Shown piece by piece: positions 1-64,000 of a stretch of 64,000 bases of DNA. The translations under genes were made by a program, and so were the position numbers. Every line of letters starts with the position of its first letter. The first letter of the stretch is position 1. A model generated the notes under the pieces. It worked only from the letters and a program-made list of their open reading frames with translations. It did not search any database and was not told the DNA's origin. This stretch comes from Taibaiella koreensis (GTDB lineage: Bacteria > Bacteroidota > Bacteroidia > Chitinophagales > Chitinophagaceae), in assembly GCF_003545715.1 (NCBI RefSeq), contig NZ_QVNU01000001.1, positions 434,001 through 498,000 of the forward strand, given 5' to 3'.

Positions 1-2
1 CT

Positions 3-1100
3 TTTGTGCAGGAGCAAAGCGCTATCAATACTTTTGCCCGCATCTCCCAGGCCTACCGGAAAAGCACCATCAACCTGTCGCTTACCGAGTCGATCTATTT
101 TCCGGCGATGAACCTGTTCATAGGGCTTAGCATGTTGCTTACGGTGTTGGTAGGCGGCTGGCAGGCCATAGAAGGAAAGGTGACGCCGGGGAATATTGCC
201 GAATTTGTCTTCTACATCAACCTGCTCATGTTCCCGATTTCGGCCATCGGCTGGACGGCGAACATGATCCAGCGGGCAGCCGTATCGCAAAGGCGGATCA
301 ATGAGTTCCTCCTGTCGGAGCCCGATATTTTTGATGCGCCGGAAGCCCTGGCGCAGCCGTTGAAAGGTAAAATATCGTTCAGGGATGTGACCTTTGTTTA
401 CCCCCACACCGGTATCAAAGCCCTGGAGCATTTCAACCTGGACATACTTCCGGGGCAAAAGATAGCAGTGATAGGCAAGACGGGCTCGGGCAAGTCGACG
501 CTGGTGCACCTTCTGCTACGCATGTATGATGTAGCGGAAGGCGAAATACGGATCGATGATGTGCCGATTAAGGAATGGCAGCTGGAAAGCCTGCGTGGCC
601 AGGTGAGCTATGTACCGCAGGATGTTTTCCTGTTTTCGGATACTGTAGCGAACAATATAGGGTTGGGCCTGGAAGAGCAGGATATGTCTGCAGTACAAAA
701 TGCAGCGGTAATGGCCGCTGTCGACGGCGATATCCGTCAGCTGGCGGAAGGTTATGAGACCATAACGGGAGAAAGAGGTGTGATGCTATCGGGTGGGCAA
801 AAGCAGCGGATCTCGCTGGCCAGGGCCCTGATAAAGGCCCCATCTGTGCTCATCCTGGACGAGAGCCTTTCAGCAGTCGATACGCGCACAGAACAAACGA
901 TCCAGCACAACCTGGGGCAATACCTGGAGGGCAAAACGGCGATCGTGATCACCCACCGGATCTTTAAGGGCTGGAATTTTGATAAAATCATTGTGCTGGA
1001 GGATGGCCATATTGTTGAAACCGGCAACCACGAGGAATTGATGAAACAGGATGGTCAATATGCTAAACTATACTTATACCAGACACAGGTAGAAGAATAA
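3..1100 (+). CDS. ABC exporter, fused permease-ATPase, 5' partial
   Basis: C-terminal part of a fused ABC half-transporter (MsbA/lipid-exporter type), which couples ATP hydrolysis to export across the inner membrane. The reading frame is open to the window edge, so about 200 N-terminal residues are missing. Counting from the GTG at 6, the last membrane helices fall at about residues 30-90. The ATPase domain has Walker A GKTGSGKST (157-165), signature LSGGQ (261-265), Walker B VLILDE (281-286) and the switch histidine in ITHR. All catalytic motifs are intact. A strong terminator follows. The substrate cannot be told from sequence. Confidence 0.93.
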   Translation, partial: FVQEQSAINTFARISQAYRKSTINLSLTESIYFPAMNLFIGLSMLLTVLVGGWQAIEGKVTPGNIAEFVFYINLLMFPISAIGWTANMIQRAAVSQRRINEFLLSEPDIFDAPEALAQPLKGKISFRDVTFVYPHTGIKALEHFNLDILPGQKIAVIGKTGSGKSTLVHLLLRMYDVAEGEIRIDDVPIKEWQLESLRGQVSYVPQDVFLFSDTVANNIGLGLEEQDMSAVQNAAVMAAVDGDIRQLAEGYETITGERGVMLSGGQKQRISLARALIKAPSVLILDESLSAVDTRTEQTIQHNLGQYLEGKTAIVITHRIFKGWNFDKIIVLEDGHIVETGNHEELMKQDGQYAKLYLYQTQVEE

Positions 1101-1121
1101 TTAATTTGTTCGCTTTCAATG

Positions 1122-1155
1122 AAATAGCCTTCGCTTATGCGGAGGCTATTTTTGT
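1122..1155 (+). terminator. Intrinsic terminator of the ABC exporter gene
   Basis: A 13-bp stem (1122-1134 with 1139-1151, one G-T pair) with a TTAT loop, followed by a T-rich run. It lies 22 nt after the ABC exporter stop codon. Confidence 0.85.
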
Positions 1156-1314
1156 TGTTTGCATTAACAGATATTTGTTAACATAATTTTTGGCATTCAT
1201 GAATATGATTGAAATATGGCATTCAAATAATTGTTTTTCTTGCTCTTAGAAGTAGGTTAATTATTGCCTATTTCTATTTTGTTAATAAATTATTATGGAA
1301 CTGCGTCATAACGC

Positions 1315-1366
1315 TTTGATTTATCATGTGATGCGAGTATATTTGGTTAACTAAATATACTCGTGT
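1315..1366 (+). promoter_or_regulatory. susC promoter overlapped by a long palindrome
   Basis: TTTG (1315-1318), a 19-nt spacer and TATATTTG (1338-1345) match the Bacteroidota promoter consensus exactly. A 28-bp palindrome with one mismatched pair spans 1335-1362. Its arms are GAGTATATTT and AAATATACTC around GTTAAC, so it covers the -7 element, the expected start of transcription and nearly everything up to the ATG at 1367. There is no Shine-Dalgarno sequence. I infer an operator for a dimeric regulator, or less likely an RNA hairpin. Confidence 0.75.
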
Positions 1367-4300
1367 ATGAAAAAACTACTACTCATGCTTGCAATCTTTT
1401 TATGGTCAGGATTGCAGCTAGCCATGGCACAAGGGCGGCCTGTCAGAGGACAGGTTTTAGATGACAAAGGGGAAGGTATTCCCGGTGCGAGCGTTCAGGT
1501 AAAAGGGACGAGCACCGGTACCATAACCGACGTAGACGGGAACTTTAATTTAGAGGTGCCGGATGAATCCGATATCCTGGTCATTAGCGCCATAGGATTC
1601 GGTCAGCAGGAAGTGAAGGCAGGCGATGGCTCCGGCGCGGTGTCGGTGCGCATGTCGACCACATCCAAGGTGATGGGAGAAACCGTAGTAACGGCCCTGG
1701 GTATCAAAAAGGAAAAAAAGGCGCTGGGCTATTCGGTCAGCGAGGTCAATAGCGATATGATTGAAAAGTCAGGAGAGCGTAATGCTATCCAGTCGCTTTC
1801 GGCCAAGGCGCCGGGTGTGCAGGTTACTTCCAGCGCAGGTACGCCGGGTGCTTCCACCAAAATATTGCTGCGTGGTAACTCTACCTTCACCGGTAACAAT
1901 GCGCCGCTGGTGGTAATCGACGGTATTCCTGTCGATAACGGCTCTTCCAACGTGTCCAATCAATCCTTTGCCGGTGATAATCCGTTCAACATTAACCTTA
2001 CCGGGGTAAACGAATCGAACCGTGCGCTGGACCTGAACCCCGACGATATTGAATCGGTATCGGTACTGAAAGGCCCCGCCGCTGCGGCACTGTATGGAGC
2101 CAACGGCGGTAACGGCGCCATCGTGATCACGACCAAAAAAGGCCGCTATGGCAAAGGCCAGGCACTGGGCATCACTTTTACTTCTTCTGTCGAAGTGAAC
2201 AAAGTAAGCAGGCTGCCCAAGACACAGGACCAATATGCACAGGGTAATAACGGGGTTTTCCAGACCGGCAATACGCCCAACAGCTGGGGACCACGTATCG
2301 ATACCACCAACCTGTCGCGGTACGACAACTTCGGCAACTTCTTCCAGACCGGCATGGGCTTCAACAATACCCTTGCCCTGAACGGCGGTTCAGATAATGC
2401 TATTTTCAGGGTAAGTCTGGGTAATTATACCACAAAAGGCATCATCCCCAATTCAAAGCTGAAACGCACCAATCTTACCATGAACGGTGAAGCCAAGCTT
2501 GCCAGCTGGCTTACGGTAGGTGGTACGGCCAACTATACACATACGGAGACCCGCATGGTACAGAACGGTAGCAATGTATCGGGTCCCATGCTGTCTTTGT
2601 TCCGTATGCCGGTTTCTTATGACGTGACTAAAGATTTTTATGACCCCACCACCCATACAGGCAAAAACTATATCACGGCTTACGACAACCCGCTCTTTTC
2701 TGTAAACCGCAATCCTTACGACAGCTATATCGACAGAGTCTTCGGTAATACTTACTTCACCGCCAATATCATGAAGGAGCTGGTGCTCACCTACAAGATC
2801 GGTGTGGATGCCTATGGCAAGCAAGATCGCCAGATCTATGATCTGGGCTCTAAAGGCAACGATGCCTCCGACGGAACCGGTCAGGTCAATAAATCCAGCA
2901 CCAATTTCCTCCAGGTGTATTCCGATCTGATCTTGCGCTACAACAAACGCTTCGGTGATTTTGATTTCGGCGCCATGGCCGGTTATAACTATTGGTACAC
3001 CGAAACCCGTACCAGCTTCATCAGGGGTACCCAGTTGTCCGTACCTGATTTTTATAACTTGAACAATGCTGCTACCTTGTATGCTAGTAACACTGATGGC
3101 TACCAGCGGTCGCAGGCGATCTACGGTGAGTTGAGCCTGGGCTACAGGTCTTTCCTGTACCTCACGCTTACAGGACGTAACGAATGGAATACCAGCTTTG
3201 GTAAAGGAGGCAAATCGTTCTTTTATCCTACGGCCAATATGTCCTGGATCTTCTCCGAGCATATACCCTCCAATAACTTCCTTTCCTATGGTAAGCTGCG
3301 GGCGGCTATTTCCAAAGCGGGTATTCCGCCGCAGATCTATGCCGATCGTAATTACTACTTACAGCCATTCCTTACCGACGGTTCTACCAACGGTAACGGT
3401 TTCCCCTACCTGGGACAGAGTGGCTATATGCCCGGCAACGTAAACCAGCCTGGTGGTCTGGTAGCAGAATCTGTTACCGGTAAGGAGATCGGTACCGAGC
3501 TGCGTTTCTGGGATAATCGTATCAGCTTCGAGGCGACTTATTATCACCAGGTGAGTAACAACCTGTTGCTGCAGCGCCCTGTGGCGCCCAGCTCCGGTTA
3601 TGTAGCCGAATATGTAAATGCCGGTAAACTCCGTAATCAGGGGGTAGAGTTGTCGTTGAATTTTGATGTCTATAAAAATAAAGACTGGAATGTGAGTGTC
3701 GGCGGTAACTGGTCCAAGAACGTTTCCAAGGTGCTGGGACTGGCGCAAGGCGTAACAGAATTGTCTATTGAAAGCGGTTTTACTGCTATCGGCTCTTTTG
3801 CCATCGTGGGCGAACCGTATGGGGTATTCTACGGCACCACCTGGGAGCGGAATGCATCGGGCCAGCTTTTGGTCGACGAAGATGGCTATCCTATACTGGA
3901 TGTGGCCAAAAATATAGGCAACCCCAACCCCGACTGGCTTATGGGGCTGAACTGTAATGTATCCTACAAAGGGCTCACCTTCTCCATGCTTTGGGACATC
4001 CGTCATGGCGGCTCGATCTGGAACGGCACCTGGGCCAGGTTGAATAACGTAGGCAGGACCGATGAATCGGCCGAACGCGATCACGACTATGTGATTCCGG
4101 GTGTATATGCGCCTGGTACTGCGAAAGAAGGACAAACCAATACCACGGCGATGCCCGCACAGGATTATTTCCGCTATTACCTGGGCGATCTGGGCGCCGC
4201 GGAAAATGCTGTCCAGGATGGTGGCTGGGTACGCCTCCGCTCTATAGGACTGAGCTATCGCTATACCTTCCGCAACACGGGTTCCGGCAACCCCTTCAAA

Positions 4301-4468
4301 TATGTAGAGGTAGGCTTTACCGGGAGGAACCTCTTCCTGAGCACCAAATATAAAGGCGTGGATCCTGAGACCAGCCTTACCGGTTCCGGTTCTAATATTG
4401 GCGGATGGGATTACTTCAATAACCCCGGTTCCAAATCCTATATCTTCAACCTTAAGCTTGGCCTCTAA
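1367..4468 (+). CDS. SusC/RagA-family TonB-linked outer membrane protein
   Basis: Outer-membrane TonB-dependent transporter of the SusC family (1033 aa), which with a SusD lipoprotein takes up oligosaccharides or peptides. A signal peptide ends at about residue 21 (AMAQG). A carboxypeptidase-D-like regulatory domain (about 24-100) follows, then the SusC hallmark segment TALGIKKEKKALGYSV, a plug domain (about 115-235) and a 22-strand-type barrel to the C-terminus. The SusD partner begins 11 nt downstream. No ECF sigma/anti-sigma or hybrid two-component regulator is adjacent; control probably acts at the palindromic promoter. No glycoside hydrolase or peptidase in the locus reveals the substrate. 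Confidence 0.95.
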   Translation: MKKLLLMLAIFLWSGLQLAMAQGRPVRGQVLDDKGEGIPGASVQVKGTSTGTITDVDGNFNLEVPDESDILVISAIGFGQQEVKAGDGSGAVSVRMSTTSKVMGETVVTALGIKKEKKALGYSVSEVNSDMIEKSGERNAIQSLSAKAPGVQVTSSAGTPGASTKILLRGNSTFTGNNAPLVVIDGIPVDNGSSNVSNQSFAGDNPFNINLTGVNESNRALDLNPDDIESVSVLKGPAAAALYGANGGNGAIVITTKKGRYGKGQALGITFTSSVEVNKVSRLPKTQDQYAQGNNGVFQTGNTPNSWGPRIDTTNLSRYDNFGNFFQTGMGFNNTLALNGGSDNAIFRVSLGNYTTKGIIPNSKLKRTNLTMNGEAKLASWLTVGGTANYTHTETRMVQNGSNVSGPMLSLFRMPVSYDVTKDFYDPTTHTGKNYITAYDNPLFSVNRNPYDSYIDRVFGNTYFTANIMKELVLTYKIGVDAYGKQDRQIYDLGSKGNDASDGTGQVNKSSTNFLQVYSDLILRYNKRFGDFDFGAMAGYNYWYTETRTSFIRGTQLSVPDFYNLNNAATLYASNTDGYQRSQAIYGELSLGYRSFLYLTLTGRNEWNTSFGKGGKSFFYPTANMSWIFSEHIPSNNFLSYGKLRAAISKAGIPPQIYADRNYYLQPFLTDGSTNGNGFPYLGQSGYMPGNVNQPGGLVAESVTGKEIGTELRFWDNRISFEATYYHQVSNNLLLQRPVAPSSGYVAEYVNAGKLRNQGVELSLNFDVYKNKDWNVSVGGNWSKNVSKVLGLAQGVTELSIESGFTAIGSFAIVGEPYGVFYGTTWERNASGQLLVDEDGYPILDVAKNIGNPNPDWLMGLNCNVSYKGLTFSMLWDIRHGGSIWNGTWARLNNVGRTDESAERDHDYVIPGVYAPGTAKEGQTNTTAMPAQDYFRYYLGDLGAAENAVQDGGWVRLRSIGLSYRYTFRNTGSGNPFKYVEVGFTGRNLFLSTKYKGVDPETSLTGSGSNIGGWDYFNNPGSKSYIFNLKLGL

Positions 4469-4479
4469 AATTTAGCAAT

Positions 4480-5853
4480 ATGAAACGCAATATAAAATAT
4501 ATCACATTGGTCGCAGCTCTGGCTGCTCTCAGCTTCTCGGGGTGCAAGCGTGGCGATGATTTTTTCGTTAGTCCCAATTCGCCGGTGGAGGTTACCCCCG
4601 GGTTGTTGCTGACGGCTATTGAAGTCTCTACCTTTAACTCCTACGAGGGTTTCCTGGTTAAGGATGCTTCCGTCCTGGTACAGCAGAATGCCGGCGTAGA
4701 TGGTCAGCTGCTGCCGATCAATAATTATATCATGGCCGAAAACGAGTTCGACAACCAATGGGCACAGAACTACCAGGCCATGTTCTCCTGTAAAGACCTG
4801 CAAACCCGTTATGGTGCTGTCAATCCATATTATTCCGGTATGGCCGACGTATTGATGGCCATGAACCTGGGGCAGGTAACAGACCTATGGGGCGATGTGC
4901 CTTATTCGGAAGCCTTGCAGGGACAGACCAATTATCAGGCCAAATACGATTCGCAGGAAAGCGTGATACAGGCGATCGTAGGCTTGCTGGACGATGCAAT
5001 TACCAAGCTGAATATGGATGTCGGGGCCAATGAGCTGGTGCCTGGTAGCGATGATGTCGCTTTTAATGGTGATGTAAGCCTTTGGATAAAAACCGCCAAT
5101 ACGCTTAAGGCCCGCTACCTGCTGCGTCTCAGCAACAAGCCCGGCTATGATCCGGCCAAGATCCTGGCTAGCCTGACCGACGGTATCCAGAGCAGGGATG
5201 ATGATTTTGTCACCCGCCACGGCACCCGTACCAACGAATTCAACCAATGGTACGACTTCCAGAACAACCGCCAGTTCTATGCAATGGCTTCTGAACCTTT
5301 CGTGGATTCCATTAAGCTCCGCCCTACAGACATTCGTTTGTACTACTATTTTGATTCTACCGACATTGGCGATGTAGTGGGTACGCCCATTGATAACCCT
5401 GTCAGCGAAGGCGTCTCCCAATGGGGCAGCTACCTGGCGGGAGGCCCAACCGTAGGTGTGCATATTATCTCCTTTATGGAAGCCAAGTTTATGGAAGCTG
5501 AAGTGAAGTTCCGGCAGGGTAATGCGACAGACGCTGCTACTGCACTGAATGATGCCATCAAGGAATCCTGCAGCCTGGTGACCAATGGTGCTTATGACGG
5601 CGCCGATATAGCCACTTATACCTCAGCCAATATCAACGTCAGTCGGATCATTTATGAAAAGTGGATCGCCTTATTCGGATCAGGCGAGCCCTACAGCGAC
5701 TATCGCAGAACAGGCTTCCCGGCACTGAGGGTCAATCCCAATGGTCGCCTCAATGTAATCCCCAAACGCTATCCCACGCCGCAGAACGAAAGGGTATCGA
5801 ATCCCAACGCACCTACACCCGATTTGACAACACCGGTATGGTTTGGTTTGTAG
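4480..5853 (+). CDS. SusD/RagB-family outer membrane lipoprotein
   Basis: Surface lipoprotein (457 aa) that forms the lid over the SusC barrel and captures ligand. The signal peptide ends in a lipobox with Cys at residue 22 (FSGCK). The early segment PNSPVEVTPGLLLTA and the length fit the shorter SusD-like_2 group. TPR-like helices are expected in the N-terminal half. It lies 11 nt after susC, so the two are co-transcribed, and a terminator hairpin follows. Substrate unknown. Confidence 0.93.
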   Translation: MKRNIKYITLVAALAALSFSGCKRGDDFFVSPNSPVEVTPGLLLTAIEVSTFNSYEGFLVKDASVLVQQNAGVDGQLLPINNYIMAENEFDNQWAQNYQAMFSCKDLQTRYGAVNPYYSGMADVLMAMNLGQVTDLWGDVPYSEALQGQTNYQAKYDSQESVIQAIVGLLDDAITKLNMDVGANELVPGSDDVAFNGDVSLWIKTANTLKARYLLRLSNKPGYDPAKILASLTDGIQSRDDDFVTRHGTRTNEFNQWYDFQNNRQFYAMASEPFVDSIKLRPTDIRLYYYFDSTDIGDVVGTPIDNPVSEGVSQWGSYLAGGPTVGVHIISFMEAKFMEAEVKFRQGNATDAATALNDAIKESCSLVTNGAYDGADIATYTSANINVSRIIYEKWIALFGSGEPYSDYRRTGFPALRVNPNGRLNVIPKRYPTPQNERVSNPNAPTPDLTTPVWFGL

Positions 5854-5895
5854 TTTGATTTATTTTTTAATTGAATATAGCATTTGTTATATTTG

Positions 5896-5925
5896 CAGGG
5901 TGCCGTAGTTGCGGTACCCTGTTTT
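5896..5925 (+). terminator. Terminator after susCD
   Basis: A 10-bp stem (5896-5905 with 5912-5921, one G-T pair) followed by TTTTATAATTT. A perfect -7 element TATATTTG (5888-5895) abuts its left arm, so a promoter for the next gene may sit against or within the terminator. Confidence 0.7.
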
Positions 5926-5966
5926 ATAATTTAATAAGAAAACATTTTTACCGCCATACATTATCT

Positions 5967-7241
5967 ATGAGAAAAATTTCACTCTCTCTGGCATTCCTTT
6001 GGATCGCTTCGCCGGTTCTGGCCCAGCGTAACTTTCAGAAGGCTACTATCACAACCAGCAACAGCGAAAAGCAAAGTGGCTGGATCGACTTTAAAGAATG
6101 GGACCGGAATCCTGTTCAGTTTACTTTTGCTACCGATCAGAGCGGTAAGGATGCCAAAATCTATACTGTAAAGGAGATCAGTGATTTCGAAATAGAGGGT
6201 ATGGACCATTTTGAACGTTTCGTGCTGAACAAGAGCATGGATAAAATAGCGCCTATCGAGCAACTGAGCGTAGGCCCGGATAATACTGTGGCTAAGGATA
6301 CCGTTTTCCTGCGGGTGTTGCGCAAAGGCAGTGTGCTAGACCTGTACAGCTACCAGGATCAGCTTAAAACCAGGTATTACATCAGGGATGTCAATGCGCG
6401 GGAGGTGCAGGAGCTGATCTATAAAAAATACTTTTCGCCCAAAGTAGAAGCAGGTGAGAAAGTGATTACCGATGAACGATACCGGAACCAGCTGAGCAAT
6501 ATTGCCGCAACGCATAATGGAAATAACGCCGCCTTCCTGGAGAAGCTACAGCGTGCCAATTACACCAGCCCAGGCATTGCGGCGATCGTAGACCTGCTCA
6601 ATGGCGCTACAGCCAAGGAAAAGAAGACCGGTCAGAAAAGTAATGTTGCGTTTTATGCCGGCCTTAGCCTTTTCAGCAGTTCTGTAAAATACAATGGTAA
6701 CCATGAGCTCGCCTCCGGTGCCGAGAGCAAAGTCTCTTATATGCCTAAAGTATCGGCGGGTATCGACCTGTTTACCAATCCCTATGTAAAAAAGGTGATC
6801 GTTCGTCTCGATGCTGCCTTCTCCTTATCCAAGGCCGACCTGCATAAGCCCAAGGGCGATGGTGACGGCTATATCGGGCATAAATTTGATCAATACAACA
6901 TTGCCTTCAGTCCCCAGGTTATTTATAACTTCTACAACACCCATAAGCTGAAGATCAATGCCGGCGTAGGTCTTACGGCTAATTATGCTATCTACAAAAA
7001 TAACCTTTATGAGCAGAAATACACGATAGCCGGGGTGATCGGCGGCCATTACGACCAGGAAACGGAACCTAAAATGGATGCTTTATGGATGAGCGTGCCG
7101 GTACGTGCCGGCGTGATGCTCCATGAGCGGGTCGATATTTACGGGCAGTATAATATACCGGTTTCTGCATTGGCCTCTTTCGTAGATTATTCTATATCGT
7201 CCAGAGGCTGGCAGGTAGGCGCCAATATCCTTTTCTGGTAG
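5967..7241 (+). CDS. Secreted protein with probable outer-membrane beta-barrel
   Basis: Hypothetical protein, 424 aa from the ATG at 5967. That start gives a clean signal peptide ending VLAQ at about residue 19; the longer frame from 5871 runs through the preceding terminator hairpin and is unlikely. The N-terminal half (about 25-190) is a mixed soluble region. The C-terminal 200 residues alternate hydrophobic and polar residues and end VGANILFW, typical of an outer-membrane barrel whose last strand ends in an aromatic residue. It follows susCD but lies beyond their terminator. No specific function can be assigned. Confidence 0.8.
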   Translation: MRKISLSLAFLWIASPVLAQRNFQKATITTSNSEKQSGWIDFKEWDRNPVQFTFATDQSGKDAKIYTVKEISDFEIEGMDHFERFVLNKSMDKIAPIEQLSVGPDNTVAKDTVFLRVLRKGSVLDLYSYQDQLKTRYYIRDVNAREVQELIYKKYFSPKVEAGEKVITDERYRNQLSNIAATHNGNNAAFLEKLQRANYTSPGIAAIVDLLNGATAKEKKTGQKSNVAFYAGLSLFSSSVKYNGNHELASGAESKVSYMPKVSAGIDLFTNPYVKKVIVRLDAAFSLSKADLHKPKGDGDGYIGHKFDQYNIAFSPQVIYNFYNTHKLKINAGVGLTANYAIYKNNLYEQKYTIAGVIGGHYDQETEPKMDALWMSVPVRAGVMLHERVDIYGQYNIPVSALASFVDYSISSRGWQVGANILFW

Positions 7242-7261
7242 CTGCGCCGGTAGCGTTACTT

Positions 7262-7291
7262 AAAGCGCCGTATCCGTTGCGGCGCTTTTTA
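7262..7291 (+). terminator. Intrinsic terminator
   Basis: A 9-bp perfect stem AAAGCGCCG/CGGCGCTTT (7262-7270 with 7280-7288) ending in a T tract, 20 nt after the stop of the barrel-like gene. Confidence 0.85.
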
Positions 7292-7335
7292 TTTAGCTGC
7301 ACCCGCTTTTTTATCTGCTTCAAAGCGTTACGGCA

Positions 7336-7343
7336 TATCTTTG
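7336..7343 (+). promoter_or_regulatory. -7 element for the ABC-2 permease gene
   Basis: TATCTTTG matches TAnnTTTG exactly. It overlaps the possible TTG start at 7341, so translation must begin downstream, at the ATG at 7362. No good -33 element was seen. Confidence 0.6.
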
Positions 7344-7361
7344 CTCATTATTTGCCCCACG

Positions 7362-8459
7362 ATGCCGCATCCTTATAGTCAGTTCAAGGCCTTTGCCGCC
7401 GTAGCGAAAGCAGCATTACGCTCTATCGCCAAAAGCCCCTCCTCGGTTGTGTTTACGATCGCTTTCCCCCTGGTGTTTATCCTTGTATTCGGATTCCTGG
7501 GCGAGGGTAGCCAATATGCGATCAAAGTCGGTATTGCCCCCGCTTCAGATACCCTTAATCCCGTGTATATGGGGCTGAAGCAGTCCGCCATCGTAAAGCT
7601 TACTGCTACACGGGAAGCGCCGGAGCTGCGACAGCAGTTGGAAAAAGGGGACATCAGCGTATTGCTCTCAATTGCAAAAATGCAGCAGGGCGGGGGCTAT
7701 AAGGTAAGTATGGATATTAATGCCGCCGACCAGGACAAAGCCCGCCAGCTGCAATCGGTGATCGAAAAAATTGTTCTGACCACCGACCCGCAAACCGCGG
7801 CACGGCTGGGTAGCCTGTTGCAGGTGGAGCAGACCGTTGTGCGCAGCCGCAAGTTCAAGACCATCGACTTTATTCTTCCCGGGCAGCTGGGCTTTTCCTT
7901 ACTTGCGGCCAGCGTATTCGGTACCGCATTCGTCTTCTTTAACCTGAGGCAGGCGCTGGTGCTGAAGCGTTTTTTTGCCACGCCCATACGGCGCGAATTC
8001 ATTATCCTGGGCGAAGGGGTAGCCCGCATGCTCTTCCAATTGGCCGGCGCGCTGTTCATCATCCTGGTAGGTCATTTTTTCTTTGGCTATACCCTGGTAC
8101 AGGGAGTGCTTACCGTCATCAATATGCTGGTGATCTGTGCTATTGGTCTGCTTGTTTTCATGAGTTTCGGCTTTATCATTAGTGGCCTGGCCCGCAGCGA
8201 AGCGACCATTCCGCCGCTGTCCAATATTATTACCTTACCACAATTCCTGCTGGCGGGCACCTTTTTCTCCGTCGAGGCCTTTCCTGCCTGGATGCAGCCG
8301 GTATCCAAGGCATTGCCCCTTACTTATCTCAACAATGCCCTGCGCGAAGTAGCCTTTGAAGGCGCTTCTTTATGGGCGGTAAAAACAGATATCGGTATCT
8401 TGCTGCTCTGGGGCGTCATCGGCTATTTTATCGCATCGCGGGTGTTTAAATGGGAGTGA
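7362..8459 (+). CDS. ABC-2 type transporter permease
   Basis: Membrane subunit of an ABC-2 type exporter (365 aa). One N-terminal membrane helix (about 20-42) precedes a large external domain (about 45-170). Five or six helices follow in the C-terminal half (about 175-360), the usual ABC2_membrane_3 layout. The ATG at 7362 is chosen because a -7 element covers the upstream TTG. No ATPase gene adjoins it. An ATPase of the matching class lies alone at 25764-26510 and could be its partner, but that is inference. Substrate unknown. Confidence 0.85.
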   Translation: MPHPYSQFKAFAAVAKAALRSIAKSPSSVVFTIAFPLVFILVFGFLGEGSQYAIKVGIAPASDTLNPVYMGLKQSAIVKLTATREAPELRQQLEKGDISVLLSIAKMQQGGGYKVSMDINAADQDKARQLQSVIEKIVLTTDPQTAARLGSLLQVEQTVVRSRKFKTIDFILPGQLGFSLLAASVFGTAFVFFNLRQALVLKRFFATPIRREFIILGEGVARMLFQLAGALFIILVGHFFFGYTLVQGVLTVINMLVICAIGLLVFMSFGFIISGLARSEATIPPLSNIITLPQFLLAGTFFSVEAFPAWMQPVSKALPLTYLNNALREVAFEGASLWAVKTDIGILLLWGVIGYFIASRVFKWE

Positions 8460-8467
8460 TGAGGGTT

Positions 8468-8635
8468 GGTATTAGGTATTATGTATCAGGTATTAGGTAC
8501 TAGGTATCAAGTATTAAGTATCAGGTATTAGGTATCAGATATTCAAATTCCAAATTCTGATATCCCCAATGCCAATACACAATTCTAGTATCTAGTATCT
8601 AATATCTAGCATCTAATCTCTAACGTCTAACTCAC
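8468..8635. repeat. Degenerate heptanucleotide tandem array (24 units)
   Basis: Twenty-four consecutive 7-bp units stay in register for 168 bp without a phase break. The first ten are mostly GGTATTA/GGTATCA, the central ones drift to AAATTCC or similar, and the last seven or so are AGTATCT/AATATCT/AACGTCT. A rough shared pattern is RRTATYW. The array fills the space between a plus-strand permease gene and minus-strand queA and runs into a bidirectional terminator. A related array lies at 36403-36465. Confidence 0.85.
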
Positions 8636-8677
8636 AAAAAAGCGCTCTTTCCAAAGGAAAGAGCGCTTTTTTGTGAG
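8631..8677. terminator. Bidirectional terminator, 22-bp perfect stem
   Basis: A perfect 22-bp inverted repeat (8631-8652 with 8656-8677) with an AAA loop. GC-rich cores are flanked by A6 and T6, so it works as an intrinsic terminator for both the permease gene and queA. Confidence 0.92.
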
Positions 8678-8689
8678 TTTCTATAACCG

Positions 8690-9739
8690 TTATACTACCA
8701 GCATGGCATCGCCGTAGCTGAAGAAGTGGTATTTTTCCTTGATCGCTGTCTGGTAAGCTTCCATAGCCAGATCGTAGCCGGCAAAAGCCGCTACCATGAT
8801 CAGCAGGCTGGTCTTAGGCAGGTGCAGATTGGTGATCAATGAATTGGCAATGGAAAAATTGAACGGCGGATGAATGAACAGGTTAGTCCATCCGGCCTCC
8901 GGCTTCAACAGGCCGCGTGCTGTTACGGAGCTTTCCAACGCCCTCAGCGTAGTGGTGCCTACAGAGCAGATCTTTCTTTTTTCCTGTATGCCCTTGTTGA
9001 CAATGTCACAGGCATATTCGTCAACATTGAAATACTCCGCATCCATTTTGTGCTTGCTCAGGTCTTCTACCTCGATAGGGCGGAAGGTGCCCAGGCCGGT
9101 ATGCAGGGTCACTTCGGCAAACTTTACGCCTTTGATCTCCATTCTTTTGATCAACTCGCGGCTGAAATGCAGGCCGGCAGTAGGTGCAGCGACAGCGCCT
9201 TCATACTTGGCATAAACCGTCTGGTACCGCTCGCGGTCCTCTTCATCTGGCTTCCGCTTGATGTACTTGGGCAGTGGCGTTTCGCCCATGCTGTCCAGAA
9301 CAGTTTTGAACTCCTGTTCGTTGCCGTCAAAAAGAAAACGGATCGTACGACCGCGGGAGGTAGTGTTGTCGATCACTTCTGCCACAAGCTCGTCGTTGTC
9401 GCCGAAGTAAAGCTTGTTGCCCACCCGGATCTTTCTGGCAGGGTCCACGATTACGTCCCACAGGCGGTTCGTCTTGCTCAGCTCACGCAGCAGGAATACC
9501 TCGATGCGTGCGCCGGTCTTCTCCTTCCGTCCATAAAGACGCGCAGGAAACACCTTCGTATTGTTGACGATCATCACATCTTTATCGTCAAAATAGTTCA
9601 TCACATCTTTAAAGATCTTATGCTCTATTTTTCCGGTATCTTTATGTACCACCATCAGGCGGCTTTCGTCACGTTGTTTGGAAGGGTGCTGGGCGATCAG
9701 GTTAATCGGAAGGTCAAACTTAAATTGGGATAATTTCAT
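8690..9739 (-). CDS. queA: S-adenosylmethionine:tRNA ribosyltransferase-isomerase
   Basis: Transfers and isomerises the ribosyl group of SAM onto preQ1 at the tRNA wobble position, making epoxyqueuosine in the queuosine pathway. Full length (349 aa). Recognisable family segments are [12 protein letters not shown] at the start, [18 protein letters not shown] and HTGLGTFRP in the middle, and the C-terminal [17 protein letters not shown] -7 element lies 45 nt upstream and the gene ends in the bidirectional hairpin. It is monocistronic. Confidence 0.97.
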
Positions 9740-9784
9740 ATCTTACAGGATATGGATAGTTTAATTTATGAGAAAAAAAGTGTG

Positions 9785-9792
9785 CAAAGATA
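9785..9792 (-). promoter_or_regulatory. -7 element for queA
   Basis: Read on the minus strand this is TATCTTTG, an exact TAnnTTTG match, 45 nt before the queA ATG. No clear -33 element was seen. Confidence 0.6.
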
Positions 9793-9918
9793 CGAAAAAG
9801 ATATAGAACCGGATTTATTTTTTATTTAAGCCTTGCCAGCCAATGTTGTAAGTACATTCAGTGGTCAATATTGTTGGAGGGACATCAAAAAATATTTAGA
9901 CTTTTTGCCAAATTCTAT

Positions 9919-9926
9919 TACTTTTG
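9919..9926 (+). promoter_or_regulatory. -7 element for the small membrane protein gene
   Basis: TACTTTTG matches TAnnTTTG, 14 nt before the ATG at 9941. It excludes the longer reading frame starting at 9833. Confidence 0.55.
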
Positions 9927-9940
9927 TGGCCTTATTCGCA

Positions 9941-10171
9941 ATGCAGCTTTCAATGGAAAATCAAAACAACCAATTTATTGAGGACGATCTGGACATCAGG
10001 ACTTCCAAAACCTCAACTTCCCGGTTTTTCTTCGTTTTGGGCTTTTTCGGTACATTCATCTTCGCCTGGGCCGGATGCTATAGCCTGTGGACGCATTCCT
10101 TCAAACCTGCCGATGATGTGCCTGTGAACAAAAGCTCACTGTACAATCCTGAATATCAGACTAATCCGTAA
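9941..10171 (+). CDS. Small single-pass membrane protein
   Basis: Hypothetical protein of 76 aa from 9941 (72 aa if the ATG at 9953 is used). It has an acidic N-terminus, one membrane helix (FFFVLGFFGTFIFAWAGCY, about residues 30-48) and a short polar tail. The start is set by the TACTTTTG element just upstream. The next gene, a GT2 glycosyltransferase, starts 20 nt downstream, so they probably share a transcript. I recognise no family. Confidence 0.65.
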   Translation: MQLSMENQNNQFIEDDLDIRTSKTSTSRFFFVLGFFGTFIFAWAGCYSLWTHSFKPADDVPVNKSSLYNPEYQTNP

Positions 10172-10191
10172 AGTATCCTTCCCGGACTACC

Positions 10192-11235
10192 ATGATCGTT
10201 GCCTCGCAGGATACTGCCGTTGTCATTCTGAGCTATAACAGCCGCAAATGGCATGAGTTGTTTCTGCCAAAAATCGTAGAGCAGGCCAGGCAAGGCTATG
10301 ATGTTTTCGTAGTCGATCACGCCTCTCCCGACGATACTTCCGAGTATATACAACATCATTTTCCCTACGTACAGCTGATCCGGCTAAGCGAGAACCATGG
10401 CTTTGCCTGGGGCTACGCCGAAGCATTGAAGCAGATACAGGCAAAATACTATATCCTGCTCAGCTCCGATTTCGAGGTTACCGACAATTGGTTTGCGCCT
10501 ATTCACGCGGCCATGGAAGCCGATGAAAATATGGCGGCCTGCCAGCCAAAGATCCGCTACTACCGCGACCGTGCTTATTTTGAATATGCAGGCGCTGCAG
10601 GTGGTTTTATGGATAAATGGGGCTACCTCTTCTGCCGTGGCCGTATCTTTTCTACGCTGGAGCCCGATGAAGGGCAATACGATACGCCTGCCGACCTGTT
10701 CTGGGCTTCCGGCGGCTGCTTCGTGGTGCGTTCCGAGATCTATCATCACCTCGGTGGGCTCGATCCCGATCTGTTTGCCCATATGGAAGAAGTGGATTTG
10801 TGCTGGCGCATGAAAAATGCCGGCTACAAGATCGGGTATGTACCCGGGAGCACTGTCTTCCATGTTGGTGGCAGCATTATTTCCTATGGCAGTCCTCAGA
10901 AGACCTTTTATAACTTCCGGAACAGCCTGGTGCTGTTGCTGAAGAATGAAAAGGGTGGCAAACTCGTCTGGCTCCTGCCACTTCGGTTGTTGCTCGACGG
11001 AGTCGCTGGTCTGCAGCTCCTGGCTTCCGGCCAGGTAAAGAACATCCTGGCCATTATGAGAGCGCACTGGAGTTTTTTCTTGTCTTTCGGTAAATGGCAT
11101 CGTAAACGGCTTACCGTGAAAAGCCTGGTAACGACTCGGGATGAAAAAGGCATTTATCGCAGAAGTATCATCATGCAATATTTTGTCCGCGGGAAAAAGA
11201 AATTCTCGCAGCTTGATCCGGCCGATTTTAAATAG
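10192..11235 (+). CDS. Family 2 glycosyltransferase
   Basis: Transfers a sugar from a nucleotide-sugar donor to a glycan or lipid acceptor at the cytoplasmic face. The N-terminal GT-A fold (about 5-230) shows VILSYNS, the nucleotide-binding region VVDHASPDDT, an acidic SSDFEV motif and the rhamnosyltransferase-like block SGGCFVVRSEIYHHLGGLDP with ACC-type acidic residues EEVDLCWR. The C-terminal third is more hydrophobic and probably membrane-associated. It follows the small membrane protein gene. Acceptor unknown. Confidence 0.9.
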   Translation: MIVASQDTAVVILSYNSRKWHELFLPKIVEQARQGYDVFVVDHASPDDTSEYIQHHFPYVQLIRLSENHGFAWGYAEALKQIQAKYYILLSSDFEVTDNWFAPIHAAMEADENMAACQPKIRYYRDRAYFEYAGAAGGFMDKWGYLFCRGRIFSTLEPDEGQYDTPADLFWASGGCFVVRSEIYHHLGGLDPDLFAHMEEVDLCWRMKNAGYKIGYVPGSTVFHVGGSIISYGSPQKTFYNFRNSLVLLLKNEKGGKLVWLLPLRLLLDGVAGLQLLASGQVKNILAIMRAHWSFFLSFGKWHRKRLTVKSLVTTRDEKGIYRRSIIMQYFVRGKKKFSQLDPADFK

Positions 11236-11290
11236 GCTTAGGGATAAGTATTTTGAATAGGGGCATAAAGCTCCTTTTTCAGCATTTCCG

Positions 11291-11298
11291 TACCTTTG
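11291..11298 (+). promoter_or_regulatory. -7 element for mnmA
   Basis: TACCTTTG, an exact TAnnTTTG match, 25 nt before the mnmA ATG. The -33 region is not recognisable. Confidence 0.55.
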
Positions 11299-11323
11299 CA
11301 TTCTTTTTTACAAATAGATAGTT

Positions 11324-12433
11324 ATGAGCCGTAACGGAAAAGTTTTGGTTGCGATGAGTGGTGGCATTGATAGCACCGTTACCGCCCTGATGCTGCATCA
11401 GCAGGGTTATGAAGTGGTGGGCATCACCATGAAGACCTGGGACTACGCTTCGGCAGGCGGAAGCCGTAAGGAAACCGGCTGCTGTAACCTGGATTCTTTT
11501 AACGATGCGCGCCAGGCTGCTGTGCAGCACGGTTTCCCGCATTATGTGCTGGATATACGCGAAGAATTTGGCGGCGCCGTTATCGAAAATTTCATTGACG
11601 AGTACATTGCCGGACGCACACCCAATCCCTGTGTGTTGTGCAATACCCATATCAAATGGTCGGCCCTGCTGAAGCGGGCCAATGCCCTCGATTGTGATTT
11701 TATTGCCACGGGGCATTATGTAAAAATACGCGAAGAGAACAGCCGTTTCGTGCTGTCAAAGGCCAAAGATCTGACAAAGGACCAAAGCTATGTACTGTGG
11801 GGGCTGGGCCAGGATTGTCTGAGCCGGAGCCTTTACCCGCTGGGCGATTATCTCAAGACAGAAGTGCGGCAAATCGCGCTGGACATGGGTTATCCCGAGC
11901 TTTCGAAAAAGGCAGAAAGCTACGAGATCTGCTTCGTGCCCGATAATGATTACCGTGGTTTCCTGAAACGGAACGTAGACGGGCTCGAAGAAAGGGTAAA
12001 CGGCGGCAACTTCGTGCTGGCCGACGGCAGCATTGTAGGACAGCACAAAGGCTATCCTTTCTATACCATCGGTCAACGCAAAGGGCTTGACATTGCTCTG
12101 GGACGCCCCGTTTTCGTGACCCGCATCATTCCCGAGACCAATACGGTAGTGCTGGGTGATGCGCATGAGCTCGAACAGAATATCATGACCGTTGGCGGGC
12201 TCAATATGGTGAAATATGCGGCCATTCCCGAGGGTATGGAGGCCATTACCAAGATACGCTACAAGGATCCCGGAACCTTGAGCCACCTGCATCTGGCAGG
12301 CGATACCGTTGAAGTGAATTTTTATGAAGAAGTAAAAGGGATCGCTCCCGGCCAGTCGGCCGTGTTCTACGAAGGCGACGATGTGATCGCGGGCGGTATT
12401 ATACGCTCCGGGTGGCGCAGCGACAACCTTTAA
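11324..12433 (+). CDS. mnmA: tRNA-specific 2-thiouridylase
   Basis: Thiolates U34 of tRNA-Lys, -Glu and -Gln using ATP and a persulfide sulfur donor. Full length (369 aa). The PP-loop is SGGIDST (residues 12-18). Both catalytic cysteines are present, in NPCVLCN and in YEICFVPD. The family segments GHYVKI, DQSYVLWGL and GQRKGLDIALG are all visible. It has its own -7 element and a separate lipoprotein gene follows. Confidence 0.97.
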   Translation: MSRNGKVLVAMSGGIDSTVTALMLHQQGYEVVGITMKTWDYASAGGSRKETGCCNLDSFNDARQAAVQHGFPHYVLDIREEFGGAVIENFIDEYIAGRTPNPCVLCNTHIKWSALLKRANALDCDFIATGHYVKIREENSRFVLSKAKDLTKDQSYVLWGLGQDCLSRSLYPLGDYLKTEVRQIALDMGYPELSKKAESYEICFVPDNDYRGFLKRNVDGLEERVNGGNFVLADGSIVGQHKGYPFYTIGQRKGLDIALGRPVFVTRIIPETNTVVLGDAHELEQNIMTVGGLNMVKYAAIPEGMEAITKIRYKDPGTLSHLHLAGDTVEVNFYEEVKGIAPGQSAVFYEGDDVIAGGIIRSGWRSDNL

Positions 12434-12564
12434 CGGGGCACGATATATTTCTCACGGACCTAAGACAAAAAATGTTTTTGAATGAAAAAATATTTTTTAT
12501 CTTACGTCCGTTTTTCGTTGTATCGCTTATCGTAGCGGCATCCTTTTAATTCTGAAATTCAGCT

Positions 12565-13311
12565 ATGCGTAAAATTCTATTACCGCTCCTGCTTCTATCG
12601 GTTGGCCTGTACTCCTGTAAGAAAGAAAAAGAAGATCTTTCCGAGATCGCAAAGGGCAATCAATTCTTCCCTACCGAGATTGGCAAGTATATCGTTTACG
12701 ATTACGATTCGACCATCTGGAACGACCAATTGGGAGTGCCTCTACCTTATAAGGGACAGTTGCGCTATACGGTAGTTGATACTTTTCGCGATGCCGCCGG
12801 ACGGCTCAGCTACCGCATCAACGTGGAACGTCGCAAGAACGATACTGATCCTTATATGCCCAACGATGTGCTGAGCGTAACCCCCACAGAAAACAGGGTC
12901 GAGCTGATGCAGCGTGGCCTCACCTTTATCAAAATGGTTTTCCCTGTGGCCAGTAGCCCCAGCTGGAACGGCAATGCCCTCATCGCACTTGGCGATAAGG
13001 ACAATGCCGAATACGATAACGACAAGTGGAAATATACCTACGCTAATTTCGATAACGAATTTGATCCCGGCAACAACCTGTACGAGCATACGGTTACCGT
13101 AAACCAGATCGACGATCAGCTCAATGATCCTGATGTCGACAGCACCGCTTATGCATACCGCAATTACAGCCAGGAAGTATATGCTTATAATGTAGGCCTG
13201 GTGTATCGCGAGCGTATCTACTGGGAATTCCAGCCCAAGGTAGGCGGTAGTGGCGGCAGCGGTTTCAAAAAGGGATACAGCGTAGTCCTGCGGGCTGTGG
13301 AAAATAACTAA
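12565..13311 (+). CDS. Hypothetical lipoprotein
   Basis: Lipoprotein of 248 aa. The signal peptide ends in a lipobox with Cys at residue 18 (GLYSCKKEK), and the following lysines and acidic residues fit surface or periplasmic anchoring. The rest is rich in beta-prone segments with many Tyr and Asp residues and no motif I recognise. It starts 131 nt after mnmA, too far to assume an operon, and ends at a strong terminator. Function unknown. Confidence 0.85.
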   Translation: MRKILLPLLLLSVGLYSCKKEKEDLSEIAKGNQFFPTEIGKYIVYDYDSTIWNDQLGVPLPYKGQLRYTVVDTFRDAAGRLSYRINVERRKNDTDPYMPNDVLSVTPTENRVELMQRGLTFIKMVFPVASSPSWNGNALIALGDKDNAEYDNDKWKYTYANFDNEFDPGNNLYEHTVTVNQIDDQLNDPDVDSTAYAYRNYSQEVYAYNVGLVYRERIYWEFQPKVGGSGGSGFKKGYSVVLRAVENN

Positions 13312-13336
13312 AGCGAAATAATAATAAAAATGATGC

Positions 13337-13369
13337 AAAGCTGCCCGGTTTTCCGGGCAGCTTTTTTTA
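13337..13369 (+). terminator. Intrinsic terminator
   Basis: A 12-bp perfect stem (13337-13348 with 13353-13364), TTTT loop and a T7 run, just after the lipoprotein gene. Confidence 0.9.
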
Positions 13370-13685
13370 GCCCTGGCCTGAGATATTACCTTAGCTGGGG
13401 CGTTTATTTAGATTAACCTTTGTCGTCTTACAACTCAGAAGTGCGAATATTGTTCCATAAGAATAAAGCGTTTGTAGACGAAGCCGGATAATACTCATCG
13501 TTCTTGCTCCGCAGGCGCGACATGAGGAGGTTGTGACCCACATATTCCTTTGAGTTCTAGTCCAAGCTAGACTAGGTCAACTCCGCATAGGATACAGGGT
13601 AATCCTTGGGCAGTAGAAAATAACTAAGTAATTCTTTGAAGCATGAAGCGCAAGCGCTTACAAGAAATTGTGAAGAGATAGAATG
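13370..13685. other. Long intergenic region, possible structured RNA
   Basis: This 316-bp stretch between convergent genes holds no ORF. A near-consensus -7 element AACCTTTG lies at 13415-13422. Downstream is a stem-loop at 13552-13583: GAGTTCTAGTC pairs with GACTAG plus AACTC across a 3-nt bulge. A second small hairpin, AAGCG/CGCTT, lies at 13646-13659. An independently transcribed small RNA (for example a 6S-like RNA) is possible but I cannot identify a family. Confidence 0.3.
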
Positions 13686-13722
13686 CTTGAGGCTATCTCA
13701 AAAAGTCTGAGATAGCCTCAAG
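13686..13722. repeat. 15-bp perfect inverted repeat
   Basis: Arms 13686-13700 and 13708-13722 pair perfectly around a 7-nt loop. It lies 15 nt beyond the stop of the minus-strand gene at 13738 but has no T tract on either side, so it is a weak candidate terminator. It resembles the GAGGCTATCTCA-type ends often seen near Bacteroidota insertion sequences, from memory only, so it may be a mobile-element remnant. Confidence 0.5.
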
Positions 13723-13737
13723 TATCCTGCTTTAGCC

Positions 13738-14163
13738 TTAGTTGCCAATGCGATAGTGCCATTCCGTTGATGTACCCTTACTTACGTAAAAATACCAAAT
13801 TTTACCATTCCAGGTGTCAAAGTACCACTTCATTTCGGGACCGCCGACAACAATAGCATTGCTGCTCCAATCTGCGTAAGTTGTGTAAAATGCTGGCACG
13901 CCATTTATAAGACCCTGTATGTCTCCTATAACATTGTTACCAATGAACATCGGTGGCGCCCAAACCCCAGGACCGCTAAATGTGTGTGAAAATTGAGTTC
14001 CGTTTTTTGTGACTTTAATGGTAAATGTAGTAGTAGGTCTGTAGTCTGCAGCTCCTTCCCAAACTACAGTCAGTTCGTTTACAGTGGGAATTGTGAATTG
14101 TGCTTTGGTATTAGTTTTTACAAATACACAAAGGATAATCGCAAAAAGAATTTTGATTTTCAT
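13738..14163 (-). CDS. Small secreted protein, orphan
   Basis: Hypothetical protein of 141 aa. A clear signal peptide (MKIKILFAIILCVFVKTNTKA) is followed by a Trp- and Tyr-rich beta-type domain with no motif I recognise. Its AT-rich coding sequence and flanks differ from the GC-richer neighbours, which suggests recent acquisition. It stands alone: the neighbouring trmN6 gene runs in the same direction but its stop lies 70 nt upstream of this start. Function unknown. Confidence 0.75.
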   Translation of the reverse strand: MKIKILFAIILCVFVKTNTKAQFTIPTVNELTVVWEGAADYRPTTTFTIKVTKNGTQFSHTFSGPGVWAPPMFIGNNVIGDIQGLINGVPAFYTTYADWSSNAIVVGGPEMKWYFDTWNGKIWYFYVSKGTSTEWHYRIGN

Positions 14164-14232
14164 ATTTAATTATTTTTAAAAAAAATATCATCAAATATTA
14201 TGCCAAAACAATTTTTGTTTTTTCATTGTCAA

Positions 14233-14958
14233 CTATAAATATAGATAGTAAGATTTTAATAACTCCCGGAACATTGCCGTATAGCTTCTGTCATCTTCGT
14301 AGATCACCATGTCTGAGGTCTCATAAGGCTGCGCTGCCCGGCTGAAAATGCCGATCATCCGGTTGGCTGCAGTATGGTTCCCGGGATGTATGGCCAGCAC
14401 AGCGGCGGGATACAGGCCGTGGCGCGCTGCGGTGGCCAACCAGTCGTCCCATTCGCTTAGCGGGTACATAATGCTGCCATATCCCTTTTCGTGCAGCAAC
14501 ATGGCTATGGCCCGGGCCAGGGAATCTTTATTCAGGGCGGTGCTATGCCGGGCATCGTGGCGAGCCCGCCGCTCCGAACCCAGCTGGTTGTGAAAGAATG
14601 GCGGATTGCAGATAATAAGATCGTACTGACCGGGCCGGCTGCCGAAATCCGACAATGCAGTGTGCAACGCCTTTAGCCGGCTATTCCAGGGGCTGGCAAG
14701 GAAATTTTCTGCGGCCTGCAAGGCAGCGTCTTCATTAAGTTCTATGGCATCGATAGTCACTTGTTCCTGTTCCTGCGCCAGCATCAGGCTAAGCAAGCCT
14801 GTACCCGTACCGATGTCCAGGATACGATGCACAGGAGGAAGGTTATGCAGCTGCCGGGCCGTCCAGGCACCCTGAATGCAGGCATCGGTCGATACCTTCA
14901 TGGCGCAACGGTCCTGTGCCACGCGAAATTGTTTGAACTGGAACCAGGAATTGGGCAT
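14233..14958 (-). CDS. trmN6: tRNA1(Val) A37 N6-methyltransferase
   Basis: SAM-dependent methyltransferase of the YfiC/TrmN6 family (241 aa), which in E. coli makes N6-methyladenosine at position 37 of tRNA1-Val. The SAM-binding motif I is LDIGTGTGLLSLML and the N6-adenine catalytic motif is NPPFF. The N-terminal FQFKQFRVAQDRCAMKVSTD segment is typical. Its ATG directly abuts the tsaD stop codon, so the two t(6)A/m6A-type tRNA-modification genes are co-transcribed. A fallback reading is a general small-molecule MTS-domain methylase. Confidence 0.9.
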   Translation of the reverse strand: MPNSWFQFKQFRVAQDRCAMKVSTDACIQGAWTARQLHNLPPVHRILDIGTGTGLLSLMLAQEQEQVTIDAIELNEDAALQAAENFLASPWNSRLKALHTALSDFGSRPGQYDLIICNPPFFHNQLGSERRARHDARHSTALNKDSLARAIAMLLHEKGYGSIMYPLSEWDDWLATAARHGLYPAAVLAIHPGNHTAANRMIGIFSRAAQPYETSDMVIYEDDRSYTAMFRELLKSYYLYL

Positions 14959-15975
14959 TTATGTCCATTGTGCCCGCGCCGAAGGAACAGCGGCGAGGTC
15001 GGTAAATTGTTGCTGCTGCAGCTTGAACCAGGCGGCCATGCCGATCATGGCGGCATTATCGGTACAATATTCAAATTTAGGAAGGTAAACATGCCATCCG
15101 TTTTTGCGGCCGCTGGCTTCGAGGGCTTGGCGGAGACCGCTATTGGCCGATACGCCGCCGGCAATGCCTATATCTTTAATGCCCCGTTGGCGGGCAGCTT
15201 TTTCCAGCTTTTGCAGCAGTGCCTTTACAATAGTATGCTGCACCGAAGCGCAGATATCGTCCAGGTGATGCGCTACAAAGTCGGGATCGGTCTTTTGTTG
15301 CTTCTGTAAGAAATACAATACGGAAGTTTTGATCCCGCTGAAGCTGAAATCGAGCCCTTTGATCTCGGGTATGGGGAATGGGAATCGCTCCGGATCCCCT
15401 TTTTGCGCATGCTTGTCGACAAGGGGACCACCGGGGTAAGGTAGCTGCAGCATTTTGGCTACCTTGTCAAAAGCTTCGCCTGCGGCATCGTCCAGGGTTT
15501 CGCCCAACACTTCCATTTCCAGGTGGGAATGACAAAGCACGATCTGGGTATGGCCGCCCGATACGGTGAGGCACAGGAAGGGGAAAGAAGGCTTCGGGTC
15601 GTCGATAAAATGGGCCAGCACATGAGCCTGCATATGATGTACCGCGATCAGCGGTACATCCAGGGCCTGCGCCAGGCCTTTGGCAAAGCAGGCGCCCACC
15701 AGCAGCGAGCCGATAAGCCCCGGGGCCTGGGTAAATGCTACCGCCGTAATCTCCTTTCTTCCGATACCCGCCTGCTTTATGGCCCTGTCGACCACGGGCA
15801 CGATCTGCTGCAGGTGCGCTCTGGAGGCCAGCTCGGGTACTACGCCCCCATATTGTTCGTGTACTTTTTGTGTAGCGATGATATTGCTGACCACCTTATC
15901 GCCGATGAGAATAGCGGCAGCCGTCTCGTCGCAGGAAGATTCAATAGCCAGGATTACAGAGGAGGAACGTTGCAT
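14959..15975 (-). CDS. tsaD: tRNA N6-threonylcarbamoyladenosine transferase
   Basis: Transfers the threonylcarbamoyl group to A37 of ANN-decoding tRNAs, acting with TsaB and TsaE. ASKHA-fold ATPase, 338 aa from the ATG at 15975; the longer frame to 16011 runs into the promoter. Seen are ILAIESSCDETAAAI, the metal-binding HHMQAH motif, SGGHTQIVL and the C-terminal GGVSANSGLR and CTDNAAMIG. Divergent from rpsU, with back-to-back promoters between them. Confidence 0.96.
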   Translation of the reverse strand: MQRSSSVILAIESSCDETAAAILIGDKVVSNIIATQKVHEQYGGVVPELASRAHLQQIVPVVDRAIKQAGIGRKEITAVAFTQAPGLIGSLLVGACFAKGLAQALDVPLIAVHHMQAHVLAHFIDDPKPSFPFLCLTVSGGHTQIVLCHSHLEMEVLGETLDDAAGEAFDKVAKMLQLPYPGGPLVDKHAQKGDPERFPFPIPEIKGLDFSFSGIKTSVLYFLQKQQKTDPDFVAHHLDDICASVQHTIVKALLQKLEKAARQRGIKDIGIAGGVSANSGLRQALEASGRKNGWHVYLPKFEYCTDNAAMIGMAAWFKLQQQQFTDLAAVPSARAQWT

Positions 15976-15986
15976 AAAGGAAGCTG

Positions 15987-16046
15987 CAAAAATATATGAA
16001 AATCCAGACAACGATTTGTTGAATTTAAAAAATATATTTACCTTTG
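15987..16046. promoter_or_regulatory. Divergent promoters for tsaD and rpsU
   Basis: Plus strand: TTTG (16015-16018), 20-nt spacer, TACCTTTG (16039-16046), a full consensus promoter for rpsU. Minus strand: TATTTTTG at 15994-15987, 11 nt before the tsaD ATG. Confidence 0.8.
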
Positions 16047-16079
16047 CTCTCCCAAAGGAAAAAAAGGGGGTATACTATT

Positions 16080-16277
16080 ATGCTTATTTTAGATGCTAAA
16101 GATTGCGAAAACATAGACAAGGCGCTCAAAAAATACAAGAAAAAATTTGAGAAGTCCCGCACTTTGAACCAACTGCGTACACGTCAGGCCTTTACCAAGC
16201 CTTCCGTTCAGCGCCGTAAAGAGATCCTGAAGGCGGCTTACCGTCAGCAGATCCTTGCTGGAAAAGTGGAACTGTAA
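16080..16277 (+). CDS. rpsU: 30S ribosomal protein S21
   Basis: Small-subunit protein bS21 (65 aa), which sits near the 3' end of 16S rRNA. The basic sequence with NIDKALKKYKKKFEKSRTLNQLRTRQ and KPSVQRRKEI is diagnostic. Start at 16080 because the earlier frame from 16044 begins inside the -7 element. Unlike most genes here, an AAGGGGGT stretch (about 16064-16071), close to a Shine-Dalgarno sequence, lies about 9 nt before the ATG. A strong hairpin terminates the transcript. Confidence 0.96.
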   Translation: MLILDAKDCENIDKALKKYKKKFEKSRTLNQLRTRQAFTKPSVQRRKEILKAAYRQQILAGKVEL

Positions 16278-16353
16278 GCTTTCGCATGACTTATCTATAG
16301 ACTTCCATGGTCCTTCCTCCGGGGTGGCCATTTAGTTTATTATAATTTTTTTT

Positions 16354-16395
16354 GGCGGACTGTAAATTCGTATATTTACAGTCCGCCTTATTTTG
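16354..16395. terminator. Terminator after rpsU
   Basis: A 14-bp perfect stem (16354-16367 with 16374-16387), 6-nt loop, T-rich on the right and T8 on the left. It covers the 5' end of the longest possible recombinase frame and so rules out a start there. Confidence 0.88.
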
Positions 16396-16408
16396 TTCGG
16401 GGCGGTCA

Positions 16409-17323
16409 GTGACCCTAAATGATTTGCTCTTGCTTACTGAAGCTGCAATACCCGAATTTCTCCGATATATACGCTTCGAAAAGCGCATGTCTGAGCATAC
16501 TTTTACGGCTTACCGTAATGATCTCGACCAATTCCTTCATTTTCTTCATGGGCAGTTCGATATAGCCGAAGTAGGCCTTATCCGTCATATTCACATCCGT
16601 TCCTGGCTGGCGCAGCTCAAGGAAGAGCAAATGGGCGAGCGGACCCTGCAGCGCAAGATGTCGGCTGTGAAGTCGTTTTTCAAATACCTGCTGCGCCTGG
16701 GACTGGTATCGGAAAACCCAACCCGGCAGGTAAGCACACCCAAAGCGCCGAAACGGCTTCCTTCCTTCCTCGAAGAACAGCAGACCGAGCAGATCAGCGA
16801 GGCCGTGCAATATCCCGAAGGTTTTGAAGGCGATACCGAACGGCTCATTATCGAGTTGTTGTACCAGACCGGCATGCGACGGGCAGAGCTGGTGGGTCTT
16901 AAAGAGCAGGATATCGAATTTGCCCGCCAGCAGATACGCGTACTGGGCAAACGGAACAAGGAACGGCTGATACCGGTGAGCGAAATGCTGCTAACGGATA
17001 TACAGCAATACATGGCAGAAAAAAGAAGACTTTTCAACCAAGCCGGCCCGGCGTTGTTATGTATCAAGGAGGGCAAGCCGGTTTATGCCCAGTACGTATA
17101 TCGTGTTGTTCGCAAGCATCTTCAATCTGTAACGACATTGAGCAAGAAGAGTCCGCACGTGCTCCGGCATACATTTGCTACACAGCTTTCCAACAAAGGT
17201 GCAGAGCTGAATGCCATCAAAGAGCTGCTGGGACATAGCAGTCTGGCCGCGACACAGATCTACACACACAACAATATCGAGCGGCTTAGAGAGGTGTACC
17301 GGAAGGCGCATCCTAAAAGTTAG
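16409..17323 (+). CDS. XerC/XerD-type tyrosine recombinase
   Basis: Site-specific recombinase of the Xer family, likely to resolve chromosome dimers, about 304 aa. The SAM-like N-terminal core-binding domain starts around FLRYIRFEKRMSEHTFTAY. Catalytic residues are visible: Arg in TGMRRAEL, Lys in GKRNKER, HxxR in HVLRHTFAT, His in LGHSSL and the nucleophile Tyr in TQIYTH. The start is uncertain. No ATG lies between the rpsU terminator and residue 27 of the domain, so I use the GTG at 16409; a TTG at 16424 is possible. Lies between rpsU and hpf, an order common in Bacteroidota, which argues for housekeeping rather than an integron or phage integrase. Confidence 0.88.
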   Translation: MTLNDLLLLTEAAIPEFLRYIRFEKRMSEHTFTAYRNDLDQFLHFLHGQFDIAEVGLIRHIHIRSWLAQLKEEQMGERTLQRKMSAVKSFFKYLLRLGLVSENPTRQVSTPKAPKRLPSFLEEQQTEQISEAVQYPEGFEGDTERLIIELLYQTGMRRAELVGLKEQDIEFARQQIRVLGKRNKERLIPVSEMLLTDIQQYMAEKRRLFNQAGPALLCIKEGKPVYAQYVYRVVRKHLQSVTTLSKKSPHVLRHTFATQLSNKGAELNAIKELLGHSSLAATQIYTHNNIERLREVYRKAHPKS

Positions 17324-17429
17324 ATAAAGCCTTTCCGAAAGTTATTTTGTCATTATATTTTTTATACCTTTCCATTATGAAGCACCGCTACCCGACCTTA
17401 TTTATTGTTTAACTTTAAAATGAAGAACT

Positions 17430-17729
17430 ATGAATGTACAAATTCAGACCGTTCATTTTGACGCAGACCAGAAGCTGCTGGAACATGTACAAAAGAGACT
17501 TGATAAGCTGAAAACCTTCCATGATAAAATAACGGGCGTTGAGGTCTATCTTCGTCTCGAAAATCTCTCTCAGAAAGTAAGGGACAAGGTGGCGGAAATT
17601 AAAGTATCGGTGCCCAAGCGCTCGCTCTTTGCCAAGCATGAATCCAAGGGGTTTGAAGAATCTTTCGACCAGGCTTATGATTCGCTGGTCGCACAAATCA
17701 AGAAATCTAAAGAGAAGATGTTCGCTTAG
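17430..17729 (+). CDS. hpf: Ribosome hibernation-promoting factor, short form
   Basis: Short HPF/YfiA-type protein (99 aa) that binds the 30S decoding region in resting cells. The beta-alpha-beta-beta-beta-alpha fold is suggested by MNVQIQTVHFDADQ, the DKITGVEVYLRLE strand and the C-terminal helix FDQAYDSLVAQIKKSKEK. It lacks the long-form C-terminal dimerisation domain. Located 106 nt after the recombinase gene and ended by a hairpin. The tRNA and tuf genes that often follow in Bacteroidota are absent. Confidence 0.93.
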   Translation: MNVQIQTVHFDADQKLLEHVQKRLDKLKTFHDKITGVEVYLRLENLSQKVRDKVAEIKVSVPKRSLFAKHESKGFEESFDQAYDSLVAQIKKSKEKMFA

Positions 17730-17749
17730 CGTCGCTTCATGATCATATC

Positions 17750-17779
17750 AAGGCCGTACTATTTTGTACGGCCTTTTTT
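17750..17779 (+). terminator. Terminator after hpf
   Basis: A 10-bp perfect stem (17750-17759 with 17766-17775) and T tract. It overlaps the 5' end of the longest methylase frame and so argues for a downstream start. Confidence 0.88.
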
Positions 17780-17798
17780 CATGCTTACCTTTACCGCT

Positions 17799-18530
17799 AT
17801 GGCACAACCAGAAATGACCCCACAGGCGGCAGCGCAGGGCAAGCTATACATGATACCGGTTCCCCTGGCCGAAAATGCCCTGCATACCCTACCGGAAAGC
17901 GTAAAGGCGCTCAGTTGCCGGCTGAAGTTCTACTTTGTCGAAAACATTCGCACGGCGCGGCGTTATCTTAAAAGCATCGATCGCCAGGTAGACATAGACG
18001 CGATCCGCTTTGTGGAAGTGAATAACCAAACGGCGCCGGATCTGGCTTTGCTGCGGCAATGGCTGAAGGCCGGGTATGAAGTGGGCATGATGAGCGAAGC
18101 GGGTTGTCCGGGTATGGCCGACCCCGGTAGTGTGCTGGCGGCGGCTGCGCAGGAAATGGGCGCATTGGTGGTGCCGCAAACCGGTCCCAGCTCGGTATTG
18201 CTGGCGCTGATGGCCTCGGGCTTCAACGGGCAGGGGTTCCGTTTTGCAGGGTATCTACCGGTAAAAGATCCCTTGCGGGGTAAGGCGATCAAAGAGCTGG
18301 AACAGCTTTCGGCGCAGCACAACGAAACACAGATATTTATTGAAACGCCATATCGCAACAACCAATTGCTGCAAGAGCTGCTGCGACTGTGCAAGCATAG
18401 CACGAAGCTGTGCATCGCCGTCGATATTACGGGTGAACAGGAACGCATCAGCACCCAAACGATAGGCGCCTGGACCAAAGCCCCGCCAGATCTGCATAAA
18501 CGCCCGGTGATCTTCCTGCTGATGGCATAA
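17799..18530 (+). CDS. Tetrapyrrole-methylase-fold SAM methyltransferase (RsmI-like)
   Basis: SAM-dependent methyltransferase of the RsmI/tetrapyrrole methylase fold (243 aa). The closest relatives methylate the ribose of 16S rRNA C1402. Seen are KLYMIPVPLAENALHTLP, FVENIRTARRYLKS, MSEAGCPGMADPGS, VPQTGPSSVLLALMASG and FIETPYRNNQLL. It is shorter than enterobacterial RsmI (about 286 aa), as Bacteroidota versions usually are, so I do not assign the symbol. The ATG at 17781 is an alternative start; a near-consensus TACCTTTA lies between the two. Confidence 0.85.
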   Translation: MAQPEMTPQAAAQGKLYMIPVPLAENALHTLPESVKALSCRLKFYFVENIRTARRYLKSIDRQVDIDAIRFVEVNNQTAPDLALLRQWLKAGYEVGMMSEAGCPGMADPGSVLAAAAQEMGALVVPQTGPSSVLLALMASGFNGQGFRFAGYLPVKDPLRGKAIKELEQLSAQHNETQIFIETPYRNNQLLQELLRLCKHSTKLCIAVDITGEQERISTQTIGAWTKAPPDLHKRPVIFLLMA

Positions 18531-18549
18531 GCAGATTGATTCCTCTGTT

Positions 18550-19602
18550 TTAATCATATTCCAGCGTCACATCGCCGCCGATGGGAAAGCCCTGGCAGGT
18601 AAGCACGAGTCCTTCGTTCAGCTCTTTGTCGGTGAGCACTTCGTTGTAGGCAATCCATACTCTTCCACGGGTGCAGCGGGCGGCGCAACTGCCGCATTGC
18701 CCCGACTCACAACTGTAGGGCAGGGCAATGCCTTCTTTTTGCGCCTGGTGCAATATCGATACCGGGAACTGTACCGTCAGGGCCACCGTGCGGTCCTTGA
18801 GCTTAATGCTGACCTGGTGCGGATCGGTATCGGGCGGCTGTTCTGTCAGCTCCGGCACATAGCTCACAAAGTTTTCCTTTTTGATATTGTCGCGCGGTAT
18901 GCCTTCGGTAAGCAGGGTAATGCTTACGGTATCCATATAGTCAACCGGGCCGCAGATATAGCACAGTATCTCTTCGGGCCTGGCCTGGCCATATTCGCTC
19001 AGCAAGCTAGCCAGCAGGCTATTGTTGAGCCGGGACTTGAGGATATTGTTGGAAGTGCTGAACAGGAAATCAATAATGAGCCGCCCCTGGCTTTGCTGTG
19101 CCAGCTCGATCAGCGCTTCATAAAAAATAGTACCCTTTGCGCTGCGGTTGCTGTAGATAAGTACCACAGAAAGATGCGGACGGGTTTTGAGGATCGTTTT
19201 AATAAGGGAAAAGACGGGCGTGATCCCGCTTCCGGCAACAACAAAGAACACCTGGCGGTAAACGGCCGTATCATCTGGTAACGTAAAAAGCCCGCCAACA
19301 CCTGCGCTCAGCAGCCGTTCGCCTTCCTGTGCGTGATCGATAAAGTACCTTGAAAATTCACCGTTCTCCACGCGTTTTACCGTTATGGCAAGAGCCGGGT
19401 CAATACCAGGGGCAGAAGAAAGAGAATAAGAACGTCGCTGCTCGCCGGAAGGCCTCGGAAAGACCAGTGTAAGGAACTGACCGGCCTTGTAGGTATAGAG
19501 CGTTCCTGAAGCTTGCTGCAGCACAAAGGTTTTGGTGTCGGGCGTTTCGGTAATGATCTTTTGAATGATCAGCTCTTCGTATGGTAGTTCCAGTTCCGGC
19601 AT
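18550..19602 (-). CDS. PaaE-like ferredoxin-type oxidoreductase (FAD, NADPH, 2Fe-2S)
   Basis: Three-domain electron-transfer reductase (350 aa from the ATG at 19602). An FAD-binding barrel holds RRSYSLSSAP, an NAD(P)-binding domain holds VAGSGITPVFSLIKT and CGPVDYMD, and a C-terminal plant-type ferredoxin domain has CESGQCGSC (C-x4-C-x2-C) plus the fourth Cys in LTCQG. The order matches the reductase subunit PaaE of phenylacetyl-CoA epoxidase. No paaABCD genes are nearby, so its electron acceptor is unknown. It converges with the methylase gene. Confidence 0.92.
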   Translation of the reverse strand: MPELELPYEELIIQKIITETPDTKTFVLQQASGTLYTYKAGQFLTLVFPRPSGEQRRSYSLSSAPGIDPALAITVKRVENGEFSRYFIDHAQEGERLLSAGVGGLFTLPDDTAVYRQVFFVVAGSGITPVFSLIKTILKTRPHLSVVLIYSNRSAKGTIFYEALIELAQQSQGRLIIDFLFSTSNNILKSRLNNSLLASLLSEYGQARPEEILCYICGPVDYMDTVSITLLTEGIPRDNIKKENFVSYVPELTEQPPDTDPHQVSIKLKDRTVALTVQFPVSILHQAQKEGIALPYSCESGQCGSCAARCTRGRVWIAYNEVLTDKELNEGLVLTCQGFPIGGDVTLEYD

Positions 19603-19751
19603 CAGAGATATCAATAGGCCTCAAACTTACGAAAAACGGCGCAAGCCTGTTGCAGAGAAGGGTAGTGGAACACGAAGAGAATGGCCGTCATACCGCTTTT
19701 TTGCCTGCCCGCGGCTAAGCTATCTAGCGATCTTTATCTTATTTTTACCCC

Positions 19752-21110
19752 ATGAAAAAAATGATGGTCCTTATTCCGCTGCTGGCCGCAGCAATGGCTT
19801 CTTTTGCTCAAAACCCCGATTCGGCGACACTACGGCGCTTGTCAGACGATATTCTCTGGAACGGCGTCTGCTACGATAACCTGAGGGTGCTCACCAAAAC
19901 GATCGGGCACCGCCTTAGCGGATCGCCTGCAGCAGATAAAGCGGTGGCCTGGGGAAAAAAAGCAATGGAAGCGGCCGGCGCCGACCGCGTATGGCTGCAA
20001 CCCGTCGACGTGCCTTTGTGGATAAGGGGAAAAGAGACGCTGAAGGTACAGCTGGACGGCCATTTACAGCCAATACCTATGCTATCGCTGGGCAATACGG
20101 AAGGTACCGGAGGCAAGACGCTGGAACGTGAGATCGTATGTGTACCCGATCTGGCCGCTTTTGAAAAGCTTGAGGAAGACCAGGTACGGGATAAGATCAT
20201 CTTTTTTAACTACAAGTTCCGCCAGGATATTGTCAACACCTTCGAAGGATACGGGGATGCAGTCAAATACCGCTGGGTTGCCCTCAACAAGGCTGCAGGG
20301 AAGCATGCCGCCGCCGTGATCATACGCTCTGTCAGTACGGGCGCCGACGATGTGCCGCATACGGGCGCCAGCCGCTACGACGATGGTGTCGCACATATAC
20401 CCGCAGTAGCCATCGGCAACTTTTCGGCCGATAAATTGGCCGCGGCTTGCGCCAAGGGACAGCCCAAAGCACAGCTGGTATCCAACTGTAGCATGAAGGG
20501 TACAAAACGTTCCTACAATGTGATCGGAGAGCTGAAGGGCGCTACGCTTCCCAATGAAATTATCGTTGTGGGCGGGCACCTGGATTCCTGGGATGTAGGC
20601 GAAGGTGCTCACGACGACGGCGCCGGCTGCGTGCAATCCATAGAAGTATTACGTGCCCTGAAGGCATCAGGCAAAAGGCCCCGGCGTACCATCAGAGCAG
20701 TACTATTCATGAATGAGGAAAATGGCGCCAAAGGCGGCGTTGCCTATGCCGATTCTGCCAGGACGGCGGGTGAAAAGCATATTCTGGCGATGGAAAGCGA
20801 TGCCGGTGGTTTTTCGCCACGAGGCATCGGCCTGGAAATGCCGGAGCCGCTGAAGCAGAAAATACGCTCCTGGGCGCCCTTGCTGCTGCCTTATGGTGTA
20901 TATGATTTCACCCAGGAAGAGGGTGGTATCGATATTGGTCCGTTGAGAAAACAGGGGGTACCCCTGGCCGGCCTGTTACCGGATTCGCAACGTTACTTTG
21001 ACCTGCATCATAGCCGCAACGATGTATTTGAAGCAATAAGCCATAGAGAGCTGAAGCTGGGCGCATGTACTATGATGGCTATCGTCTGGCTTGCCGATCA
21101 ATACTTGTAA
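19752..21110 (+). CDS. Secreted M28-family metallopeptidase
   Basis: Exported zinc aminopeptidase or carboxypeptidase of family M28 (452 aa). A signal peptide ends at about residue 18 (SFAQ). A PA-like insert lies around residues 110-240. The zinc ligands are visible in GGHLDSWD, HDDGAGC, NEENGAKG, ESDAGG and HHSRND, so the two-metal site is intact. It resembles glutamate carboxypeptidase/plasma glutamate carboxypeptidase-like M28 enzymes. A near-consensus TATTTTTA lies just before the ATG. It stands alone between oppositely oriented genes. Confidence 0.93.
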   Translation: MKKMMVLIPLLAAAMASFAQNPDSATLRRLSDDILWNGVCYDNLRVLTKTIGHRLSGSPAADKAVAWGKKAMEAAGADRVWLQPVDVPLWIRGKETLKVQLDGHLQPIPMLSLGNTEGTGGKTLEREIVCVPDLAAFEKLEEDQVRDKIIFFNYKFRQDIVNTFEGYGDAVKYRWVALNKAAGKHAAAVIIRSVSTGADDVPHTGASRYDDGVAHIPAVAIGNFSADKLAAACAKGQPKAQLVSNCSMKGTKRSYNVIGELKGATLPNEIIVVGGHLDSWDVGEGAHDDGAGCVQSIEVLRALKASGKRPRRTIRAVLFMNEENGAKGGVAYADSARTAGEKHILAMESDAGGFSPRGIGLEMPEPLKQKIRSWAPLLLPYGVYDFTQEEGGIDIGPLRKQGVPLAGLLPDSQRYFDLHHSRNDVFEAISHRELKLGACTMMAIVWLADQYL

Positions 21111-21127
21111 CCCCGATTACGGTGCTA

Positions 21128-22450
21128 CTACTGGTTAAAAAAACTGAGCTTGTAGATCAGGCTTAGCTGTATGCCGATCCAGATTTTGTTATTGGAAGTG
21201 CTGTTGCCCGAATAGCTGTTGCCAAGCAGGTAGGGTGGGTTTATGGACCGGTATTTCTCGTCGGCATCGTAGCCGATGGGCAGGATATCACTAAGGGTCA
21301 CCGGACTGCCATTGCTGGAATAGGTGGTATGCAGGTGGTTGAAGACCAGGCTACCTCCCAGGTAAAAATTTCCCGTCATATTCCACTCTGCACCCAATAC
21401 AAAACGGCTGAGCTTCGACTGTACGAGCAGGGGCGTATTGCGCTCATTGATCACCAGCCGTACGCCGCCGGAATCAATAGGGATGCGGGTGGTGTCAAAA
21501 GCATGGATATTGTAGGCCGAGCCCTGTGGGGCGCCCGTATTGAATTCCAGGCGCAGACTCCAGCGCTCACCGATAGGAACAGTACTGCCCAGGCCATAGC
21601 GCCAGTGGGCATTACTCCCCGTATTGTAGGATATCGTTCCATAAAGGAAGCTAAAGCCGGCCCGCACCGTGGGGTCGATATAGTAAAGCTCGTCGGCTGA
21701 GAGCCCGCCTGCCATCAGGATGTTCTGTTTCAGATAAAGCACGGTAGCACTTTGTCCCAAAGGGGTGTAGAATCCGTTACTGCTGCGGATCCGTGTGGTA
21801 GTTCCATTCCCGTTTTGTACCTCGTCTGTCTCCTCATCTTCTGCTTCATCCACAACCGGGTATTTCCGGGGCGCTTCATCGCCTCCATAAACGCCGCCAC
21901 TACCACCACCTCCCGAAAGATAATAGCTCATGGCGAGGGAAGAATCCCCTACGATCACTACCGATTGCAGTTCCGGCACGGGACCGGCGACCCCAGCAAC
22001 TGTTGCCGGCGGCGATTTTCTGTCGATTTGCGCAAAGGTTTGCCTGTCTTTCTCCGGCTTTGACGGGGCGCGCTTTTGACGCTTTTTCTGCTTGCCCGGC
22101 GATGACCCGGCAGCTATATAAATGATATGGGATTGATTGATGATCCGGTAGCCGACACCGGTTCTTTTTTTTAATAGTCCTAGCAGATCACTAACGGTGA
22201 GCCTGTCCAACTGCTTGCTGATCCTCACTTTTTGTTTGGGATCGATCTTCGCGGCGTTGTAGGAAAAAGTGATACCGCTCTGCCGCTGGATCTCCCGCGT
22301 GAGCGTATGCAGGGTGTAAGGTTTATGCCCAAGCAATATCTCCTTGTAAAACATAGGGTTTGTTTTCTGAGCAAGCGCTGGGAATACAGAAAACAAAACG
22401 ACGATAAGAGACAGGCATAACCTTGGATAATTATTTGCAGGCTGCGCCAT
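21128..22450 (-). CDS. STN-domain protein with C-terminal barrel-like region
   Basis: Hypothetical exported protein (440 aa). After the signal peptide, residues 33-113 form an STN (secretin/TonB short N-terminal) domain: TLHTLTREIQRQSGITFSYN, LTVSDLLGLLKKRTGVGYRI, IIYIAAG. A basic, Gly-rich low-complexity linker (about 115-235) leads to about 200 residues of alternating strands ending YKLSFFNQ, like an outer-membrane barrel. There is no TonB plug domain or full receptor barrel. It overlaps the fecR gene by 20 bp, so it belongs to the sigma/anti-sigma operon. Probably a sensor variant; role inferred. Confidence 0.75.
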   Translation of the reverse strand: MAQPANNYPRLCLSLIVVLFSVFPALAQKTNPMFYKEILLGHKPYTLHTLTREIQRQSGITFSYNAAKIDPKQKVRISKQLDRLTVSDLLGLLKKRTGVGYRIINQSHIIYIAAGSSPGKQKKRQKRAPSKPEKDRQTFAQIDRKSPPATVAGVAGPVPELQSVVIVGDSSLAMSYYLSGGGGSGGVYGGDEAPRKYPVVDEAEDEETDEVQNGNGTTTRIRSSNGFYTPLGQSATVLYLKQNILMAGGLSADELYYIDPTVRAGFSFLYGTISYNTGSNAHWRYGLGSTVPIGERWSLRLEFNTGAPQGSAYNIHAFDTTRIPIDSGGVRLVINERNTPLLVQSKLSRFVLGAEWNMTGNFYLGGSLVFNHLHTTYSSNGSPVTLSDILPIGYDADEKYRSINPPYLLGNSYSGNSTSNNKIWIGIQLSLIYKLSFFNQ

Positions 22451-23387
22451 TAATATCGATATAGCTTTTGTTGGTTTTATAACTCAGGTCAAAGGTTTCG
22501 GCGATATCTCTTAGGATGTCGTCTAAGGTCTGGCGTTCAAAGCCGGCGCTCAGGGTACAGCTGTTCAGCCGGGCATTTGCCAGCCGTATGTTCGCCTTGA
22601 AATGTGCATTTAACGTAGCGACGACCACGTTTAGTGGCGTGTTGTTGAAATGAAACGTTCCGGTAAGCGGTACGGCTGCTTCCAGCCTTAACTGCCTACC
22701 TTTCCAGATATATCGTCCGGTCGCCCCCGCAGTGATGTGCAGGGTGTCCTTTTTGTTGTAAAAAGTGGCTTCGCCTTCGTTAACCCGCACACTCAGGTCC
22801 TTATCTCCCCTGTGTACCGAAAAGGAGGTGCCGGCTGTACGCACATGCAGCTCCCCAAGATGAACGGTAAACGGCTGTCCGGGCAGAGGGGCTATCCTGA
22901 ACGAGCCACTGCCGACCAGGGTCACTTCCCGGCTATCCTTTTTAAAGCGGACCGGGTACACCAGTTCCCCACCGGGTTCCACAATCATGCTGCTGCCATC
23001 AGTCAGGCGTACTTCCTGCGGCTTGTCTTTAGCTACGGCAATCAGGGTAGGCTCATTCTGGTTCTTGCTGTTGAACAGGTAAAACCCGGCAGCGGCGACC
23101 GCTATAATGGCGGCAGCAGCTGCTGCTCTGCCCAGCCATAACCTGGTGGGCGACTGCGGCTTTACAACCGGCGCCGAAGGCTGTACTTTCTGCCTGAAGG
23201 CTTCCCATTCTTTTTTGACATCGGGTACCTGGTAAGCCTCAGGGCCTTGTTCCAGCCAGCTCTGGTGCAGCGAATGGAAGAACGCGCGATGCTCTCCCGA
23301 GGCCCCGATCCACTCTTCAACGTGGATCGCTTCCTCTGGCGCCGCTTTCCCGGCTATATATTTTATGACTATATCAAAATCGATCAT
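22431..23387 (-). CDS. FecR-family anti-sigma factor
   Basis: Single-pass inner-membrane anti-sigma regulator (318 aa) that normally relays a signal from an outer-membrane protein to an ECF sigma factor. The cytoplasmic N-terminal part (1-80) precedes a membrane helix (about 84-107, rich in Ala). Then come a periplasmic FecR domain (about 115-215) with LTDGSSMIVEPGGELVYP and a C-terminal DUF4974 domain. The start codon overlaps the sigma factor stop by 4 bp, indicating translational coupling. Paired with the STN protein downstream. Confidence 0.93.
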   Translation of the reverse strand: MIDFDIVIKYIAGKAAPEEAIHVEEWIGASGEHRAFFHSLHQSWLEQGPEAYQVPDVKKEWEAFRQKVQPSAPVVKPQSPTRLWLGRAAAAAAIIAVAAAGFYLFNSKNQNEPTLIAVAKDKPQEVRLTDGSSMIVEPGGELVYPVRFKKDSREVTLVGSGSFRIAPLPGQPFTVHLGELHVRTAGTSFSVHRGDKDLSVRVNEGEATFYNKKDTLHITAGATGRYIWKGRQLRLEAAVPLTGTFHFNNTPLNVVVATLNAHFKANIRLANARLNSCTLSAGFERQTLDDILRDIAETFDLSYKTNKSYIDINGAACK

Positions 23388-23923
23388 AACTGTGGCAGAT
23401 CATTATATAGACAAAACAACAGGATGAAAACCCTTAGTACCTGCCGGATTAATTTCAAGGCTTTGCTCATATGTGCTTCCACCGTTTTGACGGCTATACC
23501 AAGTTCAGCAGCGATCTCGCTGTATTTCTTTTGTTCCGCCCTGCTTTTAACGAAGACCTCGCGGCATTGTGGCGGCAGCTCCTGCAGCACTTTGTCGATT
23601 TTCTCCCTGATGAAAAGCGCGTCTTCGAAAGCAAAGGGTTGCTGCCGGCTATCTTCCAGTCCGGCTACGGCATGTGCATGATGCTTTTTCAGCACATCCT
23701 GCTTCCGTATATAATTCAGGCACTCATGGTAGACGCTGCGGAAAAGGTAGGCTTTGGGCGAGCTGTTGATCTGTATCGTTTCTTTTTTTTCCCAAATGGT
23801 AAGGAATACACTTTGCACGGCATCCTTGGCTTCATCCTCATCTTTTAGCAGGGTAAAGGCATAGCGGTGAAGCGACTCGTAATGGTCGGCAAATAACTGC
23901 GCTATTTCGGCTTCATGGATCAC
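23384..23923 (-). CDS. ECF RNA polymerase sigma factor
   Basis: Sigma-70 family ECF factor (179 aa), Bacteroidota type. Region 2 is visible in YAFTLLKDEDEAKDAVQSVFLTIWEK and region 4 in LPPQCREVFVKSRAEQKKYSEIAAELGIAVKTVEAHMSKA (written across positions 135-175). The GTG at 23923 is chosen because the upstream TTG at 23932 lies within a near-consensus -7 element GATATTTG (23937-23930). First gene of the sigma/fecR/STN operon, probably autoregulated. Confidence 0.93.
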   Translation of the reverse strand: MIHEAEIAQLFADHYESLHRYAFTLLKDEDEAKDAVQSVFLTIWEKKETIQINSSPKAYLFRSVYHECLNYIRKQDVLKKHHAHAVAGLEDSRQQPFAFEDALFIREKIDKVLQELPPQCREVFVKSRAEQKKYSEIAAELGIAVKTVEAHMSKALKLIRQVLRVFILLFCLYNDLPQL

Positions 23924-24082
23924 TGGCGGCAAATATCCATTAAAATTACAGAAAACAAAACATGCTGTCGGAAAAGTGATCCTGATATCGCCGGGTATAG
24001 CTTCGGGCAGGTGGCAGGAGCCCCATAAGCAGCAAGGGACCGCCGTTGGTATGGCAGCCCCTTGCGTGGAAGACGATAGGTC

Positions 24083-24697
24083 TTAAGATTTTTTGATCCT
24101 TTTGATGCTGCAGCCTACAGATTTGGTTTCTGCCGGCTCGATCGCCTTTCCCGCCAGCATATGATCGATGGCATTTTTGAGGTACATTTCTTTGGCGCTG
24201 GCAGGATCGGAAGGATTGTCATCCATCGCGCCTTTATAGACCAGTTTGTCCGTTTTGCCGTCGAACAGGAAAACCTCGGGAGTATGGGAGGCGCCGAAGC
24301 TGTTGGCCAGCTCAGAATTCTGGTCTATGTAATAGCTGGTATAGCCTTCTTTCTTGCCATAGGCCAGCATTTGCGCCGGTGCGTCGGCATCGCCTCTCTG
24401 CGCTTCATTGGAATTAATGAGCGCAACGGCCAATCCCTTTGCTTTGGCCATGGCCAGGATATCCTTGGTACGCACGGCATTTTTGAGCACAAACGGACAA
24501 GTGTTGCAGGTGAACATAACGAGGAGGCCTTTGCCGGTCTTTAGCTCTTTAAGCGAAGCGGGCGTTTGTCCCGAAAAGACATCAGACAAGTGTGAAGGCT
24601 GGGACGGGTATCCGCTTCCGATCGCAAGGGAGCCGGATTGGGCAAATGAGGTGCTCATCAGCGCCGTGCCAACGAATAAACCAAGTAGCTTTTTCAT
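24083..24697 (-). CDS. Exported thioredoxin-like redoxin
   Basis: Periplasmic thioredoxin-fold protein (204 aa) of the AhpC/TSA-redoxin group. A signal peptide (to about residue 19, STSFAQ) precedes the fold. The active-site segment is MFTCNTCPFVLKN, with a CNTC dithiol where thioredoxin has CGPC. HTPEVFLFD carries the cis-Pro region. Probably a thiol reductant or oxidant for exported proteins; the partner is not evident. Monocistronic. Confidence 0.85.
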   Translation of the reverse strand: MKKLLGLFVGTALMSTSFAQSGSLAIGSGYPSQPSHLSDVFSGQTPASLKELKTGKGLLVMFTCNTCPFVLKNAVRTKDILAMAKAKGLAVALINSNEAQRGDADAPAQMLAYGKKEGYTSYYIDQNSELANSFGASHTPEVFLFDGKTDKLVYKGAMDDNPSDPASAKEMYLKNAIDHMLAGKAIEPAETKSVGCSIKRIKKS

Positions 24698-24768
24698 AGT
24701 ATGTGTGTATTGTTGAAATTACGGAAACGGAAAGTTACGGAATTATAGCCATTCGCCACGGATCGCCA

Positions 24769-25698
24769 TTACTCCTTCGGGGCCTCATGACCTTCCGGGG
24801 GTGCTTCCAGCGGTATTTTTCCGGTTTGCAGCAATATGGCGAGGTTGATCTCGTAGCCGATAAGGATCACCAGCCCCGTAATGAACATCCAGGCCATGAA
24901 CATCAGCAGGGTGCCTATGGAACCATAGACCCTGTTGTAATTGATAAAATGGTTAGCCACGAAAAAGAAGCCGTAGGTAATGATGACGAACAGCGCGGTG
25001 GCAATAAACGCTCCCGTGGAAAAGAAGCGGAACTGATGCTGCAGCGAAGGCCCGTATTTGTACAGGATGCAGATGGTGATATAAATGATGCCTACCAAAG
25101 TGATCCAGCTGAAGAGCTTGATGATCATAGTACTGCCCAGCAGGTTCACCAGGTAGCGGTCGAGCAGGCTGGTCTGGATGATAATAAGGGCAATGGAAAT
25201 AAGAAAAACGAGCATCAGTCCGAGGGTGAGCCGGATGGCCTTCCAGCGGCGTACCATGCCCGTGCGTCGTATGTGCCCGGGAGAATCACGGTCGAAGCTG
25301 CGCAGGATGCCCATAACGCCATTGGAAGACAAAAAGATGGTGAACAGGAAACCGAAGGACAGCAATTCCCTGCGTTTATTGTTCATGAAGTCTGTGATAA
25401 TGCTTTCAACCGTCGCAAACAGCCTGGGATTGGGCGATAACATGCGAATGGAACTGAGAATGGTCTCCTGCGCTGTGTCCAGCGGCAGAAAAGGAACGAG
25501 CGATACCAGGAAAATGAGCGAAGGTGGTATGGCCATCAGGAAGTTGAACGATATGGCCGCAGCCCTTTCGGCAAGGCGTATGCTCTTGATGCTCTTAAAA
25601 AAGGCTGCGCCAATCCCATATACATTGGCGCCGTGGGCGCCGGGGATACGTACTCTTTTCAGCCTGGAAAAGACTGCGACGGGTGCCCTTTTGACCAT
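24769..25698 (-). CDS. YihY/BrkB-family inner membrane protein
   Basis: Polytopic membrane protein (309 aa) of the YihY/virulence factor BrkB family, function not established. Six membrane helices are predicted between residues about 50 and 290. ERAAAISFNFLMAIPPSLIFLV and the late YGSIGTLLMFMAWMFITGLVILIGYEIN segment are typical. The ATG at 25698 is the best start; the frame extends to a TTG at 25821, but that would lie inside the ABC ATPase gene. It starts 65 nt after the ATPase stop codon and may share its transcript. Confidence 0.88.
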   Translation of the reverse strand: MVKRAPVAVFSRLKRVRIPGAHGANVYGIGAAFFKSIKSIRLAERAAAISFNFLMAIPPSLIFLVSLVPFLPLDTAQETILSSIRMLSPNPRLFATVESIITDFMNNKRRELLSFGFLFTIFLSSNGVMGILRSFDRDSPGHIRRTGMVRRWKAIRLTLGLMLVFLISIALIIIQTSLLDRYLVNLLGSTMIIKLFSWITLVGIIYITICILYKYGPSLQHQFRFFSTGAFIATALFVIITYGFFFVANHFINYNRVYGSIGTLLMFMAWMFITGLVILIGYEINLAILLQTGKIPLEAPPEGHEAPKE

Positions 25699-25763
25699 TT
25701 TTCTGGCGCTGCTCAAATTGATCTGGTATTTTTTGTATAAAAAGTTGGTGAAGACGACCGGTA

Positions 25764-26510
25764 TTATTCCCTTACGGTACGGCCGGTATAATGCAGGAAT
25801 ACATCTTCCAGGTTCCGGCAATCGGCTGCATTGGCGATCAGCTGCTGCGGCGTATCCTGAGCAATGAGCCGGCCCGAGTCGATAATTGCCACCTCGTGGC
25901 AGATCCGTTCTGCTTCTTCGAGCAAATGTGAGGTATAGATGATGGTCTTACCTTCCTCGTTGTAATGTTGCAGGAAATCCAGGATCATGTTCCGCGACTG
26001 CACATCCACGCCGGCTGTAGGCTCGTCCAGGATCAGTATCTCGGGCTCGTGCAGCAGTCCGGCGATAATATTGGTGCGGCGTTTCATCCCGCCGCTGTAC
26101 TGGTGAATACGCTTATGCGAATGGCTGTCGAGGCCGAAACGTTCGAGCATAAAAGCAATTTTATCCTTCAGAATACGGGAGGGGATACGATATAGCCTGC
26201 CCACATATTCAAGGTTCTCCTGTGCCGACAATTGCGGATAGAGGGCGATCTGCTGCGGCACCACGCCGATCTTGCTTTTGATGGCTACAATGTCGTGGCG
26301 GCAATCGAGTCCCAGTACCCTGGCGCTACCGGAATCCTGGTGCACCAATCCGCAGATGATGGAGATCGTTGTGGTTTTGCCTGCGCCATTGGGGCCCAGC
26401 AGTCCGGCAATGATCCCCTTCCTGAAGTTCAGGCTAAGGCCTTGCAGCGCTACATTCTCGGCGCCCGGATAATGTTTGCGCAGCGCTTCTATCTGTATGG
26501 AATAAGGCAT
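25764..26510 (-). CDS. ABC transporter ATP-binding protein (ABC-2 class)
   Basis: Cytoplasmic ATPase subunit (248 aa from the ATG at 26510) of an ABC-2 type exporter, CcmA/NatA-like. Walker A is GPNGAGKTT, the Q-loop region is GVVPQQIALYPQ, the signature is YSGGMKRR, Walker B is ILILDEPTAGVD, and the H-loop lies in IIYTSHLLEEA. No permease gene adjoins it; a compatible orphan permease is at 7362-8459. A -7 element and a hairpin lie in its upstream region. Confidence 0.93.
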   Translation of the reverse strand: MPYSIQIEALRKHYPGAENVALQGLSLNFRKGIIAGLLGPNGAGKTTTISIICGLVHQDSGSARVLGLDCRHDIVAIKSKIGVVPQQIALYPQLSAQENLEYVGRLYRIPSRILKDKIAFMLERFGLDSHSHKRIHQYSGGMKRRTNIIAGLLHEPEILILDEPTAGVDVQSRNMILDFLQHYNEEGKTIIYTSHLLEEAERICHEVAIIDSGRLIAQDTPQQLIANAADCRNLEDVFLHYTGRTVRE

Positions 26511-26557
26511 ATGCTTAAGAAATGAACCTGGCGCAGGGCACCTTCCGCTAATGAAAA

Positions 26558-26602
26558 CGGAAGCAGCCCGGGAGCAGCTTCCGCAAATTGTCTTCAAAAA
26601 TA
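26558..26602 (-). promoter_or_regulatory. -7 element and leader hairpin before the ABC ATPase gene
   Basis: On the minus strand TATTTTTG (26602-26595) matches the -7 consensus. It is followed by a hairpin with 7-bp arms CGGAAGC/GCTTCCG (26583-26577 with 26564-26558) and GTTTTC. The hairpin therefore lies between the promoter and the ATG at 26510. It may be an attenuator, or a terminator for the upstream CHU_C gene. Confidence 0.45.
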
Positions 26603-26696
26603 GCAAATTTTGGTAAATGGCCGGCAGCCGGAGGCGTAGAAAGCCAAACCAGCAGCCCTCAGGCTATATAGTAAAGCCATAAGGAAAGCGCAGCGC

Positions 26697-27089
26697 TTAG
26701 CGGATAAGGGCTACATAGCCGGTTACCTTTTTCTCTTTGCCATCGGCGTCAACCAACTGGAGAAGATAAGTATAGGTTGCCGACTCGGCAGGTTGCCCTT
26801 TAAAGGTGCCATCCCATCCCTCGGTGCCATTACCCGCGCTGAAGACCTCTTGTCCCCCGCGGTTGAATACCTTAAAGCTGGAAAGGGTATATTGCTTCTT
26901 ACCGGAGAAAACCGGTACGAGCTTGTCGTTCAGGCCGTCGCCGTTAGGACTAAAGGCGTTGGGTACGAATGTTTCGGCATCGGTGGTGGCAGTAGTATTG
27001 CCGGCGCCGACGATAGATTGTGCATAGCTGTTGCCGGCAACCGCAAAGGCAATGGCCAGGAAAGCGGCAGAGCGCATTAATGTCTTCAT
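26697..27089 (-). CDS. Stand-alone T9SS type B (CHU_C) sorting-domain protein
   Basis: Exported protein of 130 aa. A signal peptide (to about residue 23, NSYAQ) is followed by only about 15 residues, then a gliding motility-associated/CHU_C sorting domain: VPNAFSPNGDGLNDKLVPV, FKVFNRGGQEVF, GWDGTFKGQPAESATYTYLL, VTGYVALIR. In family members this domain sits at the end of a large cargo protein and directs type IX secretion. Here there is no cargo domain. Its ends look intact, so I do not call it a fragment. Confidence 0.85.
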   Translation of the reverse strand: MKTLMRSAAFLAIAFAVAGNSYAQSIVGAGNTTATTDAETFVPNAFSPNGDGLNDKLVPVFSGKKQYTLSSFKVFNRGGQEVFSAGNGTEGWDGTFKGQPAESATYTYLLQLVDADGKEKKVTGYVALIR

Positions 27090-27118
27090 ATAAGGTAGAT
27101 TCAGGCTTGATCAACTTC

Positions 27119-27182
27119 AACTCTTTGGTTCTTCTTCAATTCTTATGGGGTTTGAGGCATTATAAGAATTGAAGAAAGAGTT
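27119..27182. repeat. Long bulged inverted repeat between rsmG and the CHU_C gene
   Basis: Thirteen base pairs (27134-27146 with 27162-27174) are followed, after a 7-nt bulge (27127-27133), by eight more (27119-27126 with 27175-27182). Loop of 15 nt. No T tract follows on the minus strand, so it is either a weak rsmG terminator or a leader structure of the CHU_C gene. Confidence 0.6.
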
Positions 27183-27210
27183 AATTAACGGAGTTAAATA
27201 TACGGAAATT

Positions 27211-27852
27211 TTATTTGCCCGCCCACACCACATATTTGTCTGCGAAATGTGGTTCCGGAAATATCTGATCTATAGACCATAGCGAAGGCCTGAGGCCTGA
27301 TTCGCTGATCTCCTGTGCCAGGTCGCCTCCTTTGAGGCAGATAAGCCCGTTGGCCAGCTCGGTAGATTTTCGTTTTTTGATATAAGGCCGGCACCACCGC
27401 CACAGGTCTTTCAGCGGTGCTACAGCACGCGATACGGCAAAGTCGAACTCCTGCTGCGGTATGTCTTCCATACGGGAATGCAGCACCTTCACGTTTTTAA
27501 GGCCTATACCTTCGGCAATGCCTTGCACAACCTTCAGCTTTTTGCCAATGGAATCGACCAGCAGGAAATCGACCCCGGGATAGAAGATCGCCAGCGGAAT
27601 GCCGGGGAAGCCGCCACCGGTACCGATGTCTACGATGCGCATACCCGGATTAAAAGGGCATACGGCCACAATGCTGAGCGAATGCAGCACGTGACGCACA
27701 TATAGCTCATCGATATCCTTACGGGAGATCACATTGATCTGTTCGTTCCAATGTCCATACAGCTCAGGCAACTGCTGCAGCTGTGCGATCTGCTGTTCGG
27801 TAAAGTCGTCGAAGTACTTCAGGATTACTTCCAGGCCTGTTTGCTTTTCCAT
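27211..27852 (-). CDS. rsmG: 16S rRNA (guanine527-N7)-methyltransferase
   Basis: Methylates N7 of G527 in 16S rRNA using SAM (213 aa). The family pattern is clear: WNEQINVISRKD, HVLHSLSI, the SAM-binding DIGTGGGFPGIPLAI, VDSIGKKLKVVQ and the AVSRAVAPL segment. Its start overlaps the 3' end of the glycosyltransferase gene by 28 bp, so the two are translationally coupled. Confidence 0.96.
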   Translation of the reverse strand: MEKQTGLEVILKYFDDFTEQQIAQLQQLPELYGHWNEQINVISRKDIDELYVRHVLHSLSIVAVCPFNPGMRIVDIGTGGGFPGIPLAIFYPGVDFLLVDSIGKKLKVVQGIAEGIGLKNVKVLHSRMEDIPQQEFDFAVSRAVAPLKDLWRWCRPYIKKRKSTELANGLICLKGGDLAQEISESGLRPSLWSIDQIFPEPHFADKYVVWAGK

Positions 27853-29000
27853 AAAATATAAGGCGACAAAATTACATTATACAGCGCCCATCCCAAGTCG
27901 CCTATGGGATAAAACAGGAATAATTTTTTTTCGGCCAGACCACGGTACCAGACCGCGGCATTGATCCAATAGAGTACAATCCGCAGCAAGAAGGCAATCC
28001 AAACGGCAATTATAAACGGGTCCGGTGTGGCAAGGCAGCCATCGAGCCGCCAGAAAGAAAATGGTGCGCCGGGCGGCATGCACAAGCTCAATACCAGCAG
28101 CAACAGCCCTATGAGCCAGAACAAGCCATGGCTAAGACCATATACACCCAGCAATCGCTTTACACCTGCAGGATAAAACTTACCGGTGCTCACATGGCGT
28201 GTTTTCTGATGCCACCAGGACCGCCAACCGGGTTGTGGCAGGGAAATGGTATGTGCAGCGGGCTGCAGACTCAGGGCTGGCCGGCTGTGCGTCGCTATTG
28301 CGGCGATCAGCAGGTCGTCGTCGCCCGATGGCGTATGCCGGTAGGTTTCCTGGAAGGCAGCATCCTGTTGCAGCGGCGCCAGTAAAGATTTATTATAGCA
28401 AAGGTTGCGGCCCACGCCCATATAAGCCTTTCCCCGGCGGCCATAGCCGGCATACTGCATGCAGGTATGCACCGTTTCCCAGCGTATAAAACGGTTAAGC
28501 AGGCCGGGAGCCGTCTGGTAGGCGCCATAGCCCAGCACGATTGCAGCTTCCGGGGCGGTCATGTCGCGTAGCCATGTGGCGGAGGCAGGCTGGCAGTCGG
28601 CATCGGTCAACAGCAGTCGTTCATACTGTGCCGCTGCAATGCCCGCGCGTAGCGCATATTTCTTGCCCGGCAGGTCCTTTTGGGTATCTGCGGGAATAGT
28701 AATTATCCTGAGGTGCCCGTATTGCTGCTGTAAAGCTGCCAGCACCGCGGCGCTGGTATCCGTAGAGCCGTCGTCGACCACGATCACTTCAAACAGACCA
28801 GCCGGATAATCCTGCCGTAGCACCTGCGGGAGAAAGCGCTCCAGGTTGGCGGCCTCGTTGCGGGCGCAAATGATCACGGAAACAGGTTGCAAATTGTCTT
28901 TATATGGTGGGACAACTTCGTGCCAACGGAGTGTAAAAAGAAAACACAGCTGGATTACTGCAACGGAAAGAAAAAGTGTTATGAGGAAGAGAGAGACCAA
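27825..29000 (-). CDS. Membrane-anchored family 2 glycosyltransferase
   Basis: Processive-type GT2 enzyme (about 391 aa) with an N-terminal membrane helix (1-25), a catalytic domain (about 38-270) and two or three C-terminal helices (about 280-385). Motifs are VSVIICARNEAANLE, VVDDGSTDTS, LLTDADCQ and a late QPGWRSWWHQKTRH resembling Q-x-x-R-W. The start is a TTG at 29000; no ATG precedes the first helix. Product unknown; probably an envelope polysaccharide or glycolipid. Confidence 0.88.
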   Translation of the reverse strand: MVSLFLITLFLSVAVIQLCFLFTLRWHEVVPPYKDNLQPVSVIICARNEAANLERFLPQVLRQDYPAGLFEVIVVDDGSTDTSAAVLAALQQQYGHLRIITIPADTQKDLPGKKYALRAGIAAAQYERLLLTDADCQPASATWLRDMTAPEAAIVLGYGAYQTAPGLLNRFIRWETVHTCMQYAGYGRRGKAYMGVGRNLCYNKSLLAPLQQDAAFQETYRHTPSGDDDLLIAAIATHSRPALSLQPAAHTISLPQPGWRSWWHQKTRHVSTGKFYPAGVKRLLGVYGLSHGLFWLIGLLLLVLSLCMPPGAPFSFWRLDGCLATPDPFIIAVWIAFLLRIVLYWINAAVWYRGLAEKKLFLFYPIGDLGWALYNVILSPYILWKSKQAWK

Positions 29001-29012
29001 ATGACAGTGGGA

Positions 29013-29645
29013 TCAGAATTTCTTGTTGGAATGAAGAACGGCATTATTGATCCTTTGAATAATAGTGTTCAAAGGTAGGTAATGCCGTAGTTTAGGTAGA
29101 TCGATTGATAAATCGATATCTTCAAAATAATGGATAGCCTTTAAGGCAATTACAGGATTGAAGTTGGGATATTTTATTTCGTAAAATTTCAGCATCTCGG
29201 AGAGCGAAAAATGCTCCAGCAAAAAATAAACGTCGATAAAATCTTTGACTCTTTTCCCTGAATTGGTAATTGCATGAAGCTTCATGGCAGCGATATCTTC
29301 AAGAGAAAGAAAGGTGATGTGTTCTTCGGTAACCGGTTTTCTGATCAATGGGTAATTATGCCTTATGAAATCCGTTTTTATATCGTTAACGATTGAGAGC
29401 ATTGCGTTTTTTTTGCTCGTCCGTATCGATATTGTAAAGCGATCCGAAATGCAAGATGCCAGTTCTTCGGGGTTGAATTCGTTGGAAGTAAAAAGGTCAA
29501 TGTCAATGGAATTACGGTGTCCTAGCTGCAATGCCAAAGCAGTTCCTCCCACAAGGTAAAAGTCTTGTAATTCCGGAAGCTGTTGGAGGTCTTGAATAAG
29601 TGTAAACGTTACAGGAGAAATAACGAAAGGATCTTTATGCAGCAT
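29013..29645 (-). CDS. AbiEii/AbiGii-type nucleotidyltransferase toxin
   Basis: Putative toxin of a type IV-like toxin-antitoxin or abortive-infection pair (210 aa from the ATG at 29645). The nucleotidyltransferase core is FYLVGGTALALQLGHRNSIDIDLF, with the GG-T and D-x-D-like residues intact, followed by the conserved LSLEDIAAMKLHAITNSGKRVKDFIDVYFLL block. Known AbiEii enzymes inactivate tRNA or other RNA by adding nucleotides. It overlaps the antitoxin-like gene by 11 bp. It is AT-richer than its neighbours, which fits horizontal transfer. Confidence 0.85.
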   Translation of the reverse strand: MLHKDPFVISPVTFTLIQDLQQLPELQDFYLVGGTALALQLGHRNSIDIDLFTSNEFNPEELASCISDRFTISIRTSKKNAMLSIVNDIKTDFIRHNYPLIRKPVTEEHITFLSLEDIAAMKLHAITNSGKRVKDFIDVYFLLEHFSLSEMLKFYEIKYPNFNPVIALKAIHYFEDIDLSIDLPKLRHYLPLNTIIQRINNAVLHSNKKF

Positions 29646-29889
29646 CAAGAAAATCTGATTTTAGGAAGAACCGTGAAAAAGCCTTGTCCCGTTCATCAAG
29701 TTGTCTGCTCCATTCTATCGTTTCTGTTATTTTCTCCGCACCATAATAATGAAATACTGCTCTCCATTCTGCCAGGTTGCCTCGCTCGAGGACCCTTTCA
29801 ATGACAATTTTATATGACTTGTCGAAATTGAAAGTGGCAAGATCGTATTCCCATAATAAATGTTGTGGTATGTGAGGTGGCTTTTTCAT
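29635..29889 (-). CDS. DUF6922-like antitoxin partner
   Basis: Small protein of 84 aa from the ATG at 29889. The segment LLWEYDLATFNFDKSYKIVIERVLERGNL (positions about 11-40, key residues WEYD and VIERVLERG) followed by WRAVFHYYG is characteristic of small proteins encoded just before AbiEii toxins. It probably neutralises or represses the toxin. It lacks an obvious helix-turn-helix. The start at 29889 is supported by TAAATTTG 17 nt upstream; the longer frame to 29931 enters the thrS terminator. Confidence 0.75.
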   Translation of the reverse strand: MKKPPHIPQHLLWEYDLATFNFDKSYKIVIERVLERGNLAEWRAVFHYYGAEKITETIEWSRQLDERDKAFSRFFLKSDFLDAA

Positions 29890-29906
29890 TTCTGATATTC
29901 CTTTTA

Positions 29907-29914
29907 CAAATTTA
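29907..29914 (-). promoter_or_regulatory. -7 element of the toxin-antitoxin operon
   Basis: TAAATTTG on the minus strand, an exact TAnnTTTG match, placed directly after the thrS terminator. It gives the pair its own transcript. Confidence 0.6.
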
Positions 29915-29918
29915 AGAA

Positions 29919-29951
29919 AAAAGCCCGGCAAGTATTTTTTGCCGGACTTTT
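29919..29951 (-). terminator. thrS terminator
   Basis: Stem of 13 positions with one mismatch (29919-29931 with 29939-29951), followed on the minus strand by T6. It lies 111 nt after the thrS stop codon. Confidence 0.85.
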
Positions 29952-30061
29952 ATCTTGTTACTCAAAACAAGTAAATGGGAAATCTATGAAGATGGACTAT
30001 GCTAAGACTTCTTTTGTATGACTATTCTGATCAAACAAGATCGCAAAGCAAGGCCTAAGGT

Positions 30062-31999
30062 CTAATGATTGGTCCTGTTCGCTACTTCTTCCTGCACCGT
30101 ACGGGCGAAGTCGGCGATGGATTGCACACCCAGGTCGCCCTTGCCATGGCGGCGTACCGCTACTGCGCGGTCGTTCATTTCCTTTTCGCCGATGACGAGC
30201 ATGTAGGGCACTTTCTCCAGCTCGGTATCACGGATCAGCTTGCCGATCTTTTCGTTACGCTCGTCCACCTCGGCGCGGATCTGCTGGGCTTTCAGCTCGC
30301 GAGCCACTTCCTGCGCATAAGGCAGGAATTTTTCGGAGATGGGCAGCACTTTTACCTGGGTAGGCGCCAGCCACAAGGGCAGGTTGCCACCGCAATGCTC
30401 GAGCAGCACGGCGATAAAACGCTCCATTGAGCCGAATGGCGCGCGGTGGATCATTACCGGGCGCTTGCGGGTATTGTCGCTATCTACATATTCCAGCTCG
30501 AAGCGTTCGGGCAGGTTATAGTCTACCTGTATGGTACCCAACTGCCAGCTACGGCCCAGGGCATCCTTCACCATAAAGTCCAGCTTGGGGCCGTAGAAGG
30601 CCGCTTCGCCATATTCTTCGATGGTAGAAAGGCCTTTCTCGGCCGCTGCTTCGCGAATGGCGTTCTCTGCAATCTCCCAATTTTCGTCGGAGCCGATGTA
30701 TTTGCTGCGGTCTTCCTTGTCGCGCAGCGATACCTGGGCTGTGAAGTTGTGGAAGTCGAGCGAGGTAAAGACATACATGACCAGGTCGATCACTTTCTTA
30801 AACTCCTCCTTTACCTGGTCGGGGCGGCAAAACAGGTGCGCATCGTCCTGGGTAAAGCCCCTTACACGGGTAAGGCCGTGCAGCTCGCCGCTCTGCTCGT
30901 AGCGGTATACGGTGCCAAACTCGGCCAGGCGCAACGGCAGGTCGCGGTAAGAACGGGGCGAAGATTTGTAGATCTCGCAGTGATGCGGACAGTTCATCGG
31001 CTTCAGCATGAACTCCTCACCTTCCTGGGGCGTGGTGATGGGACGGAACGAATCCTTACCATACTTTTCCCAGTGGCCCGAGGTAACGTACAACTGCTTG
31101 GCACCGATATGCGGCGTAATTACCGGCAGGTAACCGCTTTCCAACTGGGCAGCTTGTAGGAAATCCTGCAAACGCTGGCGCAACATAGCGCCTTTCGGCA
31201 GCCACAAAGGAAGGCCGCTGCCTACTTTTTCGGAGAAGGTAAACAGCTCCAGCTCTTTCCCCAGTTTACGGTGGTCGCGCTTCTTGGCTTCTTCCAGCAA
31301 GGTCAGGTATTCGTCCAGTTCCTTTTGGGCCGGGAACGTAACGCCATAGATGCGGGTCAGCATCTTGTTTTTTTCATTGCCCCGCCAGTAGGCGCCGGCA
31401 ATATTGGTCAGCTTCACCGCCTTGATAAATCCTGTATTGGGAATATGTGGTCCACGGCAGAGATCGGTAAAATTACCTTGCTGGTAAAAGCTGATCTTGC
31501 CATCTTCCAGGCCGTCGATCAGCTCCAGCTTATATTGATCGCCTTTTTCGGTAAAATATTTTACCGCATCGGCTTTAGACACCTCGCTGCGTTTGTATTG
31601 TTCTTTTTTTGAAGCCAGCTCCTTAAACTTCTTTTCGATCTTTGTCAGATCCTCTTCTTCAATTTTGCGGTCGCCCAGGTCGATGTCGTAATAAAAACCC
31701 GTTTCAATAGCCGGACCGATACCGAATTTGGTGCCGGGAAAAATATCTTCGATCGCTTCGGCCATCAGGTGCGCCGAGCTATGCCAAAATGTCGATTTGC
31801 CACCTTTGTCGTCCCAGGTCAGCAGCCTAAGGGAAGCGTCCTGGTTAATGGGGCGGAAGGCATCCACCACTTCGCCGTTGATCTCGGCGGCGAGCACCTT
31901 TCGTGCCAATCCTTCGCTGATGGATTTTGCTACATCCAGCGCGGATACGCCGGCTTCGTAATCGCGTACGGAGCCATCGGGTAGGGTAATGTGTATCAT
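30062..31999 (-). CDS. thrS: Threonyl-tRNA synthetase
   Basis: Charges tRNA-Thr (645 aa, full length). The order is a TGS domain (1-62), an editing domain with [11 protein letters not shown], and a class II catalytic core with zinc-binding [31 protein letters not shown] (split here: [11 protein letters not shown] and RGFTQDDAH) and [13 protein letters not shown]-terminal anticodon-binding domain closes the protein. The infC-rpmI-rplT genes that often follow thrS are absent; a toxin-antitoxin pair follows instead. Confidence 0.98.
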
Positions 32000-32030
32000 T
32001 GGGTTAAAAAATTACTTTTTTTAGGAAGCG

Positions 32031-32038
32031 CAAAGTTA
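32031..32038 (-). promoter_or_regulatory. -7 element for thrS
   Basis: TAACTTTG on the minus strand, an exact TAnnTTTG match, 31 nt before the thrS ATG. I see no T-box or other long leader. Confidence 0.6.
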
Positions 32039-32150
32039 GCATATTTATTGATGTGTGCTTCTGCGTATCCTATACCGGACAAAGCAAAAAAAGTAATGCC
32101 CATTCATGATCTTGAATGAGCATTACTCCGAAGTATAAGACGGGCTGATC

Positions 32151-34379
32151 TTAGTCCTTTTTGATCAGGACCTTACTTCTGAATACAACCTTATACTCTC
32201 TCCTGATCTCATAAATATACATACCCGCTGGGTAAGTACGGACATTAAGGTGTAACCGGCCTTGCGCATTCATCGTCTGCCGGATCACTTCTTTGCCATT
32301 AACGTCATACAAGTAAAGGGTCAATCCGCCGGGATCGCTTGTAAAGCCCTTCTGCCGGGCTGTGAAATCGATGTATTCGGATGCCGGGTTGGGCGTAGCG
32401 GTAACCGAGAGGCTTTCACCGATCGTTTCGGGGCTCCCGGGCTTCTGGCCCTGCCGGCCGCAGGAACATTTGAATTCAGAGATGTCAGACATTGTGCTGT
32501 CGGGCATTACGGTCACCAGTCTCCAGGAGAAGCAGGGATAAGTGTTGGGAACATTGAATGTATTGGTCGCGGCATTCATTGTTGTCGAGAAGCCATATGG
32601 CGGCACGCCGCAGCACCGGGGATCATAAGTGGAAATGATGACCTTGTAGTAAGCCGCACCGGGCACAGCGGTCCAGGAAAGCTGATTGCTGCCGTCGGGC
32701 ATGGCCGCACAATCCAGACCCACCGGCGCCGGTACGGAAGGACCGCAGGAGCATTTCGTATCGGAGGGTAGTGAGCGGGTACTGTCAGTCATTATTGCGG
32801 TTATCCACCAGGAGAAGCAGCCGGCAACCAGGTTGGAAACATCGGTGCTGGTACCGCCGACATTGCGAAGCAGGGATACAGGGTTGGGGGGATGCGGGCT
32901 GGGACAGCATGCCGGGTCGTACTGGTTAATGGTTACCTGATAATAAGCCGCTCCGGGCACGGCGGTCCAGGAAAGCCTGCTGCCATCGGGCAAAGAGTCG
33001 CAATCCAGGCCTATGGGGCCAGGCGGCGGGGGTGTACAAGAGCATTGCTTATCCGTAAACGGGGTCTGGCAGCTATCCGGCATTACGGCAAACACCTGCC
33101 AGGAGAAGCAATAGGCTAAGGTATTCGCTATTGCAAGCGAGGTATTGTTGGTATTCCACATTACAGAGGTGGGATGCGGATTGGACACATGGCAACATGC
33201 GGGATCATTTTTATTAAAGATCACTTTGTAATAAACGGCGCCCGGTACCGGGTCCCAGCTTATCGCGCAACCATTGGCTCGTGGCGTACATTTTGGATTG
33301 CCCGGAGCCGGAGGTGTTTTACAGCAGATAATATCGGCGCAGATGTCATCTAAATAAGCATAAGCATAGTGAACATTCCATTGGCAGCTCGACACAAAGA
33401 ACTCGATCGTGTATGTTTGGCCTGCCTGGGCGTCGAACTCGATAAAATCACAACTCCAGTCTTTCCATATCGTCTTCGTGGTGGTGACATTTCTGCAATC
33501 CGGGAGAGCGGTGGTCTGAAACCCAGAGGAGCTGCTGTTAATGCATATTCTCGAGCCTACTTCTGTTCCGGCGCTGTTTAATATCCGCGCTACGAAAAAT
33601 GCATTACCATTGGCATCGGCGCCGGAGTGCGGCGCCTGTATCACTACCGCATAGGAGAAGTTTATCCTGGCTTTACCCGATATCGATGAAGAAAAGGACT
33701 TTTGCAGCATATTCCTTCCGAAATTATCGCAATGCAGGTACCCATTGATCCTTAAAGCATGTAAGGAGCCATTGTGCGTTTGGTTAATGGCGGGGATATT
33801 CGGATCGGGAATATTGTTGGTCACCAGGAAATTATCCGGATTGGAAAAGCCGACATTGGTATAGGTAACATTGGTTGTCGGTACTGAGCTGCATAAGCCG
33901 CCCAGGTAAAGCGGAGGATTTCCATAGCCATTATATCCCATAGATACCAGCGAAGAAGAGGTTGCCGATTCAAAATCGCCATTGGTGCAGAGCAAATTGG
34001 GCGTCGCCCCGGTAGGCTTGTTGGCTGTACCAGTTTCAAAGGGAACATTTCCCGGGTTATAGCGTTTGACCGCGTCGGGGTGAAGGTCGAAATACTGTTG
34101 CCTGTAATAGCCTTCCAGGCGTTTTTGGGCAAATTGGTCTAAGCTGGCTTCAGGAACTTCATCCTGTGGCAGGGCAGCCATAAAGGCGTGTGAAAGGGAG
34201 TCGTTCTGCGCAGCATTATTCATTTGCCTGTCGACAAAATCTGCGATCTTTTGCTCTTCCTGTTCCATCTGCTTCAACCATGCTGTTCTGCTTATATTGT
34301 TGCCTTGGGCATAAAGTGTTGGGGACAGGGCGCTCAAAAAGAGGGCTCCTGCTGTTATCAGGTGTTTAAAAAGACTCAT
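32151..34379 (-). CDS. Cys-rich repeat protein with T9SS sorting tail
   Basis: Large secreted protein, 742 aa from the ATG at 34379, which gives a signal peptide ending TLYAQG. A coiled, Gln/Glu-rich stretch follows. Residues about 130-350 form a jelly-roll-like domain (CTNGDFESA to LDDICADIICC). Next come three fibronectin-III-like repeats of about 90 residues, each with SWxxVPGAxYYxV, a vicinal DPxCC motif, CFSW and a final CSC. The C-terminal 85 residues are a Por-type tail: VTATPNPASEYIDF to YPAGMYIYEIR. Probably a surface adhesin or matrix protein; function inferred. The frame beyond 34379 is non-signal and unlikely. Confidence 0.88.
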   Translation of the reverse strand: MSLFKHLITAGALFLSALSPTLYAQGNNISRTAWLKQMEQEEQKIADFVDRQMNNAAQNDSLSHAFMAALPQDEVPEASLDQFAQKRLEGYYRQQYFDLHPDAVKRYNPGNVPFETGTANKPTGATPNLLCTNGDFESATSSSLVSMGYNGYGNPPLYLGGLCSSVPTTNVTYTNVGFSNPDNFLVTNNIPDPNIPAINQTHNGSLHALRINGYLHCDNFGRNMLQKSFSSSISGKARINFSYAVVIQAPHSGADANGNAFFVARILNSAGTEVGSRICINSSSSGFQTTALPDCRNVTTTKTIWKDWSCDFIEFDAQAGQTYTIEFFVSSCQWNVHYAYAYLDDICADIICCKTPPAPGNPKCTPRANGCAISWDPVPGAVYYKVIFNKNDPACCHVSNPHPTSVMWNTNNTSLAIANTLAYCFSWQVFAVMPDSCQTPFTDKQCSCTPPPPGPIGLDCDSLPDGSRLSWTAVPGAAYYQVTINQYDPACCPSPHPPNPVSLLRNVGGTSTDVSNLVAGCFSWWITAIMTDSTRSLPSDTKCSCGPSVPAPVGLDCAAMPDGSNQLSWTAVPGAAYYKVIISTYDPRCCGVPPYGFSTTMNAATNTFNVPNTYPCFSWRLVTVMPDSTMSDISEFKCSCGRQGQKPGSPETIGESLSVTATPNPASEYIDFTARQKGFTSDPGGLTLYLYDVNGKEVIRQTMNAQGRLHLNVRTYPAGMYIYEIRREYKVVFRSKVLIKKD

Positions 34380-34649
34380 AGCATTTAAGGATTTGATTGT
34401 ACGTTGAAAATGTGCATAAGGTTGGCCCGGCACCAGCAAGTTCAGTAAGCGCCACCGGTAACAAAGAAGCATTGAAGCCAGCGCTGAACCTAACGAGAAT
34501 GTATAGATAGGTATCAATAATGTACAGATAGGCTCTTAATTCTATGTTATTGCCCTTGGCTGGCAATGATGGTGCAATGCATTTGTCAGGGGCGCCCAAT
34601 CTTTTTGGGGGCCTTTCCTTACAGTTATGGATAATCCGCAAACCCGTAT

Positions 34650-34657
34650 TATTTTTG
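34650..34657 (+). promoter_or_regulatory. -7 element abutting the DUF445 start codon
   Basis: TATTTTTG ends 4 nt before the ATG at 34662, so the transcript is expected to begin at or next to the start codon (leaderless). The rest of the 34380-34649 gap holds no recognisable feature. Confidence 0.6.
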
Positions 34658-34661
34658 CCGG

Positions 34662-35225
34662 ATGTATCTGTATCTTTTCCCGGTTGTCGCTGCCCTGATG
34701 GGCTGGCTGGCCAACCTGCTTTTTGTCCGTTATCTTTTCCGCAAGCTTATCCCGGCTCAAGCACAGGTCCTGGCTGCCGCCGCCGGACGCTACGCTTCGT
34801 CCGAACTGCTAAACGCCGATAAGCTCGCCGCAAGGCTTACAGATCCGGAGCGGCTCCGGGCGCTCACGCCGCTTATCGAAAGCCATATCGATATCTTTCT
34901 TAAGGAAAAGCTGAAGGAGAAGATGCCTGCGATCGCTATGTTCATTGGCGACAAAACGATCGAAATGATGAAAAAGAGCCTGATGGATGAGATCGATCTG
35001 TTGTTGCCCAACCTCCTGGGACGATATATGGGTAGTCTTGGCGAACAGTTGGATATTGAAAAGGCGCTGGTGAAGAAACTGGAAGCGTTGCCCGAAGGAA
35101 AGATCGAAGCTTTGCTGAACCAACATCTCGGACGTGAAAAGCGACGATTCCAGCTGCTGGGCGCCCTGACGGGGCTGCTGACAGGCCTGGTGCTGATGGG
35201 CATAGCCTTGATGGGCGCCCGGTAG
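34662..35225 (+). CDS. DUF445-family membrane protein
   Basis: Membrane protein of 187 aa, function unknown. An N-terminal membrane helix (FPVVAALMGWLANLLFVRYLF) with the family's Gly-Trp-x-x-Asn feature is followed by an amphipathic helical region (about 25-160) rich in Leu, Lys and Glu. A C-terminal helix (LLGALTGLLTGLVLMGIAL) closes the protein. It is half the length of many DUF445 proteins. Transcribed from a promoter that abuts the ATG. purC follows after a gap with its own promoter. Confidence 0.85.
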   Translation: MYLYLFPVVAALMGWLANLLFVRYLFRKLIPAQAQVLAAAAGRYASSELLNADKLAARLTDPERLRALTPLIESHIDIFLKEKLKEKMPAIAMFIGDKTIEMMKKSLMDEIDLLLPNLLGRYMGSLGEQLDIEKALVKKLEALPEGKIEALLNQHLGREKRRFQLLGALTGLLTGLVLMGIALMGAR

Positions 35226-35289
35226 GCAGCTTCCGGTAGGTGTTGGCGCTATTTTTATAATTCCGGCCGGCTATTTACCGCTCATTCTG

Positions 35290-35297
35290 TAATTTTG
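35290..35297 (+). promoter_or_regulatory. -7 element for purC
   Basis: TAATTTTG, an exact TAnnTTTG match, 33 nt before the purC ATG at 35331. It shows that the longer frame from 35295 is not used. Confidence 0.6.
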
Positions 35298-35330
35298 CCG
35301 CTTAAATTAAACAATCACTTTCTCATAATT

Positions 35331-36251
35331 ATGTTACAACTGCCTAATCAGACCGCATTTTACAAAGGAAAAGTACGCGATGTGTATACCATCGGCGACA
35401 AACATCTGGCCATGGTGGTCAGCGACCGTATTTCTGCTTTTGACGTGGTATTGCCCCGGCCAATTCCTTTAAAAGGACAGGTGCTGAACCAGATCGCTGC
35501 TTATTTCCTCGACGCGACCAAAGACATTGTACCCAATTGGGTATTGGATGGTACGAGCCTCCCCAATGCGACCATTGGTCTTAAATGCGAGACTTTTCCT
35601 GTGGAAATGGTGATCCGTGGCAACCTTACCGGTCATGCCTGGCGTACCTATAAGACAGGCGCCCGCGAATTGTGTGGCGTTGCCCTGCCTGAAGGTCTGA
35701 AGGAGAACGATTTTTTCCCCGAACCGATCCTTACACCTACAACCAAAGCGCATGAAGGTCATGACGAAGATATTTCCCGCGAAGAGATCATTAAGCAGGG
35801 CCTGGTATCGGAGAAAGATTACGAGCAGCTGGAGAAATATACCCGCGCCCTGTTTGAACGCGGCCGCCAGATGGCCAGCGAACGCGGCCTGATCCTGGTA
35901 GATACCAAATACGAATTCGGTAAAATCGGCGATACCATTTACCTCATCGACGAGATCCATACGCCCGATTCTTCCCGCTATTTCTACAAAGAAGGATTTG
36001 AAGACCGCCAGGCTAAAGGCGAAGACCAACGCCAGCTCTCCAAGGAATTTGTGCGCGAATGGTTGATGGCCAATGGCTTCCAGGGTAAGGAAGGACAACA
36101 GATACCTGAAATGACCGACGAGTTCGTGAACAGCGTTTCCGATCGTTACGCCGAATTGTACAATTACATTACCGGTAAAGAATTTGTGAAACAACCTATT
36201 ACCGAAGAGGAGCTGCAGCAAGGCATTACAGCAGTGCTGGAGAAATTGTAA
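35331..36251 (+). CDS. purC: Phosphoribosylaminoimidazole-succinocarboxamide synthase
   Basis: SAICAR synthetase of de novo purine synthesis: joins CAIR and aspartate using ATP. Length 306 aa, the long form found in Bacteroidota and fungi rather than the 237-aa E. coli type. Seen are [64 protein letters not shown] and the [10 protein letters not shown] signature. No other pur gene is adjacent. Confidence 0.97.
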
Positions 36252-36402
36252 TGAGAATCTGTTATTTGAAATTGCGATGTCATATATAGGATAAAGAAAG
36301 CCGGAAATGGGCATTAGGCTTATTTCCGGTTTCTGATGATCAAATCTCCATTTCAAAAAATCCCCAATTCCCCAATTCCAATTTCTGGTTGCACTCAATC
36401 TT

Positions 36403-36465
36403 AATGTCTAACATCTAAGGTCTAATATCTAACGTCTAAGGTCTAATATCTAACGTCTAATACCT
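36403..36465. repeat. Heptanucleotide tandem array (9 units)
   Basis: Nine in-register units: AATGTCT, AACATCT, then AAGGTCT-AATATCT-AACGTCT twice as an exact 21-bp duplication (36417-36437 and 36438-36458), then AATACCT. It ends only 11 nt before the asparaginase-like ATG. The unit family and the AATTCC-rich upstream sequence (36361-36385) match the array at 8468-8635. Confidence 0.85.
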
Positions 36466-36476
36466 AACGCCAAAAC

Positions 36477-36980
36477 ATGTCCCTACGCATATTGATTACG
36501 GGTGGTACTTTCGATAAAGAGTACGATATGATCAACGGCAAGCTCGACTTTGAAGAAACGCATGTGCCCGAGATGCTGAAGCTTGGGCGTTGTACCGTCG
36601 ATGCCGAGATCCGTACGCTGATGATGGTGGACAGCCTGGAAATGACCGATAACGACCGGGAATTGATCCTGCACAACTGCAAGTCGGCGCCGGAGGAACG
36701 GATTTTGATCACGCATGGCACCGATACGATGCAGGTGACTGCTGAATACCTGGCGAAGGCGAAAATGGCGAAAACCATTGTGATCACGGGGGCCATGATA
36801 CCCTACAAGTTTGGCAGCTCCGATGGTTTCTTTAACCTGGGCGCGGCGCTGGCGTTCCTGCAGACCTTGCCGCATGGGGTGTATGTGGCCATGAACGGCC
36901 GCTATTATAATTGGGATAACGTGCGGAAAAATAAAAAGACGGGCTATTTCGAAGAGATAACCGGCTCGCTTGCCTCCTAG
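36477..36980 (+). CDS. Asparaginase-like single-domain protein
   Basis: Protein of 167 aa matching only the N-terminal domain of L-asparaginase, which hydrolyses Asn to Asp. Active-site motifs are present: ITGGTFDKEYD (first Thr), THGTDTM (second Thr, Asp) and the following ITGAMIPY Lys-less segment, with Lys in YLAKAKMAKT. Full enzymes have about 330 aa and a second domain. Short forms are known as a separate family, so this need not be a fragment. The start lies 11 nt after the heptamer array and no -7 element is visible. Confidence 0.82.
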   Translation: MSLRILITGGTFDKEYDMINGKLDFEETHVPEMLKLGRCTVDAEIRTLMMVDSLEMTDNDRELILHNCKSAPEERILITHGTDTMQVTAEYLAKAKMAKTIVITGAMIPYKFGSSDGFFNLGAALAFLQTLPHGVYVAMNGRYYNWDNVRKNKKTGYFEEITGSLAS

Positions 36981-37015
36981 CCAGAATTCTTTCCCGGATG
37001 AAATGACAGAACAGC

Positions 37016-37510
37016 ATGAAGAACGATAGGGGAACCATTAACCTGGACCAGTACAGTAAAACGGCCAGGGAACACGCCAAGGCTTACAAAGACTTTCTGA
37101 AGCGGGCGCCCAGGACCGGGACGCTGGCGCAATTACCGGCGCTGCATGAAGAGGCCTTCAGCAGGATCGATTGCCTCAGCTGCGCCAATTGTTGCCGGAA
37201 CTACTCGCCCCGTTTCAAAATGCCGGATATCAAGCGTATCGCAAAACGGTTGCGCATGAAAGAATCGGCGTTTATCGCAGCCTACCTCCGTATGGACGAA
37301 GATGGCGATTATGTGGTTACCAGTGCCCCTTGTCCTTTCCTGGGCGCCGATAACTATTGCAGCATTTATGAGGACCGTCCGAGAGACTGTGTACGGTATC
37401 CCTATACCGACGAGGACGTGCTGCTCCGGCAACCCAATCTCACACTGAAGAACGCCGAATCCTGCCCTGCCGTCTTTCATGTGATGGAGCGGCTGCTGCA
37501 ATCCAAATAA
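37016..37510 (+). CDS. YkgJ-family cysteine cluster protein
   Basis: Protein of 164 aa of the YkgJ/UPF0153 zinc- or iron-binding group. Cysteines cluster in CLSCANCCRNY (residues about 53-60) and in CPFLGADNYC and RDCVRYPYT (about 102-125), with a last one in ESCPAVF; these probably bind a metal or Fe-S centre. Molecular role not established. It starts 35 nt after the asparaginase-like gene, likely in the same transcript. Confidence 0.85.
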   Translation: MKNDRGTINLDQYSKTAREHAKAYKDFLKRAPRTGTLAQLPALHEEAFSRIDCLSCANCCRNYSPRFKMPDIKRIAKRLRMKESAFIAAYLRMDEDGDYVVTSAPCPFLGADNYCSIYEDRPRDCVRYPYTDEDVLLRQPNLTLKNAESCPAVFHVMERLLQSK

Positions 37511-37584
37511 CCCTCTCGGTTTTGAAATAACGATTTAATAGGATCAACAGTGGCGCAGACCTGCACAAATGCGGGTTTTTGTAT

Positions 37585-37592
37585 TACATTTG
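37585..37592 (+). promoter_or_regulatory. -7 element for the DHH phosphoesterase gene
   Basis: TACATTTG, an exact TAnnTTTG match, 136 nt before the ATG at 37729. The leader between them is unusually long for this genome; I could not identify a riboswitch in it. Confidence 0.5.
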
Positions 37593-37728
37593 CGCGTACC
37601 TTACCCGTAGTCCTGTTTTGTGAAGCAACACCGGCTGCGCCGGGAACGATGTTTTCTTTTTAATTTTTTGTACCATTTGAGGGTAGCTCCCTGTCTGTAA
37701 TGGATAGGTGATAAGACCCCGGACCAAT

Positions 37729-38754
37729 ATGAATAATATTACAGACGTATTACCCCTGCTGGCGGAACCAAAGAAGATATGGATCACCACTCATCATAAG
37801 CCAGACGGTGATGCGCTGGGCTCTACGCTCGGCCTGTATCATTATTTGAAGCAAAAAGGGCACGATCCGGTCGTGGTATCGCCTTCGGAAGTGCCCGACT
37901 TTCTGGTGTGGCTGCCTGGTATCGATACGGTGCTTAACTTCGAATCGGAACCCAAACTTTGTCTGAAGCGCCTGCAGGAAGCCGATCTGATCTTTTGCCT
38001 GGATTTCAGCAGGCTCGACCGGATCAAAGCCATGGAACAGCCATTGCGGCAGGCCACCCAGCCCAGGGTCCTGATCGATCATCACCTGAACCCCGACTAC
38101 GAAGCTTTTCAGTACGGGATGAGCGAGCCGGAAAAGAGCTCGACCTGTGAAATGGTATACGATTTTATACGCCTTGCCGGTGATGAAGCGCTCATCAGCA
38201 ACGAGGTGTCCCAATGCCTTTATACGGGGGTGATGACAGATACCGGCTCTTTCCGCTTCCCTATTACCACGGCGGCGGTGCACGAAATGCTGGCCGATCT
38301 GAAGCGTAGGGGACTGGATCATGCGGTGATACACCAGCATATTTACGATAGCTGGAGTGCCGAAAGAATGCGCTTCCTCGGATTTGTCCTGTACCAGAGA
38401 ATGGAGATCTATCCGCAGCAGCATGTAGGCATTGTAACGCTTTCCCAGGAAGATCAGCAGCGGTTTCGTATCGCTACAGGCGATACAGAAGGTATGGTCA
38501 ACTACCCGCTAAGCATAGAAGCGGTAACCATGGCTGTGATGCTTACGGAAAAAAAGGACGAGATCAGGATGTCTTTCCGGAGCAAAGGCAATATAGATGT
38601 CAGCACGTTTGCGGCACAGCATTTCAACGGCGGCGGGCATTTTAATGCCGCCGGAGGACGTTCGCAGCTTTCCCTGGAAGAAACAGTGAAGAAATTAAAA
38701 ACACTATTGAAAATACTGCCGGCCGAAAGCAAAGAAGTGCCGGCAAACAGGTAA
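37729..38754 (+). CDS. DHH/DHHA1 phosphoesterase, NrnA-like
   Basis: Bifunctional oligoribonuclease/PAP phosphatase type protein (341 aa), which degrades nanoRNA and may hydrolyse 3'-phosphoadenosine-5'-phosphate. Metal-binding motifs are THHKPDGDALGST, LDFSRLDRI, the DHH core in LIDHHLNPD, and VMTDTGSF. The DHHA1 glycine-rich segment is FNGGGHFNAAGGR. The start at 37729 is preferred over 37708, which adds only seven residues. FKBP genes follow 31 nt downstream. Confidence 0.92.
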   Translation: MNNITDVLPLLAEPKKIWITTHHKPDGDALGSTLGLYHYLKQKGHDPVVVSPSEVPDFLVWLPGIDTVLNFESEPKLCLKRLQEADLIFCLDFSRLDRIKAMEQPLRQATQPRVLIDHHLNPDYEAFQYGMSEPEKSSTCEMVYDFIRLAGDEALISNEVSQCLYTGVMTDTGSFRFPITTAAVHEMLADLKRRGLDHAVIHQHIYDSWSAERMRFLGFVLYQRMEIYPQQHVGIVTLSQEDQQRFRIATGDTEGMVNYPLSIEAVTMAVMLTEKKDEIRMSFRSKGNIDVSTFAAQHFNGGGHFNAAGGRSQLSLEETVKKLKTLLKILPAESKEVPANR

Positions 38755-38785
38755 CCCGAAAAATTATTTTAACCGCTTAAAGAAA

Positions 38786-39748
38786 ATGAAGTATTCACCG
38801 CTTATCATTGCCGGTTGCGCACTGGTGATATCCACCAACAGCTGCAGCGCCAAAAAAACGGATGCAGCAACAAAAGCCGGAACGCAGGCCGTAGCAGCAC
38901 AAGACGCTAAAGACATCCGACCTGCCATCGCAGACGACAAAGACTTTGTAACAGATCCTGATGGTCTGGATTATAAGATCGTTACCCGGGGTACCGGCAC
39001 CGTTACGCCCAAACCCGGCGATATCGGCGAAATGCATGTACGATTCCGGATCGGGGATACCGTTATGATCAATACGATGGAAATGAACAACGGACAACCC
39101 GTACCTCAACCATTCCAGGCGCCAACGATGAAGGGAGACCTGATGGCCGGATTGTTGAAGATGAAAGCCGGTGATAGCGTAGTATTCCGTATGCTGATGG
39201 ATACACTGGCAACCCGGGCGCACCAACCCAAGCCGGCCTGGGTAAGGTCGGGGGACTATGCCGTGTGGGAGATCAAAATGGTGAGCATTAAGACAAAAGA
39301 ACAGGTGGAAGGGGAAACGGCAGCCAGGGAAGGGAAGCAAAAAGGGATTGATGATAAGCTGATCCAGGAATACCTGAAAACCAAAGGTATCCGGAACGCT
39401 AAAAAAAGTCCTTCAGGCTTCTATTATGTCATTCATACCCCGGGTACTGGCCTCAGCCCCAAAGCCGGCCAAACCGTAAACGTAAACTATACCGGTCAGA
39501 ATCTTAAAGGAGAGAAATTTGATTCCAATGTCGATCCGGCATTTCACCATGTAGAGCCTTTTAACTTTCAGCTGGGCAAAAATGGTGTCATTAAAGGCTG
39601 GGACCAAGGTGTAGCCTTGATGAAGAAAGGAATGAAAGCTACCTTTTATCTGCCTTCCAACCTGGCTTATGGCGATCACGGTGCGGGCGATAAAATACCG
39701 GCCAATACTGTGCTGATCTTTGATATTGAGCTGCTGAGCTTTAAATAA
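38786..39748 (+). CDS. FKBP-type peptidyl-prolyl isomerase lipoprotein
   Basis: Exported prolyl isomerase (320 aa). The signal peptide ends at a lipobox-like STNSC (Cys 20). There are two FKBP-like regions. The first (about 45-170) is degenerate; the second (about 190-320) is canonical, with NVNYTGQNLKGEKFDSN, VIKGWDQGVALMKKGMKA and IPANTVLIFDIELL. Next to a paralogue 81 nt downstream of similar length and domain order, so a tandem duplication. Probably assists folding in the periplasm or at the outer membrane. Confidence 0.93.
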   Translation: MKYSPLIIAGCALVISTNSCSAKKTDAATKAGTQAVAAQDAKDIRPAIADDKDFVTDPDGLDYKIVTRGTGTVTPKPGDIGEMHVRFRIGDTVMINTMEMNNGQPVPQPFQAPTMKGDLMAGLLKMKAGDSVVFRMLMDTLATRAHQPKPAWVRSGDYAVWEIKMVSIKTKEQVEGETAAREGKQKGIDDKLIQEYLKTKGIRNAKKSPSGFYYVIHTPGTGLSPKAGQTVNVNYTGQNLKGEKFDSNVDPAFHHVEPFNFQLGKNGVIKGWDQGVALMKKGMKATFYLPSNLAYGDHGAGDKIPANTVLIFDIELLSFK

Positions 39749-39829
39749 CCACCAAACGCTTTATTTAGGAAAGCCGTCTGAAAAGAAACAACAAACTAGA
39801 TACCAAAAACATAAAAACGAAAGCAAAAC

Positions 39830-40804
39830 ATGAAATACGCTTCATTGCTGCTGGCCGCCGGCGCCTTATTCTGCGCGACGACCGGGAATGCCCAGGTAAA
39901 GAAAAAGCCCGTAGCCAAAAAGCCGGCCACTACCGGGGCGAGGAAATCGTTTAAAGCCGTACCCGTTATCGGTGGTTTCACTAAGGGACCCGATAACCTG
40001 GAATATAAAGTAATTACCCACGGAAAGGGCCTGCTGAACCCCAAAGAGGGCGATGTGGTAGAGCTAATCATCAAGCAGAAGATCGACGACAGCCTGATGA
40101 TGAACAGCCAGGTAGCCAATATGGGCAAGCCGGTACAGATACCCGTTCAGCGTTCGGCGATCAGGGGCGATCTTATGTCCGGCATTCCGCTGATGCGTGA
40201 GGGCGACAGCACTATTTTCAGGGTACGCCTCGACACCATAGCGGCCAGGGCACATCAGCCCAAGCCCGAATGGACTGCCAAAAATGCTTATGTCATCTGG
40301 GAAGTGAAGCTGGTAAAGATCAAAGGCAAAGCAGAAGTGCAGGCAGAAATGGCTAAAGCACAGGAGGCAGCTGCAGCGCAAACGAAAGTGCAGGCGGCGA
40401 CCGACGACAAGCTGATCCAGGAATACCTGGCAAAGAAAGGCATTGCCAATGCGAAAAAAACGACATCCGGCTTGTATTATGTGATCCATAAAGAAGGCGC
40501 TGGCCCGCTGGCTGCAGCAGGCAAAAATGTTTCGGTTAACTATACCGGTGTGAATATGGATGGCGAGGCCTTTGACTCCAGTGTGGATTCGGCTTTTAAC
40601 CACGTGGCGCCTATCGAATTCCCGCTTGGTCAGCACAATGTGATCGCCGGCTGGGACGAAGGCATCGCGCTGATGAACAAAGGCGCAAAAGCAACGTTGT
40701 ATATTCCATCCGGCCTGGCCTATGGACCGCAGGCCAGAGGGCCAAAGATACCGGCAAATGCCATCCTCATTTTTGATGTGGAGCTGGTAGATATCAAAGA
40801 TTAA
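39830..40804 (+). CDS. FKBP-type peptidyl-prolyl isomerase, secreted paralogue
   Basis: Prolyl isomerase (324 aa), paralogue of the preceding gene. The signal peptide ends at TTGNAQ and lacks the lipobox, so this copy is soluble in the periplasm. A basic Ala/Lys stretch follows. A degenerate first FKBP-like region (about 50-160) and a canonical second (about 190-324: SVNYTGVNMDGEAFDSS, VIAGWDEGIALMNKGAKA, IPANAILIFDVELV) are separated by a Gln/Ala-rich helix. Confidence 0.93.
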   Translation: MKYASLLLAAGALFCATTGNAQVKKKPVAKKPATTGARKSFKAVPVIGGFTKGPDNLEYKVITHGKGLLNPKEGDVVELIIKQKIDDSLMMNSQVANMGKPVQIPVQRSAIRGDLMSGIPLMREGDSTIFRVRLDTIAARAHQPKPEWTAKNAYVIWEVKLVKIKGKAEVQAEMAKAQEAAAAQTKVQAATDDKLIQEYLAKKGIANAKKTTSGLYYVIHKEGAGPLAAAGKNVSVNYTGVNMDGEAFDSSVDSAFNHVAPIEFPLGQHNVIAGWDEGIALMNKGAKATLYIPSGLAYGPQARGPKIPANAILIFDVELVDIKD

Positions 40805-40873
40805 TATTGAACTGTAAGTCTGGGCTGTAATTTTAACTACCTTTATTCTTTTTTCCAGTTAAATACCCTTTCA

Positions 40874-41119
40874 ATGAAGAAAAGTAAAATACAACCGAAG
40901 CTGACATTGAAAAAAAATGTGATCATCGCCCTGGACAAGGATAGCAAAGATGAGGTGAATGGAGGGGAGTCGTATATGACACCGTGTATGACAAGCCGTA
41001 CACGACCCGAAGATACGACCGGCCCCATTACACAAATGAAATGCCTGTCCTACTATTATGTATGTGGTTATCAGACATGGATCAATTGCGCAGCAGACAA
41101 CGTAATCGACATACCTTGA
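40874..41119 (+). CDS. Class I lanthipeptide-like precursor peptide
   Basis: Small peptide of 81 aa. Residues 1-31 read as a Bacteroidota RiPP leader: MKKSKIQPKLTLKKNVIIAL, an acidic DKDSKDEV and a double-Gly cleavage site at 30-31. The 50-residue core has four Cys (38, 57, 64, 72) and ten Ser/Thr, as in class I lanthipeptides such as the pinensin group from Chitinophaga. No LanB, LanC, protease or transporter gene lies nearby. A strong terminator follows. Near-consensus TACCTTTA lies at 40838-40845. Confidence 0.75.
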   Translation: MKKSKIQPKLTLKKNVIIALDKDSKDEVNGGESYMTPCMTSRTRPEDTTGPITQMKCLSYYYVCGYQTWINCAADNVIDIP

Positions 41120-41136
41120 GCAATGTGCCTACAGAG

Positions 41137-41175
41137 CAAACGGGCTGCCCTTCAACGGCAGCCCGTTTGCTTTTT
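41137..41175 (+). terminator. Terminator after the lanthipeptide-like gene
   Basis: A 13-bp perfect stem (41137-41149 with 41157-41169), 7-nt loop, followed by CTTTTTG. Confidence 0.9.
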
Positions 41176-41269
41176 GTACGATCTGAAGGAATGAGGTTGC
41201 CGCCGCTATAACGGGTATATCCTGGTAATATTTTGGTGCGGGGCCTGGCCCTCCAATGATGGAGCGTAT

Positions 41270-41301
41270 TTGTAAAAACAGGTCAAATGGGCTTACATTT
41301 G
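41270..41301 (+). promoter_or_regulatory. Promoter of the Rrf2 gene
   Basis: TTTG (41270-41273), 20-nt spacer and TACATTTG (41294-41301), a full Bacteroidota promoter. The ATG follows 7 nt later, so the mRNA has almost no leader. Confidence 0.75.
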
Positions 41302-41308
41302 CAGCGCT

Positions 41309-41740
41309 ATGATGTCTAAGAAATGCAAGTATGCCCTGAAAGCCCTCACCAGTCTGGCGCAGCATTACAACAAAGGATTGCTGCAGGCAGGTGTAATGGC
41401 GGAGGCCGATGGTATACCTAAAAAATTCCTGGACCAGATATTGCTGGACCTGAAACGCGCCAAGATAGTAAACAGCCGCCAGGGCATCGGAGGCGGGTAC
41501 TACCTGGTGAAGGCGCCATCCGAAATATCTGTCGCCGATGTATACCGGTTGTTCGACGGACCTATAGCCCTTACTCCCTGCGCCTCGCTCTACTTCTACG
41601 AAAAATGCGACGACTGTAAAGATGAAGCTACCTGTTACCTACGCAAAGAATTTATTTCCATCCGGGAAAAGACGAGAAGCATTATGAGCGAAACTACCTT
41701 GCAATCCTTTGTTGATAATAAATCCCGGTTACTGCCTTGA
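41309..41740 (+). CDS. Rrf2-family transcriptional regulator
   Basis: Winged-helix repressor of the Rrf2/IscR/CymR family (143 aa). The N-terminal CKYALKALTSLAQHY helix, the recognition region IPKKFLDQILLDLKRAKIVNSRQGIGGGYYL and the C-terminal cysteines CASLYFYEKC-DDC-TC, which could hold an Fe-S cluster, are visible. It lies just upstream of the sulfate-assimilation operon in the same direction, so it is the best candidate regulator for that operon (compare CymR and cysteine metabolism in Firmicutes); that link is inference. Confidence 0.9.
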   Translation: MMSKKCKYALKALTSLAQHYNKGLLQAGVMAEADGIPKKFLDQILLDLKRAKIVNSRQGIGGGYYLVKAPSEISVADVYRLFDGPIALTPCASLYFYEKCDDCKDEATCYLRKEFISIREKTRSIMSETTLQSFVDNKSRLLP

Positions 41741-41847
41741 TCAGCGGTTTTAGTACGCTTTCCCATAGCTTTCGGTATGTCTTGCCGTCCTGTGCAAGAC
41801 TGGAATTAAGGTTGGAGAATTTTTTTTTGAAAAAAAACACTATAAAG

Positions 41848-41878
41848 TTGATGGAATTAATATAGTTTACTATTTTTG
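41848..41878 (+). promoter_or_regulatory. Promoter and putative operator of the cys operon
   Basis: TTG (41848-41850), 20-nt spacer, TATTTTTG (41871-41878). A perfect palindrome, ATAGT-TT-ACTAT (41862-41873), overlaps the -7 element, and a wider pair ACTATA (from 41839)/TATAGT flanks it. This is a plausible Rrf2 operator. Confidence 0.65.
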
Positions 41879-41880
41879 TC

Positions 41881-42000
41881 CCGGTCCTTTATTCTTGAGG
41901 TATAGCAAACCCGTTTTGCAATAACTCAGAAGCAGGAGCATAACCGGGCTATAACCGTTTACAATAAAAGGTTTCTGTAAATAAGCCCGGAATTTATGGC
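41881..42000 (+). ncRNA. Structured leader RNA of the cys operon, two exclusive folds
   Basis: Fold 1: CCGGT (41881-41885) pairs with ACCGG (41943-41947) and encloses a long hairpin (41895-41899 with 41925-41929; 41901-41903 with 41921-41923; GCAAA 41905-41909 with TTTGC 41915-41919). Fold 2: CCGGGCT (41944-41950) pairs with AGCCCGG (41994-42000), with an inner TTTACA/TGTAAA stem. Both need 41944-41947, so they exclude each other. I recognise no known riboswitch. If transcription starts after 41883, fold 1 would be shortened. Confidence 0.4.
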
Positions 42001-42097
42001 TGTTTCTTTTTCAAGCTGCTTTCGTAGTTTAAGGGAGTGTCAATTTTTTTTTGCTAAAAAATACTACTAATACGATAGAATTTATAAACTTATACAA

Positions 42098-42205
42098 ATG
42101 AGCTTTTACAACGTTTCTGCCTTTTCCGCTTATGTGCATCCTGTAGCTCCGGTAACATGCTGCCGTATCGTTTGTAGCCACCTGGCTATATGCTGTTGTT
42201 GTTAA
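42098..42205 (+). CDS. Polycysteine leader peptide of the cys operon
   Basis: A 35-codon ORF too short for usual gene calls. It starts with ATG at 42098, runs MSFYNVSAFSAYVHP and ends VTCCRIVCSHLAICCCC before TAA at 42203-42205. Seven of the last 15 codons are Cys, the last four (42191-42202) consecutive. A small hairpin (42173-42179 with 42184-42190) lies directly before those four codons. It sits 68 nt upstream of the APS reductase gene, in the leader of a cysteine-biosynthesis operon. By analogy with amino-acid leader peptides and the polycysteine leader ORFs described in mycobacteria, ribosome stalling at Cys codons would report Cys-tRNA supply. Translation itself is not shown. Confidence 0.72.
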   Translation: MSFYNVSAFSAYVHPVAPVTCCRIVCSHLAICCCC

Positions 42206-42273
42206 GTTTTTCTTTTTCCTTCCTGCGTTAAAGCCTGCCCTGCGGGCAATCCCTTATTAAATTTAAAGATCAG

Positions 42274-42987
42274 ATGAGTGCTGTATTGCAGCAGGAATGG
42301 CATGCGCTGCGTGACCTCCTGCCCTCTTTATCGATATCCGGTATGTTCGACGTGCTGTGTGAACGCTTTACCGGAGCAATTACTTTTTCTACCAGCTTCA
42401 GCAATGAGGACCAGGTGATCATCGATCATGTGGGCCGCATCAGCGACAGGATTAAAGTATTTACGCTGGACACCGGCCGGCTGTTTCCCGAAACCTACCA
42501 GACCTGGGCCGAAACCGTAGCCTGGTATAACATTACGATAGAAGCCTACTTTCCTGAAGCATCCGAATTGGAACCTTACCTGCACGAACAGGGACCGAAT
42601 AGTTTTTACCGGTCGCCCGAAGAAAGAAAGACCTGTTGTCACATACGCAAAGTAAGCCCGCTGAAACGGGCATTGCGGGGCAACAAAGTATGGATCACGG
42701 GTCTGAGGGCTGAGCACTCGCCTGAACGGCAGAACCTTGAACAGCTTGAGTGGGACGAAGCGCATCAGCTCATCAAGTATCATCCGCTGTTGCATTGGAC
42801 TACGGCAAGTGTGAATAGCTATATCCGCGAGCGACGCCTGCCCTATAATGTACTGCACGACCGGGGCTTTGCCAGCATCGGTTGCGCACCCTGTACGCGT
42901 GCCCTGCGACCAGGCGAACCCTTAAGGGCCGGTCGCTGGTGGTGGGAAGAAGCCGGCAAAAAGGAATGTGGCCTGCATGCGACATAA
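42274..42987 (+). CDS. cysH: Adenylylsulfate (APS) reductase, CysH family
   Basis: Reduces activated sulfate to sulfite (237 aa). The family segments are FSTSFSNEDQVI, LDTGRLFPETY and the Cys pairs TCCHIRK and GCAPCTR. The CC plus CxxC pattern binds a 4Fe-4S cluster and marks the APS-using type rather than the PAPS-using enzyme, in line with the absence of an APS kinase (cysC) gene. The reductase's usual C-terminal catalytic ECG is present as KKECGLHAT. First gene of the operon after the leader peptide; cysD starts 29 nt downstream. Confidence 0.95.
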   Translation: MSAVLQQEWHALRDLLPSLSISGMFDVLCERFTGAITFSTSFSNEDQVIIDHVGRISDRIKVFTLDTGRLFPETYQTWAETVAWYNITIEAYFPEASELEPYLHEQGPNSFYRSPEERKTCCHIRKVSPLKRALRGNKVWITGLRAEHSPERQNLEQLEWDEAHQLIKYHPLLHWTTASVNSYIRERRLPYNVLHDRGFASIGCAPCTRALRPGEPLRAGRWWWEEAGKKECGLHAT

Positions 42988-43016
42988 GATTTCAGCAACA
43001 ATTAAACTAAAGCTTT

Positions 43017-43916
43017 ATGCCAAGAGATTACCTGGACACGCTTGAATCGGAAGCGATATACATATTGAGAGAAACCGCTGCACAGTTTGAACGTCCGGCA
43101 TTATTGTTCAGTGGCGGTAAAGATTCGATTACCCTGGTGCATCTGGCGCTGAAAGCCTTTCGCCCGGGACGTCTGCCCTTTCCCCTGGTCCATATCGACA
43201 CCGGTCATAATTTTCCGGAGGCCCTGGCTTTCCGTGACCGGCTTGCTGTGGCATTGGGTGAGCAGCTGATCGTACGTTACGTTGAAGACACCATACAGTC
43301 GAAGAACCTGCAGGATGGCACTGGAAAATTTGCTAGCCGCAATGCCCTGCAGACGCATACCTTGCTGGATACCGTAAGTGAGTTTGCGTTTGATGCCTGC
43401 ATCGGCGGAGCCCGGCGTGATGAAGAAAAAGCAAGAGCCAAGGAGCGTATATTTTCTGTACGCGATGAATTCGGGCAATGGAATCCGAAGTTGCAGCGGC
43501 CCGAACTATGGCAGCTCTACAACGGCAGGATCCATAAAGGTGAAAATGTACGGGTGTTCCCCATCAGCAATTGGACCGAGCTTGATGTATGGCGCTACCT
43601 CGAGCGGGAACAGATCGCGTTGCCATCCATTTACTTCGCTCATGAACGGGATGTGATCGAATACGAAAGCCAGCTGATCGCCGTATCGCCCTTTATCCGT
43701 CTGGATCCGTCGGACCAGATCACCAGGCGCCGTGTGCGATACAGGACGGTAGGTGATATGACCTGTACCGCAGCCGTAGCCTCTGAGGCCGCTACTATTG
43801 CCGACATCATCGGAGAGATTGCCTGTACCCGTATCAGCGAACGTGGCGAGACCCGTATTGATGACAGGGTATCGGAGGCGGCTATGGAAGACCGTAAAAA
43901 GAATGGCTATTTCTAA
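43017..43916 (+). CDS. cysD: Sulfate adenylyltransferase subunit 2
   Basis: Small, PP-loop subunit of ATP sulfurylase (299 aa), which makes APS from ATP and sulfate. Seen are LFSGGKDSITLVHLA, VHIDTGHNFPEALAFRD, the conserved ACIGGARRDEEKARAKERIFS block (residues about 123-143; key residues GGARRDEE) and FPISNWTELDVWRYL. Full length and followed 23 nt later by its partner cysN. Confidence 0.97.
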   Translation: MPRDYLDTLESEAIYILRETAAQFERPALLFSGGKDSITLVHLALKAFRPGRLPFPLVHIDTGHNFPEALAFRDRLAVALGEQLIVRYVEDTIQSKNLQDGTGKFASRNALQTHTLLDTVSEFAFDACIGGARRDEEKARAKERIFSVRDEFGQWNPKLQRPELWQLYNGRIHKGENVRVFPISNWTELDVWRYLEREQIALPSIYFAHERDVIEYESQLIAVSPFIRLDPSDQITRRRVRYRTVGDMTCTAAVASEAATIADIIGEIACTRISERGETRIDDRVSEAAMEDRKKNGYF

Positions 43917-43939
43917 CCTCATTTCTCAAAAAAATATTC

Positions 43940-45193
43940 ATGGATCTACTACGTTTCATTACCGCCGGTAGCGTCGACGACGGCAAAAGCACGCTGATAG
44001 GGCGTTTGCTTTACGATAGCAAAAGCATATGGGAAGATCAGCTTGAAGCTATAGAACGGCAGAGCAAGCGCAGAGACAATGGTGTTCCCGACCTGGCTTT
44101 GCTGACCGATGGCCTAAGAGCCGAAAGGGAGCAGGGCATTACCATTGATGTTGCTTACCGTTATTTTAATACGGTACGCCGGAAATTTATTATTGCAGAC
44201 GCACCCGGGCATATCCAATATACCCGCAACATGGTTACGGGGGCCTCCAACGCCGATCTGATCGTGATCCTGATCGATGCCCGTCATGGTGTGGCGGAAC
44301 AAACCCGCCGCCATTCCATCATCGCGTCCTTGCTGAAATTGCCTCATGTGATCGTTGCCGTCAATAAGATGGACCTGGTTGGCTATGCGCAGGATGTATT
44401 TGACGGTATCGTAACAGCATATAGCGGCCTGGCCCGCGAATTGCAGCTGCCGCCGGTTACCTATCTGCCCATCAGTGCGCTTCAGGGCGATAATATAGTC
44501 AAACGCTCGGCGCATATGTCCTGGTACGAGGGACCGTCCCTGCTGGAGTTGCTGGAAGAGGTATCACTTGCCGGCATAAGCGAAGCCCTGCCGGCGCGCT
44601 TTCCAGTTCAGTATGTAATACGGCCGCAAACGGAGACGCTGCATGATTACAGAGGTTATGCCGGCCAGATCAGCAGTGGTACTTTCTCCGTGGGGGATCA
44701 CGTGACGATACTGCCTTCCGGCGCCACCACGCGTATTGCGCGTATCGAGTCGGGAGCGCAACAGCTGCAGACTGCCTGCGCACCGCAAAGTGTGGTGCTC
44801 CATGTCGAAGGAGAATTTGATATCAGCAGGGGCGACCTCATTGTTCCATCCGGTGCTCTGCCCACTCTGCAGCAGGAGCTATCGTCGCTCATCTGTTGGA
44901 TGGATGTTAAGCCGCTGTTAAAAGGCAACCGGTACCTGCTGCAGTACAATACCTTTCGTACACCTGTGGTGATTAAGGCGCTGGAATACCGGCTCGATGT
45001 CAATAGCCTGGACCGTGAAACAACACCGGACCGTATAGAATTGAATGAAGTGGTTCGGGCAAGGATCAAAACCGCTATGCCGCTTGCTTTTGATCGCTAT
45101 ACCGGTAACCATGCCCATGGCGCAGCAATACTGATCGATGAAAGCAGCAATGCTACGGTGGGCGCATTGATGCTGGAAACAGAAGCGGTTTAA
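43940..45193 (+). CDS. cysN: Sulfate adenylyltransferase subunit 1 (GTPase)
   Basis: Regulatory GTPase subunit of ATP sulfurylase (417 aa), which drives APS formation by GTP hydrolysis. The G-domain shows GSVDDGKST (10-18), REQGITIDVAYRYF, DAPGHIQYTRNM and NKMDLVG, followed by EF-Tu-like beta-barrels. It has no fused C-terminal APS kinase (cysC) domain, consistent with the APS-type reductase upstream. cysE-like gene starts 11 nt later. Confidence 0.97.
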   Translation: MDLLRFITAGSVDDGKSTLIGRLLYDSKSIWEDQLEAIERQSKRRDNGVPDLALLTDGLRAEREQGITIDVAYRYFNTVRRKFIIADAPGHIQYTRNMVTGASNADLIVILIDARHGVAEQTRRHSIIASLLKLPHVIVAVNKMDLVGYAQDVFDGIVTAYSGLARELQLPPVTYLPISALQGDNIVKRSAHMSWYEGPSLLELLEEVSLAGISEALPARFPVQYVIRPQTETLHDYRGYAGQISSGTFSVGDHVTILPSGATTRIARIESGAQQLQTACAPQSVVLHVEGEFDISRGDLIVPSGALPTLQQELSSLICWMDVKPLLKGNRYLLQYNTFRTPVVIKALEYRLDVNSLDRETTPDRIELNEVVRARIKTAMPLAFDRYTGNHAHGAAILIDESSNATVGALMLETEAV

Positions 45194-45204
45194 AGCAATA
45201 CCTT

Positions 45205-46035
45205 ATGGATAGAACATTTATAGAGCTGTTGTATGAGCAAGGGCAGGCGACCCTCGGCCTGATCGTGGATAAAAGGTCGGCAGAGGCATTTGTTGAAAAC
45301 CTGTTCCGATTGCTGTTCCGGAGAGAAAGCCGGAAGTATGCTTCCAAAGCGGAATTGGTACACCAGTACGAAGGATTGCGTGGCAGCTTTTCTTCCATAC
45401 TCTTCGATATTATTCCCGGGAAGGAGGCAGTGGAGCGTATAGAGACGGCATTCTTTAATGCTTTGCCAGGTTTATATGCCCTGCTGCTCGACGATGCCCG
45501 GGCCATACTGCAAAACGATCCGGCTGCTGCCTCTCTCGAAGAAGTGCTGACGGCTTACCCCGGTTTTTTTGCGATCGGTATTTATCGTTTTGCGCATCAA
45601 TTACATGTATACGGAGTACCGCTGCTGCCCCGCTTTCTTGCCGAGTATGCTCATAGCAAGACCGGCATCGATATTCATCCGGGAGCGCGTATCGGCACTT
45701 CCTTTTTCATCGATCACGGCACCGGCATTGTTATCGGTGAAACCACGATCATCGGCGACGAGGTTAAAATATACCAGGGTGTGACCATCGGTGCATTGCA
45801 TGTGAGCAAAGAGCAGGCCCGTGTCAAAAGGCATCCCACTATCGGCGACCGCGTGATCATTTATTCCGGGGCAACCATTCTCGGCGGAGAAACGGTGGTA
45901 GGACATGATAGTGTGATTGGTGGGAATGTATGGCTAACCCAAAGTGTGCCGCCGCAATCTGTGGTCTATCATAAAAGCGAGGTAATCGTAAGGGGCAAGC
46001 AGCCATTGCCGGAGCCGGTCAATTTCGTCATCTGA
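45205..46035 (+). CDS. cysE: Serine O-acetyltransferase
   Basis: Acetylates serine to O-acetylserine, the carbon acceptor for sulfide (276 aa). An alpha-helical N-terminal region (1-160) precedes a left-handed hexapeptide-repeat helix: IDIHPGARIGTSFFIDHG, GIVIGETTIIGDEVKIYQGVTIG (key residues HG, GET) and HPTIGDRVIIYSGATILGG. It is the EpsC-like longer type. Feedback inhibition by cysteine is usual for the family. It lies directly before the cysteine synthase gene. Confidence 0.95.
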   Translation: MDRTFIELLYEQGQATLGLIVDKRSAEAFVENLFRLLFRRESRKYASKAELVHQYEGLRGSFSSILFDIIPGKEAVERIETAFFNALPGLYALLLDDARAILQNDPAAASLEEVLTAYPGFFAIGIYRFAHQLHVYGVPLLPRFLAEYAHSKTGIDIHPGARIGTSFFIDHGTGIVIGETTIIGDEVKIYQGVTIGALHVSKEQARVKRHPTIGDRVIIYSGATILGGETVVGHDSVIGGNVWLTQSVPPQSVVYHKSEVIVRGKQPLPEPVNFVI

Positions 46036-46061
46036 TTTTTTTAGGAACCAAAAAATAAACA

Positions 46062-47027
46062 ATGAAAATAGAGAACATCTTAGGCGCAATCGGCAATACG
46101 CCGCATGTACGCCTCAATAGGCTTTTCGACACGGGACATGAAGTCTGGATCAAGACCGAGCGTAGCAACCCGGGAGGCAGTATCAAAGACCGTATTGCCC
46201 TGGCTATGATCGAAGACGCAGAGCAAAAGGGCAGGCTGACCAAAGATACCCTGATCATAGAGCCCACCTCGGGCAATACTGGTGTGGGGCTGGCGCTGGT
46301 CGCTGCTATCAAAGGCTATCGGCTGGTGCTGGTGATGCCAGAGTCAATGAGCATAGAACGGCGTAAGCTAATGGCTGCTTATGGCGCCAGGTTTGTGCTG
46401 ACACCAAGAGAAAAAGGGACCGCAGGCGCAGTGGCTAAAGCCAATGAGCTGGCCGCGGCTATCCCTGGCGCCTGGGTGCCGCAGCAGTTTGACAATACCG
46501 CCAACCTGGACATCCATCGGCGTACAACTGCCGGGGAGATACTGAACGACTTTCCTGAAGGGATCGATTACCTGATCACCGGAGTAGGCACAGGTGGGCA
46601 CATCACAGCAGTAGCTGAAGTCTTAAAAGAGCATTTCCCAGCGCTTAAGGTATTTGCCGTAGAACCGGAGCAGTCGCCGGTATTAAGCGGTGGGGCGCCC
46701 GGTCCACATCCGCTGCAAGGTATCGGAGCGGGTTTCAGGCCATCCATATTGAATACCGAAATACTGGACGGCATTATCCGGGTGGGCAAAGAAGAAGCCT
46801 TTGACTATACCCGGAGGCTGGCCAGGGAGGAAGGCATACTGGCCGGCATTTCGACAGGTGCTTCCCTTGCTGCTGTGGCTTCACGGCTGGCCGGTATTCC
46901 CCCGGGAGCGCGCATCCTCACTTTCAATTATGATACGGGAGAGCGATACTGGTCGGTGCCCGATCTCTTCTCCGAAGAGGGCGCAGAGGCCGATTTCGCT
47001 GCATTTACAGATAAGATTGCAGGCTAA
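46062..47027 (+). CDS. cysK: Cysteine synthase (O-acetylserine sulfhydrylase)
   Basis: PLP enzyme joining O-acetylserine and sulfide to give cysteine (321 aa). Seen are [13 protein letters not shown], the PLP lysine in [25 protein letters not shown], the phosphate-binding [15 protein letters not shown] and the substrate-loop [10 protein letters not shown]. The symbol cysK is chosen over cysM on general resemblance; the two cannot be separated firmly here. Confidence 0.93.
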
Positions 47028-47061
47028 GCTGCTTCTTTAATCACGATAAAAAAGATAAACC

Positions 47062-47892
47062 GTGGAAACAGGAAAAGTGATACTGGCCGGTGCAGGTCCC
47101 GGCGATCCCGAGCTGCTAACGTTGAAAGCGGCCCGCTACCTGCAGCAGGCAGATGTGGTGCTGGCCGATCGCCTGGTGAGCGAAGGTATTTTGTACCAAT
47201 GGGTACAACCGCGTGCGGAGATCATTTTTGTAGGTAAAGAAGGCGGTAATGACCAATCAACAAGCCAGGAAGATATCAATGCGTTGCTGGTGCAATATGC
47301 CCTGGAAGGCAAACTGGTCGTTCGTTTGAAAGGGGGAGATGTCGCCTTCTATGCTAATGTGCTGGACGAGCTGCTGGCCCTGAACCGGTATAGCATTTCC
47401 TACGAGATCGTGCCTGGTATCAGCGCGGCATCGGGCGCATCGGCTTATAGCGGCATCCCGCTTACAGCCAGGAATTATGCGCAAAGCGTACGCTTTCTTA
47501 CCCTGTACAATGCGGATCAATATACCGATGTGTTCTGGCAGGAGCTGGCGCACACCGCCGATACACTTGTGCTGTATATGAGTGGCGGTCAGTTGGGCAC
47601 AATTGCCCGGAAGCTTTCGGCCCGGGGTATTGCAGCCGGTAAAATGCTCGCGCTGATCAGCCAGGCGACCACACCGCAACAAAGTATACAGCTATGGGAT
47701 ATCGATAAACTGGCAGAGCAGGAGCATTCTTCTTTCATTTCCCCTTCACTGATCATCATTGGCAAGGTAGTGGCCCTTCACGAACAATTCGGCTGGTTCA
47801 AGCCTGAAGCAGCTGAGCAGTCTGAGGTCTATTTCAGGGAGATACGCAACGCACAAGCGGCATCATTGTCACCTGTCTTCGTACCGAAATAA
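47062..47892 (+). CDS. cobA: Uroporphyrinogen-III C-methyltransferase
   Basis: SUMT: methylates uroporphyrinogen III twice to precorrin-2, the first step to siroheme (276 aa). The start is a GTG. Motifs are LAGAGPGDPELLTLKAARYL, VVLADRLVS, RLKGGDVAFYAN, PGISAASGASAYSGIPLTAR and LYMSGGQLG. Its product would be processed by the siroheme-synthase domain of the fusion protein at the end of this operon, to feed CysI. Confidence 0.95.
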   Translation: METGKVILAGAGPGDPELLTLKAARYLQQADVVLADRLVSEGILYQWVQPRAEIIFVGKEGGNDQSTSQEDINALLVQYALEGKLVVRLKGGDVAFYANVLDELLALNRYSISYEIVPGISAASGASAYSGIPLTARNYAQSVRFLTLYNADQYTDVFWQELAHTADTLVLYMSGGQLGTIARKLSARGIAAGKMLALISQATTPQQSIQLWDIDKLAEQEHSSFISPSLIIIGKVVALHEQFGWFKPEAAEQSEVYFREIRNAQAASLSPVFVPK

Positions 47893-47902
47893 AACAGGCA
47901 TT

Positions 47903-49585
47903 ATGATCACAACAGAACGCAATACTGTATTGCAACAACTGGTATCCGGTGCTTCACACGATGAGCTGGTCTGGATCAGCGGATACCTTTCCGGCTTGCT
48001 GGGCCAGCAACCAAACCGTGCTGTGCTGCCGCATAGTGCTTCGCTGAATATAACACTGGCTTATGGAACAGAGACAGGCAACAGCAAAGCCTTAGCGCAT
48101 AAGCTGGCAGCGCTGGGCAAGCGACAGAAGCATAAAATGAAAGTAGTGGCGCTCGACCAATACAAACCCACGCAACTGGCCGGGGAAGCATTATTCATTG
48201 CGGTGGTCAGCACCCAGGGCGATGGCGATCCGCCGATAGCAGCGCAACGTTTTTTTGACTATCTGATTCAGGAGCAACCCGACCTGGCAGGGCTGCAATT
48301 TGCAGTGTTAGCCCTGGGCGATAGCAGCTACCCTCGCTTTTGCCAGGCCGGTATTGACCTGGACCAACTGTTGAGGCAAAATAAAGCGACCCGTGTGCAA
48401 AAGCCACTGTTATGCGATACTGATTATGAAAGCGCTGCTATTGCCTGGTTTGATCAGCTGTTGACGGGCTTGGGTGATCCGGATGGGCAAAGCGTACCAC
48501 CGATGCTGGCTAATGCACCCGCCGGACCCGCGAAAAAGGTGTACGCAGGAGGGATCACAAGGCATATCAATCTCAACGACCGGGGATCGGATAAGGCTAC
48601 CTATCATATTGAGATCGCTGCACCGGGGATTGCTTACCAGCCTGGGGATGCCCTGGCCCTGGTACCCGAAAACCCGGCAACATTGGTCGAGGATCTGTTG
48701 GCGCTGACTGGGACCTATGCCACTCAGGAAGTAAGCTACCGGGGGCAGCAGCGGCCCGTCTATACGCTCCTGCAAAAGGAGCTCAATATCAGCTGGCTGC
48801 CGGAGCGGGTGGTGGCAGCCTATGCAGCCATTGTACAGCAGGAAATACCGGAAACAAAGATCGGGTTGAAGGATCTGCTGAAGATCTATCCGCTTAAGGC
48901 GCCGGCACAATTTGAAGAAGTGCTGCAAGTGCTGGAACCTATGGCCCCGCGCCAATATTCTATTGCCTCCTCTCCTGCGGCCCATCCAGGCGAGATACAC
49001 CTTACGGTAGCATTGGACACCTTTAGTGTAGCGGGCGAAGTACGGCATGGCTTGTGCTCACATTACCTGTCACTACAGGAGGATAGCGTCTTGTCTTTTC
49101 GCATTCACACGAACAACAGGTTCCGGTTGCCGCCGGAGAATAAGGACATGATCATGATAGGTCCGGGTACCGGTATCGCGCCCTTCAGGGCTTTCCTTAA
49201 TGAAAGAGACGCTGACGGTGCTATCGGAAGGAACTGGCTCTTCTTCGGCGACCGGAACTTTACTACGGACTTCCTGTACCAGACAGAAATACAGAGCTGG
49301 TTGGAAACAGGCCTGCTGAGCCGCTTCAACGCCGCCTTTTCCCGCGACCAGGAAGAAAAGATCTATGTGCAGCATCGTATGGAAGAACATGGCGCTGAAC
49401 TATACAAATGGCTCGGGGAGGGCGCTTACCTCTATATCTGCGGCGCACGGGTTCCTATGGCAGCCGATGTAGAGGCGACCTTGCTCCGCATCATCGCCCG
49501 CGAAAGCGGGGAGAGCACCGAAGCCGCACAGCAGTTTCTGGAACAGCTGGAAACAGAAGGCCGTTATTTAAAAGATGTTTATTAA
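47903..49585 (+). CDS. cysJ: NADPH-sulfite reductase flavoprotein
   Basis: Passes electrons from NADPH through FAD and FMN to the sulfite reductase hemoprotein (560 aa). A flavodoxin domain (about 48-190: LAYGTETGNSKALA, STQGDGDPP, LGDSSYPRFCQAG) precedes an FAD domain (RQYSIASSP, GLCSHYL) and an NADPH domain (IGPGTGIAPFRAFL, LFFGDRNF). It ends GRYLKDVY, matching the aromatic C-terminus of CysJ. Next gene is cysI, 11 nt downstream. Confidence 0.96.
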   Translation: MITTERNTVLQQLVSGASHDELVWISGYLSGLLGQQPNRAVLPHSASLNITLAYGTETGNSKALAHKLAALGKRQKHKMKVVALDQYKPTQLAGEALFIAVVSTQGDGDPPIAAQRFFDYLIQEQPDLAGLQFAVLALGDSSYPRFCQAGIDLDQLLRQNKATRVQKPLLCDTDYESAAIAWFDQLLTGLGDPDGQSVPPMLANAPAGPAKKVYAGGITRHINLNDRGSDKATYHIEIAAPGIAYQPGDALALVPENPATLVEDLLALTGTYATQEVSYRGQQRPVYTLLQKELNISWLPERVVAAYAAIVQQEIPETKIGLKDLLKIYPLKAPAQFEEVLQVLEPMAPRQYSIASSPAAHPGEIHLTVALDTFSVAGEVRHGLCSHYLSLQEDSVLSFRIHTNNRFRLPPENKDMIMIGPGTGIAPFRAFLNERDADGAIGRNWLFFGDRNFTTDFLYQTEIQSWLETGLLSRFNAAFSRDQEEKIYVQHRMEEHGAELYKWLGEGAYLYICGARVPMAADVEATLLRIIARESGESTEAAQQFLEQLETEGRYLKDVY

Positions 49586-49596
49586 GCCAATAGCAT

Positions 49597-51255
49597 ATGA
49601 GCACAAAATTATCTTCGACAGAAAGGATAAAAACAGATAGTAAGGGTCTCCGGGGGACACTGAAAGAAAGTCTGCTGGATGAGCATACCGGCGCTCTGCG
49701 GGAAGACGACCAGGTACTGATCAAGTTCCACGGCATGTACCAGCAGGACAATCGTGACCGGAGAGAGGAGCGGGCGGCCAAAAAGCTCGACCGCTTGTAT
49801 TCCTATATGATCCGGCTAAGGCTGCCTGGAGGTTTTCTTACACCGGAGCAATGGATTGCGGTGCACGAGATTGCCGGGCAGCATACCACCGGTGTGATCA
49901 AGATCACCACCCGGCAGACCATTCAGTTGCATGGTATCCTGAAAGCGAAGATTAAGCCGACGATAAAGGCTTTCAATGAAGCTATACTGGATTCCATTGC
50001 AGCCTGCGGCGACGTCAACAGGAATGTGGTCGCGGCCGCTTATCCTTCGCAATCGGCGGTACATCGCACCGTGCATCAATTGGCCGATAAGATCAGCGCT
50101 TACCTGAAGCCAAAGACAAGCGCTTATTATGAAATATGGCTTGATGAAGAAAAGATCATAGAGAAGGAAGAAACAGATGAGCTGTACGAAGACCGTTACC
50201 TGCCCCGAAAGTTCAAGGTAGCCATAGCGGTGCCGCCCAATAACGATGTCGATGTGTATACCAATGATGTCGGGCTGATCGCTATTGTTGAAGCGGGAGA
50301 AATAAAAGGCTATAATATCGCCATCGGCGGCGGCATGGGCAGTACACATGGCAATAGCGCCACCTACCCGCGGCTGGCCACCCCTATCGGATTTGTCGAT
50401 AACGAGGAAAAAGCCCTGAAAGCTGTATACGAAATCGCTACTATTCAGCGCGACTACGGCAACCGGAGCGATCGGAAGCTGTCCCGCCTGAAATATACCG
50501 TTGATCAGTATGGTCTCGATTTTTTTTGTGATGAGCTGGAACGCCGTATGGGCTTTGCCCTGGAAACCACAAAAGAAGTGATCTTTACCACAAGGGCAGA
50601 TGAATATGGCTGGCAGCAAACAGAAAACGGTACCTGGACCTACACCTTGTTTACCGAGAACGGAAGGCTGCTGGATGAAGGTGATGTGCAGCTAAAAACA
50701 GCCATCTACGAAGTGGCGCAGACCGGTAAGGCCAATATTCGCTTTACCTGCCACCAGAACCTGAGCCTTTGCGATATTGCACTTCCCGATAAGCCGGTCA
50801 TAGAGGCTTTGCTCAAACAATACGGTGCGATCGCGCATACGGAGCAGGCTTCGGTTGTACGAAAGCAAGCTATGGCCTGTGTCGCTTTCAATACCTGCCC
50901 CCTGGCACTTGCAGAGGCACAGCGCTATATGCCGGCGCTGATCTCATCGATAGAGCAATTGTTGCATCAGTATGCGCTGGATGATGAGGAGATCATCATG
51001 CGTATGACGGGCTGTCCCAACGGCTGTGCACGTCCTTATGCTGCCGAGATCGGCTTCGTAGGAACAGCTTATGGGCGTTACAATGTTTACCTGGGCGCCG
51101 ATAGAGCCGGTACACGGCTAAATAAGCTGTACCGGGAAAGCCAGGATGAAGCGGCGATATTGGCCCTGCTCGATAATCTTTTTAAACAATACAGCGAACA
51201 ACGCCTTCCGGGTGAGGCTTTCGGCGACTTCAGCCTGAGAGCGGCCTGGGTATAA
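49597..51255 (+). CDS. cysI: Sulfite reductase hemoprotein
   Basis: Reduces sulfite to sulfide by six electrons using siroheme and a 4Fe-4S cluster (552 aa). The N-terminal half has KFHGMYQQDNRD, IKITTRQTIQLHG and the NRNVVAAAYP turn. The cluster ligands are CVAFNTC (C-x5-C) and GCPNGCARP (C-x3-C) in the C-terminal half. Electrons come from CysJ. A 163-bp gap with a small GTCCC/GGGAC hairpin but no terminator separates it from the receptor gene. Confidence 0.97.
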   Translation: MSTKLSSTERIKTDSKGLRGTLKESLLDEHTGALREDDQVLIKFHGMYQQDNRDRREERAAKKLDRLYSYMIRLRLPGGFLTPEQWIAVHEIAGQHTTGVIKITTRQTIQLHGILKAKIKPTIKAFNEAILDSIAACGDVNRNVVAAAYPSQSAVHRTVHQLADKISAYLKPKTSAYYEIWLDEEKIIEKEETDELYEDRYLPRKFKVAIAVPPNNDVDVYTNDVGLIAIVEAGEIKGYNIAIGGGMGSTHGNSATYPRLATPIGFVDNEEKALKAVYEIATIQRDYGNRSDRKLSRLKYTVDQYGLDFFCDELERRMGFALETTKEVIFTTRADEYGWQQTENGTWTYTLFTENGRLLDEGDVQLKTAIYEVAQTGKANIRFTCHQNLSLCDIALPDKPVIEALLKQYGAIAHTEQASVVRKQAMACVAFNTCPLALAEAQRYMPALISSIEQLLHQYALDDEEIIMRMTGCPNGCARPYAAEIGFVGTAYGRYNVYLGADRAGTRLNKLYRESQDEAAILALLDNLFKQYSEQRLPGEAFGDFSLRAAWV

Positions 51256-51418
51256 TGTCCATTCTTATGTTTCGGTATTTCCACATTCCCGTTAGCCGTA
51301 GGCGTTATCATGATATCGTAGATCGTTGTCCCTGCCGGGGACTATATCAACTTATGCGGCATGCGCTGCAGCCGTACCCGGTATAAATTCCAAACGATCA
51401 CAATCATATTTTTTATCC

Positions 51419-54211
51419 ATGAACTTCAAAACTGTTGTCTCGCTTTTCTCAATTTTACTTTTATCTACGGGCGTCTCTGCCCAACAAATGTTTGTCGCCA
51501 GCGGCATGATCACGGACGAACGGTCGCACCAGCCCATAGATGCCGCTACTGTAGCCGTTTTGGGGTCGAGTTTTGGTACCCTTACCGATTCTCTTGGCGC
51601 TTTTACGCTTCAGATCGACAGCAAGCTTCCGTTTACCCTCGAGATATCGGCGCTGGGCTACGAACAACAACATTTCCTGATCACCAGCGAGAACATCAAT
51701 ACTTCCTTGTCGTTGGCCCTGCATCCCAGCCAGGTTGCTATGGACCAGGTTGTGGTAAGCGCCTCCCGTATACCCGAACGCATATTGAGCGCGCCTGTCA
51801 GTATCGAAAAGCTTGATGTAAGGGCTATCCGGTCCGGTGCCGCGCCCACGTTTTATGATATGCTTGAAAATGTGAAGGGGATACAGATGACTACCCTGAG
51901 CCTGGGCTATAAAGTACCCAATGCCCGTGGATTCAGCGGGACTACCAATTCCCGTTTCCTGCAGATGGTCGATGGCGTAGACAATACTTCGCCCGGCATT
52001 GGCGCTCCGGTAGGCAATGCTGTGGGACCTACCGAACTGGACATCGAGAGTATGGAGATCATCCCGGGAGCTTCCTCGGCCCTTTACGGACTGAACGCGG
52101 TGAGCGGTATCGCCAACCTGAAGACGAAGTCTCCCTATGACTACCAGGGGCTAAGCGTCTACCAACGAGTAGGGATTAACCATGTGGACGATGCACAGCA
52201 TAAAGTGAGCCCTTTATCGGAAACAGCCCTGCGCTACGCATGTGCCTTGGGAGCTCACTTTGCTTTTAAAGTAAATGCTGCATACACCCGCGGCAATGAC
52301 TGGATCGCCGATAATCTGCGCGACCAGAATCCCGACGCCAACAGCTCTACCGGGTTGACCGGTGCAGACAATCCCGGAAAGGATCTGGTCAATGTCTACG
52401 GCGATGAAAGTAGCGACAGGCAAACCCTCACCTTGAATGGTAAAAAGTATGTCGTCAGCCGAACGGGTTACAGGGAAAGCGACCTGGCCGATTACAATCT
52501 TAATAATTATAAAGTCGACGTAAGTCTGCACTATCGTTTTCAGCCCGGTAAAGAGCTGTCCTATGTTTACCGTATCGGCAATGTACGGAATCTCTATCAG
52601 CGCGGTAACCGTATCGAACTGGATGGCCTTCAGATCCAGCAGCATGTGCTGGAGTACAAGACGCCCCGCTATTTCGTGAAGGCTTACTATACCATGGAAA
52701 ATACCGGTAGCTCTTATAATCTGCGTCCACTGGGGGAGAATCTGGACCAGGCTTTCAAAGACAACAAGGCATGGTTTGGCGATTATACCAATGCCTACAA
52801 TGCTGCGATAAGCCAGGGCCTTGGCGACGCCGGTGCGCATCGTCAGGCCAGGGCAACAGCCGATGCCGGCCGTTTTGAGCCGGGTACGGAAGCCTTTGAG
52901 CAGGAAAAAGCAAAGCTGATCGCGATCAACAATTGGGATATCGGCGCGGCGCTTAAAATGACGACCTCATTGGCTCACGTCGAAGGACAATATGATTTCT
53001 CAGACTATACGCCGGGCTTCCAGGTGCTGGCGGGCTTTAATTACCGGAACTACTTTATCAAGCCCGATGGCAATAGCTTCGTGAACCCGAAGTCCTTTAC
53101 CGATGAGGCATTCAGTAATGCGGTATTCAACTATTACAGCGCAGGCGGCTTTGTCCAGGTCACGAAGAAAATATTGGAGGAAAAGCTGAAGATCGTGGCC
53201 TCGCTGCGTGCCGATAAAGTCCAGTATTTTGGCCCTAAGCTGAACCCGCGTATCGCGCTTGTTTTGAGTCCGGCGAAGGATCATAATTTCCGGATATCCT
53301 ACCAGAACGGCTATCGCTTCCCCACTTTATTTGAAGGTTTTTCTTACGTAGATAATGGTGGTGTTAAACGGCTTGGCGGGCTTCAGGTAATGTCGGAACA
53401 TTTCGGCGTTTTTGAAAACGCTTACCTGCGTTCTTCCCAGGATAAGTTCATAGCTGCCGTCAATAAGGATGTGAACAGCGGCGGAATGAGTCTGACCGAA
53501 GCACAGGATAAGAATAGTGGTATATTGGTAAAAAGCCAGTACGGTTATATCAAGCCGGAATATATCAATTCGCTGGAGGCCGGCTACAAGGGTGTTTTTG
53601 CCGACGGGAAAATTTTTATCGACATCGATTATTATTTCAACGTATACCGCGACTTTATAGGACAAGTAGAGCTGACAAGGCCCAACGAAGGCATCATCGG
53701 CCAGGACGCCGGAACGGTCAATGCAGCCTACGATAAAACCCAGTCGAAAATATACCGTATGTGGACCAACTCCACGGGTACGGTGAGCAATCATGGCGCT
53801 GGTCTGGGCGGTAGCTATAACTTCTACAGGAAATTCAGCCTGAATGCCAATGTCTCTTATGCGCGCTTGCTAAAGGTGTCGGCGACCGATGGTCTTATTC
53901 CCGCGTTTAATACGCCCGAATGGATGGTGAACATTGCCATTGGCAACCGGGAAGTATGGCGGAATACGGGATTTAGTATCAATTATCGCTACCAGAGCAC
54001 CTTTGACTGGGAAAGCCCGCTGGCCAATGGCCGTATACCCGCCTACGGCGTTGTGGATGCGCAGATCACTTACCGGCTACCCAGGCTGTTTACCACGCTC
54101 AAGCTAGGCGCCAGCAACCTGTTCAACAAACGTTATTACCAGTACGAAGGAGGCCCTGTTATAGGCGGTTTGTATTATTTCACAGTGATTTTTGATCTGT
54201 CTAAGTCATGA
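51419..54211 (+). CDS. TonB-dependent receptor linked to sulfur assimilation
   Basis: Outer-membrane TonB-dependent transporter (930 aa from the ATG at 51419, which begins a signal peptide ending GVSAQ). A carboxypeptidase-D-like domain (about 25-110) precedes the plug (VVVSASRIPERILSAPVSIEKL, PNARGFSG, IIPGASSALYGLNAVSGIANL) and the barrel, ending FTVIFDLSKS. It lacks the SusC hallmark and a SusD partner. It sits inside the cys operon, overlapping the next gene by 4 bp, so it probably imports a sulfur compound. Substrate unknown. Confidence 0.93.
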   Translation: MNFKTVVSLFSILLLSTGVSAQQMFVASGMITDERSHQPIDAATVAVLGSSFGTLTDSLGAFTLQIDSKLPFTLEISALGYEQQHFLITSENINTSLSLALHPSQVAMDQVVVSASRIPERILSAPVSIEKLDVRAIRSGAAPTFYDMLENVKGIQMTTLSLGYKVPNARGFSGTTNSRFLQMVDGVDNTSPGIGAPVGNAVGPTELDIESMEIIPGASSALYGLNAVSGIANLKTKSPYDYQGLSVYQRVGINHVDDAQHKVSPLSETALRYACALGAHFAFKVNAAYTRGNDWIADNLRDQNPDANSSTGLTGADNPGKDLVNVYGDESSDRQTLTLNGKKYVVSRTGYRESDLADYNLNNYKVDVSLHYRFQPGKELSYVYRIGNVRNLYQRGNRIELDGLQIQQHVLEYKTPRYFVKAYYTMENTGSSYNLRPLGENLDQAFKDNKAWFGDYTNAYNAAISQGLGDAGAHRQARATADAGRFEPGTEAFEQEKAKLIAINNWDIGAALKMTTSLAHVEGQYDFSDYTPGFQVLAGFNYRNYFIKPDGNSFVNPKSFTDEAFSNAVFNYYSAGGFVQVTKKILEEKLKIVASLRADKVQYFGPKLNPRIALVLSPAKDHNFRISYQNGYRFPTLFEGFSYVDNGGVKRLGGLQVMSEHFGVFENAYLRSSQDKFIAAVNKDVNSGGMSLTEAQDKNSGILVKSQYGYIKPEYINSLEAGYKGVFADGKIFIDIDYYFNVYRDFIGQVELTRPNEGIIGQDAGTVNAAYDKTQSKIYRMWTNSTGTVSNHGAGLGGSYNFYRKFSLNANVSYARLLKVSATDGLIPAFNTPEWMVNIAIGNREVWRNTGFSINYRYQSTFDWESPLANGRIPAYGVVDAQITYRLPRLFTTLKLGASNLFNKRYYQYEGGPVIGGLYYFTVIFDLSKS

Positions 54212-55752
54212 AAGAACAAAGCTTGATAGCGCATAAGCCCGGGGTTAGCGACAGCGCAGACGCTGCGCCGCCGGAAAACCGGTTGTTTCCCATATTCCTC
54301 AAAGCCGAAGCTTTACCTTTGCTGATCATCGGCGCGGGAAATATAGGTTATGAAAAGCTGTGCGCTGTGCTGGCCAACGCCCCGGATGCCGCCATCAGGG
54401 TCGTTGCCGGAAGTATAGGAGCCGCGGTACAGCAAATGGCTGCCCTGCATCCCAATGTACAGCTGGAGGAAAGCCTGTTTGTGCCTGGAGTTCTTGATGG
54501 TGCCAGGTGGGTAATTGCCGCGACGGGTGATCCCGAGGCCGACCGGCAGATCAGGGAAGCGGCCCGGGAACGGAACTTGTTGCTGAACGTTGCAGATGTG
54601 CCTGAACTGTGCGATTTCTATCTTGGGGCTGTGGTGCGGAAAGGAAACCTAAAGATCGGTATTTCCACCAACGGCTTATCGCCTACGATCGCCAAAAGAC
54701 TGAAGAACACTTTACAGGAGACATTGCCCGAGGAGCTGGACCAGGTATTGCTGCAGATGCAGGCGATACGGCAATATTTATCGGGCGATTTCAGTGGTAA
54801 GGTGAAGAAGCTGAATGCCATTACAAGCATACTCGCACGCGAGCCCTCCCGGATCAGGATGGTTACCGCAGAGCAGCAGTGGAAGTGGATTGCGTACCGG
54901 TGTATTTTTGCGTTCTTCTTTATGGTCGCCGGCTATGTTGTAATCCCTTTCTTTCCCATAAAGGAAATGTGGCATTATGGTCTGCAAACGGTCCAGGGTT
55001 GGAACACTACGTTTTACCTGATGATCCTGGCGGGTTTCCTGGCACAGCTCGTGGACGGGGCGCTGGGCATGGGTTATGGCGTTACTTGTACTGCGGTGCT
55101 GCTGAGCATAGGCACGCCGCTGCCTGCAATCAGCGGTAGTATCCATGCCGCCGAAATGTTCTCCAGCGGCGCCTCTGGCTTGAGTCACTATAAGTTTGGG
55201 AATGTCAATAAGAAGCTTTTCCTGCTGCTGTTGCTGCCTGGGGTAGCCGGTGCTATTGCGGGCGCGCTGCTTCTATCCTGGCTGGGTGATAGCTATGCTG
55301 CCTACATCAAGCCAGTGCTGGCGGGCTATACATTGTTGCTAGGTGTCCGGATCCTGGTCAACGCTTTCCGGAAGGCCCGGAACAGAAAGAAGCTAAAACG
55401 TGTGGGCTGGCTGGCAGCAGCCGGTGGTTTCCTCGATTCTTTTGGCGGCGGCGGGTGGGGGCCTTTAGTAACCAGCACACTGATCGCCAAAGGGAAGACA
55501 CCGCGTTATGTGATCGGTACGGTAAGCATAACCGAGTTTTTTGTTACCTTTTCCAGTGCGCTTACTTTCTTTGCAATGATCGGGATCAGCCACCTGCAGG
55601 TGATCATCGGGCTCATCATCGGTGGCGTGGCGGCAGCGCCGCTTGCGGCAAAGTTAAGCGGGCGGCTGCCGGTAAAGACTATGTTTATTGCCGTAGGCAC
55701 GCTGGTTATTTTGTGGAGCCTCAATATCCTGCTCCGGTTATTGTTGGGATAA
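54208..55752 (+). CDS. Siroheme-synthase domain fused to TauE/SafE-type exporter
   Basis: Two-part protein (514 aa). Residues about 25-215 match precorrin-2 dehydrogenase/sirohydrochlorin ferrochelatase (CysG N-terminal/Met8p type): PLLIIGAGNIGYEKL, VIAATGDPEADRQIREAA, LLNVADVPELCDFYLGAVVRKG and STNGLSPTIAKRLK. Residues about 235-512 form a TauE/SafE (TSUP) permease with eight or so helices, including DGALGMGYG and GGGGWGPLV. It would finish siroheme synthesis from CobA's product and export sulfite or a related anion at the membrane. Overlaps the receptor stop by ATGA. Confidence 0.9.
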   Translation: MKEQSLIAHKPGVSDSADAAPPENRLFPIFLKAEALPLLIIGAGNIGYEKLCAVLANAPDAAIRVVAGSIGAAVQQMAALHPNVQLEESLFVPGVLDGARWVIAATGDPEADRQIREAARERNLLLNVADVPELCDFYLGAVVRKGNLKIGISTNGLSPTIAKRLKNTLQETLPEELDQVLLQMQAIRQYLSGDFSGKVKKLNAITSILAREPSRIRMVTAEQQWKWIAYRCIFAFFFMVAGYVVIPFFPIKEMWHYGLQTVQGWNTTFYLMILAGFLAQLVDGALGMGYGVTCTAVLLSIGTPLPAISGSIHAAEMFSSGASGLSHYKFGNVNKKLFLLLLLPGVAGAIAGALLLSWLGDSYAAYIKPVLAGYTLLLGVRILVNAFRKARNRKKLKRVGWLAAAGGFLDSFGGGGWGPLVTSTLIAKGKTPRYVIGTVSITEFFVTFSSALTFFAMIGISHLQVIIGLIIGGVAAAPLAAKLSGRLPVKTMFIAVGTLVILWSLNILLRLLLG

Positions 55753-55761
55753 CAAGGAAAT

Positions 55762-55806
55762 AAAAAAAGGGACATCCAGGCTTTGGTTTGAATGTCCCTT
55801 TTTATT
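55762..55806. terminator. End of the cys operon, likely bidirectional terminator
   Basis: Poly-A plus GGGACAT (55762-55775) pairs with ATGTCCC plus a T run (55792-55805) around a 16-nt loop, 10 nt after the fusion gene and 12 nt beyond the stop of the convergent hydrolase gene. Confidence 0.85.
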
Positions 55807-55817
55807 ACATATACTAC

Positions 55818-56423
55818 TTAGCTCTTGAGTGCAGCCGCCATACCCGGCGCCAGCTTCAATGCCCATTCATGGTATTCTTTACCGGAATAGTGCAATTTGT
55901 CTGGTGTAAGGTATTGTTCGTCGGTTCCGTGCTGGCGGGTAGAAGCCGTAATGTCGACATAGTGGCATTTATAAGCCAGGGCTATAGCACGGTTGGCCAT
56001 ATTGAAAGCATTGATCTCAGCTGCAATGGTTGTACGGTCGCGCCCTTCGGCAAATGGCGTCGCACCCCAATCCGGGATAGACAGCACAAATACCCTGGCA
56101 GTACGGCCATTGGCAAACAGAATAGCCTTGTTCAATAACTGGGCAAATTCCCGTTTATAGTTTTCAAGATCACGTCCCCGGTATTGGTTGTTGACGCCGA
56201 TCAGTAAAGTTACCACGTCGAATGTATCCCGGATGCCCGCTTCTTTTATGGCCGCTGCCAGCTCGTCGGTGGTCCATCCGGTTACCGCTACGATGTGGGG
56301 ATCGGCCACCTGTGTCACATATTCCCTGCGGAGCAGCATAACTGTCTGGTGCGGAAAATTTTCGACAGCAGGCACTTGTTCACCAATAGTATAAGAATCT
56401 CCGAGCGCGAGGTAGGTAAACAT
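55818..56423 (-). CDS. SGNH/GDSL-type hydrolase
   Basis: Cytoplasmic esterase or lipase-like SGNH hydrolase (201 aa). Block I LALGDSYTIGEQV holds the catalytic Ser, block III LIGVNNQYRG the Gly/Asn, and block V DKLHYSGKEYHEWA the Asp and His. No signal peptide. It stands alone, converging with the cys operon. Substrate unknown. Confidence 0.92.
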   Translation of the reverse strand: MFTYLALGDSYTIGEQVPAVENFPHQTVMLLRREYVTQVADPHIVAVTGWTTDELAAAIKEAGIRDTFDVVTLLIGVNNQYRGRDLENYKREFAQLLNKAILFANGRTARVFVLSIPDWGATPFAEGRDRTTIAAEINAFNMANRAIALAYKCHYVDITASTRQHGTDEQYLTPDKLHYSGKEYHEWALKLAPGMAAALKS

Positions 56424-56480
56424 GGCTTATGTTGTTTGACGAAGGGCTAAGTTACAGCCTAATTACATTATAAACCGGGG

Positions 56481-57854
56481 TTAGCGTACAAAAATCGTTT
56501 TAATATTAACAAATTCGCGAAGGCCGTAATAACTGAGCTCGCGGCCATAGCCGCTTTGCTTGACGCCTCCGAAAGGCAAGCGGGCATCGGAACGTACAAA
56601 ATCATTGACAAATACGCTACCTGCCTGCAGTTCTTCTTCCGCTATTTTTTCCGCTCTTTTAATATCCCTTGAAAAAACAGCGCCGCCCAATCCGAAAATG
56701 GAATCATTGCCGATACGGATCGCATCTTCCTCGTCTTTGGCAGCTATGATGGCCGCTACGGGTCCAAACATTTCTTCGTCATAGGCCGGCATGCCTTTTT
56801 TTACACCGGTAAGCACGGTTGGCGGATAAAAAGCGCCGGGTTCATCGGGAATAAAGCCGCCGCAAAGGACCTGCGCACCTTTTTCCACACTTGCCAGTAC
56901 CTGCTTATGCAACTGATCGCGCAGGTCGTGACGGGCCAGCGGTCCCAGCTGCATGGAGGTATTCATAGGATCGCCATATTTCTTTTCCTGCATCAGCGCC
57001 GTCATCTGGCTCTGGAATGTGGCTAGCACTTTCTCGTGCACCACGAAACGCTTCGCCGAAATGCAGCTTTGACCCGTATTATTCAGCCGTGATGTAACGC
57101 ATACCTCTACAGCACGTTTCAGATCGGCATCTTCAAGTATCAGATAGGCATCGCTGCCACCCAGCTCCAGCACCTGCTTCTTCAGATGCCGGCCGGCTAT
57201 CTCGGCCACCTTGCTGCCGCCACCGTTGCTGCCGGTGAAGGTTACCGCGTTGATGTATTTATGGGCGATCACCGGCTCCATTTCCGATGAAGAAAGAATG
57301 AGGGTTTGGAAAAGGTACTCCGGCAGGCCGGCCTCCTGCAAGGCCTTTTCGATGGCCAAGGCACAGCCGGTTACGTTAGAAGCGTGCTTCAGCACCATAG
57401 CATTACCGCCCATCAGTATAGGGCCCATCGCGCGGAATACCTGCCAATAAGGGAAGTTCCATGGCATAATGGCCAGCACGGTGCCCAGGGGCTGAAAACT
57501 CACATAGCTCAGCTGCGCATCGGTCTCTACGGGTTCGGGTTCGAGGAAACGAGGTCCATTGTCGGAATAATAAGTGAGCGCCGTAGCGCTTTTTTCAATT
57601 TCGGTAACGCTCTGCACATAAGGCTTGCCCATTTCCAGGGTAGCCAGTTCGGCCATGCTCTTTTTGTTCTTTTGCAGATAGTCGGCCAGCGATTTAAGGT
57701 AGGCGGCACGTTGCCTGATCGATACCTTACGCCATTTTTCAAAGGCTTTATGCGATTGTTCCAGCTTGTGCTTAATGATCGTAGGCGTATCCGTATTGTA
57801 ATGGGTAATCTCTTTTCCTGTGAAAGGATTGATGGAAACCAGGGTGTTGCTCAT
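56481..57854 (-). CDS. NAD(P)-dependent aldehyde dehydrogenase, succinate-semialdehyde type
   Basis: Oxidises an aldehyde, most likely succinate semialdehyde (457 aa from the ATG at 57854). Seen are MPWNFPYWQVFRA, TFTGSNGGGSKVAEIAG, the catalytic Glu in LELGGSDAYLIL, the catalytic Cys in NNTGQSCISAKRF and the C-terminal LPFGGVKQSGYGRELS. The substrate is inferred from general resemblance. Near-consensus -7 TATCTTTA lies just upstream on the minus strand. Monocistronic. Confidence 0.9.
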   Translation of the reverse strand: MSNTLVSINPFTGKEITHYNTDTPTIIKHKLEQSHKAFEKWRKVSIRQRAAYLKSLADYLQKNKKSMAELATLEMGKPYVQSVTEIEKSATALTYYSDNGPRFLEPEPVETDAQLSYVSFQPLGTVLAIMPWNFPYWQVFRAMGPILMGGNAMVLKHASNVTGCALAIEKALQEAGLPEYLFQTLILSSSEMEPVIAHKYINAVTFTGSNGGGSKVAEIAGRHLKKQVLELGGSDAYLILEDADLKRAVEVCVTSRLNNTGQSCISAKRFVVHEKVLATFQSQMTALMQEKKYGDPMNTSMQLGPLARHDLRDQLHKQVLASVEKGAQVLCGGFIPDEPGAFYPPTVLTGVKKGMPAYDEEMFGPVAAIIAAKDEEDAIRIGNDSIFGLGGAVFSRDIKRAEKIAEEELQAGSVFVNDFVRSDARLPFGGVKQSGYGRELSYYGLREFVNIKTIFVR

Positions 57855-58034
57855 CAGTAACTTGAATTTTAAATTGGTACGGTAAAGATACAACAGCTGT
57901 CCAGTATAAAGGTTGTCGTTAGCAATGCCTTTGCAATAGGCGTATCGATAAAGCCGATTGTCAGCCGGCCGTCATTTTATAAACAGATGGCAAAGGTTTT
58001 CCCGATTTTGAAAGGCGTGGCGGTCCGCTTTAAA

Positions 58035-58042
58035 TATTTTTG
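58035..58042 (+). promoter_or_regulatory. -7 element abutting the zinc-ribbon gene
   Basis: TATTTTTG ends 4 nt before the ATG at 58047; TTTG lies at 58007-58010 (24-nt spacer, longer than usual). It predicts a leaderless transcript. Confidence 0.5.
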
Positions 58043-58046
58043 CCCT

Positions 58047-58361
58047 ATGTGTAATACCCAAACGCTTGCCCGCTCCGCCGATGGCTACATCATCCGCTGC
58101 ACCGAGTGTAACCGCATCCAGCTGGCTTTCGGCATCGCAGCCGTAACGCTCAAACCACACCAGTTCCAGCGTCTGAAAGAGTACGCCGATATGGAACAGG
58201 AATACCGTACAGCAGTGTTTGCCGGTCCCGATCAGAAATGTGTTTCCCTGCCCGTGAACCATACTCTGACCCTCTGTCTCACACTGGCCGAATTGCAGGC
58301 GCTTACCGATCTGCTCGACCAGGCAGCCGGACTGATCACGGTATACGAGTTGCTGACCTGA
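58047..58361 (+). CDS. Small zinc-ribbon protein (DUF6686-like)
   Basis: Protein of 104 aa, function unknown. An N-terminal zinc-ribbon-like segment, MCNTQTLARSADGYIIRCTE followed by CNRIQLAFG, has the C-x2-C half; a helical C-terminal part (LTLAELQALTDLLDQA) follows. I prefer the ATG at 58047 because a -7 element precedes it; the frame is open back to 57987, which would add a second FCPMC half-ribbon, so the longer form is possible. Confidence 0.65.
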   Translation: MCNTQTLARSADGYIIRCTECNRIQLAFGIAAVTLKPHQFQRLKEYADMEQEYRTAVFAGPDQKCVSLPVNHTLTLCLTLAELQALTDLLDQAAGLITVYELLT

Positions 58362-58408
58362 GGCTGTAGTCGAATGAGGTTTCACTTTTTTGCAAGGTGG
58401 GAACTTCT

Positions 58409-58416
58409 TACATTTG
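58409..58416 (+). promoter_or_regulatory. -7 element for the transglutaminase-like gene
   Basis: TACATTTG, an exact match, with TTTG at 58389-58392 (16-nt spacer). It ends 6 nt before the ATG at 58423. Confidence 0.55.
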
Positions 58417-58422
58417 ACTATT

Positions 58423-61047
58423 ATGCGTATCCAGAGAGCGACCCCGGTCAATGAATTGCTGGCGAAGGCCATTTTTTTGCTGTTGCCCACTTTGCTGGTC
58501 TGCTATTTCCTGCTATGGAATGCTAACCAGTACTATGTTGTGCTGAACAACCAGACCTGGCAACAGACTTTGTATGTTGCCGCCGGTATGGGTTGTGCCG
58601 CGCTATTGTATTCGTTCCGTTTCCGCTTCCTGCCGCCTTTTCTTATCCTGGCTGCTTTGTTGTATGCCGCCTATAAGGGGATCGATGCGACCGCCGTCGG
58701 CGAGTTCGATACCTTTTTCCTATCCATCCGTTTCCTGGTCTTTGCCTTCACCTTTCTTGCCGGCTGGCTTGTCGGTTGGGGCTTTATCCGGTTGCGGTTT
58801 TTTTCGATTTTTATATCGGCATTGTTTCTCAGCTCCTGTATCCTGCTGATCGCCAAACGGAGCGAGCTGTTCTTTAACGACCGGGGATATGATGTCTTAC
58901 TGCAGTATGGCCTCATCATCGGACCGGTGATCATCTATTCGCTGTACATTATTTTTACCGCCGAGCTGATCCGTAATTACAAGGATAAGGGTCAGAAGTT
59001 CTGGTGGTTCATTAGCCGGAGATTGGTCTTGTTTGCCCTGCTTGCCGTACTGCTGTTGTCGGGTGTCATCTATTTTAACCGGGGAGAGATCAAGGAGACC
59101 ATAGCCGAATTCGGCGGCGGTGGCGAAGAAGGAAAGAGCAGCATGCTCAAAAAGAATAAAGACAATACTTTTGACCTCCAACGCTATACCCAGCTGAGGG
59201 GAAGTCTTGGAAGAAGCAACGAGCTGCTGTTTGCAGCGCATATCGACAACTTTTTCCCCGATTCCGAAATTCCCAATCCGCTTTATCTGACCGCATTTTA
59301 TTATTCCCGTTTCGATACGCTTACCGAAACGTTTGAGCAGGACTCATTGCTGCCTGCCAGCGACCTGTTTGAGCCCGACCCCTCAAAGCTGCCCCTGTTC
59401 TTTCCCAAATATGATTCTTCGGTACTGGCCTATGCGCTCACCGAAAAGCTGCGCCGTACGGTGGATATCGAAGTGTATAAAAAGCAGTTGTCGCCTACTA
59501 CTTTTATTGCCCCCAGCACATCTTTCTTTGTACAGCCGATTACGATTGAAAAGGACTTTCAGAGCGAGTTTAAATCGGCTTACCGGGCCAAGAGCTATAT
59601 TTCGGAGCTGAACAGCGCTTATTTCGTTTACAATGCCCCCGACCCACAGATCCAGCGGTTCCAGGAGCAGCGCTTCGAGGTGCTGCGCAAGGTACAGGGC
59701 TACGAGGGCGTGGATCCCAAGTTGATGAAGTACTACACCTTTATGCCTTCGGATGCGAAGTTTGACCGTATACGGCAGCTTGCCACCGAGGTGACTAAAG
59801 GAAAGACTACGCCTGTAGACAAAATGCTGGCGATAAGGGATTATTTCCTGTCCAAGGATGAGAACGGCGAGCCTTTATTTTCCTATACCGACAATCCCGG
59901 TGTGCCCGATATCCCGGATGCATCCAAACTGCAGTATTTTCTTTTTGAGAACCGGAAAGGCTATTGCGCCTACTATGCCGGCGCTACCTTATTCATGTTG
60001 CGGGCGCTGGGTATTCCCTCGCGCATAACGGTCGGTTTTATGACGGTGGATCGCAGCAACAAGAATAAAGGCTGGTACTGGTACTATGCCGACCAGGCGC
60101 ATGCCTGGGTACAGCTATACTTCCCGGGGTACGGCTGGCTCGATTTCGATACCACTGTAGGAAACGAAGATGCCCAGCAAAGTCCGGCGCCGGACGGCAC
60201 GCCGCCCATGCAGCCACCGAAGGCCTACCTGGCGGGCGATGGTATTGTCGAAGAGGTGGATACGGCAAATAAACTGATACGCATGAATCTCGTGCGCATG
60301 GTGTACCACGATAAGGAATACAAGTTGCCGGTACCGGTAAAGGTTGCTCTCGATATGGGGATTGCCGTCGTTACCAGGGACAGTATCGATGTGCCCCTTA
60401 GTGAAGTGCGTCCGGGCGACAGTGCTACTGCAGTCTCTTATGCCGAGGCTTTCAAAAATCTGAAACCGCAGGATAATGAAACGGGTGAGGCGCTGGTGAA
60501 GCGTTTCCCCAGTCCCGAGCCGATCGATGAGCTGCACCTGAAGCTGACAACCAAAGCCAAACAGCAGCAGCAGGCGCTGAAGGAAGAACGGGAAAAGCCA
60601 ACCAGCTGGAAGGCGATCCTGATAGGCGCAGGCATCAGCGTGGGTTTCATCCTGTTAGTTTTGTTATTCCTGCCACGACTGATCTATGGTTATTTCCGCA
60701 TGCGTTACCGCTCTGCGGGAAGTATGGGCCGGAAAGCTTATTGGGCTTATCGTACCACTGGCTTCTATTTGCACCAGCTGGGCTATTTCAAAGGCAGCCG
60801 AACTGCACTACAGCAGGCGCAATGGGTGGATGAGCAATTGCACACCAATTATACAGCATTCATTTTGCCTTATTTGAAATTGAAATACGCAAAGCAGGAA
60901 TTGAACGCCTCTGAAGCGGCAACCGTAAGCCAGTTCCTGCCAGGGTTCATTGGGAAAGTAAAAGCGGCCGTACCGGCGGGCTATAGGACGAAAGCTTTCT
61001 TCAGGGTCTTCCGCGCGATTGCTTTCTTTGGAACTGCTGAGGAATAG
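58423..61047 (+). CDS. Membrane protein with transglutaminase-like domain
   Basis: Large inner-membrane protein (874 aa). Six helices occupy residues about 15-225. A long soluble region follows, with a transglutaminase-like core whose triad is visible: Cys in NRKGYCAYYAGATLFMLRALG, His in ADQAHAWVQLYFPGYGWLDFD and Asp in the same block. A further helix lies at about 735-757 and a helical tail ends the protein. The organisation resembles TgpA/YebA-type proteins. Probable peptidase or cross-linking role at the envelope; unproven. The start is set by the -7 element. Confidence 0.9.
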   Translation: MRIQRATPVNELLAKAIFLLLPTLLVCYFLLWNANQYYVVLNNQTWQQTLYVAAGMGCAALLYSFRFRFLPPFLILAALLYAAYKGIDATAVGEFDTFFLSIRFLVFAFTFLAGWLVGWGFIRLRFFSIFISALFLSSCILLIAKRSELFFNDRGYDVLLQYGLIIGPVIIYSLYIIFTAELIRNYKDKGQKFWWFISRRLVLFALLAVLLLSGVIYFNRGEIKETIAEFGGGGEEGKSSMLKKNKDNTFDLQRYTQLRGSLGRSNELLFAAHIDNFFPDSEIPNPLYLTAFYYSRFDTLTETFEQDSLLPASDLFEPDPSKLPLFFPKYDSSVLAYALTEKLRRTVDIEVYKKQLSPTTFIAPSTSFFVQPITIEKDFQSEFKSAYRAKSYISELNSAYFVYNAPDPQIQRFQEQRFEVLRKVQGYEGVDPKLMKYYTFMPSDAKFDRIRQLATEVTKGKTTPVDKMLAIRDYFLSKDENGEPLFSYTDNPGVPDIPDASKLQYFLFENRKGYCAYYAGATLFMLRALGIPSRITVGFMTVDRSNKNKGWYWYYADQAHAWVQLYFPGYGWLDFDTTVGNEDAQQSPAPDGTPPMQPPKAYLAGDGIVEEVDTANKLIRMNLVRMVYHDKEYKLPVPVKVALDMGIAVVTRDSIDVPLSEVRPGDSATAVSYAEAFKNLKPQDNETGEALVKRFPSPEPIDELHLKLTTKAKQQQQALKEEREKPTSWKAILIGAGISVGFILLVLLFLPRLIYGYFRMRYRSAGSMGRKAYWAYRTTGFYLHQLGYFKGSRTALQQAQWVDEQLHTNYTAFILPYLKLKYAKQELNASEAATVSQFLPGFIGKVKAAVPAGYRTKAFFRVFRAIAFFGTAEE

Positions 61048-61173
61048 CAGGAGAGATCGCTGCGGTACATAGATATCAAAACAGAAGCCGGCCGGGGTAT
61101 TGCAGCTGCCCTGGCCGGCTTCTGTCTTAAGTCAGGTCAGCTCATCAGGCCGCTACGCGATCCGGTCGGTTCG

Positions 61174-62349
61174 CTATTGCATCATGGCATCAATAACGGC
61201 CGTTCGCAAGTCGTAGAACGTAGGCCGCAGGCGGCTGTCGCCATCGGTGCCATAGTTTACGATCAATACCATTACCTGGCCTTTCTCCGGGAAATAGAAC
61301 AGGTCGGCGCTGTAGGCAAGGTCCCGTCCCCGGTGCCCGTAGGCATATTCATTATTGCTGCGGTGAATAAAGTCCTTCATCACGCCCGGCCCCAGCAGGC
61401 GATCACTGTCTTCCTCCTCTTTGGGGTTAAAGGTCAGCATTTGGGCCAGAGAGCCCGGACTGACGAGCGTTTTGCTGATGAGCAAAGCATCGATAAAGGT
61501 AAGCAGGTCGAATACATTTGAATAAAGCCCCGTATACCCGTTGCCACTCCCGGTATTGTAGCTCGAAAGATTCTCGATATTGCCATTGTTGTAGAGGTCG
61601 TAGTATCCCTGTGCGACTTTGCCCTCGGGTAAAGGATCGTGATAGTAGTAATACGTATTTTTGAGCTGCAGCCGGTCAATGATCTCGTCGTGCAGTAGCT
61701 GCTGGTGCGGCTTGCCGCCGATCTTATCGATAATCATGCTCAGGAGCAGGGTATTGGTATTGGAATACCCGGGACCTTCGCCTGCGGGGAAGGCTGGTTT
61801 TTTGCCTCTCACAAATTGCAGGATGTCTTCCTGGTTGCGGTGGCGCGGCGGATCGTTCAAGACATCCAGGTAAAAGCCATTATCCTTGATCACATCGTAG
61901 ATGCCGGTCGTGTGATTCAGCAGCTGGCGTACCGTAACCTGTCCGGCATTGGCAATGTTTTTCAACTGGTCTTCGTCCAGGTAGCTTGTTACCGGGGCGT
62001 CGATGTCCAGCTTCCCCTGTTCGGCGAGGCGAAAAGCCAGGGTAGCCATGAATATCTTAGTGATGCTGGCTACTTTAGAGATATGGCAGGGCTGCATGAT
62101 GATCCCTTTTTCGATATCGGCCATACCCGATGCTCCCACCCATGTGCCCAGGCTGTCCCTTACGAGGAGCGCTATACCGGGAAGCCCTTTTTGCGTATAG
62201 GCATCCAGCACGCCCTGGAAGCTTGCCGCTTTAGGATGGGTAGGGTAAGAAGGCGTTGTGCAGACTTGTGTGGCTTCGATGGTCTTTTTGCTGCAGGAGG
62301 CGCCGGCAGAGACCAGTAGCAGAAAGCATAAGCGTGTCAAAAGTTTCAT
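61174..62349 (-). CDS. Serine hydrolase lipoprotein, class C beta-lactamase family
   Basis: Envelope serine hydrolase (391 aa). The lipobox ends at Cys 19 (GASCSKK). The SxxK nucleophile motif is SITKIF, and the YxN-like motif lies at GYSNTNTLLLS. The usual HxG/KTG strand is seen as YGHRGRD. These enzymes include D-Ala-D-Ala peptidases and esterases as well as beta-lactamases, so the substrate is open. Its start overlaps the preceding gene's stop by 4 bp, so they form an operon. Confidence 0.9.
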   Translation of the reverse strand: MKLLTRLCFLLLVSAGASCSKKTIEATQVCTTPSYPTHPKAASFQGVLDAYTQKGLPGIALLVRDSLGTWVGASGMADIEKGIIMQPCHISKVASITKIFMATLAFRLAEQGKLDIDAPVTSYLDEDQLKNIANAGQVTVRQLLNHTTGIYDVIKDNGFYLDVLNDPPRHRNQEDILQFVRGKKPAFPAGEGPGYSNTNTLLLSMIIDKIGGKPHQQLLHDEIIDRLQLKNTYYYYHDPLPEGKVAQGYYDLYNNGNIENLSSYNTGSGNGYTGLYSNVFDLLTFIDALLISKTLVSPGSLAQMLTFNPKEEEDSDRLLGPGVMKDFIHRSNNEYAYGHRGRDLAYSADLFYFPEKGQVMVLIVNYGTDGDSRLRPTFYDLRTAVIDAMMQ

Positions 62350-62969
62350 GATCCGGGATGGTTGTTGTGCCGGGGCCGTTTTAAAGAGTAGATCGCACCA
62401 AGATGTAAAGCCGTGTTGGGAAGCAGCGGCACATACTTATTGACGAAAGGTGTCTGCAGCCAGAACTGGTATTGCAGGAACAGCTTTAACGGGAGCGTTG
62501 AACAGGATTGAAGGTCGTAGCCCAATGCCAATGAGGCGGTAGCCATCAATTGGGGCCGGCCCCAGTTCTTTTTCTTCACATACCGCCCGTCTTCCAGGCG
62601 GAATTGCTGCACATCGGCGAAAGAATGCAGGTAGCCTGCTCCCAGCAAGCCCTCGGCATAGAAGCCGCCGGTAATACGGTAACGGTAGCCAAACTCGGAG
62701 TAAAGCTGCAGGCCGTGCTGGTTGTACCGGTGATAAAAATAGCCGAGCTTCAGCGTCTGGAACAGTTCGGAGCGTTGCCCTTGGCGGTAACGATGCGCTG
62801 TGCCCAGGCAGATACCCGGGTGAATGGACTTACTGAAGACACCGGCATAGCCCTTTCCCGGCAATGAGGTGCCGTTATTGAAGAGGCTCAATGAAAGCGG
62901 TAACGTTTGCTCCTGGGCCGAAGCAGTGATGACGGCTATCAGAAAGAAGAGGGTAAATAATGGTCGCAT
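62346..62969 (-). CDS. Secreted barrel-like hypothetical protein
   Basis: Hypothetical exported protein (207 aa from the ATG at 62969). The signal peptide ends VITASAQEQ. The remainder is dominated by alternating beta strands with Tyr and Phe girdles (LGYFYHRYNQHGLQLYSEFGYRY), as in a small outer-membrane barrel. The longer frame to 63194 lacks a signal sequence and overlaps the pcm region, so it is rejected. Co-transcribed with the serine hydrolase gene. Confidence 0.8.
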   Translation of the reverse strand: MRPLFTLFFLIAVITASAQEQTLPLSLSLFNNGTSLPGKGYAGVFSKSIHPGICLGTAHRYRQGQRSELFQTLKLGYFYHRYNQHGLQLYSEFGYRYRITGGFYAEGLLGAGYLHSFADVQQFRLEDGRYVKKKNWGRPQLMATASLALGYDLQSCSTLPLKLFLQYQFWLQTPFVNKYVPLLPNTALHLGAIYSLKRPRHNNHPGS

Positions 62970-63093
62970 AGGCTTTTGGCTGTTCTCGTATGAATATAAG
63001 ATAATATCCGGACTTATAACTCCGGTATCATCCCGGAGCATCGGGACATTGACAAAACTTTTACACATCACCGCTCCGGTCGTTTGCCTTAAG

Positions 63094-63101
63094 TATCTTT
63101 G
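63094..63101 (+). promoter_or_regulatory. -7 element for pcm
   Basis: TATCTTTG, an exact match, 37 nt before the ATG at 63139 (and 4 nt before another ATG at 63106). It shows that the longer frame from 62869 is not used. Confidence 0.6.
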
Positions 63102-63138
63102 CGGTATGTTACACCGATTGGAGAAAGAGGAGAGCTTT

Positions 63139-63780
63139 ATGCATAAAGGGCTGCGTAAGCAGTTGATAGAGGAGCTATGTGAAAAGGGTATCAAGGACGA
63201 GCGTGTGCTGGAGGCTATGGGCCGTATTCCCCGGCATTATTTCCTGGATCCGGCTTTCGAGCGGATCGCCTACGAAGACCGCGCTTTTCCCATCCTCGCA
63301 GGCCAGACCATTTCCCAACCCTATACTGTAGCTTATCAAAGCCAGTTCCTCGAGGTGAAACGTTTTGATAAAATACTGGAGATTGGTACCGGTAGCGCTT
63401 ATCAGGCCTGTGTGCTGGCCGAAATGGGCGCCTGGGTATATACGATCGAGCGCCAAAGGCAATTGTTTGAGCACAATAACGATTTCTTTTACCTGAAGCA
63501 CTACCCGCATCTGAAACGCTTTTACGGTGATGGCTTCGAAGGCTTGCCCTCTTTTGCACCTTTCGATAAGGTGATCATTACCGCTGCAGCACCTTTTGTA
63601 CCGCCGAAGCTGGTCGAACAGATGAAAACGGGCGGCATCATGATCATCCCGGTGGATGTAGATGACGAAGGCAGCTCGCAGCAAATGAAGCGCATTACCA
63701 AAACCGCATCGGGCTATAAAGAGGAGATGCTTGATCATTTCAGCTTTGTACCCATGCTGGGTGGAAAGGGCAAGAACTAA
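63139..63780 (+). CDS. pcm: Protein-L-isoaspartate O-methyltransferase
   Basis: Repairs isoaspartyl residues in aged proteins by SAM-dependent methylation (213 aa from the ATG at 63139). Family segments are HKGLRKQLIEEL, IPRHYFLDPAFE, the diagnostic AGQTISQPYTVAYQSQFL, the SAM-binding LEIGTGSAYQACVLA and GDGFEGLPSFAPFDKVIITAA. The ATG at 63106 is an alternative, which would make the mRNA nearly leaderless. The next gene begins 9 nt downstream. Confidence 0.95.
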   Translation: MHKGLRKQLIEELCEKGIKDERVLEAMGRIPRHYFLDPAFERIAYEDRAFPILAGQTISQPYTVAYQSQFLEVKRFDKILEIGTGSAYQACVLAEMGAWVYTIERQRQLFEHNNDFFYLKHYPHLKRFYGDGFEGLPSFAPFDKVIITAAAPFVPPKLVEQMKTGGIMIIPVDVDDEGSSQQMKRITKTASGYKEEMLDHFSFVPMLGGKGKN

Positions 63781-63788
63781 CAGGACCT

Positions 63789-64000
63789 ATGAACAGATTT
63801 TCCTTTTTTCTACAGTCGCTTGTAGCGTTGCTCCTGCTGACGACACATGGCGCTTATGCACAGCAGAAGAAACTATCGTGGAACGATCAGTTTATCATCG
63901 ATAAATCGGGCAAACCTTTCCCCGTGCAGGAGTCCTTTGCTACCCTCAACAGGAAAGTTTACGACTTCAAAGAGAATAAGCGTCCGGCGTTCGTCTATAT
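63789..64000 (+). CDS. Secreted hypothetical protein, 3' partial
   Basis: Begins with ATG at 63789 and is open to the window end (70 codons visible). A signal peptide runs MNRFSFFLQSLVALLLLTTH and ends GAYAQQ. What follows (WNDQFIIDKSGKPFPVQ) shows no recognised domain. Nine nt after pcm, so likely the same transcript. Confidence 0.75.
   Translation, partial: MNRFSFFLQSLVALLLLTTHGAYAQQKKLSWNDQFIIDKSGKPFPVQESFATLNRKVYDFKENKRPAFVY

Follow-up and report, generated by a model that had tools for sequence, protein, structure and literature searches.

How a stretch of DNA before a cysteine biosynthesis operon might report the supply of cysteine itself is the question raised by a short reading frame in Taibaiella koreensis. 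The window, by which the whole 64,000-nt stretch analysed here is meant (contig NZ_QVNU01000001.1, positions 434,001 to 498,000), contains on its plus strand a leader ORF of 35 codons (42098..42205, ATG start, TAA stop), the last four of which all encode cysteine, at a distance of 68 nt from cysH. To our knowledge, cysteine-responsive leader peptides have so far been described in Actinobacteria. The analysis below argues that the polycysteine leader is probably a cis-acting cysteine sensor read by the ribosome, to which a probability of about 0.86 is assigned; the step to a sensor is taken because the anatomy of the leader is joined by the established biology of leader peptides. That the leader in the window belongs to a conserved, putatively cysteine-sensing class located in a second phylum is well supported by sequence comparison.

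The leader ORF and its operon

The terminal cysteine codons TGC TGT TGT TGT occupy 42191..42202 and form the proposed sensor, giving a C-terminus of CCCC and seven cysteines among the last 15 residues. The ORF, its coordinates and its cysteine count were found exactly as given in the preliminary description, which had also held it unlikely to arise by chance. The window holds 646 plus-strand and 641 minus-strand ORFs of 8-80 aa; no other of these 1,287 ends in CCCC or carries at least six cysteines in its last 15 residues, and no ORF of either kind was generated in 5,000 dinucleotide shuffles of 41885-42273. In the genome of T. koreensis itself, 10 sites, the leader included, have four TGY codons with a stop directly behind; six of the others use TGA and have no in-frame start codon in any case, while the remaining three, with TAA, all fall within long ORFs in another frame or on the other strand. 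A chance origin, for which only the small size of the ORF speaks, is of negligible probability, since the comparative counts given below already refute it, as do the controls, the shuffles and the frame test.

Downstream, a plus-strand operon (42274-51255) follows in the order cysH-cysD-cysN-cysE-cysK-uroporphyrinogen methyltransferase-cysJ-cysI. The first gene, cysH (42274..42987), is of the thioredoxin-dependent APS reductase type (TIGR02055, 2.5e-71, above cut-off), and is followed by cysD (43017..43916), cysN (43940..45193), a cysE-like serine O-acetyltransferase gene (45205..46035, below the TIGR01172 cut-off) and cysK (46062..47027; TIGR01139, 6.4e-117). The uroporphyrinogen-III C-methyltransferase of siroheme synthesis (47062..47892, TIGR01469), a cysJ-like sulfite reductase flavoprotein (47903..49585, below the TIGR01931 cut-off) and a cysI-type sulfite reductase hemoprotein (49597..51255; NF010029, 9.4e-222) complete the operon, all on the plus strand.

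The operon is likely transcribed from a Bacteroidota-type promoter whose -7 box, TATTTTTG (41871..41878, plus strand), we take to be such from the consensus TAnnTTTG, with a transcript start predicted at about 41884. The leader transcript, put earlier at 395 nt, thus comes to about 390 nt when reckoned from this box. Two copies of a 50-nt direct repeat, 76% identical, lie on the plus strand in this region: the first (41818..41867) is the promoter-proximal block and leads into the -7 box, and the second (42042..42091), which has no such box, ends 6 nt before the leader ATG. An imperfect hairpin with nine T behind it (41997-42052, the T at 42044-42052) lies some 45 nt upstream of the leader. It resembles a terminator and is placed like the riboswitch terminators of relatives; its T run also falls within the repeated block. 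Searches of the 5' leader against Rfam gave no match at gathering score, SAM-I (RF00162) included, and two sub-threshold matches (E 1 and 8.4) were taken as chance. Conservation of 41860-42100 across the family was likewise rejected: hits in 87 of 195 genomes (E ≤0.1) were judged to be low-complexity chance, and the matches listed, other than the window itself, were pieces of at most 50 bases. A plasmid search with 41860-42200 returned nothing.

Conservation before cysH in relatives

If a cysteine run is kept among relatives while the remainder of the peptide drifts, selection on the cysteines is indicated, and such a comparison across Chitinophagaceae had been proposed at the outset. Three samples were read. 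For the family, 189 of 294 genomes had a cysH match, and 110 loci, mostly the best-scoring, were read, 109 of them distinct; a titled-assembly sample provided 49 cysH loci; and in the class, matches in 135 of 296 genomes yielded 24 distinct loci that were new and had sufficient sequence upstream, to which 40 more were added. A strict rule required at least three cysteines in the last eight codons of a short ORF ending at most 250 nt from the cysH match, and a relaxed rule three cysteines within 12 of the last 20 codons.

Under the strict rule a leader was found in 62 of the 109 family loci (reverse strand 4 of 109, shuffles 1.7%); the relaxed rule raised this to 68, against 12 and 7.6%. The titled loci gave 7 of 49 (reverse strand 0, shuffles 0.6%) and, relaxed, 11 (reverse strand 4, shuffles 3.9%), and the first class loci 4 of 24 (reverse strand 0, shuffles 0.6%) and, relaxed, 7 (reverse strand 0, shuffles 4.4%). 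The further 40 class loci added L240 and L261, whose leaders are clear, and L242, a doubtful hit close to the upstream gene. Altogether, the leader is wanting in 58 of the 64 class loci outside the family sample. Control genes behaved differently from cysH: the strict rule found nothing in 30 cysK-type and 20 purC upstream regions (relaxed, 2 and 1), and genes of the cysK type were accordingly dropped as a further target of polycysteine leaders. A genome-wide search for (TGY)4TAA was also abandoned as a leader finder, as all 28 readable sites of 30 taken from 147 family genomes overlapped a long ORF.

Inspection by hand reduced 89 automatic leader calls to 77 (66 family, 7 titled, 4 class). 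The 12 removed calls were not Cys-tailed or were out of context (L001, L004, L032, L033, L044, L047, L128, L161, L177, L187, L193 and L205), and L182, with upstream DNA too short, was excluded from the rule-based count. At least three cysteines in the last eight codons are present in 73 of the 77. Analyses of the spacer used 75 leaders, excluding L112, which has a misplaced cysH start, and L204. After inspection, a cysteine-rich short ORF stands directly before cysH in 66 of the 109 distinct family loci, and by genus in 32 of the 51 sampled; among the 19 genera in which it is wanting before cysH, one (g83) carries it before metY. Absence of a conserved cysteine-rich ORF in relatives, named earlier as the outcome that would have spoken against a regulatory role, was thus not what these genomes revealed. 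Where cysH is first in its operon, the leader is present in 65 of 94 loci, one duplicate counted.

The cysteines as codons

Cysteine makes up 26% of the residues after the start in the 75 leaders, with TGT used 284 times and TGC 122 times, and the last codon is Cys in 55 of them. Leader lengths run from 15 to 33 aa (10-90% range), and the non-Cys part of the peptides is variable. In 125 aligned pairs from 60 leaders, cysteine columns showed 142 synonymous against 75 amino-acid changes and other columns 167 against 544, pairs which are non-independent and whose alignment favours Cys on Cys; the expected pattern of a kept cysteine run with synonymous drift was therefore borne out in the direction proposed. 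In 30 ungapped pairs of equal length the same tendency was seen, with 22 synonymous and 30 amino-acid changes at Cys against 44 and 140 elsewhere (p=0.014). An early codon comparison anchored at the stop, in which leaders of unequal length were misaligned, had not set Cys codons apart from the others (p=0.42).

The variability of the peptides also bears on whether the product itself, a functional cysteine-rich peptide binding metals or redox partners or modified into a natural product, is what selection maintains. Small cysteine-rich peptides can indeed bind metals, as is generally known, but the non-Cys residues vary, lengths range as above, the ORF of the window has no family match in Pfam or NCBIfam, and its position is fixed before the first gene of the operon; this explanation is considered highly improbable.

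Evidence that the repeat is read as codons came from its frame. Of 37 cases in which one TGY cluster follows another, 33 preserve the reading frame (p=2.5e-12). Each of the 65 runs of at least three TGY located at most 260 nt before a family cysH has an in-frame upstream ATG, the reverse strand holding two such runs. Simple run counts are uninformative, because one repeat holds all three registers: GYT, YTG and TGY runs before cysH are equally common (57, 57 and 58 of 109 loci), and the argument therefore rests on the frame test. On this comparative evidence, the leader cysteines appear to be read as codons and are under reading-frame constraint. Another explanation takes the UGU/UGC repeat for an RNA motif bound by a protein or sRNA, with its reading as cysteine incidental. 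The tract is certainly repetitive in U and G, and in the metY leaders described below a hairpin clearly matters and is read in more than one frame; set against this are the frame kept over interruptions, the in-frame ATG before every run of at least three, and the tolerance of synonymous changes at the Cys codons, so that such a motif is regarded as very improbable. Since the cysteine run is kept in many relatives with the remainder drifting, the leader very probably senses a shortage of cysteine.

Promoter box, operator-like palindrome and Rrf2 neighbour

In 66 of the 75 loci (3.7 expected) the leader ATG is preceded by a TAnnTTTG box at a distance of at most 70 nt, with a median of 26 nt; in the window the box is located about 220 nt upstream. 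Moreover, a palindrome of the form GTCTAC-N7-GTAGAC is present at most 60 nt before the leader in 47 of 75 loci (shuffles 0.9%). The corresponding element of the window is the operator-like 19-mer TACTACTAATACGATAGAA (42062-42080, plus strand), which has 4 mismatches of 12 to the palindrome. A regulator of the Rrf2 type may bind this palindrome. Upstream in the window, a gene for an Rrf2-family transcriptional regulator of 143 aa is located on the plus strand (41309..41740; Pfam Rrf2 3.9e-34, NCBIfam rrf2_super above cut-off), whose product scored below the cut-offs of the NCBIfam CymR and IscR models. As a fixed neighbour it was rejected, a homologue being present in only 4 of the 103 loci with at least 1,400 nt upstream, two of these four being among 35 leader loci. 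In seven class loci (L237, L241, L244, L246, L252, L262 and L263) an Rrf2-like gene stands before cysH and there is no cysteine leader; by eye, an apparent small conserved gene lies between the two.

Leaders before metY

The placement of the leader is illustrated by genus g83, where the gene order is metY-metX-hom (homoserine dehydrogenase)-cysH. With cysH behind metY, a leader ending CCCICCMP is found 90-105 nt before metY in all three genomes read. The leader keeps to the head of the operon, also where the first gene is metY, as g83 has it before metY and not before cysH. Nine further stretches read beside g83 held no intergenic leader under the strict rule. Among the 30 best-scoring metY loci of 117 family genomes, 13 had a leader under the strict rule and 16 under the relaxed rule; the metY leader set used below numbers 18, two g83 genomes included.

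In 14 of these 18 leaders, the Cys codons lead directly into a hairpin, in most cases TATGCC-GYAA-GGCATA, the core letters of which are near-invariant (alignment of the 14; the hairpin-less L352, L357, L359 and L379 were omitted). The hairpin is kept while its reading frame varies, since it is read as CMP-stop in nine leaders, CMPQGI in three and CRKA-stop in two. In some cases the stop codon falls in the loop, and in others the loop is read as another codon, the hairpin of L338 at about 2097-2116 being an example of the element. A plain search with the 14-base hairpin core found matches in 62 of 294 family genomes; of 29 matches read (L393 omitted), 15 were before metY, among them every one of the 13 that had a Cys leader; seven of these 13 loci were already counted. 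A hairpin spanning the leader stop was found in 10 of the 18 metY leaders, compared with 2.0 in shuffled (max 6) and 6.2 in swapped sequences (max 10). The leader of the window has no hairpin of the metY type.

SAM-I riboswitches at leader loci

At gathering score, the only Rfam matches at the metY leader loci were SAM riboswitches. A SAM-I element lies at 9 of the 18 metY leader loci, compared with 8 of 14 leader-less loci (strands from coordinates), a few hundred nt before the leader; it shares the strand of the leader at L338, L339, L350, L355, L360, L364, L365, L367 and L378. Of the 77 cysH leader loci, 5 carry SAM-I upstream on the leader's own strand (L070, L073, L075, L136 and L261, the strand of the last taken from coordinates) and 7 carry it on the opposite strand, in a scan from which L204 was left out. 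Four of the five same-strand elements end 112-145 nt before the leader ATG, and in those four loci no TAnnTTTG box lies between; because of this gap without a box, SAM-I and the cysH leader are probably carried on one RNA. A SAM-I element and a polycysteine leader on the same strand could possibly act as a two-input gate. In a further group of loci (L132, L139, L147, L156, L164 and L168), which have a SAM riboswitch upstream on the opposite strand, the start region of the leader can pair just before cysH.

From the proposed sensor to its output

The proposed process begins with translation of the leader ORF by a ribosome. When charged tRNA-Cys is scarce, the ribosome would stall on the terminal Cys codons, allowing expression of the cysHDNEK-cobA-cysJI operon. 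With ample cysteine, it would complete the ORF and leave at the stop, and expression would be attenuated. Translation of the leader, stalling and the response to cysteine are thus parts of the model, predicted from the cysteine codons and their position. How a stalled ribosome would act on the genes behind it is best approached through the three outputs compared below.

The classical output of the trp/his type would combine the same sensor with alternative hairpins and an intrinsic terminator. The control codons of such a system are present in the leader peptide, and hairpins occur in suitable places. A looser terminator scan of 41700-42500 gave two terminator-like hairpins, at 42150-42165 and 42173-42190, both within the leader ORF (shuffle expectation 0.8, sd 1.0). 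The second, a candidate small hairpin TGTAGCC-ACCT-GGCTATA (42173..42190, plus strand), lies directly 5' of the Cys run, so that the Cys codons provide its T-rich tail. A GC hairpin, GCCTGCCCTGCGGGC (42233-42247, plus strand), is located in the spacer, and the fixed hairpin that ends the metY leaders points in the same direction. Nevertheless, a GC hairpin with a U-rich tail was found in none of the 75 cysH leaders between 60 nt before the leader stop and 60 nt into cysH (shuffles 0.5%), which renders this output improbable. In the window itself, the 68-nt spacer to cysH (42206..42273, plus strand) is pyrimidine-rich past the stop and has no U-tailed terminator. The preliminary description had seen no T-tailed terminator 3' of the ORF and had cautioned that control may avoid a classical one; both points agree well with these results, the two hairpins of the looser scan lying inside the ORF.

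The second output, of the kind known from mycobacteria, is translational: the Cys tract or nearby RNA would mask the initiation region of cysH, and stalling would open it. In Bacteroidota, ribosomes rarely use Shine-Dalgarno sites. At L079, the start could be opened for 12.4 kcal/mol with the tract masked, compared with 17.8 without the mask, although such pairings are found in single lineages. Pairing the tract with its own start gives a slightly stronger duplex than shuffled targets do (-12.0 v -11.4, mean z -0.27), and the tract with its own spacer folds slightly better than with shuffled spacers (mean z -0.5, p=0.007). Over the 75 leaders, however, the duplex is no stronger than with leader-less cysH starts (-12.0 v -12.6), masking the stall site does not open the start further than masking another site (0.74 v 0.98 kcal/mol, p=0.34), and shuffling the start region makes no change (p=0.72). 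As a general explanation, base pairing between the Cys tract and the start of cysH was rejected after these three tests gave no consistent signal, and the masking output as a whole is considered rather unlikely. A hairpin around the stop as a general feature of cysH leaders was also rejected (16 of 75 against 9.7 shuffled, max 17, and 13.1 swapped); the same test at a higher score gave 11 against 4.3 shuffled (max 11) and 7.2 swapped.

The output tentatively favoured here is premature transcription termination of the Rho type, without a hairpin-U terminator, relieved by the stalled ribosome. Rho would load on C-rich, G-poor RNA directly 3' of the leader stop, and a stalled ribosome would cover that RNA. 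Loading sites of Rho are C-rich and G-poor, and over the first 40 nt past the leader stop C reaches 26% and G 11%. For comparison, the leader-less cysH genes of the family (41 genes, -65 to -25, partly coding DNA) have C 18% and G 19%, and C minus G over the spacer differs between cysH genes with and without a leader at p=1.3e-12. Between -60 and -1, leader-bearing cysH genes have a C/G ratio of 1.77, compared with 1.55 in cysK-type and 1.14 in purC genes. The composition only hints at Rho, and because the like-for-like C/G excess is small, this output is given somewhat less than an even chance. The weak folding of tract with spacer, the pairings specific to single lineages and the fixed metY hairpin leave room for an output based on RNA structure instead of Rho.

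Possible joint control of sulfur genes

Taken together, the cysH and metY leaders may form a sulfur 'ribulon' of the family, in which stalling on Cys codons would jointly run the two operons, SAM-I and the leader would act as a gate in series, and the output would use neither an intrinsic terminator nor start masking, passing at metY through the hairpin; this picture is offered tentatively, at less than even odds. If it is true, sulfate assimilation (cysH operon) and the synthesis of homocysteine and methionine (metY operon) would be under joint control. The series gate, if true, would combine two inputs, low SAM and low cysteine, and the metY output, if true, would depend on a fixed hairpin whose loop can hold the stop codon of the leader. 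One layer of control would thus extend to metY as a further gene and, at some loci, to SAM as a further signal. The leaders place probable cysteine-responsive elements in a second phylum, in which attenuation has been little studied, and offer short, testable elements in many genomes. They also pose the question of how a stalled ribosome controls an operon without a terminator behind the leader.

Comparison with known systems

Polycysteine leaders in Bacteroidota were absent from the literature matches listed, most subscription papers lying outside their scope, in line with the earlier statement that none is described there. In the passage available of a flavobacterial transcriptome paper, clues to leader-peptide attenuation before amino-acid operons are given and cysteine leaders do not appear; the passage available of the B. 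thetaiotaomicron map concerns sORFs in 5' UTRs, again with no cysteine leaders in it. In the part available of Seliverstov et al. 2005 (PMC1262725), leaders with Cys runs are predicted before cys operons of mycobacteria and others, no obvious terminators are seen behind them, and Rho is suggested.

With the trp, his and leu attenuators, the cysH leaders share a leader peptide rich in the regulated amino acid (26% Cys in the 75 leaders), but they differ in the want of an intrinsic terminator behind the leader (0 of 75). Rho attenuation of the tnaC type in E. coli is alike in that a ribosome at the end of the leader could decide the access of Rho downstream; the cysH leader would sense by codon starvation in place of an amino-acid-binding peptide, and no peptide motif besides Cys was seen in the cysH leaders. 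The SAM-I riboswitch (RF00162) lies upstream on the same strand at some leader loci, yet it is a second, separate sensor, and the window carries none.

The closest resemblance is to the polycysteine leaders of Actinobacteria. In those bacteria more than one sulfur operon is wired alike, as a 'ribulon', and the Bacteroidota leaders agree with them in this respect, as well as in the short ORF, the Cys run near the stop, the position before cysteine genes and the lack of an obvious terminator behind. The Bacteroidota leaders belong to a different phylum, and no homology is claimed. Translation attenuation in M. smegmatis was reportedly described by Canestrari et al. in 2020, according to a citing passage, and the polycysteine leader ORF of mycobacteria is said to be leaderless, the transcript starting at the start codon. 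In the Bacteroidota loci, the ORF begins some 26 nt after the promoter box, or about 220 nt in the window, which suggests that it is not leaderless, and in contrast with mycobacteria masking of the first gene's start by the Cys tract gave no general signal. The sensor of the Bacteroidota leader, not found in print within the literature searched, is therefore like the actinobacterial kind in a different setting, in which some loci add a SAM-I riboswitch and the metY version ends in a fixed hairpin.
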